From Verrucomicrobiota bacterium (GTDB lineage: Bacteria; Verrucomicrobiota; Verrucomicrobiia; Chthoniobacterales; UBA10450): a stretch of DNA of 53,741 bases. Both the position numbers and the translations under genes were made by a program. The notes beneath the pieces were generated by a model that worked only from the letters and a program-made list of their open reading frames with translations, was not told the origin of the DNA and did no database searches. Each line of letters starts with the position of its first letter. Positions within the stretch are counted from its first letter, which is position 1. The stretch lies in contig QHQA01000015.1 in NCBI GenBank assembly GCA_003219695.1, forward strand, positions 1 through 53,741, given 5' to 3'. Positions 1 through 53,741 of the stretch are shown piece by piece.

Positions 1-8
1 GTCACAAT

Positions 9-755
9 TTACTTATGCCCGTCTAGGGCAGGTGCAGGGATGCCGCGATTGTGCAATTCTCGATTGAGGGCTCGCGTTCCAGCTACAGCGATTCGATGCA
101 AAACGTGAATGCGATTCTCTTCCGGAGTTTCGTGCCAGACTGGTTTGCGCATGAGTGCGAGCGTGCCCTTTGATTCCACGAGCGCGCCCCAGCCGGCTGG
201 GATTTCCGAATCGCGAAATAACTCCTCAGGCAGAACAAGGAAAAACAAATTCGCGCAGCGGTAGCGAATTAATTTGTCGAACTTCGTGCAATCGTACAGA
301 CGATTTTGCAGTACGCGCAGCTCACGCAAGAGGCGCGCGTATCCGCGGTGACCGATAGCGGTGAAGTTCTCCGGATCGAACTCGGGGAAAAGCGAATCAC
401 CATTCCGCAGGCTCGGATAGTGGACCCGCAAGCGGGTTTCGAGAATCTGGCGACGTTCACAGATCGCTTCGAGACGTCTGCGCGCACGATCGGTGTGGCA
501 ATTATCTCGGCGCAAATCGCAGAGCGCTTGTTTGCATTCGAAGATTGCTGTCGATCCGATCTTTCTTCGCTGCGGCCGATAGGCGGCTACATCGGCACGA
601 TAGCGGCATTTTGGCAACCTCACTTCCATCGCGCACGCGCAGTATCCCTGCGTCTGCGCCCACAGGAACGCCAGCCGCTTCAATCGCGCATGCCGCGCGG
701 TCTCACCACTAGCGCTGGTTACTCTCGGAGCCACTTCGCAAGTTCGCGTGCCCAA
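9..755 (-). CDS. hypothetical protein, PD-(D/E)XK nuclease-like
   Basis: A 248-aa soluble, Arg-rich protein that I cannot name. Near the N-terminus it reads RADVAAY followed about 20 residues later by AIFECKQ. This is the D...ExK spacing of PD-(D/E)XK endonuclease folds (Asp about residue 54, Glu/Lys about 74-76), preceded by a helix with HARLKRLAFLWA. DNA-repair or Vsr/MmcB-like nucleases have this layout, but the call rests on one motif only. The ATG start lies 37 bases inside the 3' end of hemB on the same strand, so the two genes overlap and are probably co-transcribed. No signal peptide or membrane segment is visible. A later start is possible. Confidence 0.6.
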   Translation of the reverse strand: MGTRTCEVAPRVTSASGETARHARLKRLAFLWAQTQGYCACAMEVRLPKCRYRADVAAYRPQRRKIGSTAIFECKQALCDLRRDNCHTDRARRRLEAICERRQILETRLRVHYPSLRNGDSLFPEFDPENFTAIGHRGYARLLRELRVLQNRLYDCTKFDKLIRYRCANLFFLVLPEELFRDSEIPAGWGALVESKGTLALMRKPVWHETPEENRIHVLHRIAVAGTRALNRELHNRGIPAPALDGHK

Positions 756-1705
756 TAGGTAATGATGATGTCCGCGCCTGCGCGTTTGAGAGCCGTCATA
801 ATTTCAAGAACGGCGGCGCGCTCATCCAACAGCCCTTTCTCGACAGCGCTTTTGACCACCGCATATTCGCCGCTCACATGATAAACAGCGGTCGGTTTGC
901 CAAAGCGCTCATGGACACGCCATAGAATGTCGAGGTAGGGCAACGCAGGTTTCACCATCACGATGTCCGCGCCCTCATCGATGTCCAGGGCCACCTCGCG
1001 CAGCGCTTCATTCGCGTTAGCGATATCCATCTGGTAAGAATGCCGATCGCCAAACTGCGGCGGGCTTTCGGCTGCCTCGCGGAATGGCCCGTAAAACGAC
1101 GACGCAAATTTGGCGGCGTAACTGATGATACCCGTTTGATCGAACCCTGCGGAATCGAGTGCTTCGCGAATCGCGGCAATGCGCCCATCCATCATGTCGC
1201 TCGGCGCTACCATGTCCGCGCCTGCAGTGGCGTGAGAAAGCGACGTCTTCACCAACAGCTCGACGGTCTCGTCATTGAGCACGTGGAAATGATCTCCGTC
1301 AATCCGAGTGACGCCGCAGTGGCCATGGCTCATGTACTCGCACAGGCAGACGTCGGTGATGGCGACCAGATCGGGGCATTTTGATTTGATCGCCCGCAGC
1401 GCTTTTTGAATAACGCCGTTTTCTGCATAAGCGCCGCTGGCCTGTTCGTCTTTCTGTTTCGGAATGCCGAAAAGTAGGACAGCTTGCAGCCCAAGATCCT
1501 GGGCTGCGCGGGCTTCATCGGCAATCTCTTTCACAGACAACTGAAAGACGCCGGGCATGCTGGCGATCGGCCGGCGGCGATCCAATTTTTCACTTACAAA
1601 CAGCGGCAGAATGAAATCGTGGAGGCTCAATTGTGTCTCGCGGACGAGATTTCGCAGAGCAGGGGAACGCCGCAAGCGGCGCGGCCGATGCACCAATCTT
1701 CTCAT
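719..1705 (-). CDS. hemB: delta-aminolevulinic acid dehydratase (porphobilinogen synthase)
   Basis: Condenses two 5-aminolevulinate molecules to porphobilinogen in the cytoplasmic heme pathway. Visible signatures are the cysteine-rich metal site DVCLCEYMSHGHCG, the Schiff-base lysines in SYAAKFASSFYGPF and VMVKPALPYLDI, and the C-terminal ADIIITYWARELAKWL. The reading frame stays open far upstream, to about 2332, but that extension is antisense to coaX and is not HemB-like. ATG at 1705 gives 328 aa, the normal family length, starting MRRLVHRPRRLR. Divergent from coaX, with a 153-bp gap. All four Cys/His positions look like the zinc-dependent type. The product feeds the cytochromes encoded near the right end of the window. 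Confidence 0.96.
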   Translation of the reverse strand: MRRLVHRPRRLRRSPALRNLVRETQLSLHDFILPLFVSEKLDRRRPIASMPGVFQLSVKEIADEARAAQDLGLQAVLLFGIPKQKDEQASGAYAENGVIQKALRAIKSKCPDLVAITDVCLCEYMSHGHCGVTRIDGDHFHVLNDETVELLVKTSLSHATAGADMVAPSDMMDGRIAAIREALDSAGFDQTGIISYAAKFASSFYGPFREAAESPPQFGDRHSYQMDIANANEALREVALDIDEGADIVMVKPALPYLDILWRVHERFGKPTAVYHVSGEYAVVKSAVEKGLLDERAAVLEIMTALKRAGADIIITYWARELAKWLRE

Positions 1706-1795
1706 GAGGCGGAGCGTACGCTTGGCGAAACTCCGTCGCAAGCAAGCAGCTTGCGCCGACTTCGTAAGACGAATGGGACTTATGCGACAGATGCT

Positions 1796-1829
1796 CACTA
1801 CGGGACGGGTCCGTCCGACTGGCGGACTT
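1796..1829. repeat. intergenic repeat, GTCC-N-TCCGA-N-TGGCGGACTT family
   Basis: Lies in the hemB/coaX divergent gap and matches 38155-38187 (shared CTAC-GG-CG-GTCC-TCCGA-TGGCGGACTT). It is preceded by a small GCAAGC/GCTTGC stem near 1738-1754. Function unknown; probably a dispersed palindromic element of this genome. Confidence 0.6.
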
Positions 1830-1858
1830 GACGGCGTGGGGCATTCCGTGTCTGCATC

Positions 1859-2614
1859 TTGGTCGTGGCGCTCAAGTCCGATTACTTGTTGATCGATGTC
1901 AGCAATTCGTATGCGAAGTTGGCGTTTGCATCGAGGCGGCGAGTCGCGGCTCCTGTGCGTGTCGCCACCGGCGAGCTTTCGAGCAATGTAGTCGCTAGAT
2001 TTCTTCGACAACGACAAGTGCGGAAGGTGGTCGTCTCGTCTGTTGTGCCGGCAAAAAACTCCGTGATCTCCAAGGCCGCACAAAAAAAAGCGCCGGTGCT
2101 CTGGCTGGACTGGAAGTTGAAGCTGGGCGTGGGAATTGATTATCCCAGGCCGCAATCGATCGGCGCGGACCGGTTGGCAAATGCTGCGGCAGTTGCGGAG
2201 CTTTATGGAGTTCCGGCGATCGTGGTGGATTTCGGCACCGCGGTAACCTTTGATATCGTTTCCGAGCGCCGCACCTACGTCGGCGGCGTGATCGCGCCGG
2301 GGCTCGAAGCGATGACTAACTTTCTTTACCAACGAACGGCCCTCCTGCCCAGGCTTTCGTTGAAAGAACCGCGACGCGCAGTGGGGAAATCGACAATCGA
2401 GGCGATGTTATCTGGCGCTGTGTTCGGATATCGCGGATTGCTTCGGGAAATCCTGGGACGAATTAAATCGGAGCAGTTTCCCCGCAGAAAGGTTTGCGTT
2501 GTAGCGACAGGCGGTTACGCGCGCCTGATTGCTGGGCGGTTGTCGGAGATTGGCGTGATTCGTCCACACCTCACTTTGGAAGGGTTGCGAATCGTGGCCA
2601 ATCTCAACGGTTGA
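1859..2614 (+). CDS. coaX: type III pantothenate kinase
   Basis: Phosphorylates pantothenate with ATP, the first step of coenzyme A synthesis, in the cytosol. The protein has the ASKHA-fold landmarks of CoaX: N-terminal LLIDVSNSYAKL (phosphate-1 loop, usually DxGNT), GADRLANAAA, the phosphate-2 motif VVDFGTAVTFD, YVGGVIAPGLEAM, and the ATGG adenosine loop near the C-terminus. Length (251 aa from TTG 1859) is typical. The GTG at 1865 is an equally plausible start, as no clear Shine-Dalgarno separates them. Asp in the first loop is kept, while the usual Gly-Asn-Thr reads Ser-Asn-Ser. Divergent from hemB; followed by a stem-loop and then a TPR gene. Confidence 0.92.
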   Translation: MVVALKSDYLLIDVSNSYAKLAFASRRRVAAPVRVATGELSSNVVARFLRQRQVRKVVVSSVVPAKNSVISKAAQKKAPVLWLDWKLKLGVGIDYPRPQSIGADRLANAAAVAELYGVPAIVVDFGTAVTFDIVSERRTYVGGVIAPGLEAMTNFLYQRTALLPRLSLKEPRRAVGKSTIEAMLSGAVFGYRGLLREILGRIKSEQFPRRKVCVVATGGYARLIAGRLSEIGVIRPHLTLEGLRIVANLNG

Positions 2615-2642
2615 CCATGGATGAGGCAATCAGGCCGGCACG

Positions 2643-2671
2643 CGATTTTTCCGAAGGCCGCTGAAAAATCG
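2643..2671. terminator. stem-loop after coaX
   Basis: Perfect 9-bp stem CGATTTTTC / GAAAAATCG around an 11-base loop, about 30 bases past the coaX stop. There is no T-run after it, so it may be an attenuating or processing hairpin rather than a textbook intrinsic terminator. Confidence 0.4.
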
Positions 2672-2733
2672 ATTCGCAAGAGCAACTTTCCACTTGTCAG
2701 ATGCCTGAAAAGGGCTTCAATCGCTACTTCATG

Positions 2734-5700
2734 AGAGTAAAGGGGATGGCGGTGGCCGCGCTGGTGCTGGGCTTGTTGGCAGCAAACTCATTTGCAGCGG
2801 ATAATGTCGCGCCAACTAAAGCCGAGCTGGAAGAGATGTACAACGCGGCGTATCGCGCGTTCGATGCAAGGAAATTCTCGGAAGCGTTAAAAGACCTCGA
2901 CGCCATCGACGCGCGCCAGCCTGATCTTGCCGCGTCCAAAAATCTGCGCGGCGTCATCCTGATGCGACAAGGCAACTACGATAAAGCGGAAACAGCGTTG
3001 CAGGAAGCGGCCCGAATCGATCCGAAGTTTTGGAATGCGCGCTTCAATCTGGCGGAGATCCCGTTTCTCAAAAAAGATTGGGCGGAGGCGCGAAAGCGCT
3101 TTGAGCAACTGCTCTCCAGCGGTGAATCTGATTTGGCAAAAGAAGCTTCGCAGCTGATCCAATACAAAATTCTTCTGACCTATCTCTTGGAGGGCAACGG
3201 GAACATGGTGGATTCGATTCTGGCCAAGCTGGAGCTTTCGCCCGATACCCCGGCCGTTGACTATGTGAAGGCAGCCGTCGCACTGCGACAGAAGAACCGA
3301 GATGAAGCGAAGGATTGGATCAGCGCAGCGGAAAAGAATTTCTCACCGCAGCTGAACAAACTTTTCGCCGAATCACTTTATGAAGTCGGATGGCTGGAAA
3401 AACCGGCCGGCGAAGGACGACCTTCGCTGCCGCTGATGACCGCCGCGGAGCGCTCGGAAAAGACGAAGGCCATCGCGCGTTCCAAATTCGAGCAATCGCA
3501 GCAAGCCCTACGGCAGCGGGATTTGGCGACGGCACTTAAATTGATTGATGAGGCGGACAAGGCGAACCCAAGTCAACCGGCGACACTTAATTTGCGTGGC
3601 GAGATTCTCATGCAGCAGCAGCAATTTGATGACGCCGAAGCAGCATTTAAGAAGGCAGCCAAGCTGGACCCGAAACTTCGCGAAGCGCAATACAACCTCG
3701 CTCAGGTTCCCTTTAAGAAGAAAGAATACGCAAAGGCGCAGGAGCGTTTCGAGACGTTATACAACCGAACTCCCGGGGGCGATAAAAATCAGGCGGCCGA
3801 GCTTATTAAATTCAAGATTTACATGACGCTTTTGCTCGAGGGAAAAGAAAGCCGCGCCCACGCGATGATGGAGGAGTTTCAATTCACCGGAGATACGCCG
3901 GCGCTTTATTACGCCCAGGCGGCGTGGGAGTATAAGCATAACAATCCGGAGAAGGCCGCCGATTGGACTAATTCGGCTAACAAGATTTATTCGCCTGCGC
4001 TCAACACTGTTTTTGCTGACGCTTTTTACGATGTCGGTTGGATTCGACGGCCGGAGGGAACCGCGCCTGCCCTGGCGTTCGACACAACGAATGCCGGTGC
4101 GTCCCAAGCGGAGGGCGGTCCGGCAGTCGAGCCTAGTCCTATCCCCGACGGAGGGTCCGCTGCAGACAAACAGGCCGAAGCGTCGAAAGGAGAAACGTTT
4201 GCTTTGGACGCGGGGGCGAATGGGCCAAATACCGGAATGGAAATTGCCGGCGCAGGCGCAACAGCTAATCAGCCTCCTCTTTCCGCTTCGAGCGAGCCGG
4301 CTGGGGAACTCAGCTCTCAGTCGGCACAGCCGGCATCTGAATCGCCTTCAGCTGGCGGCGAATCGACAACTGCGCCGAAAGCTGCCGGGCCTGAGACGCA
4401 GAATGCTTCGTCTGCTTCCAAGGATCAAAATAATCAACAGCCCATTGGTCAAACAAGTCCGGCCGAGAAATCCGCTGCAGGAACTCCGCCTGCCAAAGTC
4501 TCGGCGTCCAATGTTGCCGGCCTGGCGAGCCGAAGACTGTGGGTTGTCGGCGGATTACTGTTAATGGCCATCCTTCTGCTGGCCTTGGCGATTGTGCCCG
4601 CGTTTCGCCGTTATACCTTCACCGTACCGGGCTACTCGCGGCCGGGACCTGCTGCCGACGCTTCAGTATTCAAGCCGACAGTGGCGCCAGCGCAAAAGGA
4701 TAACGCACAAGGCAACGGCTTTGTTGGTGGACCTCGCCAGATTTCAGTTCAATTAAAACCGTGGAAGCCTTCGGTGCTACACAGTGCCACGCCTTCAGGG
4801 AAATTGAGCGGCGCTGTTGATCGACTGAAAGATTTGAGAGCGAAAGCCTCGAGAACATCCACTTACCGCGAACCCGACCGCGAATTCGCGCCAGTCGCCG
4901 AGCCGGTCTTTGAATCATCAGTCGGCCCGGTGGTCGAACAAACACCGGAGAGCTTGCAACCAGCGATCTCGCAGACAACTGAAATGGTTACAGCTTCAGC
5001 AACCAGTGAGTTTGCCGAACTTTCCGAGACCGCTCCGCCAGAACCGAAGGATGCCTGGGCGGATGGAGAACAAGCCGCATTCGCCCCGCAAGAGGTGAAT
5101 GAATTTTTCGGAGACGCGAAGGAAGCTGTCTCGCCCCCGGAAGAACCAGTGGAGCCGCTTGAAGACGTCGAAGTTCCATTGTCCACTGTAGAAGCATCAA
5201 CGGAGTTTGCGGTTGAACCGGTCACGCAAGAGCAACCTCACGACATCGTCTCAACTGTCAGTCAATCTCCGCTGGGCGAGGCGACTACCGAGCCCGTGTC
5301 TGATTTTCCAAGTGCGATTTTCGCTGAACCTGTATTTCCGCAAATAACCACACCCGCAACCATGCCAGAAACAACTCAAACTCCACCCGTTCCAATTAGC
5401 AAAGCCCCGGCTCCGCCCGTGGCCAAACCGCAACCGCCTGCTGCCACGATGCAAACGTCCGTGCAGATTACGTTCTCTTTCGAGATCGCCGCCATGCAAT
5501 TAACGCCGAGCTTTAAGATGGGCGTCTTGAAGGTGCGCCCTATATCGAAGCTTGTGACGATGCGTCTGCCGTCGCCGCAGCGCGCTCAATCTGCGTTGAA
5601 TTTGCAGGTCGCATTCGAAGTCGTAAAAATTCAGCCTGTCGCCGGCGCGCTGGGCACCATTCGTGTGGTTCCTTCACAGCAACAGAGACCTCCCCTGACT

Positions 5701-6030
5701 GGGATGCCGTCATTCGCAGTCGCGGGATTGCAAATAGTCCCTAATTCGGAGACCGCGCCAGTCCAGCTCACCCCAGCACCGCAGGGACGCGCCTCAGTGT
5801 TCATCACGGTTCCGTTCCAGATCAGTACGCTCGAGTTTGCGCCATCACTCGAAATTGCGTCGGTCATTCTAAATTCGAATTCCAAACAGGTCGTCGTTCA
5901 GTTGCCCGGCACCGGACCGGCCCCGGTCGAAGGAACGCCGATGTTCGAAATTGCGAATCTCGAACTCAACGAGGGAGGCGAGATCGCGATGATGCAGCTA
6001 AACCTTCTCGGCGGGCCGAAACGCGCGTAA
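2734..6030 (+). CDS. large membrane-anchored TPR protein with C-terminal beta-repeat region
   Basis: A 1098-aa protein of unknown function. ATG 2734 is preferred over 2701 because it begins MRVKGMAVAALVLGLLAANS, a clean signal peptide cut before ADN. Residues about 25-245 and 250-455 are two copies of one module: paired TPRs (LNLRGEILMQQQQFDDAEAA type) ending in FAESLYEVGW or FADAFYDVGW. A Ser/Ala/Pro-rich linker follows, then one transmembrane helix (about 602-624, LWVVGGLLLMAILLLALAIV), a long acidic Pro/Glu/Thr linker, and from about 906 to the end roughly five beta-strand units of the pattern F-E-I-A-x-hydrophobic-x-L-x-P. The N-terminal TPRs should be periplasmic and the tail cytoplasmic, if the topology follows the signal peptide. 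It stands alone between coaX and the sigma gene. Confidence 0.8.
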   Translation, partial: RVKGMAVAALVLGLLAANSFAADNVAPTKAELEEMYNAAYRAFDARKFSEALKDLDAIDARQPDLAASKNLRGVILMRQGNYDKAETALQEAARIDPKFWNARFNLAEIPFLKKDWAEARKRFEQLLSSGESDLAKEASQLIQYKILLTYLLEGNGNMVDSILAKLELSPDTPAVDYVKAAVALRQKNRDEAKDWISAAEKNFSPQLNKLFAESLYEVGWLEKPAGEGRPSLPLMTAAERSEKTKAIARSKFEQSQQALRQRDLATALKLIDEADKANPSQPATLNLRGEILMQQQQFDDAEAAFKKAAKLDPKLREAQYNLAQVPFKKKEYAKAQERFETLYNRTPGGDKNQAAELIKFKIYMTLLLEGKESRAHAMMEEFQFTGDTPALYYAQAAWEYKHNNPEKAADWTNSANKIYSPALNTVFADAFYDVGWIRRPEGTAPALAFDTTNAGASQAEGGPAVEPSPIPDGGSAADKQAEASKGETFALDAGANGPNTGMEIAGAGATANQPPLSASSEPAGELSSQSAQPASESPSAGGESTTAPKAAGPETQNASSASKDQNNQQPIGQTSPAEKSAAGTPPAKVSASNVAGLASRRLWVVGGLLLMAILLLALAIVPAFRRYTFTVPGYSRPGPAADASVFKPTVAPAQKDNAQGNGFVGGPRQISVQLKPWKPSVLHSATPSGKLSGAVDRLKDLRAKASRTSTYREPDREFAPVAEPVFESSVGPVVEQTPESLQPAISQTTEMVTASATSEFAELSETAPPEPKDAWADGEQAAFAPQEVNEFFGDAKEAVSPPEEPVEPLEDVEVPLSTVEASTEFAVEPVTQEQPHDIVSTVSQSPLGEATTEPVSDFPSAIFAEPVFPQITTPATMPETTQTPPVPISKAPAPPVAKPQPPAATMQTSVQITFSFEIAAMQLTPSFKMGVLKVRPISKLVTMRLPSPQRAQSALNLQVAFEVVKIQPVAGALGTIRVVPSQQQRPPLTGMPSFAVAGLQIVPNSETAPVQLTPAPQGRASVFITVPFQISTLEFAPSLEIASVILNSNSKQVVVQLPGTGPAPVEGTPMFEIANLELNEGGEIAMMQLNLLGGPKRA

Positions 6031-6216
6031 CCAGGAGCGAGGAGCGAGCGCTTCGCGGCAGTGCTCGGAGAACTCGAGGACTACGAGCTGCTGGAAGAAG
6101 TCGGGCCGCCATCGGTTGTGCTCAGCAGATGTTCTGAGGACTTGCTCATTTTCCGCAGCCTAACGCCGACGTATTTGGCCTTGTAAATTTTCGGTCGTTC
6201 AAATAAAAAGCGTGGA

Positions 6217-6970
6217 ATGCCCGCAGCATTGCAGACTACAACGCGGGATAGCTCGTTTGCTTCCACGCGGTGGACGGTTGTGCGTCAAGCGGCAGACTCA
6301 AAGACAGCATCGCAGCATGCGCTGAGTGCGCTTACAGAGCTGTGTCAAATTTATTGGCGACCAGTTTATGTTTTCTTGCGACGTCAGGGCATTCCGCAGC
6401 ACGACGCGCAGGATCTGACCCAGGGATTTTTTGCTGATCTAATCGAAAGCCGAGCCTACGCTCGCGCCGATCCGACGAAGGGATCGGTTTCGCTCTTTTT
6501 TGCTTGGAACGCTAAAACATTTCGTTGCACATGCGCGCGATCGCGACCATGCGCAAAAGCGCGGCGGCGCCAGCGTGCCGGTGCAATTGGATGAGGCGGC
6601 GATTTCGGAAGCCGAAACGTACGCCTCGCGCTGCAATCACTGGAGCGCAGATGGGGTATTCGAGCGGGAATGGGCGGCATCACTCGCTCGACAAGCGCTC
6701 GATCGGCTTGCACAGGAATATGAGCTCGGCGGGAAGGGCGCGCTGTTTGAAGCGCTAAAGTCTCGCCTGACCGCGGGCGAGGCCGCAGCCATTCCGTACG
6801 AGGCATTAGCAAACCGACTCGGACGCACGCCCGGACATTTGCGCGTTGACGTGACACGTTTGCGTACGCGCTATCGTGCGATTCTGCGGGAAGAAGTCTG
6901 CGGCACAGTTGTCGATCAACGCGACGTGGATGAAGAGCTGCGGTATTTGCGCCAGGCAATGATCGCATAG
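6217..6970 (+). pseudogene. ECF-type RNA polymerase sigma factor, frameshifted
   Basis: The two halves of one sigma-70-like factor lie in different frames. The first part, from ATG 6217, has the region-2 signature FASTRWTVV, then YWRPVYVFLRRQG and DAQDLTQGFFADLIE. The second has FLLGTLKHFVAHARDRDHAQ in the next frame and runs to 6970 with a helix-turn-helix-like segment (YEALANRLGRTPGHLRVDVTRLRTRYRAIL). Removing one G from the GGG at 6480-6482 restores a continuous protein of about 250 aa (TKDRFRSFLLGTLK). This is the ECF class that sits beside Ser/Thr kinases in Planctomycetes and Verrucomicrobia, and a kinase follows here. Either a true inactivating indel or a homopolymer sequencing error. 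Confidence 0.85.
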
Positions 6971-6976
6971 CAGAGA

Positions 6977-7312
6977 GAATGACGAAATTCGAATGATGAA
7001 TGCCAAATTAATCACGAATTCCGAAGGCTGTGGATCGCTGTCTCCGGAGCGCCGGGATATAGCCAACAAAGGCTGCGCAAAGGTGGAACGCGTTGTCCTC
7101 AACGCGTTGCAAAAAACTGCGGCGTTGCCGCCTGATATCTGTGCCTTCGGCGGGCCGACACCCATCGTCTTCAGAGAAGCCGATCCACCTTGGGTCAGGG
7201 GCCGTTATCCGCTGACGACACCCGAGGCTGCAACATTAATTCGTCATTGCTTCAGGCTTCGTCATTTGGTCATTCCTTCGTCATTAGAGATTCGTCATTC
7301 GTCATTTTACTG
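6977..7312. repeat. repeat-dense gap between sigma and kinase genes
   Basis: This stretch between the sigma gene and kinase holds no credible gene. Its ends carry GAATGACGAA-type sequence on the left and an inverted series of TTCGTCATT units on the right (about 7240-7308). Inside is a perfect 9-bp hairpin, AACGCGTTG-TCCT-CAACGCGTT, at 7087-7108. It looks like nested short palindromic elements. Confidence 0.5.
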
Positions 7313-7348
7313 GCGCATGTCTGTGCCAATACCGTTGAGGAGATCGTA

Positions 7349-10300
7349 ATGCCGCAAATAGGTAACAGCGCCCGTGTTTGCGAAACCTGCGGGTCGCCTA
7401 TTGAGACGACTTCTGCGGGCGACCTGGGTTGCATTGCCTGTTTGATCGGTACCGGTTTGGATGTTGAGGCAGAGCAAAGTGATACCGCATTTACTTCGGC
7501 ACCGGATCAATTGGGTGCTTATACGATCGAGCATCATGCGGATGGTAGTGCATGGGAGCTGGGTCATGGCGCGATGGGAGTCACTTATCACGCCATCGAT
7601 AGGGCGCTCGATCGCCCCGTCGCGCTAAAAATCATCAACACTGATCGCGGGTCGCGCAGCGCAGAAGCGCGCGAGCGATTCATGCGCGAAGCGCGCGCAG
7701 CAGGAGCGCTGCGCCACCCGAACGTGGCGACCGTGTACCAATTCGGCGTTCGCGAGCAAACCGGTCAATTCTTTTACGCGATGGAGCTGGTCGAGGACGA
7801 AACGCTCGAGGAACGCGTCCGCCGTTTGGGACCCCTCGATGTTCTCACAACAATCGACATCGCTCTGCAAGTGACCGCGGCGCTGGAGGCAGCGGAAGAG
7901 CGCGGATTGGTACATCGCGATTTAAAGCCCGGCAACCTAATGTTGGTCAAGACGGGCGATGGCATGGTAGGGATCCCGCAGTCACGGGACGCCGCCCGGT
8001 GCGCTCGGCGAGCGCGCCCTAGCAACGTATGCGTGAAAGTGATCGATTTCGGCGTGGCCAAAGCGGTGGCGGAGAAAACGAATGCGATGGCACTCACGCA
8101 CGGCGGATTCGTCGGCACTCCGGCATTTGCGAGTCCGGAGCAATTTAGCGATGCGCCCGTCGATGTGCGCTCGGACATTTACTCGTTAGGCGCAACACTT
8201 TGGTTCTTGCTGACCGGCTATCTGCTTTTCAGTGGCCGAACGATTGAGGAGATTCAAGCGGCGCGCCGATCAAAGCCATTGCCGATTGAGCAATTGAAAG
8301 CCGCGCACGTTCCGCGTCGCTTCATTTCGTTGCTGACATCAATGCTGGCGATTGAACCGGCCGCGCGTCCTGCTGGCGCGCGCGAGCTCAGCGCGAGATT
8401 GCAGGCAATTCGCGCTTCGATTATCGGCCGAGGCAAAACCGCAGGACGAGTCGCGCTTGCCGCTGCAATTGTTGCTCTGGCGACAATCGTTGCTGTCCGC
8501 GTATTCCATTCATCCGGGATGAAGGCTACGCCGTCCCTCATCCCCGAAAAAAGCATCGCCGTGCTTCCGTTTGAAAACTTAAGCCGCGACTCGGACAGCG
8601 CCTATTTCGCAGACGGCATACAGGAGGAGATCCTGACCCGCCTGGCGAAGATCGCGGATCTCAAAGTAATTTCGCGCACTTCCACGCAGCGCTACCAGAG
8701 TAAGCCTCGCAATCTCGGCGAAATCGCGAAGCAGCTTGGCGTAGCGAACATTTTGGAAGGCAGTGTTCAAAAGATAGCCGATCAAGTGCGCGTCAATGTG
8801 CAGTTGATTAACGCGCAAACTGATTCGCATCTCTGGGCCGAGACCTATGATCGGAAGCTCACTGATATATTTGGCGTTGAGAGCGAGATCGCCAAAGGGA
8901 TAGCGGAGTTGTTGCAGGCGAAGCTAACCGGTCGCGAGGAGCAGGCGTTAGCAGTTAAACCAACAAACAATCCTGAGGCTTACGATGCTTATCTGCGCGG
9001 CCTGGCTTTTCAAGCACGCAACGACTCCCCCTCCCCTTCTGTCAATCTGCTAACGAGAGCCAGCGATTTTTATCAGCGGGCGGTGCAGCTTGATCCTAAT
9101 TTCGCGATTGCTTGGGCGCGACTTTCTCGCGTGGACGCGCAAATCTACTGGAGCCTCACTACTTCCGCCGCTCGACGCGACGCAGCAAAACGTGCTTTGG
9201 AGAATGCACGGAAGCTGGAGCCTAACTCGCCTGAAACCCTCCTCGCCTTGGGTTATTATCAATTCTGGGCGCTGCGGGACTACGGAGCTGCCAAAACCAC
9301 GTTCAGTCGTGTCAGCAAGATGCTGCCAGGCAGCAGCGACGTACCATGGGGCTTAGCCCGAATTACTGAACACGAGGGACAGTGGGACCAATGCATCGAT
9401 TACATCGAGCAAGCACTCACCCTCGACCCACGGAACATAGGGTTACTCATGGATGCGGCATCGGACTACGGCGAAGTTCGACAATTTCCGACCGCGCTAA
9501 AGCTCTATGATCGAGCGCTGGACATTATGCCAAATGATCAGGGCGTGATGGCGGGCAAGGTCAGCATTTATCAGGCTCAGGGTAATCTGCAAGAGGCCGC
9601 CAGGCTCGTATCAGAAATAATCGGACCGACTTATAATGAGGACACCCTTCGCGTCAAGCTCACGCACTTGAGACTCGAACGAAATTACGGTGAGGCTGTT
9701 CGATTGCTGCAAGCCCAGCTGACTCAGTTCCAAGCCGAGTCCGAGTACGATAAGGGCTGGGAGCAAGTGGCGCTTGCTTTGATGCAGCGCTTTGCCGGCG
9801 ATACGGCTGGCGCAACGGTTACGGCTGAACAGGCGCGCAATACACTTGAGCAGCTCCATAGAGATCAACCAGACAACTCCGTCTTCGCGGCATGGCTGTC
9901 TCAAGCTTATGCTGTGATAGGGGAAAGGGACTCGGCGTTAAAGCTAGCGGCGTATGCAATCATGCTTAATCCCCGTGCTAAAGATCATGTCAACGGACCT
10001 TGGTTAGAAGAGAACCAGGCTTTCATTCAGACGATGTTCGGCGAGAACAGCCGTGCGATCTCGACTCTGACCGGCCTGTTGCAAACGCCTTATGGTAGCA
10101 TGATTTCCAGCATAGCTCCCATTACGGCAGCCCTTCTTAGGCTTGATCCGATCTGGGATCCGTTGCGCAGCGACCCGAGCTTCCAAGATCTTTGCAAAGA
10201 TAAGCTCGAAAAAAGCATCGCTGTGCTGCCATTCGAAAACTTAAGCCGCGACCCGGACAACGCTTATTTTGCGGAAGGTATTCAGGAAGAGATCCTGACG

Positions 10301-11878
10301 CGGCTGGCTAAGATCGCGGATTTGAAGGTGATTTCGCGTGCATCCACGTCCCGCTATAAGAGCAAGCCAGACAACCTGTCCGAGATCGCCAGGCAGCTTG
10401 GCGTAGCGAACATTCTTGAGGGGAGTGTGCAAAAAGCAGCCGATCAGGTGCGCGTTAATGTGCAGTTGATTAACGCGCAAACTGATTCCCATCTTTGGGC
10501 AGATACCTACGACCGAAAGCTGACTGACTTCCTGGGTGTAGAGAGTGAGATCGCCAAAGGAATAGCGGAGTCGTTACAGGCAAAGCTAACCGGTCGCGAG
10601 GAGCAGGCGTTAGCCGTTAAACCGACGAACAATGCGGAGGCTTACGATGCATATCTGCGTGGCCTGGCCTTTCAGACGCGCAACCGCTTCTCCATTGATA
10701 CGCAAAGGAAAGCCGCCGGCTTTTATGAGCGGGCGGTGCAGCTCGACCCTAATTTTGCGCTTGCCTGGGCGCGCCTTTCTCGCGCAGACGGCCTAATATA
10801 CCTGAACCACGCCGACAATTCTTACGCTGCCCGGGCTGGTGCAGCGAAGCGAGCTTTGGAGAATGCGCAGAGACTGGAGCCGAACTCAGCTCAAACGCAG
10901 CTTGCCTTAGGTTATTACCAATGTCAGGTGCTTGTTGATTACGAGTCTGCCAAAATCACGTTCGAGCAGGTTCGCAAGATGTTACCAAGCAACAGCGAGG
11001 TACTGTTTGCCCTCGGCTCAGTTACTAAACGCGAGGGGCAATGGGATGACAGCGTTGCCTATTTGCAGCAAGCCCTTGCCCTGGACCCAGGCAACGTGAA
11101 CTACCTGACGGACGTGGCAGGGACTTACGCCATGCTTCGACAATTGCCCGCGGCGCTAGAGTTCTATGATCGAACGCTGGAGGTTACGCCATACGATCCC
11201 GATGTGATGGCGAAAAAGGCAGCCATTTATCAGGCCCAAGGTAACCTGCAAGAAGCCGCCAGCCTCCTCTCTGAAATAAATCCGCTGACTCTCACTGAGC
11301 AAGGCTTCGCAATCAAGCTGTCGCAGTTGAAACTTGAACGAAATTACACTGAGGCCGTTCGATTGCTGCAAGCCCGACAAGCTCAATTTCATTTTGGTTC
11401 TCAATTTGCCAAGCTCCATGAGCAGGTGGCGCTTGCTTTGACGCAGCGCCTTGCCGGCGACACCGCCGGCGGCGCGGCTACCGCGGACCAGGCACGCCAG
11501 ACATTTGAGGAACTCTACAATAACCAACCAGACAACTTCGTCTTTGCGGCAAACCTGTCTCAAGCGTATGCTGCGATGGGGGACAAGGAGTCGGCGCTTA
11601 AGGCAGCAGAGCGTGCAGTAATGCTGTTGCCTACTGATAAAGATCGAGTGAACGGACCGACGCTCGAACACAACCTGGCGTTGATCCAGACGATTTTCGG
11701 CGAGACCAGCCGGCCGATCTCAACTCTCAGGCAGCTGCTACAAACGCCATATAATGCGGCGGGTTGGCTTCACGGCCCACTGCCCGTTACGCCAGCGCTT
11801 CTTAGGCTCGATCCCTTCTGGGATCCTTTGCGCGGCGATCCCGCTTTCCAAAAACTCTGCGAGGAAAAGCAGCCGTGA
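7349..11878 (+). CDS. Ser/Thr protein kinase with duplicated TolB/FlgO-like plus TPR sensor half
   Basis: A 1509-aa membrane kinase. The start at ATG 7349 is set by the GAGGAG ribosome site 12-7 bases upstream; the frame is open further up without homology. Order: Cys4 zinc-ribbon-like motif (C11, C14, C28, C31); Hanks-type kinase with glycine loop GHGAMG (72-77), VALK lysine, HRDLKPGN (about 189) and DFG (233); one transmembrane helix at about 367-387; then two copies of a 554-aa unit. Each unit begins with EKSIAVLPFENLSRD, a domain seen in CadC/adenylate-cyclase-like regulators, then has many TPRs. Residues 206-225, between HRD and DFG, are an in-frame palindromic repeat insertion. Likely partner of the upstream ECF sigma factor; substrate unknown. 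Confidence 0.9.
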   Translation: MPQIGNSARVCETCGSPIETTSAGDLGCIACLIGTGLDVEAEQSDTAFTSAPDQLGAYTIEHHADGSAWELGHGAMGVTYHAIDRALDRPVALKIINTDRGSRSAEARERFMREARAAGALRHPNVATVYQFGVREQTGQFFYAMELVEDETLEERVRRLGPLDVLTTIDIALQVTAALEAAEERGLVHRDLKPGNLMLVKTGDGMVGIPQSRDAARCARRARPSNVCVKVIDFGVAKAVAEKTNAMALTHGGFVGTPAFASPEQFSDAPVDVRSDIYSLGATLWFLLTGYLLFSGRTIEEIQAARRSKPLPIEQLKAAHVPRRFISLLTSMLAIEPAARPAGARELSARLQAIRASIIGRGKTAGRVALAAAIVALATIVAVRVFHSSGMKATPSLIPEKSIAVLPFENLSRDSDSAYFADGIQEEILTRLAKIADLKVISRTSTQRYQSKPRNLGEIAKQLGVANILEGSVQKIADQVRVNVQLINAQTDSHLWAETYDRKLTDIFGVESEIAKGIAELLQAKLTGREEQALAVKPTNNPEAYDAYLRGLAFQARNDSPSPSVNLLTRASDFYQRAVQLDPNFAIAWARLSRVDAQIYWSLTTSAARRDAAKRALENARKLEPNSPETLLALGYYQFWALRDYGAAKTTFSRVSKMLPGSSDVPWGLARITEHEGQWDQCIDYIEQALTLDPRNIGLLMDAASDYGEVRQFPTALKLYDRALDIMPNDQGVMAGKVSIYQAQGNLQEAARLVSEIIGPTYNEDTLRVKLTHLRLERNYGEAVRLLQAQLTQFQAESEYDKGWEQVALALMQRFAGDTAGATVTAEQARNTLEQLHRDQPDNSVFAAWLSQAYAVIGERDSALKLAAYAIMLNPRAKDHVNGPWLEENQAFIQTMFGENSRAISTLTGLLQTPYGSMISSIAPITAALLRLDPIWDPLRSDPSFQDLCKDKLEKSIAVLPFENLSRDPDNAYFAEGIQEEILTRLAKIADLKVISRASTSRYKSKPDNLSEIARQLGVANILEGSVQKAADQVRVNVQLINAQTDSHLWADTYDRKLTDFLGVESEIAKGIAESLQAKLTGREEQALAVKPTNNAEAYDAYLRGLAFQTRNRFSIDTQRKAAGFYERAVQLDPNFALAWARLSRADGLIYLNHADNSYAARAGAAKRALENAQRLEPNSAQTQLALGYYQCQVLVDYESAKITFEQVRKMLPSNSEVLFALGSVTKREGQWDDSVAYLQQALALDPGNVNYLTDVAGTYAMLRQLPAALEFYDRTLEVTPYDPDVMAKKAAIYQAQGNLQEAASLLSEINPLTLTEQGFAIKLSQLKLERNYTEAVRLLQARQAQFHFGSQFAKLHEQVALALTQRLAGDTAGGAATADQARQTFEELYNNQPDNFVFAANLSQAYAAMGDKESALKAAERAVMLLPTDKDRVNGPTLEHNLALIQTIFGETSRPISTLRQLLQTPYNAAGWLHGPLPVTPALLRLDPFWDPLRGDPAFQKLCEEKQP
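7964..8023 (+). repeat. 60-bp palindromic repeat inserted in frame in the kinase catalytic loop
   Basis: Codes for 20 residues (MVGIPQSRDAARCARRARPS) that interrupt an otherwise normal HRDLKPGN...VKVIDFG stretch. The DNA has near-inverted ends (TGGTAGGG / CCCTAGCA, 7 of 8 pairs) and two internal stems (CCCG..CGGG and GCGCTC-GGC-GAGCGC). This is how intergenic repeats of such genomes look, not how kinase sequence looks. Confidence 0.7.
8546..11878 (+). repeat. tandem in-frame duplication, period 1662 bp
   Basis: The segment 8546-10207 recurs as 10208-11878 in the same frame (554 codons). Both copies begin GAAAAAAGCATCG and both end with a DPxFQxLC motif. The first 110 bases agree at roughly 80-85% by eye; the TPR parts diverge more. 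Confidence 0.9.
11840..11878 (+). repeat. kinase 3'-end tag, copy A (native)
   Basis: The last 39 bases of the kinase gene, coding PAFQKLCEEKQP-stop. Copies B (12502-12540) and C (14265-14300) lie downstream as detached fragments. A and B agree at 33 of 39 positions. Confidence 0.75.
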
Positions 11879-11981
11879 TTAGTGTAGTGAGAATTTGGGA
11901 AAGATGCAGGGCGGAATACCAGTCGACGCACTGGAAGAGGGTTATCCCGTTCGGCGGCCATTCTCCTCACGACTACGATCA

Positions 11982-12488
11982 ATGAGCGAGGCCTCCATTA
12001 CCATACGAAGCGCGGAGCCAACTGACGCTGAGGCAATCTACGAGATCTACAGCCAGCCGCGTGCAATCTGGGGAACCTTCCAGCTTCCGTTCCCGAGCCT
12101 TGAGCTATGGCGGAGGCGACTGAGCCAGCCTCCAGAAGGGACCTATACACTTGTGGCTGTCGCCGAGCAGGCTGTAGTCGGGACCCTTGGTATCCATACC
12201 TTTCCGTCAAAACCACGCCGACACCATGCGGCGATGATCGGGATGGGTGTTCACGACGCGTGGCACCGCAAGGGCGTGGGTACAGAATTGAAGAAGGCTG
12301 CCATCGAACTGGCCGACAACTGGTTGAACTTGCATCGGCTTGAGTTGGAAGTCTACGTTGACAACGAGGCAGCGATAGGGCTCTATCGGCGATTCGGATT
12401 TACAGTGGAGGGGACGCTTGTGGACTATGCGTTTCGAGGCGGGGAGTATGTGAATGCGTATGTGATGGGAAGGATACGTGCCGGATAA
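11982..12488 (+). CDS. GNAT N-acetyltransferase, YhhY/AaaT-like
   Basis: A 168-aa acetyl-CoA-dependent acyltransferase. ATG 11982 (MSEASITIRSAEPTD) begins right at the first beta strand of the GNAT fold; the longer frame from 11895 adds unrelated sequence. The acetyl-CoA loop reads DAWHRKGVGTELKK (R/Q-x-x-G-x-G/A pattern). The flanks QPRAIWGTFQLPFPS, ADNWLNLHRLELEVYVDN, AAIGLYRRFGFTVEGT and FRGGEYVNAYVMGRI follow the E. coli YhhY (AaaT) layout, an amino-acid N-acetyltransferase. Substrate is therefore likely an amino acid or short peptide, but this is by resemblance only. It lies between kinase 3'-tag copies A and B, suggesting it came in with a rearrangement. Confidence 0.88.
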   Translation: MSEASITIRSAEPTDAEAIYEIYSQPRAIWGTFQLPFPSLELWRRRLSQPPEGTYTLVAVAEQAVVGTLGIHTFPSKPRRHHAAMIGMGVHDAWHRKGVGTELKKAAIELADNWLNLHRLELEVYVDNEAAIGLYRRFGFTVEGTLVDYAFRGGEYVNAYVMGRIRAG

Positions 12489-12501
12489 CGAGACGACGCA
12501 A

Positions 12502-12540
12502 CCCGCTTTCCAGAAATTTTGCCAGGAAAAGCAGCCCTAA
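12502..12540 (+). repeat. kinase 3'-end tag, copy B (detached)
   Basis: Reads PAFQKFCQEKQP-stop in frame, with no kinase gene in front. A GACACGAATT repeat starts 11 bases later, as also happens after copy C. Best read as the leftover end of a recombined kinase paralogue or as a duplicated insertion target. Confidence 0.7.
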
Positions 12541-12550
12541 ACAATACAAG

Positions 12551-12666
12551 GACACGAATTTTCACAAATTTACACCAATTAATTGAAGAGTTGACGGTAG
12601 CCCTAACGAATCCTCACGAATTTTAAGAGCTTTAACCAATTGGTGTAAATTCGTGAAATTGGTGTC
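12551..12666. repeat. MITE-like element with 29-30 bp imperfect inverted ends
   Basis: The left arm 12551-12580 (GACACGAATTTTCACAAATT then TACACCAATT) is nearly the reverse complement of 12638-12666. The two are separated by about 57 bases. No coding capacity. With 12667-12950 it fills a 410-base stretch without a gene. Confidence 0.65.
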
Positions 12667-12719
12667 TCGTTTTCGAATCCAAAAGCAGCCGGCGCGGCTG
12701 CTGCTCGCGCTGAAGTAAT

Positions 12720-12751
12720 GCAGCTGTAGTGGCAGGCGTGCCGCCTGCATC
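12720..12751. repeat. GCAGCTGTAGTGGCAGG repeat
   Basis: Contains the stem GCAGGC/GCCTGC. The first 17-20 bases recur at 19250-19270. A dispersed intergenic repeat. Confidence 0.55.
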
Positions 12752-12840
12752 TAAGTAAAGCAATCGGGACGCCGGCCTCTGCTCTCATCGGTGAAATCCG
12801 GGCAATCCGTCGTCGGAAAAGCAGCGTTGCCGCCATTTTC

Positions 12841-12893
12841 TTTGTAACGCGGCGCAAAATTTTGGGAAGGAACAAGCGAAAGGCTAGAAATGA
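12841..12893 (+). promoter_or_regulatory. conserved leader/promoter element, copy 1
   Basis: About 50 bases beginning TTTGTAACGCGGCGCAAAAT and ending near AGAAATGA. They match 15321-15372 with few changes. Each copy precedes a gene for a secreted protein (HAF-repeat here, Kelch there). The TGTAAC core could be an ECF-type -35, but no -10 can be fixed by eye. Confidence 0.5.
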
Positions 12894-12950
12894 CTTCCTC
12901 AAAATGAGAAATCAAAAGAAGGCCAAAACAATGAAAGGAAAATTTAAACT

Positions 12951-14117
12951 ATGAATAAACCAAAGATTGTAAGACTTACCCTCGCGTCGCTCTTTGTAGT
13001 AACACTCGCTTCCGGACAGAGCACGCAGGCCGCAGTGGATGTGCCGCAGGCGTCACCGCAACTGCGATACATGGTGATTGACCTCGACGGGTATGCGGCA
13101 AACACGATAACCGACGCCGGCCAGATTGTCGGCTCGAAGTTTTTTGGAGCGGACAGACATGCTGCATTTTGGCCCAACAGCCAGAGCCCAGCGATTGATC
13201 TCGGTACGTTGCCAGGTTTCACCACAAGCACCGCGCTGGGTAGTAACCCACGCGGCGAGATTGTGGGATTGGCCGGTTTCGGCGCGGATCGGCCCATATA
13301 TTGGAAGAGCAGTCAAAGCACGCCTATCGAACTGCCCGGTTTACCGGTCGGGCTTTTAGGCCAAGCGTCCGCTATTAACCCAGTCGGCCAGATTGTCGGC
13401 ACGTTCTTTGCCTTGGACTTTTCAGTGCAGCAGCCGGTCTTTTGGCCAAAGAGCAACGCAGCGCCCATCTACCTTCCCGAGCTGAGCGATACGTTTCCGC
13501 ACGGGCTGGCCTTCAGCATCAATGCCGTCGGCAACATCCTTGGCGACGCTTGCACCGCAGACTTCGTTGAATGTCATGTCGCGTTGTGGACTAATAGCGC
13601 GAGCACCCCGATGGCGCTAGCTTCGCCTGGAGGTGACTTCATTTACACGGATATCGGCCTTTCCTCTGGGTTTTCCGTTGCCCCTGGACTTAATAACGCG
13701 GGCAGCGTGGTCGGTTACGCGTACAACGCGGACTACTCCGAGACCCGCGCCGTGTTCTGGGCCAGTAGCGTGAGCTCCGCAGTCGTTCTGAGCACGACTG
13801 GTGAGTTCAGTAACGGCACGGCGGAAGGCATCAATGAAAAAGGCCAGATCGTAGGGACCGCGTACAACAGCGACTTTTCAGATTTTCATGCCTTTATGTG
13901 GCCGAATTCGGCCAGCCAGGGCATCGATCTGAACGCGCTCATCCCACCTGACTCAGGCTGGGAGTTAGTTGTTGCCCGCGGTATTAACAATCGCGGCGAG
14001 ATCACCGGCCTGGGGCTTTTCAACGGCACTGTGCATGCCTATGCGCTGATCCCGGTGCCTGGGCTTTTAGCAGGCGACTTTAATAGCCCAACGACACACA
14101 GGCTCAATGCCCATTGA
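12951..14117 (+). CDS. secreted HAF-repeat protein
   Basis: A 388-aa exported protein of unknown role. The signal peptide spans about residues 1-27 (MNKPKIVRLTLASLFVVTLA, cut near TQAA). The mature part consists of repeats of about 50-60 residues built as INxxGQIVGxx followed by HAAFW/PVFW/HVALW/HAFMW and P-I-D-L. This is the HAF family of extracellular beta-repeat proteins. An SD-like AAAGGA sits 11 bases before the ATG. The C-terminus (PVPGLLAGDFNSPTTHRLNA) is short and carries neither a PEP-CTERM nor the Pro/Thr tail of its neighbours, so the native end may have been lost. The conserved leader element lies 58-110 bases upstream. Confidence 0.85.
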   Translation: MNKPKIVRLTLASLFVVTLASGQSTQAAVDVPQASPQLRYMVIDLDGYAANTITDAGQIVGSKFFGADRHAAFWPNSQSPAIDLGTLPGFTTSTALGSNPRGEIVGLAGFGADRPIYWKSSQSTPIELPGLPVGLLGQASAINPVGQIVGTFFALDFSVQQPVFWPKSNAAPIYLPELSDTFPHGLAFSINAVGNILGDACTADFVECHVALWTNSASTPMALASPGGDFIYTDIGLSSGFSVAPGLNNAGSVVGYAYNADYSETRAVFWASSVSSAVVLSTTGEFSNGTAEGINEKGQIVGTAYNSDFSDFHAFMWPNSASQGIDLNALIPPDSGWELVVARGINNRGEITGLGLFNGTVHAYALIPVPGLLAGDFNSPTTHRLNAH

Positions 14118-14447
14118 CAAGAAGAGCACTTGGACTTCCAAAAACAGCCGTCACGCTCGACCAGCGTGGCGGCTCAGTGTTTTGGACGGCGAAGTTAGGC
14201 TCGGGTCGCAGCACAACCAGCAGGTTTGCCAGCGCAGAGACAAATTATGCGTGTGTTCCACCAACCCGTCTTCCAAAAACTCCCGAAGAAAAGCTGCCGC
14301 CTGCGACGTCATAGCTCGGTTTGGCCGAAGGAAGGTAAAGACACGAATTACACGAATCCTCGAGCGTGCGGCTGCGCGTTTGGCGCAACGTTAAAGAGAC
14401 GCTATGATTGCGAGAATCGATCTGAGAAGTTCGCAATCGTATCAGTC
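14118..14447. other. 330-base gap with degenerate sequence
   Basis: Between the HAF gene and the MNT gene. It holds kinase 3'-tag copy C and, about 40 bases after it, a GACACGAATT repeat like the one beside copy B (14340-14360). Short frames here have no recognisable protein content. Confidence 0.5.
14265..14300 (+). repeat. kinase 3'-end tag, copy C (degenerate)
   Basis: CCCGTCTTCCAAAAACTC continues as GAAGAAAAGCTGCCG, matching copy A with one deleted base and several substitutions. The reading frame is broken. Confidence 0.55.
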
Positions 14448-14756
14448 TTGAAAACGATATCAAAACGAGACGATGTCGTTCGCGCCTTGCGTGAGAACGA
14501 GAAGACCATTCGGCGATTCGGCGTCCGCCGGATCGGCCTGTTCGGCTCATTCCAGCGCGATACCGCGAACGCGGAGAGCGATGTGGATTTGCTGGTCGAA
14601 TTCGAACCGGGCCAGGCAACGTTCGATCACTTCATGGGGCTCAGTTTTTTCTGTGACGAGCTCTTTGGACGCAAGGTGGAGATAGTTACTCCCGGCGGTC
14701 TCAGCCCTTACATAGGTCCGCGTATTCGACAGGAGGTCGAGTATGTCCTTCGCTGA
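14448..14756 (+). CDS. mntA: MNT-type nucleotidyltransferase antitoxin
   Basis: A 102-aa minimal nucleotidyltransferase. Motif GLFGSFQRDTANAESDVDLL gives the GSx9-10DxD catalytic site, with the third acidic residue expected near VEIVTPGG. In MntA-HepT (type VII) systems this enzyme adds AMP groups to the HEPN toxin and silences it. No ATG fits; TTG 14448 (LKTISKRDD) is the first start that leaves only MNT sequence. The frame upstream of it runs through repeat debris. The 3' end overlaps the HEPN gene by 14 bases and carries that gene's ribosome site, so the two are translationally coupled. Confidence 0.85.
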   Translation: MKTISKRDDVVRALRENEKTIRRFGVRRIGLFGSFQRDTANAESDVDLLVEFEPGQATFDHFMGLSFFCDELFGRKVEIVTPGGLSPYIGPRIRQEVEYVLR

Positions 14757-15102
14757 CTTGGACTATGTGCGGCATATCCTGGATGAGACACGCTACTTGC
14801 AAACCGCGTCCGCCGGCTTGGAGCAAACAAAGTTCATACGGGACGAGACGTTGCGCCGCGCTTTCGTGCGCAGCATCGGGATCATTGGCGAGGCTGCTCG
14901 CCATGTTTCTGAGCAGTTTCAAAATAAATACCCAGCCATCGAGTGGCGTTCGATGGCTGGTATGCGAAACAGACTGATTCACAATTATCTCGGCGTTGAT
15001 TACGACATCGTGTGGGATGTGGTTACAAACAAGGTCCCGGCGCTGCGGAACGAGCTAGAGCGGGTTTTACAGCAAGAGAGCAGAACGCAGCGCGACGGGT
15101 AG
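14743..15102 (+). CDS. hepT: HEPN ribonuclease toxin (DUF86)
   Basis: A 119-aa all-helical HEPN protein. The Rx4-6H RNase motif is present as MRNRLIHNYLGVDYDIVWDV (R-N-R-L-I-H), within the usual DUF86 frame: IGIIGEAARHVSEQF, then YPAIEWRSMAGMRN. Expected to cut RNA when not adenylylated by the MNT partner; the conserved Tyr target follows the His (HNY). AGGAGG at 14731-14736 lies 6 bases before ATG 14743, inside the MNT gene. Such pairs are commonly mobile, and this one sits in the repeat-rich accessory part between secreted-protein genes. Confidence 0.9.
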   Translation: MSFADLDYVRHILDETRYLQTASAGLEQTKFIRDETLRRAFVRSIGIIGEAARHVSEQFQNKYPAIEWRSMAGMRNRLIHNYLGVDYDIVWDVVTNKVPALRNELERVLQQESRTQRDG

Positions 15103-15223
15103 GCTTGTTCGATACCCGGGATCAGCGATCCCGGCTGCAGGTTTCGTGTTGATTCGCGCCCGCCACGCCTGAAACTACGCGTGGGCGGGTCATTCACGCT
15201 CCCTTCCGCTTCAACAGTTCAAC

Positions 15224-15295
15224 GTTTCCCTAGCCGCTGTAGCCGGCCACTCCGACGAAGTCACCGTGGCGACCGCAGCGCGCGGCGAAGGAGGC
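15224..15295. repeat. GCCG-TGTAGCC...GGCGAAGGAGGC repeat
   Basis: Shares CCGCTGTAGCC and GGCGAAGGAGGC with 33144-33189, but with about 30 extra bases in the middle. It lies in the 291-base gap (15103-15393) after hepT, which otherwise holds only the leader element. Confidence 0.5.
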
Positions 15296-15320
15296 AACTC
15301 TTTCACGATTCCCAAACTTT

Positions 15321-15372
15321 TTTGTAACGCAGTGCAAAATTTTCGGAAGGAACAGGTAAATGGCCAGAAATG
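15321..15372 (+). promoter_or_regulatory. conserved leader/promoter element, copy 2
   Basis: TTTGTAACGCAGTGCAAAAT followed by TTTCGGAAGGAACAGG, matching 12841-12893. It ends just before the Kelch gene. The ATG at 15370 belongs to the conserved AGAAATGA of this element, which argues against it being the gene start. Confidence 0.5.
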
Positions 15373-15393
15373 AACGCCAGGGAGGACATGAAA

Positions 15394-17157
15394 ATGAAAA
15401 AAGAAATTAACCCGAATATTCAAGCGCATCTGCTCCAAAGCACGTTTTACCTGCTTCTGCTACTGACGGTGTGTGCACTTCCCTTCGCGCTGGGGCAGCG
15501 AAACGCTACCGAACCGGAAGCGCCGACCAAGCTTTCGCAAAGGACACTCACCTTTGAAGAACGTGTGTCGTATCAGCGCTCGATTGAAGACGTTTACTGG
15601 CGTCACCGCATCTGGCCGAAAGAACGCCCTGATCCCAAACCGCCACTGGATGCGGTAATGACCCAGGCGCAGCTGGAAAAGAAAGTGGCAGATTATCTGC
15701 GCAAGTCACAGGCGCTGGAGAATTACTTGCAACAGCCGATTACCGCCGAGCAGTTGCAGGCTGAGATGGAGCGCATGGCGCAGCACACCAAACAGCCTGA
15801 GGTGCTGCGCGAGCTTTTTGAAGCGCTCGGGAGCGATCCGTCTGTGATCGCTGAATGTCTGGCCAGGCCGGCGTTAGCAGAGCGTTGCGTTGCCGATTTG
15901 CCTGCGCAAGACATCACAATGCGCTGTGAGTTTACGCCCATCGCAGGGCTATCGGGTATGTCAATGGCAGCTATCTTGCCGGAGGGGACCTACACTCTTC
16001 CAAACATTTCCGATCAATGCATCGATGATACCTGGACAGCTACCAGCACGACAAACGCGCCGTCTGCCCGATATCTTCACACAGCGGTGTGGACTGGCAG
16101 TGAAATGATTGTCTGGGGTGGAGTGGATAATAACGGAAACCTTCTCGACACAGGCGGGAAATACGATCCCAGCACAGACAGTTGGACGGCTACCAGCACG
16201 ACAAACGCGCCGTCTGCCCGATATTTTCACACTGCTGTGTGGACTGGAAGTGAAATGATCGTTTGGGGCGGAACCACTGGCTTCCCCAACCTTTTGAACA
16301 CCGGCGGGCGATATAATCCCAGCACGGACAGTTGGACAGCTACTAGCATCACCAACGCGGCCGATGGCCGGTTCTATCACACGGCAGTGTGGACCGGGAG
16401 CGAAATGATCGTCTGGGGCGGAGGTAATAGTAATAACTATTTGAACAGCGGCGGCAGATACATCCCCACGACCGATAGTTGGACAACTACCAGCACCACT
16501 AACGCGCCCAATGCCCGGGAAGCCCACAGAGCAGTCTGGACTGGCAGCGAAATGATCGTCTGGGGCGGATATTATGGCGGCTTTCTTCTGAACACCGGCG
16601 GGAGGTATAATCCTGGCACCGACAGTTGGACAGCCACCAGCACGACTAATGCGCCCACTGGCCGATTCTTTCACACGGCAGTCTGGACCGGCGGTGAAAT
16701 GATTGTGTGGGGCGGCACCTGCGGCCGTCAATGTGGTGTCTCCTACAACACCGGTGGGAGATACAATCCGATAACCGACAACTGGATTCCCACGAGCACG
16801 AGCAACGCGCCCTCCGCACGAAGTAGTCACACCGCTGTCTGGACCGGCGGTGAAATGATCGTCTGGGGCGGTGATTTTTTGTTGAACACCGGCGGCAGAT
16901 ACACTCCAAGTGCCGACAGTTGGACAGCTGTCAGCACGACTAACGCGCCGTCCGCACGAGATGATCACACTGCAGTATGGACTGGCAGTCAAATGATCGT
17001 CTGGGGTGGATCCCCTAGCACAAATACTGGCGGGAGATATTGCGCACAATCCGGTCCAACGCCAACACCTACTCCGACGGCAACGGCAACGCCGACGCTC
17101 ACACCAAGGCCTTCGGGGACACCGAGGCCTCGTCCCACCCCGGCGCCTCGTCCTTAG
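15394..17157 (+). CDS. secreted seven-bladed Kelch-type beta-propeller protein with Pro/Thr tail
   Basis: A 587-aa exported protein. GGAGG at 15381-15385 lies 8 bases before ATG 15394 (MKKEINPNIQ), the preferred start. Signal peptide about 1-35 (STFYLLLLLTVCALPFALGQ). Residues about 45-170 form a charged helical region (FEERVSYQRSIEDVYWRHRI, then MTQAQLEKKVADYLRK, ITAEQLQAEMERMA). This resembles the N-terminal part of secreted SurA-like proteins, but no catalytic domain follows. Then come seven near-identical blades of about 48 residues, each W-T-A-T-S-T-T-N-A-P...H-T-A-V-W-T-G-S-E-M-I-V-W-G-G...G-G-R-Y, as expected for a closed propeller. The end, TPRPRPTPAPRP, is shared with the next gene. 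Confidence 0.85.
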   Translation: MKKEINPNIQAHLLQSTFYLLLLLTVCALPFALGQRNATEPEAPTKLSQRTLTFEERVSYQRSIEDVYWRHRIWPKERPDPKPPLDAVMTQAQLEKKVADYLRKSQALENYLQQPITAEQLQAEMERMAQHTKQPEVLRELFEALGSDPSVIAECLARPALAERCVADLPAQDITMRCEFTPIAGLSGMSMAAILPEGTYTLPNISDQCIDDTWTATSTTNAPSARYLHTAVWTGSEMIVWGGVDNNGNLLDTGGKYDPSTDSWTATSTTNAPSARYFHTAVWTGSEMIVWGGTTGFPNLLNTGGRYNPSTDSWTATSITNAADGRFYHTAVWTGSEMIVWGGGNSNNYLNSGGRYIPTTDSWTTTSTTNAPNAREAHRAVWTGSEMIVWGGYYGGFLLNTGGRYNPGTDSWTATSTTNAPTGRFFHTAVWTGGEMIVWGGTCGRQCGVSYNTGGRYNPITDNWIPTSTSNAPSARSSHTAVWTGGEMIVWGGDFLLNTGGRYTPSADSWTAVSTTNAPSARDDHTAVWTGSQMIVWGGSPSTNTGGRYCAQSGPTPTPTPTATATPTLTPRPSGTPRPRPTPAPRP

Positions 17158-17246
17158 CACCCACGACCCAGAATAGACGCAGCTGGATAGTTAACGGACA
17201 ACTATAAACCCACTGATCCAATTCAAAAAGCAACTCCACTTCATCT

Positions 17247-19124
17247 ATGAAAAAGAAATCCACTTCGCAATCCGCCCTCCTTAACCTTCGTGTTTTACTC
17301 GCTTCGGTTTTCTGCCTAGCCAGCGTCTTAATCGCGCTGACAGGCGCGGGTCTTTACTTAGGTTCTTCCACGGCCCAGGCACAACCCGGGCCGGGATCAG
17401 CGACGCCCATAGCAGAGTCGCGCGGTGGACCGGACGTCGTGCGTTTGATCGGCCCAGTTATCATGAACACAGACCTGCAACACCTGCCGTACATCCCGCC
17501 AGCTCCAGCGATTCTGCAGCGACCGCTCACGCGTTATCCGCGTCCTGAGACAGGAACGCCAGCAGGATCGCAGACCTCTGGTTTCGCGCAGTTCCAGTCG
17601 CTGTTCGAAAAAATCTTTCGACCGCTGCCGAGCATGCCACCGCCGCTGCTGACATTTGACGGCATCAATTTCATCGAGGAAGGGAACGGTCATTATGTGC
17701 CCGATACGAATGGCGACGTGGGCCCAAATCATTATGTCCAATCAGTCAACGAATCTTTCAGGGTTTTTGATAAGTCAGGCAACCCACTTACTCCGATCAC
17801 CACGTTCAATTCCTTCTTCGCCCCGCTGGGCGGAGGCACTCCCTGTGGCAATAGCCAAAACCGCGGAGATCCTTTTCTTTTCTACGATCAGATTGCTGAC
17901 CGCTGGGTGATAACTGACTTTGCTTTTCCGTTTCCCGCCAACTCATTTTGGGAGTGCATCGGTGTGTCACAGACCTCCGATCCCGCTGGCGCCTACTTTC
18001 TCTACGCGCTGCAGGTTGATCCGGCGAACCCAAATCGACTGGGCGATTATCCCAAGTTCGGCTTGTGGCCTGACGCGTATTACCTGACGATGAACGAGTT
18101 TACCGATTTCACCACCTTCAATGGCGTCCGCGTCTATGCTTTAGACCGAGCCAGCATGATCGCCGGTGGGCCTACCAATGCGGTCGGGTTCACGATTGGG
18201 CTGGCTGGCTTGGGCGATTCCCAGAGCCTAGTTCCAGCGAGCTTTCGCACGGGCAATCCGCCGCCTGCGGCTGAACAAGAATTTCTCCTCGCCGTCGACT
18301 CCATGTTCCCCGGCGTGGTCTTAACCCAGGTCCATGGCTGGCTCTTTCACGTCGATTTTGTCAACCCGGAAAATTCCACTTTGGGCGTTGGCCCCGACCA
18401 CACTCCGAATGCCGAGATCACTGTGGCCCCGTTCGTTCAAGCATGGACGGCTGAAACATTCAATCTTGTCCCACAGCAGGGAACGAAGGACAGGCTCGAT
18501 ACTTTAGGGTACTGGCTCATGACGCCTGTTGTTTACCAGAACCGCAACGGCACCGAGTCCTTGTGGGCCGATCAGACCGTAATGCTGAATTATCCGGACG
18601 GTCCGACTGCTATTGACTGGTATCAATTCGATGTTACAGGCGGAAACTTTCCTACCACACCTGTTCAACAAGAAACTTGGAGCAACGGAAACGACGGCTT
18701 GTGGCGTTGGCTGCCCAGCATAGCCGTTGATCAAAATGGAAACACCGCCATCGGTTATTCCACATCCAGCCCCAGCATGTTCCCATCTATTCGTTATGCG
18801 GGGCGCCTTGCCTCTGATCCATTAAATGACCTCGGGCAGGGTGAAGCCATAATGACCAATGGCACGGGGAGCCAGACTGACACTTTCGGCCGCTGGGGCG
18901 ATTATAGCATGACCACGATCGATCCCGCGGATGGCATTAGCTTCTGGCACACAAACGAATACTACGTGACAACCAGCAGTCTCAACTGGTACACCCGCGT
19001 CGGCAAATTCCAATTCCCTGCGGCGAGCCCGACTTCAACACCGACGCCTAGCGCGACGCCTACGCCTACCCCAAGGACTACTCCAACGCCGAGACCTCGT
19101 CCGACTCCGGCGCCGCGCCCGTAG
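17247..19124 (+). CDS. large secreted protein of unknown function with Pro/Thr tail
   Basis: A 625-aa exported protein. Signal peptide about 1-45 ends ...GSSTAQAQ. The core has PDTNGDVGPNHYVQSVNESF, then GDPFLFYDQIADRWVITDF, GVSQTSDPAGAYFLYALQV, DYPKFGLWPDAYYLTMNEF and IAVDQNGNTAIGYSTSS. I associate this set with a family of large secreted, probably beta-propeller-like proteins in Acidobacteria and Verrucomicrobia, with no assigned function. No catalytic triad, metal motif or membrane helix after the signal is visible. The tail of about 25 Thr/Pro residues ends TPRPRPTPAPRP exactly as in the Kelch protein upstream, implying a common cell-surface linker or sorting role. Confidence 0.8.
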   Translation: MKKKSTSQSALLNLRVLLASVFCLASVLIALTGAGLYLGSSTAQAQPGPGSATPIAESRGGPDVVRLIGPVIMNTDLQHLPYIPPAPAILQRPLTRYPRPETGTPAGSQTSGFAQFQSLFEKIFRPLPSMPPPLLTFDGINFIEEGNGHYVPDTNGDVGPNHYVQSVNESFRVFDKSGNPLTPITTFNSFFAPLGGGTPCGNSQNRGDPFLFYDQIADRWVITDFAFPFPANSFWECIGVSQTSDPAGAYFLYALQVDPANPNRLGDYPKFGLWPDAYYLTMNEFTDFTTFNGVRVYALDRASMIAGGPTNAVGFTIGLAGLGDSQSLVPASFRTGNPPPAAEQEFLLAVDSMFPGVVLTQVHGWLFHVDFVNPENSTLGVGPDHTPNAEITVAPFVQAWTAETFNLVPQQGTKDRLDTLGYWLMTPVVYQNRNGTESLWADQTVMLNYPDGPTAIDWYQFDVTGGNFPTTPVQQETWSNGNDGLWRWLPSIAVDQNGNTAIGYSTSSPSMFPSIRYAGRLASDPLNDLGQGEAIMTNGTGSQTDTFGRWGDYSMTTIDPADGISFWHTNEYYVTTSSLNWYTRVGKFQFPAASPTSTPTPSATPTPTPRTTPTPRPRPTPAPRP

Positions 19125-19249
19125 AAATTTCCGCTGCAGCGAAAATTTCTCGCCATCGGTGATCATTGATCAGTTATAGCCGGGATTGCTGATGCCTGCT
19201 GGCGGGGCTGACCACTATTGCTGCTTGAGAGACGCGCAAACGATCGAGC

Positions 19250-19285
19250 GTAGCTGTAGTGGCAGGGGTGTTCGTTCCAACGCCG
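19250..19285. repeat. TAGCTGTAGTGGCAGG repeat, second copy
   Basis: Begins like 12720-12751 but diverges after GGTG. It is the only structure seen in the gap between the secreted-protein gene and the M29 peptidase gene, which converge here. Confidence 0.45.
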
Positions 19286-19321
19286 AAGCTTTCCGGGCGA
19301 CCGCGGCCCGGGGTTGCACAA

Positions 19322-20422
19322 TCACTTCCAGTTTAACGATTGCAGTTGCTTTGGAAGAAACTTTCCATCCTTCCGGATCAGTTTGCCGTCGAAGTAGATT
19401 TCGCCGCCGCCGTAATCGGGACGCTGTATGCTGACCATGTCCCAGTGAACCTGGCTACGATTACCGTTGTCTGCTTCCTCGTAGGCTTGCCCCGGGGTGA
19501 GGTGGAACGAGCCGGCGATTTTCTCGTCGAACAATATGTCGCGCATCGGTTGAAATACCCGAGGATTAAAGCCGAGCGAAAATTCGCCTGTGTAACGAGC
19601 ACCGGGATCTGAGTCGAGAATCTTGTTCAGCTTTTTCGTCTCGTTGCTTGCGGCATCGACGATTTTTCCGTTCTTGAATTCGAGCCGGATTCCATCGAAA
19701 GCGGTCCCCTGATAAATACTTGGCGCATTAAACGTGACATGTCCCTCAACGGAATCTTTCACCGGACAGCTGAAAACTTCGCCATCGGGAATATTCCGGT
19801 CGCCGCCGCAGATCACAGCCGGGATTCCCTTGATACTGAAACTCAGATCGGTGCCTCGACCTTTAACTTGGACGCGGTCTGTCTTTTGCATCAATCGCTG
19901 GAGCGCTTTCATGCCGGGTTGCAGTTTGCGATAGTCCAATGTGCACACATCAAAGTAGAAGTCTTCAAAGGCCTCGGTGCTCATTCCGGCAAGCTGTGCC
20001 ATGGAGGGAGTGGGCCAGCGTAAAACGACCCACTTGGTTTTTTTGACTCGCTGGTCCTGCACCGGGCGCATTTTTCGCCCAATCAATTTCATCTTCTCCG
20101 GCGGCACATCAGATAATTCGGTGACGTTGTTGCTGCCGCGGACGGCGATGTATGCGTTCATTTTTTTCATGCGCGCCAGCTCATGGCTTGACATCAGGTT
20201 TAGCTGTCGATCCGACGCTTCCAGTGCGAGCGCGCGGTTCACTCGGGTCTGATAGGTCTGTGCAAGGGGAACCCCGCCCGCTTTCCGCACCGCGCGTATC
20301 AACGCGATGGTCATTTCATCGGGAATATCGAACGCTTCGATGAGGACCGTTTCATTGCGCTTGAGACGAATAGAATATTCCACCAGGAGTTTCGCGAGTT
20401 TGTCGAACCGGTCGTCGTGCAT
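19322..20422 (-). CDS. M29-family metallo-aminopeptidase (thermophilic aminopeptidase type)
   Basis: A 366-aa cytosolic zinc-dependent exopeptidase of the AmpS/AmpT/PepS family. The C-terminal metal-binding half is clear: [11 protein letters not shown] and [10 protein letters not shown] (glutamates), [15 protein letters not shown] (His and Tyr), and [13 protein letters not shown] (His and Asp). These correspond to the E, E, H, Y, H, D set of family M29. The N-terminal half has the usual Rossmann-like domain ([12 protein letters not shown], then [19 protein letters not shown]). Length is close to the roughly 370-410 aa normal for the family. Transcribed away from the minus-strand rsmB by a 141-base gap containing a palindromic repeat, so probably its own unit. 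Confidence 0.93.
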
Positions 20423-20483
20423 AGGCGTTTATCATTCCACTCGACGCGGGAGATGCAACTCTAGCTGAATTGCAAAGAAAACA

Positions 20484-20560
20484 TCCAACGCTCAACGCTC
20501 AACTCTCAATGCTCAACTGCCTGGATTGGACGTTGGATGTTGGGCATTGGGCGTTGGAAT
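20484..20560. repeat. imperfect inverted repeat (CAACGCTCAACGCTC / CATTGGGCGTTGGA)
   Basis: TCCAACGCTCAACGCTCAAC on the left pairs imperfectly with GTTGGATGTTGGGCATTGGG on the right. It ends at the rsmB stop codon region and may act as that gene's terminator as well as being a dispersed repeat. Confidence 0.55.
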
Positions 20561-20563
20561 TTC

Positions 20564-21817
20564 CTAAACGTTTCGGACAAGCTTCGCCGCAAATGCGCCA
20601 TCAAAACCGTCGCGAAAAGGCAGCGAATATCTTTCCGCTTCCAAGCGCAGGATCGGTGTCTCCGCGAGGATGCGGCGAACGACTTCTTCGTTCTCTTCCG
20701 GTTCAAGGCTACACGTGCTGTAAACGAGCGCGCCGTTCGGTTTTAATAATGGGACAAGCGCGCGAACAATCTCGATCTGGCGTTGCTGCATGCGATCGAA
20801 ATCGGTTCGTCGTAATCGCCACCTGAGATCCACGCGCCTGCGCATCACTCCAGTGTTGCTGCAAGGCACGTCAACGAGAATGCGATCAAGAGGCGCCACC
20901 AAGGCGATTTCCGGCGGCACGCGATCGCATGTCCAATCGTGCCGCAAAATCTGGGCAATTACCACACGGAGGCGCGCCATGTTGCCCTTGAGGATTTGCA
21001 GCCGATCAGGGTCGCGATCGCAGGCCACGATGGTTCCCCGGTTCTGCATGAGCTGCGCCATGTAGCTGGTCTTTCCACCCGGAGCGGCACACGCATCGAG
21101 GACCTTTTCCCCAGGCTTGGGATCCAGGATGTGGCAGGCAATTGTGGTGCTCGGATCTTGAATGTAACAGTGGCCTTGCTCGAGAGCGCTGACAGGCAAC
21201 GCGTCCAATTCGACAAAGTCGGAATCAGCCGTCAGTGGCCGGGACATTGGATAGAGTCGGAGAAATTCCTCGTACCCGATCTTTAGACGATTGATCCGGC
21301 CATAGACCAGCGCGGGGCGAGTATTCCATTTACAAAGCTCTTCCGCTTGTTCGGTGCCGAAGTGCTGCTGCCAGCGTTCGACCAGAAATCGCGGATGCGA
21401 CGTTCGAACGAACAACGGCTGCGCATCGGCGCGGGCGAGCAACTCGCTTCGCCGCCGAGTTGCGGCCCGCAGCATTGCGTTGATGATTTCTCGCTGCCTT
21501 CGCGGTGCAAGCTCCACAGTCTCGTGCACTGCTGCGTGTTCAGGTGTTTTGAGCAGGAACAGCTGGTACAATCCGAGCTGCAGATTATCCCGAATATCGC
21601 TCTCAACCCGCGAAGCGCGGAGGCAACTGATCCAAAAATCCAGCAGCGTTAGATTGCGCAGAACACCGTAAAACAGTTCCATCGCAAACGCGCCATCGGA
21701 AGGAGTAATCTCGGCCTTTGCGAGAAGCCCCGAGATGATGGAGTCGGCGAACCGCTTTTCTTTCCGCCACAGCCGCGAGGCAGTCAGCGCGATTTGGCGA
21801 GCAGAGAGCTGCGCCAT
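20564..21817 (-). CDS. rsmB: 16S rRNA m5C967 methyltransferase (NusB-like + SAM domain)
   Basis: A 417-aa cytosolic enzyme that methylates C967 of 16S rRNA using S-adenosylmethionine. The N-terminal 130 residues are the NusB-like RNA-binding domain (FADSIISGLL, LELFYGVLRN-type motif, LQLGLYQLFLLKTPEHAAVH). The SAM-binding motif is VLDACAAPGGKTSYMAQLM. The two catalytic cysteines are in VDVPCSNTGVMRRR and VYSTCSLEPEENE. Length matches E. coli RsmB (about 430). It follows ugd with a 10-base gap on the same strand, so it is probably the last gene of an lptD-ugd-rsmB unit. Confidence 0.95.
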   Translation of the reverse strand: MAQLSARQIALTASRLWRKEKRFADSIISGLLAKAEITPSDGAFAMELFYGVLRNLTLLDFWISCLRASRVESDIRDNLQLGLYQLFLLKTPEHAAVHETVELAPRRQREIINAMLRAATRRRSELLARADAQPLFVRTSHPRFLVERWQQHFGTEQAEELCKWNTRPALVYGRINRLKIGYEEFLRLYPMSRPLTADSDFVELDALPVSALEQGHCYIQDPSTTIACHILDPKPGEKVLDACAAPGGKTSYMAQLMQNRGTIVACDRDPDRLQILKGNMARLRVVIAQILRHDWTCDRVPPEIALVAPLDRILVDVPCSNTGVMRRRVDLRWRLRRTDFDRMQQRQIEIVRALVPLLKPNGALVYSTCSLEPEENEEVVRRILAETPILRLEAERYSLPFRDGFDGAFAAKLVRNV

Positions 21818-21827
21818 ATTTCTGCAG

Positions 21828-23141
21828 TTACCGCGGCTTCACGCTGGCGCGTCCGATCGAGTGATAATGAAACCCCAATCGTCTCATCGTTTCAGGATCA
21901 AGCAGGTTTCGCCCGTCGAACACGATCGGCGTCCTCATTTTTTCTTTCACGACTGCGAGATCCAGGTTGGCAAATTCATTCCACTCCGTGGCAATGACCA
22001 GCGCTTCCGCATCGCTCACTGCTTCGAGAGCCGATGAAGCAAATTCTGCGTCGGCAATCGTTTTCACGGTGCGAGCTTTCTGCATTCCTTTCGGGTCGTA
22101 GGCGACCACATGCGCTCCTTCGCGCAGCAGATTAGTCACCAGTTCTATTGCCACAGACGAACGAACGTCGTCTGTATCTGGCTTGAATGTGAGGCCCCAG
22201 ACTGCAATCCGCTTTTCGCGCAACACCCACAGTGTTTCCCGGATCGTCTTCAGAAAACGCTCTTTTTGAGCGTTGTTTATGCGTTGCACTTCCTTGAGCA
22301 GATTGAACGGAGTGCCAAGCCGCTCGCTGATCGTAATGAACGCAGCAATATCCTTGGGGAAACAGGAACCGCCGTATCCAATTCCAGCGTTAAGAAAATC
22401 ACGGCCGATGCGATGATCCATGCCAATTCCATCTGCAACTTTTTCGACATCGGCGCCGCTGGCCTCGCAGATCGCCGAGACCGCGTTGATGTACGAAATT
22501 TTCAGTGCCAGGAATGAGTTCGCGCAATGCTTGATGAGCTCAGCGCTGTTAATATCCGTCACCAGTATTGGCGCCATAAACGGCTCATAAAGCTTCTTCA
22601 TGAGATCGATGGCATGTTCGCTTTGTGCTCCGACCACAATGCGATCCGGGCGCATCAGGTCGGCTACTGCACAACCTTCCCGCAAAAATTCAGGATTACT
22701 GACTACGTCGAAGCTGGCGCCGTGGCGGTTATATCTTTTGATTGATTCCGCCACTTTTTCGCCCGTTTTCACTGGCACTGTGCTCTTGTCAACAATCACC
22801 CGATAGTCGGTCAAAACCTCTGCGATTTCCCGCGCGACTTTCTCCAGAAAACTGAGATCGACATCGCCGTCGGGCTGCTGCGGAGTGGGAACGGCGATGA
22901 AGATGATTTGCGAGTTATCCACGCCGTCCTGAATGCTGCCAGTAAAACGCAGTCGGCGCGCGGAGACATTGCGGTGGATTATTTCTTCGAGTCCCGGTTC
23001 ATAAATTGGCACCTCGCCGGCTTGCAGTTGTTTGATCTTTTGCGCGTCGTTATCGACGCAAATGACGTTGTGGCCAACATCGGCGAAACAGGCGCCGGTC
23101 ACGAGGCCAACGTAACCGGAGCCGATGATTGCAAGGTCCAT
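21828..23141 (-). CDS. ugd: UDP-glucose 6-dehydrogenase
   Basis: Oxidises UDP-glucose to UDP-glucuronate with two NAD+, a precursor for capsule and lipopolysaccharide sugars. The 437-aa protein starts at ATG 23141 (MDLAIIGSGYVGLVTGACFA, Rossmann GxGxxG); the frame is open 36 bases further but that adds no family sequence. Catalytic Cys is in GIGYGGSCFPKDIAAF, with the family's usual STVPVKTG and NPEFLREG motifs and C-terminal GLTFKPDTDDVRSS. Bacterial short-form Ugd (TuaD-like). Placed between lptD and rsmB, which fits envelope glycan supply. Confidence 0.96.
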   Translation of the reverse strand: MDLAIIGSGYVGLVTGACFADVGHNVICVDNDAQKIKQLQAGEVPIYEPGLEEIIHRNVSARRLRFTGSIQDGVDNSQIIFIAVPTPQQPDGDVDLSFLEKVAREIAEVLTDYRVIVDKSTVPVKTGEKVAESIKRYNRHGASFDVVSNPEFLREGCAVADLMRPDRIVVGAQSEHAIDLMKKLYEPFMAPILVTDINSAELIKHCANSFLALKISYINAVSAICEASGADVEKVADGIGMDHRIGRDFLNAGIGYGGSCFPKDIAAFITISERLGTPFNLLKEVQRINNAQKERFLKTIRETLWVLREKRIAVWGLTFKPDTDDVRSSVAIELVTNLLREGAHVVAYDPKGMQKARTVKTIADAEFASSALEAVSDAEALVIATEWNEFANLDLAVVKEKMRTPIVFDGRNLLDPETMRRLGFHYHSIGRASVKPR

Positions 23142-23225
23142 GATTGAAGAATGGTGCGAGCGAATCAGCCGCCGCACAAGTGTCGGAAGCCGGCCAGCGA
23201 TCTCTGTGTCACACGCACGTGTGGT

Positions 23226-25469
23226 TCATTGGCCTTCGGACGTAGGATCGAAGTTCAAATCGAATCCAAATTTTGGAAATGCCTTGAGCGTTATGGTGAA
23301 GAGAACCCCATATTCTGTGCTGGCCCCGGCATTGTCCCGTATCACGGCGCCCAGGGAGGCCACCCAACTCGATAAATCCCGGTAAATGGAATAGCGCTGC
23401 TGTTCGAGAATCCCGGTTGTCGCTTCGTATTGTTCCTGCACTCCCACACCCCAGTTGTCGTCGATGCGATAATATCCGCCTACCAGAAACAGACTGCTGT
23501 TCTGGAAAAATGGATTGTCATTCAAATAACGGTGCCCAACGCTTACTTGCAGATTCGCCAGCGGTTGAACACTGGCGATGGTATCGACTTCCGTAAACCC
23601 TTTGGCAAAGGCCGGCACTTGAGAGTTGACCGAGAACGAGACCCACGGCAAGGGGGTAAAGCGAAGATTGTTAAAGAAGTTTGAGTAATCCGTGCGGTCG
23701 TACGGATTATCGAAGTTCACATCAAAGAAAGTATCCAGCTCAAGCCAGGTAATTGTCCTGTCATCGCGTCGCGTTTCCAAGCGGTTGCGAACGCCCAGCC
23801 GCCACACCGTCCAATCGTCGATCGAGTCGATGGTCGTGAACTGCGGGAAATCAATCGCCCGGAGCTGGGTCGAAGGTTGAAACCGGTCGAACCCCAAAAT
23901 TGATGTCGGGTTAGGTCCGTTTTCTTCAACATACGAAAAGTTCGTGAATGGTTGAATTACATGCAGGAGGCCGTCCAACCCAAACGCGCGGCTTTGCACA
24001 TTCTCCCAGGTACGCGAGATCTTGAAGGAAGCTTCTGCGCCGGTGTTAAAAACCGTCCGGAATGTGTCTCCGTTGAATGCGACCGGGTTAGCCGAAGTTG
24101 GGGGCGGGAGAATAAAGTCAGGCTCGAGTGGGTTTGATGGCGGCACAAACACTGTCGAACCCAAGTCCCATGTCTTGCCGTAATAAGTGCCGCGAAAGCC
24201 AACCCGCGGCACAATGGAGAGCCATCCGAAGTATGTGTTTGGATAAGTTAGTTGATGAAAGGTATCCAGACGAGTGGTGCCGTAATTCTCGAAACCGGAA
24301 TCTTTGGGGAATTGTAACCGCAAATCAGCAAAGCCGGTCTCTCCTTCGTAGAAAATGGGCCCACCGAAAAGTGCGTGGCGCTTAATGTCCAATACCACTT
24401 CCGGCAAACGTTCTGTTGTGGTGAAGAATTCATTGGCTTGGAAACGCGCGATGCCCGTAATGGTGTAAAAAGGATCCGTTTTCGTTAATGCGATCACATT
24501 GTCTGGAACCGGATCGATCCGAAACTCGCCCTGGTAAAAGTCCTGCATAACAAATGGATCGCTCAGCTTGGTGAGATTGGCGATACCGTAAATGTCGTCG
24601 GTAAAGTTCGTCCGATCTTCCAGGCTGAGCCGGTATCGGCCAGTGGGCACATCCTTTCGTGGTGTTGCCGTCTCATTCAGTAGCGGGTTCTGATCCTGGA
24701 TGTAATATGTTCTGATCCGGGCGGTGCTGTCTTTGTCTTTCCCGTAGTCGATAGTCGAATCGAAGCCGAGCGCTACGCCGCGACGACCCCGATAATCGAG
24801 CCGGACGCGCCCCCTGATGTCGTCTGTGATCGGGAACGTCACCTGAGTGAGGATTGACGGTCCCCACGAGCTCAAATACGCCGGCGTAATTGTGAAGCTG
24901 AATGCCTCGTTAAGCGATTGGTACAGGTACGGCCACCAAAAAACCGGCACGTTTCCGACGTATGCCGTCACGTATTGCATGATCACGCGGTCTTTCTCGT
25001 AGAGTCGGATCTTTCGCGCGTGAAGATGGAAATCGGGCTTCGGGGAATCGTGAGTCGTAAAACTGCCGTCTCGTATGAGATAAGCGTTCTCGGAAATTGA
25101 GGTTACATTCTGGCCGCTCAGAAAATAAGGTTGCGACTCGGTGCGCCCAGTGATCGCCCGGATCTTTTTTGTTTCCGTGTTGTAAACACCACTTTCCGCG
25201 ATGTAGAGGCTCGCATTTCGGTAAATTCGCACGTGGCCCCTCAACTCCACGTCGTGCGTGGCAGTATTGTATTGTGCGTAATCAGCATAAATGTCTGTAT
25301 TGCCAATGTGAATTGCGACATTGTCGCGCGCCGTAGCCAGCCCGTTTTCATATGTCGTTTCCCCGGTGGAAGTGATCTCAATCGGTGCATTCTCTGGACC
25401 TTTGATCTCTCCGCGGATCAAACCAGCGCTCGCGAAAATGGCGGCAAACAAGAAGACCAGCGTTCGCAT
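23226..25469 (-). CDS. lptD: LPS-assembly outer-membrane protein LptD (OstA)
   Basis: Inserts lipopolysaccharide into the outer leaflet of the outer membrane. ATG 25469 gives 747 aa with signal peptide MRTLVFLFAAIFASAGLIRG; the open frame up to 25628 would hide it. The N-terminal OstA/LptA-like jellyroll has the strand repeats NGLATARDNVAIHIGNTDIY, YAQYNTATHDVELRGHVRIY and YIAESGVYNTETKKIRA. The rest is a beta-barrel rich in alternating aromatic strands (RVRLDYRGRRGVALGFDST, RYRLSLEDRTNF), with LDTFFDVNF and FTPLPWVSFSVNSQ towards the end. It lacks the paired cysteines of Proteobacterial LptD. Presence implies an LPS-containing diderm. Confidence 0.85.
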   Translation of the reverse strand: MRTLVFLFAAIFASAGLIRGEIKGPENAPIEITSTGETTYENGLATARDNVAIHIGNTDIYADYAQYNTATHDVELRGHVRIYRNASLYIAESGVYNTETKKIRAITGRTESQPYFLSGQNVTSISENAYLIRDGSFTTHDSPKPDFHLHARKIRLYEKDRVIMQYVTAYVGNVPVFWWPYLYQSLNEAFSFTITPAYLSSWGPSILTQVTFPITDDIRGRVRLDYRGRRGVALGFDSTIDYGKDKDSTARIRTYYIQDQNPLLNETATPRKDVPTGRYRLSLEDRTNFTDDIYGIANLTKLSDPFVMQDFYQGEFRIDPVPDNVIALTKTDPFYTITGIARFQANEFFTTTERLPEVVLDIKRHALFGGPIFYEGETGFADLRLQFPKDSGFENYGTTRLDTFHQLTYPNTYFGWLSIVPRVGFRGTYYGKTWDLGSTVFVPPSNPLEPDFILPPPTSANPVAFNGDTFRTVFNTGAEASFKISRTWENVQSRAFGLDGLLHVIQPFTNFSYVEENGPNPTSILGFDRFQPSTQLRAIDFPQFTTIDSIDDWTVWRLGVRNRLETRRDDRTITWLELDTFFDVNFDNPYDRTDYSNFFNNLRFTPLPWVSFSVNSQVPAFAKGFTEVDTIASVQPLANLQVSVGHRYLNDNPFFQNSSLFLVGGYYRIDDNWGVGVQEQYEATTGILEQQRYSIYRDLSSWVASLGAVIRDNAGASTEYGVLFTITLKAFPKFGFDLNFDPTSEGQ

Positions 25470-25633
25470 GGCGAACGCCAAAGTACTGAACTGAAGGCTC
25501 CCTGCAAAGCCAAAACCGCTCGATGCGAGAGGTAAAATGTGCTGCCGGGCTCCAATACGAGGTGGTTTCAAGCAAAAGTCCATCCGCGTTCTGTCTTGAT
25601 TAACCTGGCGATCAACGGTTTTCTTCATGCCGG
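25470..25633. promoter_or_regulatory. divergent intergenic region lptD / nuoH
   Basis: 164 bases between divergently read lptD and nuoH must carry both promoters. I could not assign -35/-10 boxes with confidence. Confidence 0.3.
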
Positions 25634-26821
25634 ATGAGCAAGTCCATCGACCAGGTTTTCCCTAACGCCAAGCAATGGCTGCTATCGTGGCTGGCGGGGT
25701 CGCCCAGCTGGGCGATCCAGGTCGTGTCTATTCTAACAAATATTTTCGCGCTACTCGCTGTATTCCTTACGCTGTTCGCTCTCATCTCCGTGCTGGAGCG
25801 AAAAATTCTGGCACGCATACAAAATCGCTACGGCCCGAACCGCGTCGGGCCGTTCGGTCTTTTCCAACCTATTGCCGACGGAATCAAAATGCTGATCAAA
25901 GAAGACATCGTGCCGGCGCGGGCGGACAAGATTGTGCACTTTCTGGCACCGGTCCTTATCGCCGCCACGGCGATTCTCACTCTCGGCGTGATTCCCTATG
26001 GGCGAAACATGACGCCATTCACGATCGACGGCGGCATTCTCTTTTTCTTCGCTGTGGGATCGGCTACCGAACTGGCGGTGTTCATGGCAGGGTGGGGCAG
26101 CAATAATAAATTTTCGATGCTCGGTGCGATGCGCGCGATCGCCCAAATGTTCAGCTATGAGCTGCCGCTCATCATCACTGTGCTGCCCGTGGTGATGGTC
26201 GTTGGTTCGCTGACCCCCGACCGAATCGTGGCCGCGCAAGCCGAATACACCTTTGGCCTGGTGCCGCGCTGGTTTGTCTTCACACCTTGGGGCGCAGCGG
26301 CGTTCATTTTGTTCTTCGTCTCCGGTCTGGTGGAATCAAACCGCACTCCCTTCGACGTGCCCGAGGGCGAATCGGAAATCGTCGCAGGTCACATGACCGA
26401 ATATTCCGGATTCAAATACGCGACGTTTTTCATGGCGGAATACATCGGGATGTTCGCGATTAGCGGGCTTGGCGTGACATTGTTCCTCGGCGGCTGGCAT
26501 GCGCCTGCGCGCGTGCTGGAAATCATTCCGTCTTATGTCTGGTTTTTCGTAAAACTGAGTGTGCTGCTCTTCGTTTACATCTGGGTCCGCGGCACCCTTC
26601 CGCGCACGCGCATCGATCAAATCATGAATGTCGCCTGGAAATTCATGTTGCCGATGGCGTTCACGTGTATCATCGCCGCTGCCGTCTGGCATTATGCCGG
26701 GCGCGGCCTCCGCGGATGGCTGTGGTCGCTCTTGGTGATTGTCATTGTTTACACCGCTCTGTCGATCCTGCTCGACACGCGAAGGAAATTTGCGCAGCGC
26801 GTTTATCGCTTCGCTGAATGA
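25634..26821 (+). CDS. nuoH: NADH-quinone oxidoreductase subunit H
   Basis: Membrane subunit at the quinone-binding junction of complex I. The 395-aa protein has about nine transmembrane helices. Signatures are ERKILARIQNRYGPNRVGP after TM1, FQPIADGIKMLIKED, the conserved loop NRTPFDVPEGESE, and EYSGFKYATFFMAEY. First gene of the plus-strand operon H-J-K-L-M1-M2-N. In most bacteria nuoI follows nuoH, and it is absent here; no nuoA-G lies in the window either. Its stop overlaps the nuoJ start (ATGA). Slightly longer at the C-terminus than the usual 320-350 aa. Confidence 0.97.
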   Translation: MSKSIDQVFPNAKQWLLSWLAGSPSWAIQVVSILTNIFALLAVFLTLFALISVLERKILARIQNRYGPNRVGPFGLFQPIADGIKMLIKEDIVPARADKIVHFLAPVLIAATAILTLGVIPYGRNMTPFTIDGGILFFFAVGSATELAVFMAGWGSNNKFSMLGAMRAIAQMFSYELPLIITVLPVVMVVGSLTPDRIVAAQAEYTFGLVPRWFVFTPWGAAAFILFFVSGLVESNRTPFDVPEGESEIVAGHMTEYSGFKYATFFMAEYIGMFAISGLGVTLFLGGWHAPARVLEIIPSYVWFFVKLSVLLFVYIWVRGTLPRTRIDQIMNVAWKFMLPMAFTCIIAAAVWHYAGRGLRGWLWSLLVIVIVYTALSILLDTRRKFAQRVYRFAE

Positions 26822-27300
26822 ACGGCGCCGCATTCATTGTCATTTCGATTTTGACGCTCGCCGCGGCACTGGCTGCTGCCACGCTGCGAAAGCTGATGCA
26901 TGCCGCTCTCAGTTTTGCAGTGGCATTCGTAGGGATCGCAGCGTTCTTCTTTTTGCTCGGCGCGGAGTTCGTGGGGTTGGCCCTGGTGTTCATTTACATC
27001 GGCGCGGTCGCAGTCCTGATCGTTTTCACGATTCTTCTCACCCGACGCGATATTGAAAAAGACCGCGGGTTTAACTGGAGCGGAGTAATCATCGCCGTCG
27101 CCGTATTCTGCGGTTTGACGTGGGCGATTCTGAAAACGGCGTCGCTTTCGATCGTCGCTCCGCATATTCGTGCGCTGACAGTCAAACGAATCGGGGAAGC
27201 GTTAATGACCAGTTACGTCTGGCCATTGCAATGCATTGGGCTGCTGCTCACCGCCGCCCTGATTGGTGCGCTTGTCCTGGCGATGGAGGAAAAACGATGA
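26818..27300 (+). CDS. nuoJ: NADH-quinone oxidoreductase subunit J
   Basis: A 160-aa membrane subunit of complex I with five predicted transmembrane helices. The TM3 motif FIYIGAVAVLIVFTILL carries the pi-bulge region and conserved Tyr/Gly of NuoJ/ND6, and AALRKLMHAALSFAVAF is typical of TM2. Start overlaps the nuoH stop by 4 bases; its stop overlaps nuoK by 4 bases, so translation is coupled through the operon. Length fits the family. Confidence 0.94.
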   Translation: MNGAAFIVISILTLAAALAAATLRKLMHAALSFAVAFVGIAAFFFLLGAEFVGLALVFIYIGAVAVLIVFTILLTRRDIEKDRGFNWSGVIIAVAVFCGLTWAILKTASLSIVAPHIRALTVKRIGEALMTSYVWPLQCIGLLLTAALIGALVLAMEEKR

Positions 27301-27614
27301 CGCCGACGCTGCAAATCTTTCTGATTGTTTCTGCAGCGCTGTTCTCCATCGGCCTGCTCGCTGCCCTGAGCCGTCGTCATGCCATCTTCATCCTCATTGG
27401 AATCGAGATGATGCTTGCGGCAGCGAACCTGAATTTCATTGCGTTCTGGCGTTTTGCTCCGAAGCCACATCAGCCGCCGGTGGGCGTGATGCTCGCACTC
27501 TTCTCCATCGCAATCTCCGCCGCCGAAGCCGCCGTTGGCCTGGCGATGGTGATTGTCGCTTATCGTCACTATCGCACAACTAATGTGGATCAGCTCGATC
27601 AGCTCAAAGGATGA
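27297..27614 (+). CDS. nuoK: NADH-quinone oxidoreductase subunit K
   Basis: A 105-aa, three-helix subunit. Both proton-path glutamates are seen: GIEMMLAAANLNF in TM2 and SAAEAAVGLAMV in TM3. ATG 27297 (MTPTLQIFLIVS) overlaps the nuoJ stop as ATGA; the open frame extends upstream without homology, so the short start is right. Length is the family norm (about 100). The last codons overlap the nuoL start by 4 bases. Confidence 0.95.
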   Translation: MTPTLQIFLIVSAALFSIGLLAALSRRHAIFILIGIEMMLAAANLNFIAFWRFAPKPHQPPVGVMLALFSIAISAAEAAVGLAMVIVAYRHYRTTNVDQLDQLKG

Positions 27615-29608
27615 ATTCAGGGATCATCACTAACCTCTGGCTGATCCCGGCCGTCCCGTGCGCGGCGTCGCTCGCGATTCTGAGTTTGTCGAATGCACGC
27701 CGCAAAAGCGCAGCGGTTCTCGCGGTGATTGGGCAAGTGTTTGCCCTCGGGATGTCGATCTTCGCGTTCTTGCCCACGCTGCAAACGAACAGCTTCCGCG
27801 CCGTTCAGAACTTCACCTGGTTCACGTTCGGCGATCAAGCATTGCGGCTCGGATTTGTTCTCGACCCGCTTGCTGCCGCCATGCTGGTGATGATCTCGCT
27901 CGTCGGGTTGTGCATTTTCATCTTCAGCATCGGCTACATGGCCGGAGACAAAAATTTCGTTCGTTTCTTTGCGTACCTGTCGTTCTTCTCCGGCGCGATG
28001 CTCGGTCTTGTTCTCGCGAACAGTTTGCTTCTGCTTTTCATTTTTTGGGAACTGGTCGGACTCGCGTCGTATTTACTCATCGGCTTCTGGATCGAGCGAC
28101 CGAGCGCGGCGGCTGCCGCAAAAAAAGCGTTCATCACCACGCGCATCGGCGACATGGGATTTTTTCTCGGGATGCTCTGGCTTTATAAGCGCAGCGGGAC
28201 GCTTCTGTTTTACGATGGCGGGAGCGGCTGTCTCGAAAGTGCCGGCCTCGCTACGCTCCGGGCAAGCGCCACGTTCATCGCGCTGCTGATTTTCTGCGGG
28301 GCAATGGGGAAGTCAGGACAATTCCCGCTACACGTCTGGTTGCCGGATGCAATGGAAGGACCAACACCCGTCAGCGCGTTGATCCACGCTGCGACGATGG
28401 TCGCCGCCGGCGTGTTTCTCGTGGCACGCGTGTATCCGCTCTTTTCGTTAGGCGGGATCAACGGTGTGACCTCATCACTTACCGTCGTCGTTTGGATCGG
28501 CGTCACGACGGCGCTGATGGCGGCGCTTATCGCCATCGCGCAGGCGGACATCAAACGGATCCTCGCTTATTCGACCGTGTCGCAACTTGGCTTGATGATG
28601 GTTTCATTAGGCGTCGGCGGTGTCGCAGCAGGCATCATGCACCTGCTGGCGCACGGCTTTTTCAAGGCGCTCCTGTTCCTCGGCTCCGGGTCCGTGATTC
28701 ACGGATGCCAGGGCGAACATGACATTCGCAAAATGGGCGGCCTGCGGCGACTCATGCCGGTGACGTTTGTCACATACGCCGTCGGGATGATGGCACTCAG
28801 CGGCGTCCCGTTCTTTTTTTCCGGCGCTTGGACGAAAGAAGAAATTCTTCGTGCGACAGAGCATTGGCCGCGGTCGCACGCGCCATATTTCCTGATGCTT
28901 GCGGGCGTCGTTCTCACGGCTCTCTATATGACGCGGCAAATCATCTACGTCTTTTTCGGCAACTCACGCGTCGCCTCGGAGCGTGCGCACGAGAGCCCGC
29001 GCGTGATGACGATGCCTCTGATAGCCCTCGCTGTTTGCGCAATTTTCTTCAGCGTCGTGCTCACGCCGGCATGGCCGTGGCTCCACGCGTATCTCAGAGG
29101 CGAACCTGCGCAGTTCGACGTCGCGCGCCTGATTCAGCCGATGGTGTTTGTTTCACTCGTGCTGGTCGGCGCCGGCATCGGCCTCGGCATTTGGGTGTAT
29201 CGCAAAGCGGGCGCGCAAGATCGACAACGTTCGGCTGAGATCGATCCGCTCGAATACGCGCAGCCGGCGCTGTTTCGGTTCCTCGCCAACAAAATGTGGA
29301 TCGACGAACTTTATGGCCGCACGGTGATTACGTTCAGTTGGGCGGCCGCGCGGTTGTCTGACTGGATGGACCGCTATTTCTGGGATGGTCTGGTGCGCGG
29401 CTTCGGCGCGGTCGGCAGGGTTTTCGCAATGCTTACGACCAGTGTTGATGAACACGGCATTAACGCAGGAGTTGATGAAACCACGGCCGGGACGCGCGGC
29501 TTGGGCCGGCTCATGTCCAAGGCGCACTCGGGTCAAATTCAAACGTATCTCGCCGCGCTGGCTGTCGGCATGCTCGCGCTGCTTCTTCTTTACGCATGGT
29601 TGGGTTGA
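27611..29608 (+). CDS. nuoL: NADH-quinone oxidoreductase subunit L
   Basis: Distal antiporter-like proton-pumping subunit, 665 aa, about 16 transmembrane helices. TM5 glutamate is in FIFWELVGLASYLLIGFW; TM7 lysine is in GKSGQFPLHVWLPDAM; TM8/TM12 region is ADIKRILAYSTVSQLG. The segment between the last two hydrophobic helices (about residues 530-640, containing FLANKMWIDELYG and a long amphipathic stretch) is about 110 residues. That looks longer than the lateral-helix region of E. coli NuoL, which is 613 aa overall. This may match the presence of a second NuoM in this operon. Overlaps nuoK by 4 and nuoM1 by 13 bases. Confidence 0.96.
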   Translation: MNSGIITNLWLIPAVPCAASLAILSLSNARRKSAAVLAVIGQVFALGMSIFAFLPTLQTNSFRAVQNFTWFTFGDQALRLGFVLDPLAAAMLVMISLVGLCIFIFSIGYMAGDKNFVRFFAYLSFFSGAMLGLVLANSLLLLFIFWELVGLASYLLIGFWIERPSAAAAAKKAFITTRIGDMGFFLGMLWLYKRSGTLLFYDGGSGCLESAGLATLRASATFIALLIFCGAMGKSGQFPLHVWLPDAMEGPTPVSALIHAATMVAAGVFLVARVYPLFSLGGINGVTSSLTVVVWIGVTTALMAALIAIAQADIKRILAYSTVSQLGLMMVSLGVGGVAAGIMHLLAHGFFKALLFLGSGSVIHGCQGEHDIRKMGGLRRLMPVTFVTYAVGMMALSGVPFFFSGAWTKEEILRATEHWPRSHAPYFLMLAGVVLTALYMTRQIIYVFFGNSRVASERAHESPRVMTMPLIALAVCAIFFSVVLTPAWPWLHAYLRGEPAQFDVARLIQPMVFVSLVLVGAGIGLGIWVYRKAGAQDRQRSAEIDPLEYAQPALFRFLANKMWIDELYGRTVITFSWAAARLSDWMDRYFWDGLVRGFGAVGRVFAMLTTSVDEHGINAGVDETTAGTRGLGRLMSKAHSGQIQTYLAALAVGMLALLLLYAWLG

Positions 29609-31071
29609 TCACGGCAATTATTTTCATTCCGCTCCTCGGCGCGCTGGCGGTCTGGATCTGGCCACAGAAGAATGCGCGCCCGCTGGCTCTGATTTGTAAC
29701 GTCATCTCTGCTGCATGTGCCCTTGCGCTATGGCGAAATTTCGACGCCACCGCGAGTGGGCTGCAGTTTGTGGAACGTCATGATTGGATTCCCGCAATCG
29801 GTGCGGAATATCTCGTCGGTGTCGATGGGCTAAGTCTGCTGTTGGTATTGCTCACCTCGCTAATCGTGCCGTTTGCATTTCTGGCGCAGCCCATGCCCCG
29901 CGGTTCCTACGCGACAGTGCTCGTGATGCAGTCTGCGCTCTACGGAACGTTCACCGCGCAGAATTTCATTCTCTGGTTCCTGTTTTACGAAATGAGCCTG
30001 ATCCCTGCGTTTTTGTTGATCAAAATCTGGGGCGGCGAAAACCGCGATCGCGCGGCGACCAAGTTTTTCCTATACACATTTCTCGGCAGCGTGGCGATGT
30101 TGCTTTCGTTTCTCGGGATTTATTTGGCCAGAGGGACATTCGATTTCGCAACTCTCGCGGGTCTTGGGAAAAACGGTTTGCTCACCGGCAACCTCGCCTG
30201 GCTTGCTTTTGCAGGCGTCTTTGTCGGATTGGCGGTGAAGGTGCCGCTCTTTCCGTTTCACACCTGGCTGCCTGACGCTTATCAAGCCGCGCCTACGGGG
30301 GTCTCGATGGTGCTGACCGGCCTGCTCTCCAAAATGGGCGTTTACGGTTTCGTGCGCTTGTTGCTCCCGCTTTTCCCGAACCAGATCAGGGTCGTCGGCC
30401 CCTGGCTGCTTGTGCTGGCGGTCTGCTCGATCGTGTTCGCTCCACTCGCGGCATGGGCGCAACGGGATCTGAAACGAATGGTTGCCTATTTGTCGATTAA
30501 CCATCTCGGCTACTGCATGCTCGGTCTCTTCGCGCTCGCCGCTTCACCTGTAGTTGCTGCCGGGGTCGATGCGCACGCGGCGTTGAGCGGCGTGTTCATG
30601 CAAATTTTTAACCATGGCATCACTGCGGCTACGCTCTTTTATTTTGTTGGCCTGCTCGAACAACGGCGCGGGCTGCGCGGAATCGACGACTTCGGCGGCC
30701 TAATGCAGCGGACGCCGCTGCTGTGTGGCTGGATGAGCGCCGCCATGTTTTCATCGCTCGGCCTGCCGGGACTGAACGGGTTCATCGGTGAATTTTTGAT
30801 TTTCAAAGGCTCATTTGCCGTCGCGGGCCCGTTTACTGCGATTGCGATAATCGGTCTCCTCGTCACAGCCATCGTTTTTGCGCGAGCGATGCAAGCGCTT
30901 TTTAGCGGACCGCTCGCACAAAGTTGCAGCGCGTTCCCCGATCTTTTGCGAACCGAAAGGCTCGTCATCGTTCCCGTGACGTTGCTCATGTTCGCCATCG
31001 GCATCGCGCCGCAATTCATGTTCAACATTTTCAACACAACCGTCGTTCACATGGCGCGGCTGTTTGCCTAA
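29596..31071 (+). CDS. nuoM: NADH-quinone oxidoreductase subunit M, first copy (canonical)
   Basis: A 491-aa antiporter-like proton channel subunit with about 14 transmembrane helices. The pumping residues are intact: glutamate in TM5 (FYEMSLIPAFLLI), lysine in TM7 (AVKVPLFPFHTWLPDAY), and the TM8 lysine region (TGLLSKMGVYGFVR). Also DLKRMVAYLSINHLGYCMLG. Start lies inside the nuoL 3' end (13-base overlap). Followed after 11 bases by the ORF6N remnant and then by a second nuoM-type gene. Confidence 0.95.
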   Translation: MVGLITAIIFIPLLGALAVWIWPQKNARPLALICNVISAACALALWRNFDATASGLQFVERHDWIPAIGAEYLVGVDGLSLLLVLLTSLIVPFAFLAQPMPRGSYATVLVMQSALYGTFTAQNFILWFLFYEMSLIPAFLLIKIWGGENRDRAATKFFLYTFLGSVAMLLSFLGIYLARGTFDFATLAGLGKNGLLTGNLAWLAFAGVFVGLAVKVPLFPFHTWLPDAYQAAPTGVSMVLTGLLSKMGVYGFVRLLLPLFPNQIRVVGPWLLVLAVCSIVFAPLAAWAQRDLKRMVAYLSINHLGYCMLGLFALAASPVVAAGVDAHAALSGVFMQIFNHGITAATLFYFVGLLEQRRGLRGIDDFGGLMQRTPLLCGWMSAAMFSSLGLPGLNGFIGEFLIFKGSFAVAGPFTAIAIIGLLVTAIVFARAMQALFSGPLAQSCSAFPDLLRTERLVIVPVTLLMFAIGIAPQFMFNIFNTTVVHMARLFA

Positions 31072-31082
31072 CGAGGTCCAAA

Positions 31083-31632
31083 ATGCGTAAGGACATTATT
31101 CCGATCGAGCGTATCGCTTACCTGATTTTTGTTTTCCGCGAAGAGAGAGTCATGTTGGATTCTAGCGCGACTCTACGGCGTAACGACGGGAAATTTGAAC
31201 AAGGCAGTCAGCCGCAATCGAGACCGATTCCCTTCCGATTTCATGTTTCAACTTACTGCCGAAGAGGCGAAAGATTTGATATTTCAAATTGGAAGATCAA
31301 AAGGGCGGGGCGGCCGCCGTCATCGTCCCTATGCTTTTACTGAGCAAGGTATCGCGATGCTCTCGAGTGTTCTAAACAGCGAACGTGCGGTGAAAGTGAA
31401 TATCGCGATCATGCGCGCGTTTGTGAAGCTGCGCCAGACGCTCGAAACGAACCGTGAGTTAGCACAAAAATTTTCGGAGCTCGAACAACGCGTTGGCAAG
31501 CATGACGAGGAAATCGCTGCGATCCTCGAAGCGATCCGGCAGTTGATGGCTCCACCAGAAAAGCCGCGACGTGAAATTGGATTTCATGTGCGCGAACGTG
31601 CGCCGCGATATCGGGTGCGTAAACGCGCATGA
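31083..31632 (+). pseudogene. ORF6N/KilA-N-type DNA-binding protein, frameshifted, inside the nuo operon
   Basis: From ATG 31083 the protein reads PIERIAYLIFVFREERVMLD and then loses frame. The next frame continues LARLYGVTTGNLNKAVSRN, RFPSDFMFQLTAEEAKDLIF, HRPYAFTEQGIAMLSSVLNS and a coiled-coil tail ending at 31632. This is an ORF6N-domain regulator (about 183 aa), a family found in phages and accessory regions. A lost TGATC (GATTC-TGATC-TAGCG) at about 31160 would explain the break. Spacing is operonic: it starts 11 bases after nuoM1, and its TGA overlaps the nuoM2 ATG. Nothing about ORF6N suggests a respiratory role, so it is read as an intruder that decayed. Confidence 0.85.
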
Positions 31633-33110
31633 TCGCCTGGACGATTTACATCACGGTCGCAGGCGCAGTGCTCTCACTGCTTGTGCCGCGGGTGGTTGCG
31701 CGGTGGATGGCGCTGTTGACAACCATCGCTGGCTTGGCGCTCACGCTCGTGATGTTTGTTCGCACGCCCATTGAAAATCTTGCGCACTTCACCACAATCG
31801 TGCGCGTGCCGTGGGTGCCCGCGCTGGGGATGAATTATCATCTGGCGATCGACGGCGTCAGCCTGACGATGGTTCTCGTGACGGGCATCTCAGCGGTGAG
31901 CACGGTGCTGTTTTCGTGGGACGTCGAAGATCGGCAGAACGAATTTTTCTTCTGGTTACTGCTCGTAGTAGGCGGCTGCTACGGGGTGTTCCTGAGCGCC
32001 GATTTATTTTTGTTCTTCGTGTTCTACGAGCTGGTGATCGTGCCGAAATACTTTCTCATCGCTATCTTCGGCTCGACCAACAAGGAATACGGCGCAATGA
32101 AGTTGACGCTGTACTCCTTTTTTGGCGGCATGTTTGTGTTCGTGGGGATTCTCGTCGCCTACGTAACTGCTGGCTCGCTGGATCTGGGTCAGCTGTCGGA
32201 ATTCCAGTTCCCGCCGCATCTGCAGACGTGGGCATTTCCTGTGTTGTTTCTCGGATTTGCCGTGCTCGCCGGCATCTGGCCGCTGCACACGTGGGCGCCC
32301 ACTGGCCACGTCGCTGCGCCTACAGCCGGCTCGATGTTGCTCGCGGGCATCGTCATGAAACTCGGCTCTTACGCCGGGCTCCGCGTGGCGATGAACCTTT
32401 TCCCGCAGGGATTTCAGATGTGGAGCAAATGGATCGTCGTTCTGGCGGTGATTGGGATTATCTATGCCGCGGCGGTGGCGCTTCGCCAAGGTGATCTGAA
32501 ATTTGTGATCGGTTATTCGAGCGTAAGCCACATGGGCTTTGTGTTGCTCGGGCTTGCGGCAGCAACATCGCTCAGTGTTTCAGGCGCGGTGCTGCAAATG
32601 TTTTCTCATGGCGTTATCGCGGCCCTGCTTTTCGCCGTTGCTGGACGCATGATCTACCGGCGTACGCACACGCGCGAGCTCGACGCGCTTGCCGGGATGA
32701 ATCTGAGCCGCATACTCCCGTTTGCGGCATTTGCCTTCGTGATCGCCTCGGCTGCGTCGATGGGCATTCCAGGGTTTAGCGGTTTCGCAGCGGAGATCAC
32801 GATTCTCATCGGCGCATGGAAAACTTATCCGGTTGCGGTCTGGATCACCGGTGCGGGCATGGTGCTCGTTGCTGCATTCACATTGCGCGCGCTAAAGCAA
32901 TCGTTCTTTGCCGACAAACCTGAAGGCGTCCGCGCGCAGGAAGGCCGCGTAGCGCTCGACCCGGATTGGAACGAGCAGGACAGCATCACGGTCGCGGAAA
33001 AATGCGGCGCTTGCCTGCTCATGTTCGCAACTCTCGCCGTGGGAATTTATCCGAAACTGTTGCTCGATCGCATCATGCCGGCGGTGGAGACGATGAGATT
33101 TTTGAAATGA
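31629..33110 (+). CDS. nuoM: NADH-quinone oxidoreductase subunit M, second copy lacking TM7 lysine
   Basis: A 493-aa NuoM paralogue with about 14 transmembrane helices. TM5 glutamate is kept (FYELVIVPKYFLI) and the TM8 lysine region is kept (GIVMKLGSYAGLR). The TM7 segment reads AVLAGIWPLHTWAPTGH, where the first copy has AVKVPLFPFHTWLPDAY, so the usual lysine is a leucine and the DAH/DAY becomes TGH. DLKFVIGYSSVSHMGFVLLG is conserved. Two-NuoM complexes are known and have been proposed to pump extra protons; this gene would be the added module. ATG overlaps the stop of the ORF6N remnant. Followed by a 91-base gap holding a repeat, then nuoN. Confidence 0.93.
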   Translation: MIAWTIYITVAGAVLSLLVPRVVARWMALLTTIAGLALTLVMFVRTPIENLAHFTTIVRVPWVPALGMNYHLAIDGVSLTMVLVTGISAVSTVLFSWDVEDRQNEFFFWLLLVVGGCYGVFLSADLFLFFVFYELVIVPKYFLIAIFGSTNKEYGAMKLTLYSFFGGMFVFVGILVAYVTAGSLDLGQLSEFQFPPHLQTWAFPVLFLGFAVLAGIWPLHTWAPTGHVAAPTAGSMLLAGIVMKLGSYAGLRVAMNLFPQGFQMWSKWIVVLAVIGIIYAAAVALRQGDLKFVIGYSSVSHMGFVLLGLAAATSLSVSGAVLQMFSHGVIAALLFAVAGRMIYRRTHTRELDALAGMNLSRILPFAAFAFVIASAASMGIPGFSGFAAEITILIGAWKTYPVAVWITGAGMVLVAAFTLRALKQSFFADKPEGVRAQEGRVALDPDWNEQDSITVAEKCGACLLMFATLAVGIYPKLLLDRIMPAVETMRFLK

Positions 33111-33143
33111 AATGTCCGGTTCAACTCCGAAACTTCGCGAGCA

Positions 33144-33189
33144 GGCGATTTAACGCTTCCTTGGCCGCCGTAGCCTTGGCGAAGGAGGC
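33144..33189 (+). repeat. GCCGCCGTAGCCTTGGCGAAGGAGGC repeat family, supplying the nuoN ribosome site
   Basis: CTTCCTTGGCC and GGCGAAGGAGG form an imperfect inverted pair around CGCCGTAGC. Related copy at 15224-15295. The AAGGAGG at 33182-33188 is the only Shine-Dalgarno-like sequence before nuoN (ATG 33202). Confidence 0.6.
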
Positions 33190-33201
33190 AAAGATTTAGC
33201 C

Positions 33202-34728
33202 ATGTCTTACCTCGAGCTTCTCAAGTTGGTTTCGCCCGAAGCGATGGTGGTCATCACGGCTCTGCTGGTGCTCGCGATTGGCCTAACTAGCAGGCGCGCG
33301 ACTGCAGTGACCGGCGTGTCCTCTGTAAGACCGCCGACGAGGGCGGCCGAGAACACTGCTGTTGCAGGGCTGTGCTCGTTTATGGCTGCGGCTGGGCTCG
33401 TCATCGCAGCTATCGCGGTGTTCATGCTACCGCGGAACGCGACGCTTTTTGGCGGCATGCTTGTGATCACGCCACTGAACTCGCTTTTCAAAATCATCTG
33501 CATCGCGCTCGCGTTTTCCACGGTTCTCCTTGCCGCATCAAAAAATGCGCCGCGTCACGCCGGCGAATATCTGGCCATTGTTCTTCTGGCGACGGTCGGG
33601 CTCATGCTGCTGGTCGGCAGCGAAGAGTTGCTCATGATTTTCATCGGGCTCGAACTGCTCGGCTTGTCGCTTTACGTCATGGCAGCATTTGATAAAAGTG
33701 ACATCCGCTCAGCCGAAGCGGGTCTGAAATATTTCTTGTTCGGCAGCACCTCGAGCGCGTTCACGCTTTTCGGAATCAGCTTGATCTATGGCATGTCGGG
33801 AACGACTGGTCTCGTGGCGATTTCACAAAAACTGGCGACGACATCCGTGCAGCCGTTGCTTGCCGTCGGAATCGTGATGACGCTCGTCGGCTTTGCGTTC
33901 AAAATCGCTGCCGCGCCATTTCATCTTTGGGCGCCGGACGCGTATCAGGGCGCGCCTGTTCCCAGCGCAGCGTTCATTGCTTCAGGATCAAAGGTCGCCT
34001 CGTTTGTCGTGCTAGGAAAAATTGTGCTGATCGGATTTGCGCCTGTGCAGGGCAGCGCAAACTGGCACGCGCTGATCGCGGGCTGGTCACCGGTGCTCGC
34101 CGCATTGGCAGCATTGTCAATCGTCGTCGGCAATCTCGTCGCGCTGGCGCAGACGAACGTGCGAAGACTGCTCGCCTATTCCGCAGTCGCACACGGCGGT
34201 TACACGTTGATCGGACTCGTCGCAGGTGGTCGCGACGGATTTTCCGCGGCGTTGTTTTACACCACCATCTACGCTATCACGCTCGTCGGCGCATTCGGCG
34301 TGGTTGGTTTGGTGCGGCGCGAAACCGGCGGCGACGATTACTCAAACTTTTATGGATTGGCTTCCCGTTCTCCCTTGCTCGCGGGATGCATGGCGATCTT
34401 TATGCTCTCTCTTGCAGGCATACCGCCGCTCGCCGGTTTTTTTGGGAAATTCTACCTGTTTAGCGTCGCACTGCACGCCAGCGCGAACCACGGGTTGCTC
34501 TGGCTCGTGGGAGTGGCGCTTCTTGGCAGTTTCATCTCGCTCTACTATTACCTGATGGTGTTAAGAGCCATTTTCGTCGAGAAAAGCGCACCTGAAACTG
34601 ATCGCCGATCACTGAGCACCGATCGCTTTCTCCAGAAACTTACCGTCTCTGTCCTCGCCGCGGCGGTTCTCATCCTCGGCGTGATGCCGGACATATTAGC
34701 AGCGCGGATCCTTGCCACCGTGCCGTAA
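33202..34728 (+). CDS. nuoN: NADH-quinone oxidoreductase subunit N
   Basis: A 508-aa antiporter-like subunit, about 14 transmembrane helices. TM5 glutamate in FIGLELLGLSLYVMAAF, TM7 lysine in GFAFKIAAAPFHLWAPDAY, and TNVRRLLAYSAVAHGGYTL are all typical. Between the first and second hydrophobic helices lies a polar stretch (about residues 34-54, TAVTGVSSVRPPTRAAENTA). Its DNA is an imperfect palindrome (33316-33356), and it may be an inserted repeat. The gap before it carries another repeat that provides AAGGAGG. Last gene of the operon. Confidence 0.95.
   Translation: MSYLELLKLVSPEAMVVITALLVLAIGLTSRRATAVTGVSSVRPPTRAAENTAVAGLCSFMAAAGLVIAAIAVFMLPRNATLFGGMLVITPLNSLFKIICIALAFSTVLLAASKNAPRHAGEYLAIVLLATVGLMLLVGSEELLMIFIGLELLGLSLYVMAAFDKSDIRSAEAGLKYFLFGSTSSAFTLFGISLIYGMSGTTGLVAISQKLATTSVQPLLAVGIVMTLVGFAFKIAAAPFHLWAPDAYQGAPVPSAAFIASGSKVASFVVLGKIVLIGFAPVQGSANWHALIAGWSPVLAALAALSIVVGNLVALAQTNVRRLLAYSAVAHGGYTLIGLVAGGRDGFSAALFYTTIYAITLVGAFGVVGLVRRETGGDDYSNFYGLASRSPLLAGCMAIFMLSLAGIPPLAGFFGKFYLFSVALHASANHGLLWLVGVALLGSFISLYYYLMVLRAIFVEKSAPETDRRSLSTDRFLQKLTVSVLAAAVLILGVMPDILAARILATVP
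33316..33356 (+). repeat. imperfect palindrome in frame within nuoN
   Basis: GTGTCCTC at the left pairs with GAGAACAC at the right (7 of 8), with CCGCC/GGCGG inside. It codes for part of a polar linker that the flanking membrane helices do not need. Confidence 0.45.
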
Positions 34729-34825
34729 AAATTTTCCGCAAAAAAGCGTGATTAACGCTTGACTCCGGCGCTATAAGTTTTGCATCAAAAGCAGTACCAG
34801 CCATTGCAAAAGTTGGTGAGTAAAA

Positions 34826-35797
34826 ATGGGCAGCATCAGCCAGTTCATTGATCGCCACTACCGGCACTTCAACGCTGCGGTCTTGAAAGACGCTGCCGAT
34901 GCCTACGTCGCGCATCTGGATCGCGGCGGGAAAATGATGATCACGCTCGCGGGCGCCATGAGCACCGCGGAACTGGGCGTTTCTTTGGCGGAAATGATTC
35001 GCCGCGACAAAGTCCATGCCATCGCCTGCACCGGAGCGAATCTGGAGGAGGACCTTTTCAATCTGGTCGCACGCAGCAATTACGTCCGTCTTCCGAATTA
35101 TCGCGAGTTGAGTCCGCAACAGGAAGAAGAACTGCTCCGCCGCCATTTAAATCGGGTCACCGACACGTGCATTCCAGAAGAGGAAGCCATCCGCCGAATC
35201 GAGCGAGTGGTGATCGACGAATGGGTCTCCGCTGCGCAGAAAAAAGAGCACGCTTTCCCGCACGAATTTCTTTTCAAGATTTTGAAAGAATGTCGGCTCA
35301 AGAAATTTTACGAGATCGATCCCGGAGACAGTTGGATGATCGCCGCCGCGCACAAGGACCTGCCGGTTTTTGTGCCCGGCTGGGAAGATTCCACGTTGGG
35401 AAATATTTATGCCGCCCGCTGCATCACTGGAGCGATCACCGATGTGCATACGGTTCGCTCCGGGATTGAGTACATGATCGCGCTCGCGGACTGGTATCGC
35501 CGGGTGTCGCAGGAATCCTCCATTGGCTTTTTCCAAATCGGCGGTGGCATCGCAGGCGATTTCCCCATTTGCGTCGTGCCGATGCTAAATCAGGACGTGG
35601 TCAGCATGGCGGTGCCGGAGTGGGGGTATTTTTGCCAGATCAGTGATTCCACAACCAGCTTCGGTTCGTACTCCGGCGCAGTGCCTAACGAGAAGATCAC
35701 ATGGGGAAAACTCAACGTCGATACGCCGCGATTTGTCATCGAATCCGACGCAACCATTGTTGCGCCATTGATCTTTGCCAAGATTCTGGGCTGGTGA
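34826..35797 (+). CDS. deoxyhypusine synthase family protein
   Basis: A 323-aa NAD-dependent enzyme of the DHS fold. The active-site lysine of DHS is kept in EKITWGKLNVD, preceded by FGSYSGAVP, with the NAD-site regions TLAGAMSTAELG, IACTGANLEEDLF and GFFQIGGGIAGDFP. In eukaryotes and archaea the enzyme transfers an aminobutyl group from spermidine to eIF5A/aIF5A. Bacteria have no eIF5A, so the acceptor here is unknown; a polyamine (homospermidine-type reaction) is one possibility. GGTGAG about 10 bases upstream of the ATG can serve as a ribosome site. Stands alone, convergent with the lipoprotein gene. Confidence 0.9.
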   Translation: MGSISQFIDRHYRHFNAAVLKDAADAYVAHLDRGGKMMITLAGAMSTAELGVSLAEMIRRDKVHAIACTGANLEEDLFNLVARSNYVRLPNYRELSPQQEEELLRRHLNRVTDTCIPEEEAIRRIERVVIDEWVSAAQKKEHAFPHEFLFKILKECRLKKFYEIDPGDSWMIAAAHKDLPVFVPGWEDSTLGNIYAARCITGAITDVHTVRSGIEYMIALADWYRRVSQESSIGFFQIGGGIAGDFPICVVPMLNQDVVSMAVPEWGYFCQISDSTTSFGSYSGAVPNEKITWGKLNVDTPRFVIESDATIVAPLIFAKILGW

Positions 35798-35814
35798 GGC
35801 GCAGTGTTGCGGCC

Positions 35815-35839
35815 ATTATCGGTTATCTGTTCCGATAAT
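35815..35839. terminator. bidirectional stem-loop between convergent genes
   Basis: Perfect 8-bp stem ATTATCGG / CCGATAAT around a 9-base loop, between the convergent DHS gene and the lipoprotein gene. No strong T-run on either side. Confidence 0.45.
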
Positions 35840-35875
35840 CTCTCGCTGCTGATGGATAACTAATTTGCCTCCTGT

Positions 35876-36226
35876 TTATCGCCAGTGGCCTGGAATATAT
35901 GTCCAGCCGCGAGGACGACGCACCCAATGTCCTTGCACCCAAACTGCGGTTGGGGCTGGGCGGACTACCCAGGTCCCCGGCACCCACACATAATTGGCCC
36001 CGGTCCATCGCCAATAGCCGCTTGTCCAGATGTATCCTGGTCCAGGTGCCACCGTCTGGGCTTCAACGCGAACTGGTGGTGGCGGTTGGGTTACTACCAC
36101 CTCCCCAGCTGGCCCGGTTGTTGTTACTTGTTGTGTCGTTGTAGTCGTAGTCACAGTCGTCGGTTCCTCGGCGCAGCCTGCCAACATGAGCGCTGCCACC
36201 GCCGGTAGATAAATGCTTCTTCTCAT
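35876..36226 (-). CDS. WxxGxW-repeat lipoprotein
   Basis: A 116-aa small outer-membrane-type lipoprotein. The signal peptide MRRSIYLPAVAALMLAGC ends in a lipobox (LAGC). A Thr-rich spacer (TTVTTTTTTQQVTTTG) and a Pro-rich stretch follow, then three or four YxWxxGxW units: YIWTSGYWRW, YVWVPGTWV, AVWVQGHWV, WTYIPGHWR. This is the YXWGXW repeat family, common in soil bacteria and of unknown function. Divergent from nothing: the hydrolase upstream is on the same strand, 75 bases away. Confidence 0.85.
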   Translation of the reverse strand: MRRSIYLPAVAALMLAGCAEEPTTVTTTTTTQQVTTTGPAGEVVVTQPPPPVRVEAQTVAPGPGYIWTSGYWRWTGANYVWVPGTWVVRPAPTAVWVQGHWVRRPRGWTYIPGHWR

Positions 36227-36301
36227 GGCGCCTCCTTCCTCTCTTTGGATTCGCTTTGTGAGGCAGTTTCGGCTTTGTGGAAGGTGCGGACAACGATCTT
36301 T

Positions 36302-37153
36302 CTATTGCCTCATCACTGAGAGAATTTCGTTGGCAGCTTTGCCGATGACGCTGATGTGGTCAGCTCCAGCGACGGGATGGAATTTAACGATGCTGGGAAA
36401 AGTCTCTGCCAGTTCCCGGCTCATTCGGATTGGAATGATGTCGTCATCTGTTCCATGGAAAATTTCAATCTTCGGCGGCGGCGCACGCTGCGCCAGCTTG
36501 TGCAAAGCGGCGCGGTTATCGTAGTTCTCGATCAACAGGTAGGAAAGCGGGTTGCCCACCATCGTAGCAGCTTCTTCGCGCAGCGTGGTAAAGACGGAAA
36601 TGAGAATGATGTGTTGCACCGGATGCCGCATGGCAAAATCCAGCGCAACAGCGGTTCCCCACGAATGCCCAATAAGGTTCAATCGAGATTCGATTTCGCT
36701 TTCATCTATGCGCAAATGATTCGCGAGCGCGTCGAGCGCTCGGTCCGCCGCCGCGCGTGTACTTGCGATGGTCGCATAACCTTCGCTCTTCCCGTAACCG
36801 GGATAATCGATCAAAAGAAATGCGTCGCCGTTCTGTCGATCTTGCGCGATGAGCCAGGTCCAATCGAGCGCCAGCGAACCGTTACCGCAAAACGCAACCC
36901 AAATACGCTTTGGCAGACGGGCGTCCGTTTCTTGGGCCAAATAAAACGCGACCTGCTTGCCAGCAAATGTCGTGAAGTGCAGCTCGACGCCGTGCTGCGG
37001 CAAAGCATGAGCGTAGACAGCATCGTACGGCCGCGGGTGGTAGAGCATTGAATGTTGCCGAAAATATGAAAAGAGAGAGATCGCGACGAGGGCGAGGCAA
37101 ACAAAAACAGGCGGCAGCCAAACCCACCAACGCCTATGACGCAATATTTCCAT
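36302..37153 (-). CDS. alpha/beta hydrolase, membrane-anchored
   Basis: A 283-aa hydrolase with one N-terminal membrane helix (about 10-30, WVWLPPVFVCLALVAISLFS). Catalytic triad: Ser in LIGHSWGTAVAL, Asp in FHGTDDDIIPI, His in GADHISV near the C-terminus. The region FCGNGSLALDW forms the oxyanion side, and LIDYPGYGKSEG is typical of the BAAT/FrsA-like and YfhR-type proteins. Likely a periplasm-facing esterase or thioesterase; substrate unknown. Divergent from rsmI. Confidence 0.85.
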   Translation of the reverse strand: MEILRHRRWWVWLPPVFVCLALVAISLFSYFRQHSMLYHPRPYDAVYAHALPQHGVELHFTTFAGKQVAFYLAQETDARLPKRIWVAFCGNGSLALDWTWLIAQDRQNGDAFLLIDYPGYGKSEGYATIASTRAAADRALDALANHLRIDESEIESRLNLIGHSWGTAVALDFAMRHPVQHIILISVFTTLREEAATMVGNPLSYLLIENYDNRAALHKLAQRAPPPKIEIFHGTDDDIIPIRMSRELAETFPSIVKFHPVAGADHISVIGKAANEILSVMRQ

Positions 37154-37277
37154 TCAGAATTGCGGCCTCACCTCATTCGCCTATAAGCAACGGCTGCCAA
37201 TCGAGCAAATCGATTGCGGACAACTGAGTTAGCTTTCTCGCTGTGGCGTGAGTTCAGTTCCTATCGCATGGTGCGCC

Positions 37278-37940
37278 ATGCTGTACGTCGTCGCCACGCC
37301 GATTGGTAACCTGGGCGATATCACGTTGCGCGCACTCGACGTATTAAAAGAAGTCGATCTGATCGCTGCCGAAGACACGCGGCATTCCGGAATGTTACTG
37401 AAACATTTCGGACTCAAAAAGCCATTCATTAGTTATCACGAGCACAATGAAGCGATGCGTACGGCGGAGCTCGTCGAGCGCCTCGCACGCGGCGAAAAGG
37501 TTGCGCTGATTACAGATGCCGGAACGCCCGGACTGTCGGATCCGGGGGCGCGCCTCATTCGCGAATGCATCAAACGCAAACTCCTATTTACAATCATTCC
37601 CGGACCATCATCGATGCTGACCGCTCTTGTCGGCTCCGGATTTTCAACTGAGAAATTTTCTTTCCGCGGATTTCTCCCCGTCAAAAGTGGGCAACGCGAA
37701 CGCGAGTTGCGAGCGGCTGCCGAATGGGACGAAACAGCAATCTTTTTCGAGTCGCCGTATCGATTAACCAAAACGCTCGCCGCCTGCGCCGATATCATGC
37801 CGGAGCGGCAACTTTGCGTCGCGCGAGAACTGACAAAGAAATTCGAGGAATTCCGCCGCGGCACTGCCGGCGAGCTCCTTGCACATTACGAGGCGCATCC
37901 GCCGAAAGGCGAGATCGTGCTGGTGATCTCCGGGTCGTAG
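37278..37940 (+). CDS. rsmI: 16S rRNA 2'-O-ribose C1402 methyltransferase
   Basis: Methylates the 2'-OH of C1402 in 16S rRNA with S-adenosylmethionine. The 220-aa protein starts at ATG 37278 (MLYVVATPIGNLGDITLRAL), which puts the family's N-terminal motif at residue 2; the frame is open 30 bases upstream. Other SAM-site motifs: AAEDTRHSGMLLKHF, ALITDAGTPGLSDPGARLI and IPGPSSMLTAL. It lacks the C-terminal extension of E. coli RsmI (286 aa), which is common in other phyla. Divergent from the hydrolase. Confidence 0.95.
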   Translation: MLYVVATPIGNLGDITLRALDVLKEVDLIAAEDTRHSGMLLKHFGLKKPFISYHEHNEAMRTAELVERLARGEKVALITDAGTPGLSDPGARLIRECIKRKLLFTIIPGPSSMLTALVGSGFSTEKFSFRGFLPVKSGQRERELRAAAEWDETAIFFESPYRLTKTLAACADIMPERQLCVARELTKKFEEFRRGTAGELLAHYEAHPPKGEIVLVISGS

Positions 37941-38225
37941 GGAATCTCAGAGAACAGAGTGGCAACGCTTTCTCGCGAATAAACGAAGCATGGCTGCCGT
38001 CAAACTCTGCCACTCAAATCAGCGTAACACCGACTGTAAACAATGCGATCCGAGATTGCCTCTGCCGAAAGTCACACAAGTTCTTGCAATCTCGCCGGAT
38101 TTCCTCTCTCCGGCGCGCTTCCTACTGGCAGGGCTATTCCGGAGCCAAAAGCTAGCTACAGGGCGAGTCCATCCGAATGGCGGACTTTCGCGAGCAATCG
38201 AGCTACCTTCTGCGATTATGATGTG
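37941..38225. other. 285-base gap with repeat
   Basis: No credible gene. At 38155-38187 it holds GTCCATCCGAATGGCGGACTT, the second copy of the repeat at 1796-1829. The remainder is featureless to me. Confidence 0.5.
38155..38187. repeat. GTCC-N-TCCGA-N-TGGCGGACTT repeat, second copy
   Basis: Matches 1796-1829. Here it lies about 40 bases before the glycosyltransferase start, where it may influence transcription or simply be tolerated. Confidence 0.6.
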
Positions 38226-39503
38226 ATGACCCGCTTGCGGTGGTTGCTCAAGCCTGTGCTCGCGGGATTAACGGTGACGCTGCTGCAGCTTGCAATGGCA
38301 GTGGGCCTGCTTGCGCCGGAGGGACCTGTGTCGGATCGCTACTCGGCGCTCATCCAGCACGATAGCTATTGGTTCATGAACATCATCAATCGCGGGTACC
38401 AGACCATTGTCCCGCCTATCGATCACAAGGTGATGGAAGTGTCAAATGTCGCGTTTTTCCCGGCTTATCCTGCGATTGCCGCGCTGTTTCGCTATGGACT
38501 CAACATCGACACTGGCATTGCGCTCCTGATTACCGCCCAACTCGCTGCCTGGGGATTCTGGATTTATTTTTTCCTGTTGTGCAAACGCTGGAACATTTCG
38601 CTGGCGCTCCAGACTTGCGGCGCATCACTAATCGCCGCGCATCCGGCAGCGTTCTTTTTAGTCGCCGGCTATTCAGAATCGCTGTTTCTAATGGCGCTGC
38701 TGGGATTCATTTACTGGAGCAGTGCGGACGGGCGCGCTGCGAAAGTCTTAGGGGCGATGCACGGGATCCTTATGTCCGCAGCGCGAATCGTGGGCATCGT
38801 ATGCGCCGCTTTTCCTTTGGTGTGTGCGGTTTTTCAAACTGGATGGCGCAGCTTACTCAAGCCACGAAGGTGGGTTCGAGAGCACAGGCCGGCGATCGGT
38901 GTGACAATTGCGGCGATGTGCGGTGCTATCGTGTTTTTCGCTTATTGTCAGCTCCGCTGGGGTCATTGGGACTTGTACATGCTCACGCAGGCAGCCGGCT
39001 GGGGCATCGTTGCCGATTATCTGGCGGTGTTTAAGCCCTCTAGTTATCGCTGGCTCCTCCCCGCGCTAAATAATCCGACCGAGGTGAGCCAAATGGCGAT
39101 GACGCTGGGTGCATTGCTCTTTGTCGCTATTGCGCTTTGCGAGTTGGTCGTGGGGTTCCAGCGCGCCCCCGCCGCGGCGGGTAAACTGTGGTCGCGCCCT
39201 ACCACACTCTGGGATCGAACTAACTGGGGGATGCGCGCTGGCATCTATTTCTGCGCAGCCGTCATCTATTATCTTTCGGTCAGCGGCGTGGCCTGCGTGG
39301 ATATGGAAAGCATGCTCCGCTACGAATTTTCCGTGCACGCGTTGATCGTGCTGGCGCTTTTGAATTTCCTGCGTCAATTTCGTACGCCGCCGATGCTCAT
39401 GCGGGCATTCGGCATCGCGGCAGTGGCGTTCCTGAGCGCTGCTGGGTTGTGCGTACAGGGCTGGTACGTCTGGAATTTCACCCGGGGCAATTGGGTTGCG
39501 TAG
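38226..39503 (+). CDS. GT-C type membrane glycosyltransferase (PIG-V/mannosyltransferase-like)
   Basis: A 426-aa protein with about ten transmembrane helices. ATG 38226 (MTRLRWLLKPVLAGLTVTLL) gives a natural first membrane segment; the frame is open to 38043 through repeat DNA. The first extracytoplasmic loop reads LIQHDSYWFMNIINRGYQTI, a D-x-x-W-F/Y-x-x-I-x-x-x-G-Y pattern that matches the PIG-V/GT-C lipid-linked sugar transferases. FFPAYPAIAALFRYGLNID and SAARIVGIVCA also fit. Sugar and acceptor unknown. Only 6 bases separate it from the flavoprotein gene, so the two form an envelope-glycan operon. Confidence 0.8.
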   Translation: MTRLRWLLKPVLAGLTVTLLQLAMAVGLLAPEGPVSDRYSALIQHDSYWFMNIINRGYQTIVPPIDHKVMEVSNVAFFPAYPAIAALFRYGLNIDTGIALLITAQLAAWGFWIYFFLLCKRWNISLALQTCGASLIAAHPAAFFLVAGYSESLFLMALLGFIYWSSADGRAAKVLGAMHGILMSAARIVGIVCAAFPLVCAVFQTGWRSLLKPRRWVREHRPAIGVTIAAMCGAIVFFAYCQLRWGHWDLYMLTQAAGWGIVADYLAVFKPSSYRWLLPALNNPTEVSQMAMTLGALLFVAIALCELVVGFQRAPAAAGKLWSRPTTLWDRTNWGMRAGIYFCAAVIYYLSVSGVACVDMESMLRYEFSVHALIVLALLNFLRQFRTPPMLMRAFGIAAVAFLSAAGLCVQGWYVWNFTRGNWVA

Positions 39504-39509
39504 AGGAAG

Positions 39510-41030
39510 ATGAAAACAAAAGTCGCCATTATCGGTGCCGGACCAGCGGGTTTGACCGCCGGCTATCTTCTTTCGAAGGAGGACGCGGACGTCATCGTTC
39601 TCGAGGCCGATCCGGTTTACGTCGGCGGCATTTCCCGCACCGTCACCTACAACGGTTTTCACTTCGACATCGGCGGGCACCGTTTCTTCTCCAAATCCAA
39701 AGCGGTCGAAGATCTCTGGACGGAGATTTTGCCTGACCACATGCTGGTGCGCGCGCGCTCGTCGCGCATTTTTTACGGCGGCAAATTTTTCTCGTATCCG
39801 CTGAAGCCGGTCGAAGCGCTGCTCAAGCTCGGCGTATTCAGGTCCACGCTTTGCATCCTTTCGTGGCTGAAAGCGCGCCTGTTTCCGGTGCGAAACCCGC
39901 GCAACTTCGAAGAGTGGGTGAGCAATCAATTCGGCAAACGGCTCTTTAACACGTTCTTCAAGAGCTATACCGAAAAAGTCTGGGGAATGAGCTGCAAGGA
40001 AATCTCCGCTGATTGGGCCGCGCAGCGCATCAAAGGCCTGTCGTTAGGCAGCGCCATCAAGAACGCGCTGATTCCGCAGCGCTACAATGGCGACCGGAGC
40101 AAAGTCATCAAGACGCTCATCCATTCGTTCCGTTATCCGAGGCGAGGTCCCGGCATGATGTGGGAATCATGCGCGGAAAAAATGCAGGCGCTGGGCGGCA
40201 AACTCGAAATGGGCTGCAGAGTAGCTCGGTGTTCCTACTATGAAACGTCCGGCACCTGGACGGTCGAATACAAAGATCGAAAAGGCGACATGCAAGCGAT
40301 CGAGGCAGAGCACGTGATTTCATCCGCACCGATGCGCGAACTCGTTTGCGGTTTATCGCCCGCTGTGAGCGAGCGAGCGAAACGGGCAGCCGAAAGTCTC
40401 AAGTATCGCGACTTCCTCACAGTGATGTTGATCCTGAAAGACCGACAGATGTTCGATGACAACTGGATTTACATTCATGATCCGAGCGTGAAAGTGGGCC
40501 GTGTCCAGAACTTTCGTTCCTGGTCGCCGGAGATGGTGCCCGAGCAAGACAAGGTTTGCTACGGCCTCGAATATTTCTGCTTTGAGCACGACGGCCTCTG
40601 GGACTCCAGCGACAGCGACTTGATCGAGCTCGCCAGGCGCGAATTGATTCAGATTGGTCTGGCCAAGCAACGCGATTTCATCGATGGCTGTGTCGTTCGC
40701 CAAAAAAAAGCGTATCCGGTTTACGACGACGATTACGCGCGCCACGTCGCGACGATCCGCCATGAGCTGGAGACGCGTTATCCAAACCTGCACTTGGTTG
40801 GCCGCAACGGCATGCACAAATACAACAACCAGGACCACGCCATGATGACGGCGATGTTGTGCGTGGAGAATATTCTGGCCGAAGCCAAACTCTACGACCT
40901 CTGGCAGGTCAACAGTGACGCCGAATACCACGAACAAGGCCCTGCCGTGGCTGAAGAAACAAGCGGCTCCGCATTACGCCTGGTGCCGACCCGCGTAGTC
41001 GCCGCCCCTGAGCTCGCCCCGGAAGCTTAG
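39510..41030 (+). CDS. FAD-dependent oxidoreductase, UDP-galactopyranose-mutase/amine-oxidase-like
   Basis: A 506-aa flavoprotein. Rossmann motif [18 protein letters not shown] with EAD at the second strand binds FAD, then [20 protein letters not shown] and [12 protein letters not shown], seen in UGM-like proteins. [20 protein letters not shown] and [17 protein letters not shown] follow, and [19 protein letters not shown] closes the FAD site. This family often sits in polysaccharide clusters and is annotated as NAD(P)/FAD-dependent oxidoreductase; a true ring-contracting mutase is not proven. Cotranscribed with the membrane glycosyltransferase 6 bases upstream. No signal peptide. Confidence 0.85.
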
Positions 41031-41187
41031 CGCGTTTTGGTTTTTTGCGTCCCAGATTTCCAGAAGGCGTTTATTGCCATGCCTATTCGCTGGAATCGGC
41101 CAAGACCAGGAAACTTTAATCGAGACGCTCACCTGCTGTTTCAATTGTGCTCGAAAATTTCGAGATCACTATCAGTCACTTCGTAGC

Positions 41188-41335
41188 GCGTCCCGTAGCG
41201 CAGACTTCCAAGTCTGCCGTAGCGCGGGTTTCCAAACCCGCAGAGGGTTCAAGGTCGCACACCCTGCCGATTTGGAAATCGGCGATACAGGAGGTCCGCC
41301 ACGGCGGATTCGTCCTGTGACGAATTGAGAAACCT
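41188..41335. repeat. cluster of palindromic repeats (GTAGCGC and CCGCCACGGCGG families)
   Basis: Successive stems: AGACTTCCAAGTCT, GCGGGTTTCCAAACCCGC, CCGATTTGGAAATCGG and TCCGCCACGGCGGA (41295-41308) followed by TTCGTCC. The last unit recurs inside parB at 43190-43210. GTAGCGC recurs three times at 41190-41225, and its inverse GCGCTAC lies at 41335. Confidence 0.8.
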
Positions 41336-41353
41336 GCGCTACGGAAACAAAAC

Positions 41354-41381
41354 AGCCGCCGCGCGGTTTCGCGCGGCGGCT
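41354..41381 (-). terminator. rho-independent terminator of the beta-roll gene
   Basis: Perfect 12-bp GC-rich stem (AGCCGCCGCGCG / CGCGCGGCGGCT) with a 4-base loop, followed on the minus strand by GTTTTGTTTCC. It lies 53 bases past the stop codon of the minus-strand gene. Confidence 0.85.
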
Positions 41382-41433
41382 GAGCTTGTATTTCAGGAGG
41401 CGCTGACTTCTCTACAGCGCTCCCTGCACAGTT

Positions 41434-42684
41434 TTATCGATTCTCTACCACTCGGGGCGCCGGCTTGACCATTTCAAGCTGGGCACTCACTTTTTGGATT
41501 TGGGTGGCCTGCTCCTTGAGCTGGGCTGTGAAAGTCTCTGCCTGCTCTTTGAGCTGGGCTGTGAGAGTCTCTATTTGTTTCTGTTGCTGCGCGACCGTTG
41601 CTTGCAACTTCTCAACTTTGTCATAGAGCATGGCTTGGTGCTGAAGACCGGGGCGCGCGGCAGGTTGCGGTGCGCTACGACGTTGAGGTGCGCTACGAGG
41701 CGCAGGCATGCTACGAGGCTGGGTGCTCGGGCCAAAATCCCAGCCAAGGTGGTCGTCCAAAAGGTTCAGAGTAACTTGAACAACATTGACGCCGTCAACA
41801 GGCTGGAAGTTATTGAAGATACCACCGATGTAGCACTCTAAGGACCCGCCGTTCCCGTTCGAGAGGTCGTTGATGCGGATCGTACTGCTTTCGTCGCCGA
41901 CGGTGAAACCAACGAAGTTGCCGATGTAAGTGTTATTGAAGCCAGCGACCAAGTTTTGTCCTGTCGAATCACCCACAGCTGTGTTGTCACTGCCATCACC
42001 GTTGTTGAGGAGCGTCGCAAAGCCAACTGCCGTGTTGCCGTTGCCAAGGCCGAGTCCGGAGGAGTCATTACTCACGAGCGCCTCATCACCAATGGCAGTG
42101 TTTGCAACGCCGATAATATTTGCAAAAAGCGCCGAATTGCCCAAAGCGTTGTTGCTGTATCCGCCTGCGACGCTGGATGCGTTGCCGTCGTTGTTAAACA
42201 GCGCGAAGGCGCCGACCGCGTTGTTGAAGCTTCCGCTAAACTCGCCTGCGCCGCCGGCATTAAAGACCAGCGCGTCTGTTCCAACCGCCACGTTTTGAGT
42301 GCCGGTCGTCAACCCAGTGCCGGCGGTGTTGAGCAAGAGCGCTACAGTGCCAACTGCGGTATTGGAATCCGCATTGTTGAGGATCAGCGCTCCGGCGCCG
42401 ACGCCGACGTTGTAGTTGGCGGTCGTATCCGAGAAGAGCGAATACCAACCGAGTCCTGTGTTCCCCAAGCCAGTGCTGAGGAAACTAAGGGCGCCGCAGC
42501 CTTCCGCTGTGGTGAAGTTGGAATAGCACCCGTCGGGTGCCGGACTGACTGCCTGCATTTGCGGCAAAACCGCAAATGACACCAGAACAAGCGGGATGAG
42601 AAGGAACCCGCGCCGTAACGGCAGCGGGCGAGCCGGTTCTCGTCCGCATGAAACTAACGTTTTAAGTTGAGTGAGTGAATCCAT
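41434..42684 (-). CDS. secreted beta-roll repeat protein with C-terminal coiled coil
   Basis: A 416-aa exported surface protein. ATG 42684 (MDSLTQLKTLVSC) is chosen because a signal-anchor follows (RRGFLLIPLVLVSFAVLPQM). Residues about 60-280 are NTAVG/NVAVG-type repeats of about 14-25 residues (SNTAVGTVALLLNTAG, NNAVGAFALFNNDG, NTAIGDEALVSN, NTAVGFATLLNNG). This is the left-handed roll of YadA heads and phage fibres. A unit with STIRINDLSNGNGGSLECYI and YIGGIFN follows, then a Pro/Arg linker and heptads (QKQIETLTAQLKEQAETFTA, repeated). No membrane-anchor beta-barrel is present, so it is not a full trimeric autotransporter. Strong terminator downstream. Confidence 0.85.
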   Translation of the reverse strand: MDSLTQLKTLVSCGREPARPLPLRRGFLLIPLVLVSFAVLPQMQAVSPAPDGCYSNFTTAEGCGALSFLSTGLGNTGLGWYSLFSDTTANYNVGVGAGALILNNADSNTAVGTVALLLNTAGTGLTTGTQNVAVGTDALVFNAGGAGEFSGSFNNAVGAFALFNNDGNASSVAGGYSNNALGNSALFANIIGVANTAIGDEALVSNDSSGLGLGNGNTAVGFATLLNNGDGSDNTAVGDSTGQNLVAGFNNTYIGNFVGFTVGDESSTIRINDLSNGNGGSLECYIGGIFNNFQPVDGVNVVQVTLNLLDDHLGWDFGPSTQPRSMPAPRSAPQRRSAPQPAARPGLQHQAMLYDKVEKLQATVAQQQKQIETLTAQLKEQAETFTAQLKEQATQIQKVSAQLEMVKPAPRVVENR

Positions 42685-42964
42685 GGGATGTGTTCTTTCT
42701 CTTTCCCGGTGGTGTTTGTTTGTTTTTTTGGTTTTCACTGGGCTTCGAACAGACAAAGAACCCTACCGGGCAAAAGTCCTTTTTCTGTTTTGGAGCCAGT
42801 CGCCGTGATACTGAATTTCAATCATGAATGTCAATACTTTTTTTAAAAATTCTTTTATTGGGCGGCTCCCGCGCAGTTGGGAAGGCTGGCGAACTGGTAC
42901 GGCACCACACTGTCGTACAGATTGCTGTTTGCGTTGATAAGTCTGTTCCGGTAGCCTCAGACGC

Positions 42965-43891
42965 ATGGCACGCACTGGTTTGGGTAAAGGTCTTGGCGCG
43001 CTGATCGGCGCGCCTGCGATCGCCCCGCGCACGGATGAGGCCGAGTCGGGCGAAAGAGTCCACCAGATTGATCTGGCGAGCGTAGTGCCGAGCGCGTTGC
43101 AGCCGCGCAAGGATTTTGGGCGCGAACCGTTGCAAGAACTGATCGATTCGATTCGCCAGCATGGCATCATTCAACCGCTCATCGTGCGGCCCGCCACGGC
43201 GGGTTCGTCCAGCGGCGGACAGGTCGGCACACGCTTTGAACTCATTGCTGGCGAACGCCGATGGCGCGCCGCGCAGGAACTCGGGCTTACGACCGTGCCC
43301 GTGATCATTCGAAGCGCGAACGATTTGGAAGTGCTCGAGTTGTCGTTGATCGAAAATTTGCAACGCGCCGATCTCAATCCGATCGAGGAAGCCCAGGGCT
43401 ACGCGAGGTTGGCTAACGAATTTGGAATGCGGCAGGAAGACATCGCGCTCAAGGTGGGGCGCAGCCGGGCGGCTGTGGCGAACGCGCTGCGGCTTCTGGA
43501 TCTGCATCCGCAGGTGCAAGTCTGGCTAGCGCAGAATTTGATTTCCGTTGGTCACGCGAAAGTGCTGCTGGCATTGAAAGCGCCCGAGGAACAATTGCTG
43601 GCTGCGGAAACGGTTTTGCGGCGCAATGCCACTGTCCGTTCCACGGAGCGCATGGTCGCCCGTTTGCTGGGGATTGGACGTCCACGCCGGAAATCCCGCC
43701 GTGCATCTGCCGACATGACTACCACGGCAACGGCCGTGGAAGATTTACAGAATCGCTTGCAACAACATCTGGCCACGCACGTCGCTATTCATCATGGAGA
43801 GAAACGCGGGCGGATTGAGATCGAGTACTATGGAACCGACGATCTACAGCGGGTCGTCACTGCACTGGGGCTGCCGAGCGAAGGAAGCTGA
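42965..43891 (+). CDS. parB: ParB/Spo0J chromosome-partition protein with inserted loop
   Basis: A 308-aa CTP-dependent DNA clamp that loads at parS. N-terminal RGLGKGLGALIG-type motif reads TGLGKGLGALIGAP. The ParB/Srx domain has QPRKDFGREPLQELIDSIRQ, HGIIQPLIVRP, then FELIAGERRWRAAQELGL and ENLQRADLNPIEEAQGYARL; the HTH is EDIALKVGRSRAAVANALRL. Between IVRP and FELIAGERR, residues about 77-89 (ATAGSSSGGQVGT) are extra; their DNA is a palindromic repeat. The C-terminal dimer domain is short. No parA is adjacent in this window (the neighbour upstream is divergent), and I saw no TGTTTCACGTGAAACA-like parS. Confidence 0.93.
   Translation: MARTGLGKGLGALIGAPAIAPRTDEAESGERVHQIDLASVVPSALQPRKDFGREPLQELIDSIRQHGIIQPLIVRPATAGSSSGGQVGTRFELIAGERRWRAAQELGLTTVPVIIRSANDLEVLELSLIENLQRADLNPIEEAQGYARLANEFGMRQEDIALKVGRSRAAVANALRLLDLHPQVQVWLAQNLISVGHAKVLLALKAPEEQLLAAETVLRRNATVRSTERMVARLLGIGRPRRKSRRASADMTTTATAVEDLQNRLQQHLATHVAIHHGEKRGRIEIEYYGTDDLQRVVTALGLPSEGS
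43190..43231 (+). repeat. palindromic repeat in frame inside parB
   Basis: CCCGCCACGGCGGG (perfect 6-bp stem) followed by TTCGTCC, almost identical to intergenic 41295-41315 (TCCGCCACGGCGGA then TTCGTCC). Codes for the extra residues between IVRP and FELIAGERR. Confidence 0.7.
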
Positions 43892-43927
43892 TTTCGTTGC
43901 GCTCCGTCGCGTCGTTGAACCGACCTT

Positions 43928-44336
43928 GTCATTCTGAGCGGAGCGAAGAATCTCAGATCATCTCTTCGTGCTTCCACAGGTGGTCAAACAATTTTGGCCG
44001 CTGTTCCCAGTCGTCGCTTAGGTCGAGCCACTGTGGATTAGTCTGTTCGATTAGCGCGATTTTCCTGCTGGGGCGCCAACCTTTGAGCCTCTTCTCGCAC
44101 GCGATCGCGTCGTTCACGTTGCGGAAATGCTCAAGCCAAACCAGCCGGTTCAAATGGTAGCGTTTCGTGAAGCCCTTTACTTCTCCATATCTATGCTGGT
44201 ACAAACGGCGTGTGATGTTATTGGTGATCCCGATGTACAATGTAGTGCAACGTTTGTTGGTGAGGATGTACACCCAATAGTCGTGGTTGCGCATGGCATA
44301 AGGTAATCAGAGATGTTTCGCTCCGCTCAACATGAC
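43928..44336. mobile_element. GIY-YIG nuclease cassette bounded by inverted repeats
   Basis: Left end GTCATTCTGAGCGGAGCGAA (43928-43947) and right end TTCGCTCCGCTCAACATGAC (44317-44336) are inverted copies with two or three mismatches. The similarity continues into GAATCTCA / AGAGATG. The 409-bp unit contains only the GIY-YIG gene, whose stop codon lies in the left repeat. No target duplication could be confirmed. Confidence 0.6.
43953..44294 (-). CDS. GIY-YIG single-domain nuclease
   Basis: A 113-aa small endonuclease. The signature is WVYILTNKRCTTLYIGIT (GIY-YIG written VYI...YIG), followed by the catalytic-Arg helix NNITRRLYQHRYGEVKGFT and the Glu of AIACEKRLKGWRPSRKIALI. This matches stand-alone UvrC-N/YhbQ-like proteins. 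DNA target unknown. The stop codon TGA falls inside the left inverted repeat, and the start lies about 22 bases from the right one, so gene and repeats form one compact unit. Wedged between parB and an M28 peptidase gene. Confidence 0.93.
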   Translation of the reverse strand: MRNHDYWVYILTNKRCTTLYIGITNNITRRLYQHRYGEVKGFTKRYHLNRLVWLEHFRNVNDAIACEKRLKGWRPSRKIALIEQTNPQWLDLSDDWEQRPKLFDHLWKHEEMI

Positions 44337-44351
44337 ACGGGTTCGTTTGCG

Positions 44352-45245
44352 GTGAAGCGAGCATTCGTCACCCTGCTCTCGCTTGTTTGCGCAGGGACAT
44401 CCCTACGAGCCGCTCCAGCGAACATTTGGGAGGAATTTTCTGGCGAGAAAGCCTTTGCTCAGGTTCAGCGGCTTGTCGATTTCGGGCCCCGCCCGGGTGG
44501 GTCCAAGGCGCTTGAGAAATCCAGAGATTACATCGAGGAGCAACTTCACGCTTCGGGCTGGGAGGTAATGCGCCAAGCGTTCAGTGACGACACGCCGCGG
44601 GGCAAAACTCAGTTTGTAAATTTAATTGCCCGATTTTCCGGTGAAAAGCCCGCGGCGTTTCCCTCGTTTTTGCTGTGCTCGCATTACGACACAAAATTGT
44701 TCGACACCATCCAGTTTGTCGGAGCCAACGACGGCGGCTCCAGCACGGGTCTGCTGCTGGAATTGGCGCGCGTAATCGGGCAACACCCCAGTCTGGCCAG
44801 GAAAATCGAGCTGGTGTTCTTCGATGGAGAGGAAGCGTACGACCATTTTTCAGACACAGACGGTTTGTTCGGCAGCCGCCATTTTGCCAAACAACTTCAA
44901 AGCGACCGCGTGAAGCAATTTCGAGGAGGGATGTTGTTCGACATGGTCGGCGATCATTCGCTCGGCATTACGCTGCCGGCAAATTCACCTGCCGCGATGG
45001 CGCGCGATATTTTTGCCGCGGCGGAAGCGCTGAAACTGCGAAATTATTTTAGCTATTTCGACCGGGAGTTGATCGATGACCACGTGCCGCTGAACGCGAT
45101 CGGTATTTCGACGATCGACATTATCGATTTCGACTATCCGTGGTGGCACACCGCCGGTGACACCATCGACAAAATCAGCGCGCAGAGTCTTCAAATCGTC
45201 GGCTCAGTGGCGTTGTACTACCTTTCCCAGTTTGCGTTGAAATGA
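44352..45245 (+). CDS. M28-family zinc peptidase / glutaminyl-peptide cyclotransferase-like, secreted
   Basis: About 297 aa from GTG 44352, giving signal peptide VKRAFVTLLSLVCAGTSLRA. The ATG at 44313 lies within the inverted repeat of the neighbouring cassette and would put a polar MFRSAQHDTGSFA in front, so GTG is preferred. Zinc site: Asp in GANDGGSSTGLLLELA, Glu pair in FFDGEEAYD, His in YPWWHTAGDTIDKI; also SHYDTKLF. The FVGANDG and DHVPLNAIGI motifs follow glutaminyl cyclases, which turn N-terminal Gln into pyroglutamate. Periplasmic. Aminopeptidase activity is the alternative. Confidence 0.88.
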   Translation: MKRAFVTLLSLVCAGTSLRAAPANIWEEFSGEKAFAQVQRLVDFGPRPGGSKALEKSRDYIEEQLHASGWEVMRQAFSDDTPRGKTQFVNLIARFSGEKPAAFPSFLLCSHYDTKLFDTIQFVGANDGGSSTGLLLELARVIGQHPSLARKIELVFFDGEEAYDHFSDTDGLFGSRHFAKQLQSDRVKQFRGGMLFDMVGDHSLGITLPANSPAAMARDIFAAAEALKLRNYFSYFDRELIDDHVPLNAIGISTIDIIDFDYPWWHTAGDTIDKISAQSLQIVGSVALYYLSQFALK

Positions 45246-45403
45246 TGAGCGCGATGTACGAGCGACGAAGTCTAAACGAGCACCATAGACGCGGCATCTA
45301 TGGCGCTGTGGATTCGAACTCGATCAAGGAGCGGCATTTTCTGAGATTTCTGCATTGCCTCTGAGCGTTTTTACCTGCACTCTGACCGTAAGTCGCAGCC
45401 TCG

Positions 45404-46522
45404 ATGGAACGCCTGGCATCTAAATCACATCCAGCGCACCCAAACATTGGCGTGATCGGTCTTGGCATTATCGGTCGCGCAATCGCGGGAAATCTCCGCC
45501 GCAAAGGATTTCCAGTTTTCGTTTGGAACCGGTCGCCGCGGCCTGTGCCAAATTTTGTCGGTTCGCCCGGGGAACTGGCGGAGATGTGCAATTACATCCA
45601 GATTTTTGTCTCTGACGACGAAGCGCTCCTGCAAACTGTCGAGCAGTTAAGCGAAAAGCTCACGCCGGGTCACGTTGTTCTTGCGCATTCGACAGTCGCT
45701 CCGGATTCTATGCGCGCCGCGGCGGAGATAGTCGAGCGGCGAGGCGCGCTGTTTGTGGAAGCATCGTTTACTGGCAGCAAACTTGCGGCCGAAAAGGGCG
45801 AACTGGTTTATTACGTGGGCGGAACGGATGCAGCGTTACGTGTGGCGCGTCCAATTCTTGAGGCGAGCAGCAAAGAGATTATCACGATCGGCGCGGTCGG
45901 CCAGGCGAGCGCGATCAAGGTTGCAACCAACATGGTCACTGCCGCAACCGTGCAAGCGGCAGCGGAGGCCCTGGCGCTTGTCAAGGCGCTGGGTTTGCCA
46001 CTTGAGAAATTCATCGAGGCGATGCGCGCCAATGCGAGTTATTCCGCCACGCTGGCGATGAAACTGCCCAAAATACTCGACCGCGATTTTGAGCCGCACT
46101 TTTCTGTCAAACACATGCTGAAAGACATGCAGATCGCCAATCAGATTGCCTTGTCGCATTATCTGGACTTGGGAGTGACCGCTGCGGCCCGCGACCAGTT
46201 GCTCGAGCAAATGCAATGGGGTCATGGCGATGACGATTATTCCGCCGTCGCGCGCAAATATTTGCACGAGCCCGCGACGGAATTTTTCGAAGAGCCGCAA
46301 CTGGAACAGCAGCCCGAGCAAATCTTCGTTGATGAACCGATTGGTAGCTCGGCAGAAGCGCAGGCGCAAAATCTCGAACCGCAGGAAGCCGGCGCAGCGG
46401 ACGCGCAGCAGCCTTTGCTCAGTTTCGGTGCCGGAGCCGAGACAGCCGCTCCTGCATCGGCGCCATTGCGCCGTGGCTTTCTCAAACAGCTGCTCAGCAG
46501 GTTCGCGTCCGGACAAGAATGA
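45404..46522 (+). CDS. NAD-binding beta-hydroxyacid dehydrogenase (HIBADH/GLYR family)
   Basis: A 372-aa dehydrogenase. N-terminal Rossmann motif IGVIGLGIIGRAIAGNL with WNRSP after strand 2 (Arg at this place often selects NADPH). Substrate motif FVEASFTGSK stands where the family has DAPVSGG. Catalytic lysine in GQASAIKVATNMVTAA. The C-terminal 80 residues (EEPQLEQQPEQIF through APLRRGFLKQLLSRF) are a Glu/Gln/Ala-rich extension not in the usual 290-aa enzymes. Substrate may be a succinic-semialdehyde-like or hydroxyisobutyrate-like acid. Stop overlaps the ygfZ start by 4 bases. Confidence 0.87.
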   Translation: MERLASKSHPAHPNIGVIGLGIIGRAIAGNLRRKGFPVFVWNRSPRPVPNFVGSPGELAEMCNYIQIFVSDDEALLQTVEQLSEKLTPGHVVLAHSTVAPDSMRAAAEIVERRGALFVEASFTGSKLAAEKGELVYYVGGTDAALRVARPILEASSKEIITIGAVGQASAIKVATNMVTAATVQAAAEALALVKALGLPLEKFIEAMRANASYSATLAMKLPKILDRDFEPHFSVKHMLKDMQIANQIALSHYLDLGVTAAARDQLLEQMQWGHGDDDYSAVARKYLHEPATEFFEEPQLEQQPEQIFVDEPIGSSAEAQAQNLEPQEAGAADAQQPLLSFGAGAETAAPASAPLRRGFLKQLLSRFASGQE

Positions 46523-47427
46523 CGCAGCCGTTCCAAGTCGGGCAAGCCACGTTTCTCGATCTCTCGGCGCGGGCAAAATTTCGTGTTGCCGGGACGGACC
46601 GGTTTCGATTTCTCAATGGGCAAATCACAAATGATTTGCGCAAGACAAGCGAAACGGTCGCTATCGAGGCGTGCGTGCTCAACGCGAAAGGCAAAATGAA
46701 CGGGTACATTTTCATCTGCGCACTGGGCGAATCATTTTTAGTTGATGCCGAGGCGAATCTCCGAGAAACGCTGGGCACTAGGCTGGAGCGTTACGTGATC
46801 GCCGACGACGTCCAAATCGAGGATGTCACAGATCAATTCGCGCTTTTTCACGTCCTCTCACCAAAGGCACCGACACCGGAGCATGGCGGGATTGTTTCCG
46901 CGCTGCGTTTCGCTGAGCCAGGTTGGGACATCTGGAGTGACCCGGCGCATCACGCTGCCGTGCGGGAACAATTCTCTTCGGCATTTCATTTTCTCGATCC
47001 TGCTGTTGCGGAAGTGATGCGCATCGAGCGGGGTATGCCCCGCTGGGGCAGCGAACTGACGGAGGAAATTATCCCGATCGAAGCGAATCTCGAGCAACGC
47101 ACGATCGATTACGAAAAAGGTTGTTACATTGGCCAGGAAGTGATCTCGCGAATGAAAATGTCGGGGCAAACAAACAAGCGATTATGCGGATTGATTTCGC
47201 TGGATGACGTCCCACTTCAGCCGGGAATGAAACTTGCCGCCTCTTCAGCGGCAGGGAAAGAAACCGGCTGGATCACAAGCGCAACGCGCAGCGAACGACT
47301 CGGAAAAGAAATCGCGCTAGGCTATGTGAAACGCGGCTTCAACGGCATCGGTACGAGATTGGATGCGCACGCGGCGAATATCCCCAGCGCCATCCCGGTC
47401 GAAGTGGCTCCGCTTCCGTTTGTCTAA
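46519..47427 (+). CDS. ygfZ: tRNA-modifying / Fe-S maintenance protein YgfZ (GcvT-like)
   Basis: A 302-aa folate-dependent protein of the YgfZ/IBA57 family that supports repair or assembly of certain Fe-S enzymes. Signature KGCYIGQEVISRM (family K-G-C-[YF]-x-G-Q-E) holds the essential Cys. N-terminal FLDLSARAKFRVAGTDRFRF, NGQITNDL and ERGMPRWGSELTEEIIP are typical. Start overlaps the dehydrogenase stop as ATGA, so the two are translationally coupled. The complex I and alternative complex III clusters nearby are rich in Fe-S, which fits but does not prove a link. Confidence 0.92.
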   Translation: MTQPFQVGQATFLDLSARAKFRVAGTDRFRFLNGQITNDLRKTSETVAIEACVLNAKGKMNGYIFICALGESFLVDAEANLRETLGTRLERYVIADDVQIEDVTDQFALFHVLSPKAPTPEHGGIVSALRFAEPGWDIWSDPAHHAAVREQFSSAFHFLDPAVAEVMRIERGMPRWGSELTEEIIPIEANLEQRTIDYEKGCYIGQEVISRMKMSGQTNKRLCGLISLDDVPLQPGMKLAASSAAGKETGWITSATRSERLGKEIALGYVKRGFNGIGTRLDAHAANIPSAIPVEVAPLPFV

Positions 47428-47439
47428 CTATTCCGGGAT

Positions 47440-48972
47440 CTAAGGTTTCGCCGTGGCAAGCATCTCTCGGGCACGAGCGCTGCCCATCAATGCGTTCCGG
47501 CGATTGGGATTCATTTCGAGAGCGCGCTCAAACTCTTTGAGGGCTTGGTGCGGATGATTTGTCTCCAGCAAGAGATCACCAAGTTGTTCCCGCGCGGGAA
47601 CGATCGCACCGGGCGTGACGGGAAGTTTTTCGATTGCATCCTCTTCATCGGCGGCGGCACGCATCAGTTTAATCGCCTCGTCAGGTTTTCCCTCGGCGCG
47701 CGCGGTCCAGGCCAGCGCTTCATTCAACTGCGCATGGACCAGTGTTGCCCAGTAGTCCTCACCCGCCGCGCTCAGTTTTTCGTGTGCGCTTTTTAATTTC
47801 TCGATCTCCTGCTGGGCGGCGTCCGGTTTTGCGTCGCGCGCAAAGGCGACGCTCCGCGTCCAAAGCGTGATCGCCAAGACTTGCGGAAGCGCCCGATCGA
47901 GCGGGACGAGTTGCGCTGCATCACGCCACTGACGGCGCTCAATCGCATAGCGCGCCGGCATTGCGCTGGCTGCGTATCCAATTTTGAAATAACTGCCGCC
48001 GAGCCCTGGGATTGCGCGCAGTTCATCCAGCACGCGCGCGGCGTCGACATCGCGGCCAAGCTGGAGATACGCATAAACGAGATAATCCATGGCGTGTAAT
48101 TCCTCGCCTTTATCGCCTTGTGCGCGTGCCGCTTTTTCCGCCGCCAGATTGGAAGCGATCGATTCCTCCCACATTCCCAAGCGCGTATAGATGTGCGAGG
48201 GCATGTGCAACGCGTGCGGCGCAGATGGCGCGATTTGGGAATATCTGCGCGCTGCCTCCAGACCGCGCGTCGCCATTTCCGCATTGTCGCACGCGTGAAT
48301 GAGATAATGCGGAACGCCCGGATGCTGGGGATATTTTCGAAACAACGGCTCAAGAATGGCGACGGCTTTCTTTTCGTTCGCGTGCGTTTTGTCGGCTGGC
48401 GACGCAGTAGCGAGTAACGCCAACGTGTAAAACACCTGGCACTCGACATCTTCGGGGTTGCGCTCGGCGAGTTTGCCCATGGCGCGTGTGTAAGCGTTCG
48501 CTCGCTCGTGGTACGGCACAGAATCCGCGTTTGCGTAGATGATGCTCAGCGCCTCAATAAATCCTCGTTCCCGTTCCGAGCCGCCAACGCGTTTGGCGTC
48601 ATCCATCTCCTGCGAGCCGTGCGCGACGTCTTCCAGCGCAATGTGCGGCTCCCACAGTTGATGAAAATAAGTCATGGCCACGCCCCAATGCGCCATGGCG
48701 CAGTTGGGATCCTTCGCTATCACGTCGCGAAACGCCTTTTCCGCCGCCGAGTAGGCAAACGAATGCAAGAGCGCGACAGCTCGCTCGAATTCTTGCTGCA
48801 CATCCGCAGAGCAGGAGGTCTGGAATTTCACCGCACCAAGTTTCTCCGGGACCGGGTGGTCATGTTCTGCGACGGCCAGCGATTCATACGCACGGCACGC
48901 CAACCAGACGAGGCAAACAGCCACGGCCGCGCGTACGGAAAAAATGCGACGGCGCTGCTTTTGTATCGACAT
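47440..48972 (-). CDS. secreted TPR-repeat protein
   Basis: A 510-aa protein of unknown function. ATG 48972 (MSIQKQRRRIFSVRAAVAVC) gives a signal peptide ending near RAYESLA; the open frame to 49107 adds non-family residues. The mature part is helical repeats: FAYSAAEKAFRDVIAKDPNC, MAHWGVAMTYFHQLW, GVPHYLIHACDNAEMATRGL, HALHMPSHIYTRLGMWEESI and, at the C-terminus, a clear TPR PHQALKEFERALEMNPNRRN. HxxHMPSHIY with GVPHYLIH is a set I associate with a widespread TPR family in Acidobacteria and Verrucomicrobia. Convergent with ygfZ, only 12 bases apart, and divergent from actA. Confidence 0.85.
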   Translation of the reverse strand: MSIQKQRRRIFSVRAAVAVCLVWLACRAYESLAVAEHDHPVPEKLGAVKFQTSCSADVQQEFERAVALLHSFAYSAAEKAFRDVIAKDPNCAMAHWGVAMTYFHQLWEPHIALEDVAHGSQEMDDAKRVGGSERERGFIEALSIIYANADSVPYHERANAYTRAMGKLAERNPEDVECQVFYTLALLATASPADKTHANEKKAVAILEPLFRKYPQHPGVPHYLIHACDNAEMATRGLEAARRYSQIAPSAPHALHMPSHIYTRLGMWEESIASNLAAEKAARAQGDKGEELHAMDYLVYAYLQLGRDVDAARVLDELRAIPGLGGSYFKIGYAASAMPARYAIERRQWRDAAQLVPLDRALPQVLAITLWTRSVAFARDAKPDAAQQEIEKLKSAHEKLSAAGEDYWATLVHAQLNEALAWTARAEGKPDEAIKLMRAAADEEDAIEKLPVTPGAIVPAREQLGDLLLETNHPHQALKEFERALEMNPNRRNALMGSARAREMLATAKP

Positions 48973-49159
48973 TATCAAATTGGACAGTGAAATTTTATTT
49001 TGCCCTCTCGCCTCGGATTTATAGAATCCTCGTTGCCCCTCGGACGAGCAATTAACCTTAACCATTTGCAGCGTCTGAACAAAGCCCATCTTCAACACAG
49101 CTTTCATCCATCGGTAGCTCGGCGACTACGCTGCGTCAGCAGGGAGGCCGCCTAGCGCC

Positions 49160-49885
49160 ATGGCGAATTTCTTCCCACGCTGGACGAACTGGGTGCCGCT
49201 CAAGCTCGTGGTGTGCGCCATCGTGATCGCCTGCGGATTGTCCGGCGCCACGTGGTATTACGCCACGCCAAGATATACCAAAATCGGTTATCGGCCGATC
49301 CAGCCGGTGCCGTTCCCGCACGATATTCACGTCACGCAACTGGGGATGGATTGCCGCTATTGTCACAGCTTTGTGGACGTCGCCGCGCACTCGAATGTGC
49401 CGAACACGCAGACTTGTATGAACTGCCACACCCAGGTGGCAAAAGATAATCCGAAGCTGGAGCCGGTGCGCGAAAGCTGGAAGACCGGCAAACCGATCGA
49501 GTGGGTGTGGATCCATCGCACGGTCGATTACGTTTTTTACAATCACGCCGCGCATGTGAACCGCGGCATCAGTTGCTTCAGTTGTCATGGTTCAGTCAAT
49601 CACATGCCGGTGGTTTATATGGCCAAACCCCACAGCATGGGCTGGTGCCTGGAGTGTCATCGACACCCCGAAAATTTTCTGCGGCCCGAAGACCAGGTTT
49701 TCAATCTGGATTGGAAACCGGAGGACGTGCAGCCGGCAGAGTTTGTGGCGAAATACGGTCAGCCACACGACGCGCGTGACGATTTTTCGAAGAAGAAAAA
49801 GCTCACCCAAACCGAAATCGGCGAGACTTTGAAAGAGCGTTGGAATATTAATCCGCCGACAAATTGCCAGGGGTGCCACCGATGA
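49160..49885 (+). CDS. actA: alternative complex III pentaheme cytochrome c subunit ActA
   Basis: A 241-aa membrane-anchored cytochrome with five CxxCH heme sites: CRYCH, CMNCH, CFSCH, CLECH and CQGCH. One N-terminal helix (VPLKLVVCAIVIACGLSGAT) anchors it on the periplasmic side. In alternative complex III this subunit takes electrons released from menaquinol or ubiquinol oxidation and passes them to a cytochrome c or directly to an oxidase. Five hemes and the position before actB identify it. Stop overlaps the actB ATG by 4 bases. Confidence 0.95.
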   Translation: MANFFPRWTNWVPLKLVVCAIVIACGLSGATWYYATPRYTKIGYRPIQPVPFPHDIHVTQLGMDCRYCHSFVDVAAHSNVPNTQTCMNCHTQVAKDNPKLEPVRESWKTGKPIEWVWIHRTVDYVFYNHAAHVNRGISCFSCHGSVNHMPVVYMAKPHSMGWCLECHRHPENFLRPEDQVFNLDWKPEDVQPAEFVAKYGQPHDARDDFSKKKKLTQTEIGETLKERWNINPPTNCQGCHR

Positions 49886-52800
49886 AACGCGTTTTCCATC
49901 ATCCGCCGGAGCCGCCTACGGGAAAGGCTTACTGGCGAAGCCTCGGCGAGTTGAGCGATACGCCGGAATTTCGCCAGTGGTTGGAGCGGGAATTTCCTCC
50001 GGGCATAGCGGAACTCAACGGCGACGAATGGTCGCGACGCGACTTCCTGAAATTGATGGGCGCGTCAATGGCGCTGGCGGGGATTGGCCTAACGAGTTGT
50101 CGCCGGCCGGAAATGCATCTGGTTCCTTTTACCAAGAACGTCGAATGGACTATCCCCGGAAAATTCCTCTACTACGCGACCGCAATGCCGCGGCGCACGG
50201 GCGGCATTCCCCTTGTCGCCACGACCGTGGACGGGCGGCCGATCAAGCTCGAGGGCAATCCGTTGCATCCCGCCTCGGCGGGCGCCACGGACACTTTCGT
50301 TCAGGCGTCGGTTCTCGATCTGTATGACCCTACCCGCTCGAAGCGGTTTGTTCAAAAAGGAAAACGAAGTAAGCGCGAAGATTTTGAGAATTACGTCAGC
50401 GAACTTCGCAAGGCACTCCTGAGCGATCACGGCGAGGGCCTCGCGTTTTTGGTGGAGGAAACCAATTCGCCTACGCGTGAGCGTCTCCGGGCAGAATTAG
50501 AGAAAAATTTCCCGAGCATGCGCTGGTGTGTCTATGAACCGCGCCTGGGCGCGGAAGCGAACGTCGCCATGCAAACCGCTTTCGGCGCGAACGCGCGGGC
50601 ATTGCCGAAACTCGATCGCGCCGATGTCATTCTCGCGCTGGACAGCGATTTTCTCGATAGCGGCCAGGGCGATCTCGAATCGGTGCGCGCGTTCACTGCG
50701 CGCCGGCGCGTGAGCGCGCCGAAGGACAGCATGAACCGGCTTTACGTGGTCGAGAATCGTTTCACCCTCACCGGCGCTATGGCCGACCATCGGCTGCGCT
50801 GTCCGGCCAGCCAGATTGCTGTGTTCGCGCACGCGCTGGCCAGCAAAATTCTCGCGGCGACGAATGATTCCAATCTTGGGTCTTTGTTGGGAAGTTTGCA
50901 GGCTCCGCCAAACGCCTTTAGCAGCAGCTTCGAGCAGCAATGGATCGACGGGCTTGTGGGTGACCTGACGGCAAAGCCGGGAGCGAGTTTGGTGCTTGCA
51001 GGCCCAACCCAGCCCGTGGCAGTGCAATTGCTCGTTTACGCGATCAATGTTGCGCTCAAAAATCTCGGACAGACGCTGGTGATGCGTCAGATTCCGCGCA
51101 ACCCGCGAACGATCGACATCGTGCAGCTTGCGACGGAGATCAACGAGGGGCGCATCAAGCAGTTATTCATTTTCGGTGGTGACCCTGTCTATAACGCGCC
51201 GCGCGGACTGGTAGAAGATCCGCAAAAAAAGCTGCCGCTGGATTGGAGCGAACTGCAAAAGAAAGTGCCGAGTATCGTTCGACTGGGCTACCACGAAGAC
51301 GCCACGTCCGCGCTCAGTCAGTGGCACGTCCCGCTGGCGCATTATCTCGAATCGTGGGGCGACGCGCTCACAGCCGGCGGTGATTATTTGTCGATTCAAC
51401 CGATGATTCTGCCGCTCTTCGGCGGGCTCAGTGAAATTGAATTGATGAACATGCTGCTCGGTGGGCCGAAGCTGCAGGGGCCCGAGTTGATGCAGGAAAC
51501 TTTTCGCCTGACAAATCCGCCAGGCGATTTCCAAACAGCTTGGACGCGCTTTCTCCACGACGGTTTTGCAGCTCACGTTCAAGTTCGCGATCAGCCGGGC
51601 TTATTTAATCCCGGCGCAGCCGCAACTCCTGCGCGAGATTCCTGGGCGCCACTGCCGCCGCCCACGCCGGATTCACCGGAGATTGTTTTAACCGGCAGCT
51701 ACGAAATGGACGACGGCCGCTATGCCAATAACGGCTGGCTCCAGGAATTGCCCGACCCGATCACAAAGCTCACCTGGGACAACGCGGCGTTAATCAGTCC
51801 TGCGTATGCGAAGAAGCTCGGTGTGGAGACCTGCGACCTGCTGCGCGTTGTCATTAACGAAAAAAGTTCCGGCGGAGAGGCAGTCAAACGCGAGCTTGTC
51901 ATCGCGGCGCTCGTGTCGCCCGGTCACGCCGATAATTCGATTACCATCCCGCTGGGTTACGGCCGAAAAATGCCGGAGTTCTATGAGTTGCCGTACGCGG
52001 GTGGCGACCTGAGAGAAAGACCCGGCATCGCGCAGCAGTCCGGTTTCAACGGGTACTTTCTCTGCACGGCAGCAAATCCGCATTTTGCTGTCGCCGGCGG
52101 GAAGGGGATTGAGAGCGTGCAGGTGACCAAGGTTGGGCGCACCTATCCATTGTCGATTCCGCAGGAGCATTTCAGCATCGAAGGCCGTGGTCTTGTCCGT
52201 GAAGCGACGCTGGAAGGCTATCGCGCGAATAACGAGTTCGCCAAAAAAATTCCCGGCGAAGAAGAACTGCCGCATCCGCCGCCGACTCTCTATACGCATC
52301 CGCCGCTAAACGCGCCGCAGCAGTGGGGGATGAGCATCGATTTGAATGTCTGCACCGGATGCAACGCCTGTGTGATCGCCTGCCAGGCGGAAAACAACGT
52401 TCCCGTCGTCGGCAAACTACAGGTGGCGCATGGCCGGATCATGCATTGGCTGCGCATTGATCGCTACTACGCCAGCCGGAAATCATTTAACCAGGACCAC
52501 GGCGAATGGCCGGAGCACCCCGAGATCGTGTATCAGCCCATGCCGTGCCAGCATTGCGAAAACGCGCCGTGCGAAACGGTTTGCCCGGTCAACGCGACCA
52601 TTCACAGTGAGGACGGTCTCAACGTCATGGCTTACAATCGCTGTGTCGGCACGCGATTCTGCTCGAACAACTGCCCGTACAAGGTCCGGCGGTTTAATTA
52701 TTTCGATTACAATCAGCGACCCGTCGGTAAGAGAAAGGTCATCGGCGCATTGAACATCTATGAAGAATATTTCGCGCCGCTGACAACAAAGGGAGCGCCG

Positions 52801-53190
52801 GACACGATCAAGATGCAGAAAAATCCCAACGTGACGGTACGCATGCGCGGAGTGATGGAGAAATGCACCTTCTGCGTGCAACGCATCGAGGAAGCAAAGA
52901 TCGCGGCGCACGCGCGCGTAGGCGCCAGCGCAGACACGCGCATTCCTCGCGATTCGTTTACCACCGCATGTGCGCAGGCCTGCCCCACCGAAGCGATTGT
53001 GTTTGGCGATATCAAAGATCCGGAGAGCCGCGTCTCAAAACTGAAACAGCAGGACCGCAATTACCGAATCCTGGAATATTTGAACGTCGTCCCGCGAGTC
53101 AGTTACCTGGCGCGCATTCGCAATCCAAATCCGAAAATGCCTGACGCGGAAAACATCGGGGTCGCAAGCCTGGCGGAGAAACCAGCATGA
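49882..53190 (+). CDS. actB: alternative complex III molybdopterin-like / Fe-S subunit ActB
   Basis: A 1102-aa periplasmic fusion subunit. ATG 49882 overlaps the actA stop; twin-arginine motif [18 protein letters not shown] lies about 50 residues in, after a segment typical of ActB. The central 700 residues resemble the large subunit of molybdopterin oxidoreductases; in known ActB this half carries no molybdenum cofactor. The C-terminal ferredoxin-like part has four cysteine clusters: [45 protein letters not shown], and [10 protein letters not shown] with [14 protein letters not shown], for three 4Fe-4S and one 3Fe-4S centre. Followed by actC. Confidence 0.95.
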
Positions 53191-53210
53191 GCGAATCCGC
53201 AATGTGAGTT

Positions 53211-53741
53211 ATGGACGGAGCACCAGTAGCAGCCCCAGAGAAGATTCAAAAAGCGGAGCGGCGAATTGCGCATGTGCCGTTGGTTCTGAACCGACGGAAT
53301 TTCAGCTGGCTGACCGAGCGCATTTCCGGTGTCGTCGAACAACCGGCGCCGCGCTGGTGGTGGGTGGCGTTCACCATCACCGCAAGTGCCGCGACGTTTG
53401 GGCTTTTTTGTATCGGCTACCTGATTTCCACTGGCGTCGGCACATGGGGAAATCAAATCCCGGTGGGCTGGGCTTGGGACATTACGAATTTCGTTTTCTG
53501 GATCGGTATCGGACACGCCGGCACACTGATCTCGGCGATCTTGTTTTTGCTTCGCCAAAAATGGCGTACTTCGATCAACCGCTCGGCGGAAGCGATGACG
53601 CTTTTTGCGGTGATCTGTGCCGCGATTTTCCCAGGCATTCACGTCGGCCGGTTCTGGATGGCCTGGTATCTGGCGCCGGTGCCCAATAACTGGGCGATCT
53701 GGCAAAATTTCCGCAGCGCGCTGATGTGGGACGTGTTTGCG
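53211..53741 (+). CDS. actC: alternative complex III membrane subunit ActC (NrfD-like), partial
   Basis: The first 177 codons of an NrfD-type quinol-interacting subunit, cut by the window edge. ATG 53211 begins MDGAPVAAPEKIQKAERRIA, then membrane helices WWWVAFTITASAATFGLFC and ITNFVFWIGIGHAGTLISAI, and MTLFAVICAAIFPGIHVGRF. Two or more of about ten expected helices are complete. A short ATGA-overlapping frame (MSESAM, 53187-53207) precedes it and is probably not the real start. Continues the act operon. Confidence 0.92.
   Translation, partial: MDGAPVAAPEKIQKAERRIAHVPLVLNRRNFSWLTERISGVVEQPAPRWWWVAFTITASAATFGLFCIGYLISTGVGTWGNQIPVGWAWDITNFVFWIGIGHAGTLISAILFLLRQKWRTSINRSAEAMTLFAVICAAIFPGIHVGRFWMAWYLAPVPNNWAIWQNFRSALMWDVFA

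Follow-up and report, generated by a model that had tools for sequence, protein, structure and literature searches.

A GTAG-tagged REP doublet in frame within a PknB-like kinase gene of a Verrucomicrobiota bacterium

How does a palindromic repeat come to lie within the coding sequence of a protein kinase, and what does it do to the protein? The question is raised by a 53,741-nucleotide stretch of DNA (hereafter the window) from a soil bacterium of the order Chthoniobacterales (Verrucomicrobiota), in which a gene for a Ser/Thr protein kinase with a C-terminal TPR region (7349-11878, + strand; ATG at 7349, the mechanically called open reading frame starting at 7190) was predicted to hold a palindromic element in frame. 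The sequence proved to be as described, with small corrections, and the frame is kept. The account that we favor, with a probability of about 0.85, is that a GTAG-tagged REP dimer (REPIN), from a family found at about a hundred places in the genome, was inserted in frame in the β7-β8 turn of this PknB-like kinase and survived as a tolerated insertion. The locus illustrates clearly how mobile-type palindromes of bacteria can turn into protein sequence with the gene not visibly ruined.

The palindrome and its repeat family

The element is a GTAG-type REP dimer of 58 nt at 7966-8023 (+ strand), in frame and part of the kinase loop; the 60 bp originally assigned to it (7964-8023) exceed its true extent by two bases. 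It opens with GGTAGGG and closes with CCCTAGC, the tags being inverted with one mismatch, and its ends are near-inverted, with 7 of 8 bases shared between TGGTAGGG and the reverse complement of CCCTAGCA. The left half-REP (7966-7989, + strand) consists of an exact GGTAGGG tag and the hairpin TCCCG-CAGTCA-CGGGA at 7974-7989; it belongs to a subtype with four copies in the genome and, scored with the half-REP model R1 described below, did not reach a match. The right half-REP (7998-8023, - strand), whose tag GCTAGGG differs by one change, has a hairpin with 10-nt arms (7998-8007 and 8009-8018) that are 90% complementary, and matches R1 with 24.5 bits (E 0.0039 in the window), seven of the eight pairs being standard. 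The inverted doublet is seen in both halves by eye and in one by the model, and the copy is diverged, its 24.5 bits comparing with a family maximum of 44.1.

The near-inverted ends and the two stems of the original prediction are present, but the fold energy is unremarkable. For the isolated 60 bases, the DNA fold is not exceptional for the composition (z -0.79; 45 of 200 shuffles as good) and neither is the RNA fold, in which two hairpins are seen (z -1.57; 12 of 200 shuffles as good). These values rule out an exceptional fold energy as evidence. Since a fold that is ordinary for its composition proves nothing alone, the evidence for the feature is its recurrence in the genome.

This draft genome amounts to 3.14 Mb in 224 contigs, with a contamination value of 4.49. 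With a 78-nt query, seven more matches were found in it at E <= 0.001, none of them full-length. The type of the left half, GGTARGGATYNCGCNGT, occurs four times including the window copy, and exact dimers of the form GGTAGGG-N30-55-CCCTACC occur 32 times, each search giving 0 with the reversed control. Alignment A1 was drawn from 24 of the 32 exact dimers, which supplied 30 distinct halves, one of which was omitted because it has no hairpin in register; the remaining 29 sequences, with eight pairs, gave the covariance model R1. The tag is invariant in A1, but the members were picked by this tag. In the stem, 92.7% of 232 cells are paired, 57 cells are altered on both sides (19.1 on average in shuffles), and the covariation score is 0.683, whereas slid partners give 0.188 at most. 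Of five measures, three lie above every one of 500 shuffles, which establishes compensatory variation for the family; the other two (pairs changed on both sides, and further pair types) do not.

Scanning the genome with R1 gave 139 half-sites at 97 places, a lower bound for a family of high copy number, as the best 150 of 3,711 candidates were scored; matches near E 1 may be due to chance. At 42 of the 97 places two R1 matches lie together, each time as a +/- pair. Further copies of the element thus exist at both coding and non-coding sites, as the 32 exact dimers and 139 half-sites attest. By its tag, hairpin covariation, dimer form and copy number, the window palindrome belongs to a genome-wide GTAG-tagged REP family in REPIN form, and the reading frame is open through it. 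Among 97 genomes drawn from the order Chthoniobacterales, 39 contain at least one exact dimer; single dimer matches are at the control level (up to three per genome), and 19 of the 97 genomes have five or more. The REP stems vary from family to family across these genomes.

The genome also contains 14 matches to Y1_Tnp, 12 of them above the Pfam cut-off. An R1 site lies within about 1.5 kb of five of the 14 loci (1.3 expected, P 0.008), two of these five (L076 and L077) being below the cut-off. The H-x-H motif was found by frame scan in five Y1_Tnp loci, among which only L068 has an R1 site nearby. In L077, a weak match at 1315-1856 (21.4 bits) is bracketed by inverted half-REPs, possibly as the remnant of a REPtron. 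E. coli TnpA-REP is described as recognizing GTAG-tagged single-stranded REP and cleaving at a CT next to the repeat (PMC8266576). For the window REPIN, the probable agent of insertion is a REP-associated tyrosine transposase (RAYT) with the single-stranded tagged hairpin as its substrate.

The host kinase and the place of the insert

Active PknB-like kinases are marked by a Gly-rich loop, the VAxK Lys, HRD, DFG and (A/S)PE. The window kinase matches Pfam Pkinase with E 1.7e-37 and possesses all of these motifs, with SPE instead of APE. The catalytic loop HRDLKPGN (7913-7936, + strand) is intact upstream of the insert, and VKVIDFG (8033-8053, + strand), covering β8 and DFG, is intact downstream. 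Between HRDLKPGN and KVIDFG stand 33 codons (7937-8035, + strand) for strand β7 and the β7-β8 loop with the element. The loop is indeed longer than usual, as predicted, although the figure of 20 extra residues is approximate: the 33 residues compare with 16 in related kinases that lack an element, among them L025 and L081.

The original prediction had placed the element inside the catalytic loop. In a structure predicted with the insert included (a 305-residue construct, with an alignment of 16 rows; mean pLDDT 82, pTM 0.84), HRDLKPGN occupies residues 130-137, β7 138-141, β8 169-172 and DFG 174-176, and the low-confidence stretches of the loop (144-152 and 163-165) have pLDDT under 50. Compared with the PDB by sequence and by fold, the kinase matches PknB and PknA best, and in PknB only a few residues separate the stretches that match the window kinase. 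Taken together, the predicted strands and the comparison with PknB put the insert after HRDLKPGN, so that in the model it lengthens the β7-β8 turn, downstream of the catalytic loop. Among the kinases examined, the stretch from HRDxKPxN to KxxDFG ranges from 9 to 50 residues and is variable also where no element is recognized; the alignment with these relatives bore out that the 20 residues are not shared at the protein level.

The closest comparison is with the sister kinase C125, which also bears an element. Outside the loop, the kinase domains of C125 and the window kinase (C97) are 86.5% identical, with dN 0.075 and dS 0.757 over 267 codons. These values indicate that the kinase domain is under purifying selection, though part of the divergence between the sisters may predate the insertions. 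The original prediction expected the insert to change or abolish activity. Intact motifs and purifying selection speak against loss of kinase activity, and the insert is probably without important effect on the kinase. The insertion event itself is inferred from relatives.

Repeats inside genes and their recurrence in two loops

A codon-usage test found an open frame and coding flanks to either side at 18 of the 97 places, the lowest-scoring of these 18 being C83_10265 (22.4 bits, E 0.58); three have coding flanks on one strand with a frame not open through the element (neighboring genes or breaks), and 76 fail the test. Applied to random stretches at distances of about 140-700 bp from the elements, the same test assigned 537 of 1000 to genes (532 of 1000 in the window), so that REP elements are depleted in genes nearly threefold. 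In the copies that remain in genes the frame is mostly kept: if the three are counted as breaks, 18 of 21 are in frame (P 1e-6 against one third), bearing in mind that the test requires an open frame and undercounts genes already broken by insertion. Four places outside the 18 were inspected by hand (C22_21081, C56_48332, C100_38685 and C103_9338), and C103_9338 is not open through the element. Insertions that break the frame or the fold would mostly be purged, and the window insertion would have survived because its frame stayed open and the turn accepts extra residues.

Besides the C97 and C125 kinases, the in-gene hosts are 16 proteins with Pfam family matches, the gene names being a reading of their domains. 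They are of the Mfd type (UvrB_inter, CarD/TRCF, helicase), the RNase R type (RNB, S1), MutS, class I tRNA synthetase, formyltransferase (Fmt), LigD, pseudouridine synthase, amidohydrolase, GH3, an OpuAC/BPD transporter, FAD oxidase, the tryptophan halogenase/FAD type, the multicopper laccase type, LMF1, ResB and TPR. Elsewhere in the window, a second, degenerate half-REP at 39160-39203 (- strand; 18.1 bits, E 0.071) lies in frame inside the open reading frame 38043-39503 (+ strand), for which a Pfam search gave no match; it has 21 letters in the loop against three in the model. A palindrome-rich composite at 41194-41343 lies between the open reading frames 39510-41030 and 41434-42756, and at its start, 41197-41243, it resembles by sequence match the second of the element families in the C125 kinase loop.

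The genome has six kinase genes of this subfamily, including that of the window (E <= 1e-40), and three of the six carry GTAG-type palindromes of three families in the β7-β8 loop. The C97 loop holds the window REPIN family. The C125 loop holds the right half of this family, of a subtype different from that in C97, together with a second family, whose relatives begin GTAGCGCAGACTT and whose tag in C125 reads GGAG; the C89 loop holds a third GTAG-type family, TGTAGCCACCGGCC. That several REP families occupy the same loop of paralogous kinases is less expected than the REPIN itself. Two other genomes of the genus likewise have a REPIN of the window family in this loop, at L030 and L054, the latter kinase being present also as the named record L090. 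Because the L030 match has one in-frame TGA near its start and 27 unread residues after the loop, this copy may be broken. Inside its REPIN, in the G012 kinase loop, there is a further, repeat-like stretch at L030:1914-1995 (GCCCTGAGCGAAGTCGAACGGG). L115 groups with L054 in the kinase tree with a support of 96 (48 rows, all used), and its loop looks like a decayed element. In the same tree long loops cluster. The kinase loops of L078 and L122 are long with short internal repetition (SSSNDD, RKNAT), perhaps as another route to lengthening this loop. Fifteen of the 16 named loci encoding kinase relatives are metagenome bins of Verrucomicrobia, Spartobacteria or Chthoniobacterales.

When 55 kinase loci (217,646 bases) were scanned with R1, all six matches, in four genes, fell in the loop, which makes up 3,123 nt or 1.4% of this DNA; nine of the loci repeat other rows, and in three (L118, L119 and L254) no loop was placed by motif. 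The other 38 loci, four of them without a loop by motif, gave six matches, likewise all in the loop, as repeats of three of the same genes. Over all 93 loci, 12 of 12 model matches are in the β7-β8 loop, in four distinct genes, which are not independent, since L030 and L054 share flanking sequence and C97 and C125 are sisters. A fair count is two or three insertions of the window family and at least two of others. With 87% of the genome assumed to be coding, the chance that two of the 18 in-gene places fall in these loops is P about 2e-6 under uniform insertion, and P about 0.016 if no more than 1% of coding sequence can take an insert. Much of the clustering is therefore accounted for by permissiveness.

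MutS offers a second case. A recognizable REP is present at one loop site in eight of 26 loci of the genus (L265-L290), and all 13 matches are at that site; the window genome's own copy counts by construction, because the query was chosen for its REP. The comparison covers 26 of 27 loci, L291 being omitted for its short match, and the site was not placed by motif in L284 and L288. The loop is short and apparently empty in, for example, L277, L280-L282 and L286, and in L268 it appears decayed by eye but is in frame. The same position in the other seven loci suggests inheritance, with repeated insertion as the alternative.

Origin of the loop elements and comparison with known systems

The loop elements are most likely tolerated selfish insertions in a permissive loop. 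An adaptive origin, in which the β7-β8 turn is lengthened by peptides derived from REPs and often rich in Arg, so as to diversify docking or localization among the paralogues, insertions being favored, would account for the confinement of all R1 matches in kinase loci to the loop, for the presence of three GTAG-type families in three of the six subfamily kinases and for the clustering of long loops on the tree. However, the same clustering is predicted by a permissive loop, the encoded peptides differ and share no common motif by eye, the L115 loop looks decayed, and the structure of the loop is predicted with low confidence; we consider this origin unlikely. Less likely still is that the element acts at the RNA or DNA level, as an mRNA hairpin or a protein-binding site, with its coding role incidental: the RNA fold does show two hairpins, but it is ordinary for its composition, and related loops (MutS L268 and kinase L115) are still in frame although, judged by eye, their palindrome has gone. 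A chance palindrome or an assembly artefact, to which the 224 contigs, the contamination value and the weak folding z-scores might point, is scarcely credible in the face of family matches with a control of 0, a copy that is diverged and in this unlike a collapsed repeat, and REPINs in the same loop of two other genomes (L030 and L054).

The tolerated insertion could be part of a longer history, although we regard the following extension as doubtful. The β7-β8 turn, and one MutS loop, may be long-lived landing pads where unrelated GTAG-REP families insert repeatedly, also beside or into earlier elements; as their remnants decay, these would yield new protein sequence and diversify the paralogous kinases. 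Because both loops are filled, empty or decayed among related genomes, the conversion of selfish DNA into coding sequence, and the properties that make a loop permissive, can be studied on them as a natural series.

Elements of this kind are already known. The original prediction held that none had been described for the phylum, yet GTAG REPs within genes were published in 2013, in a survey where the verrucomicrobium Opitutus terrae ranked first for the number of intragenic GTAG repeats (Di Nocera et al., PMC3733652). The likeness to Rickettsia palindromic elements stands insofar as the window element, like RPE-4 and RPE-6, is an in-frame palindrome surviving in a gene likely to encode a functional protein. 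It does not extend to the class of RPE-4 and RPE-6, judged by the tag: the intragenic RPE-4 and RPE-6 of R. conorii are counted as CGTC repeats (PMC3733652), and the window tag is GTAG. On account of this tag and the prior report from O. terrae, the reading as an RPE in a new phylum was rejected. With the REPINs and RAYTs of PMC3116915 the window family shares the inverted REP doublet predicted to form hairpins, the many copies and the Y1 transposase genes in the genome; those doublets were studied in extragenic space, whereas 18 of the 97 places here are in genes.

The closest relatives are the GTAG REPs of PMC3733652, which have the same tag, stems mostly of 6-9 bp, dimers and locations inside open reading frames in the same phylum; their dimers encode 20-30 residues. 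The hosts found here resemble those listed there, which include repair genes, tRNA synthetase and pseudouridine synthase. In the main text of that paper, as distinct from its Additional file 3 with the target open reading frames, MutS does not appear and the word kinase occurs once, in the title of a reference, which names the insertion of a repeat into the guanylate kinase of R. conorii. Among the best-ranked matches of a literature search, no title or abstract start mentioned GTAG REPs in the kinase β7-β8 loop, and only PMC3733652 links REPs with Verrucomicrobia. It also provides a partial precedent, in that different REPs lie at about the same recB site in two Xanthomonas species. What differs from the account given there is that a single loop, in a family of paralogous kinases, is occupied here by several REP families.
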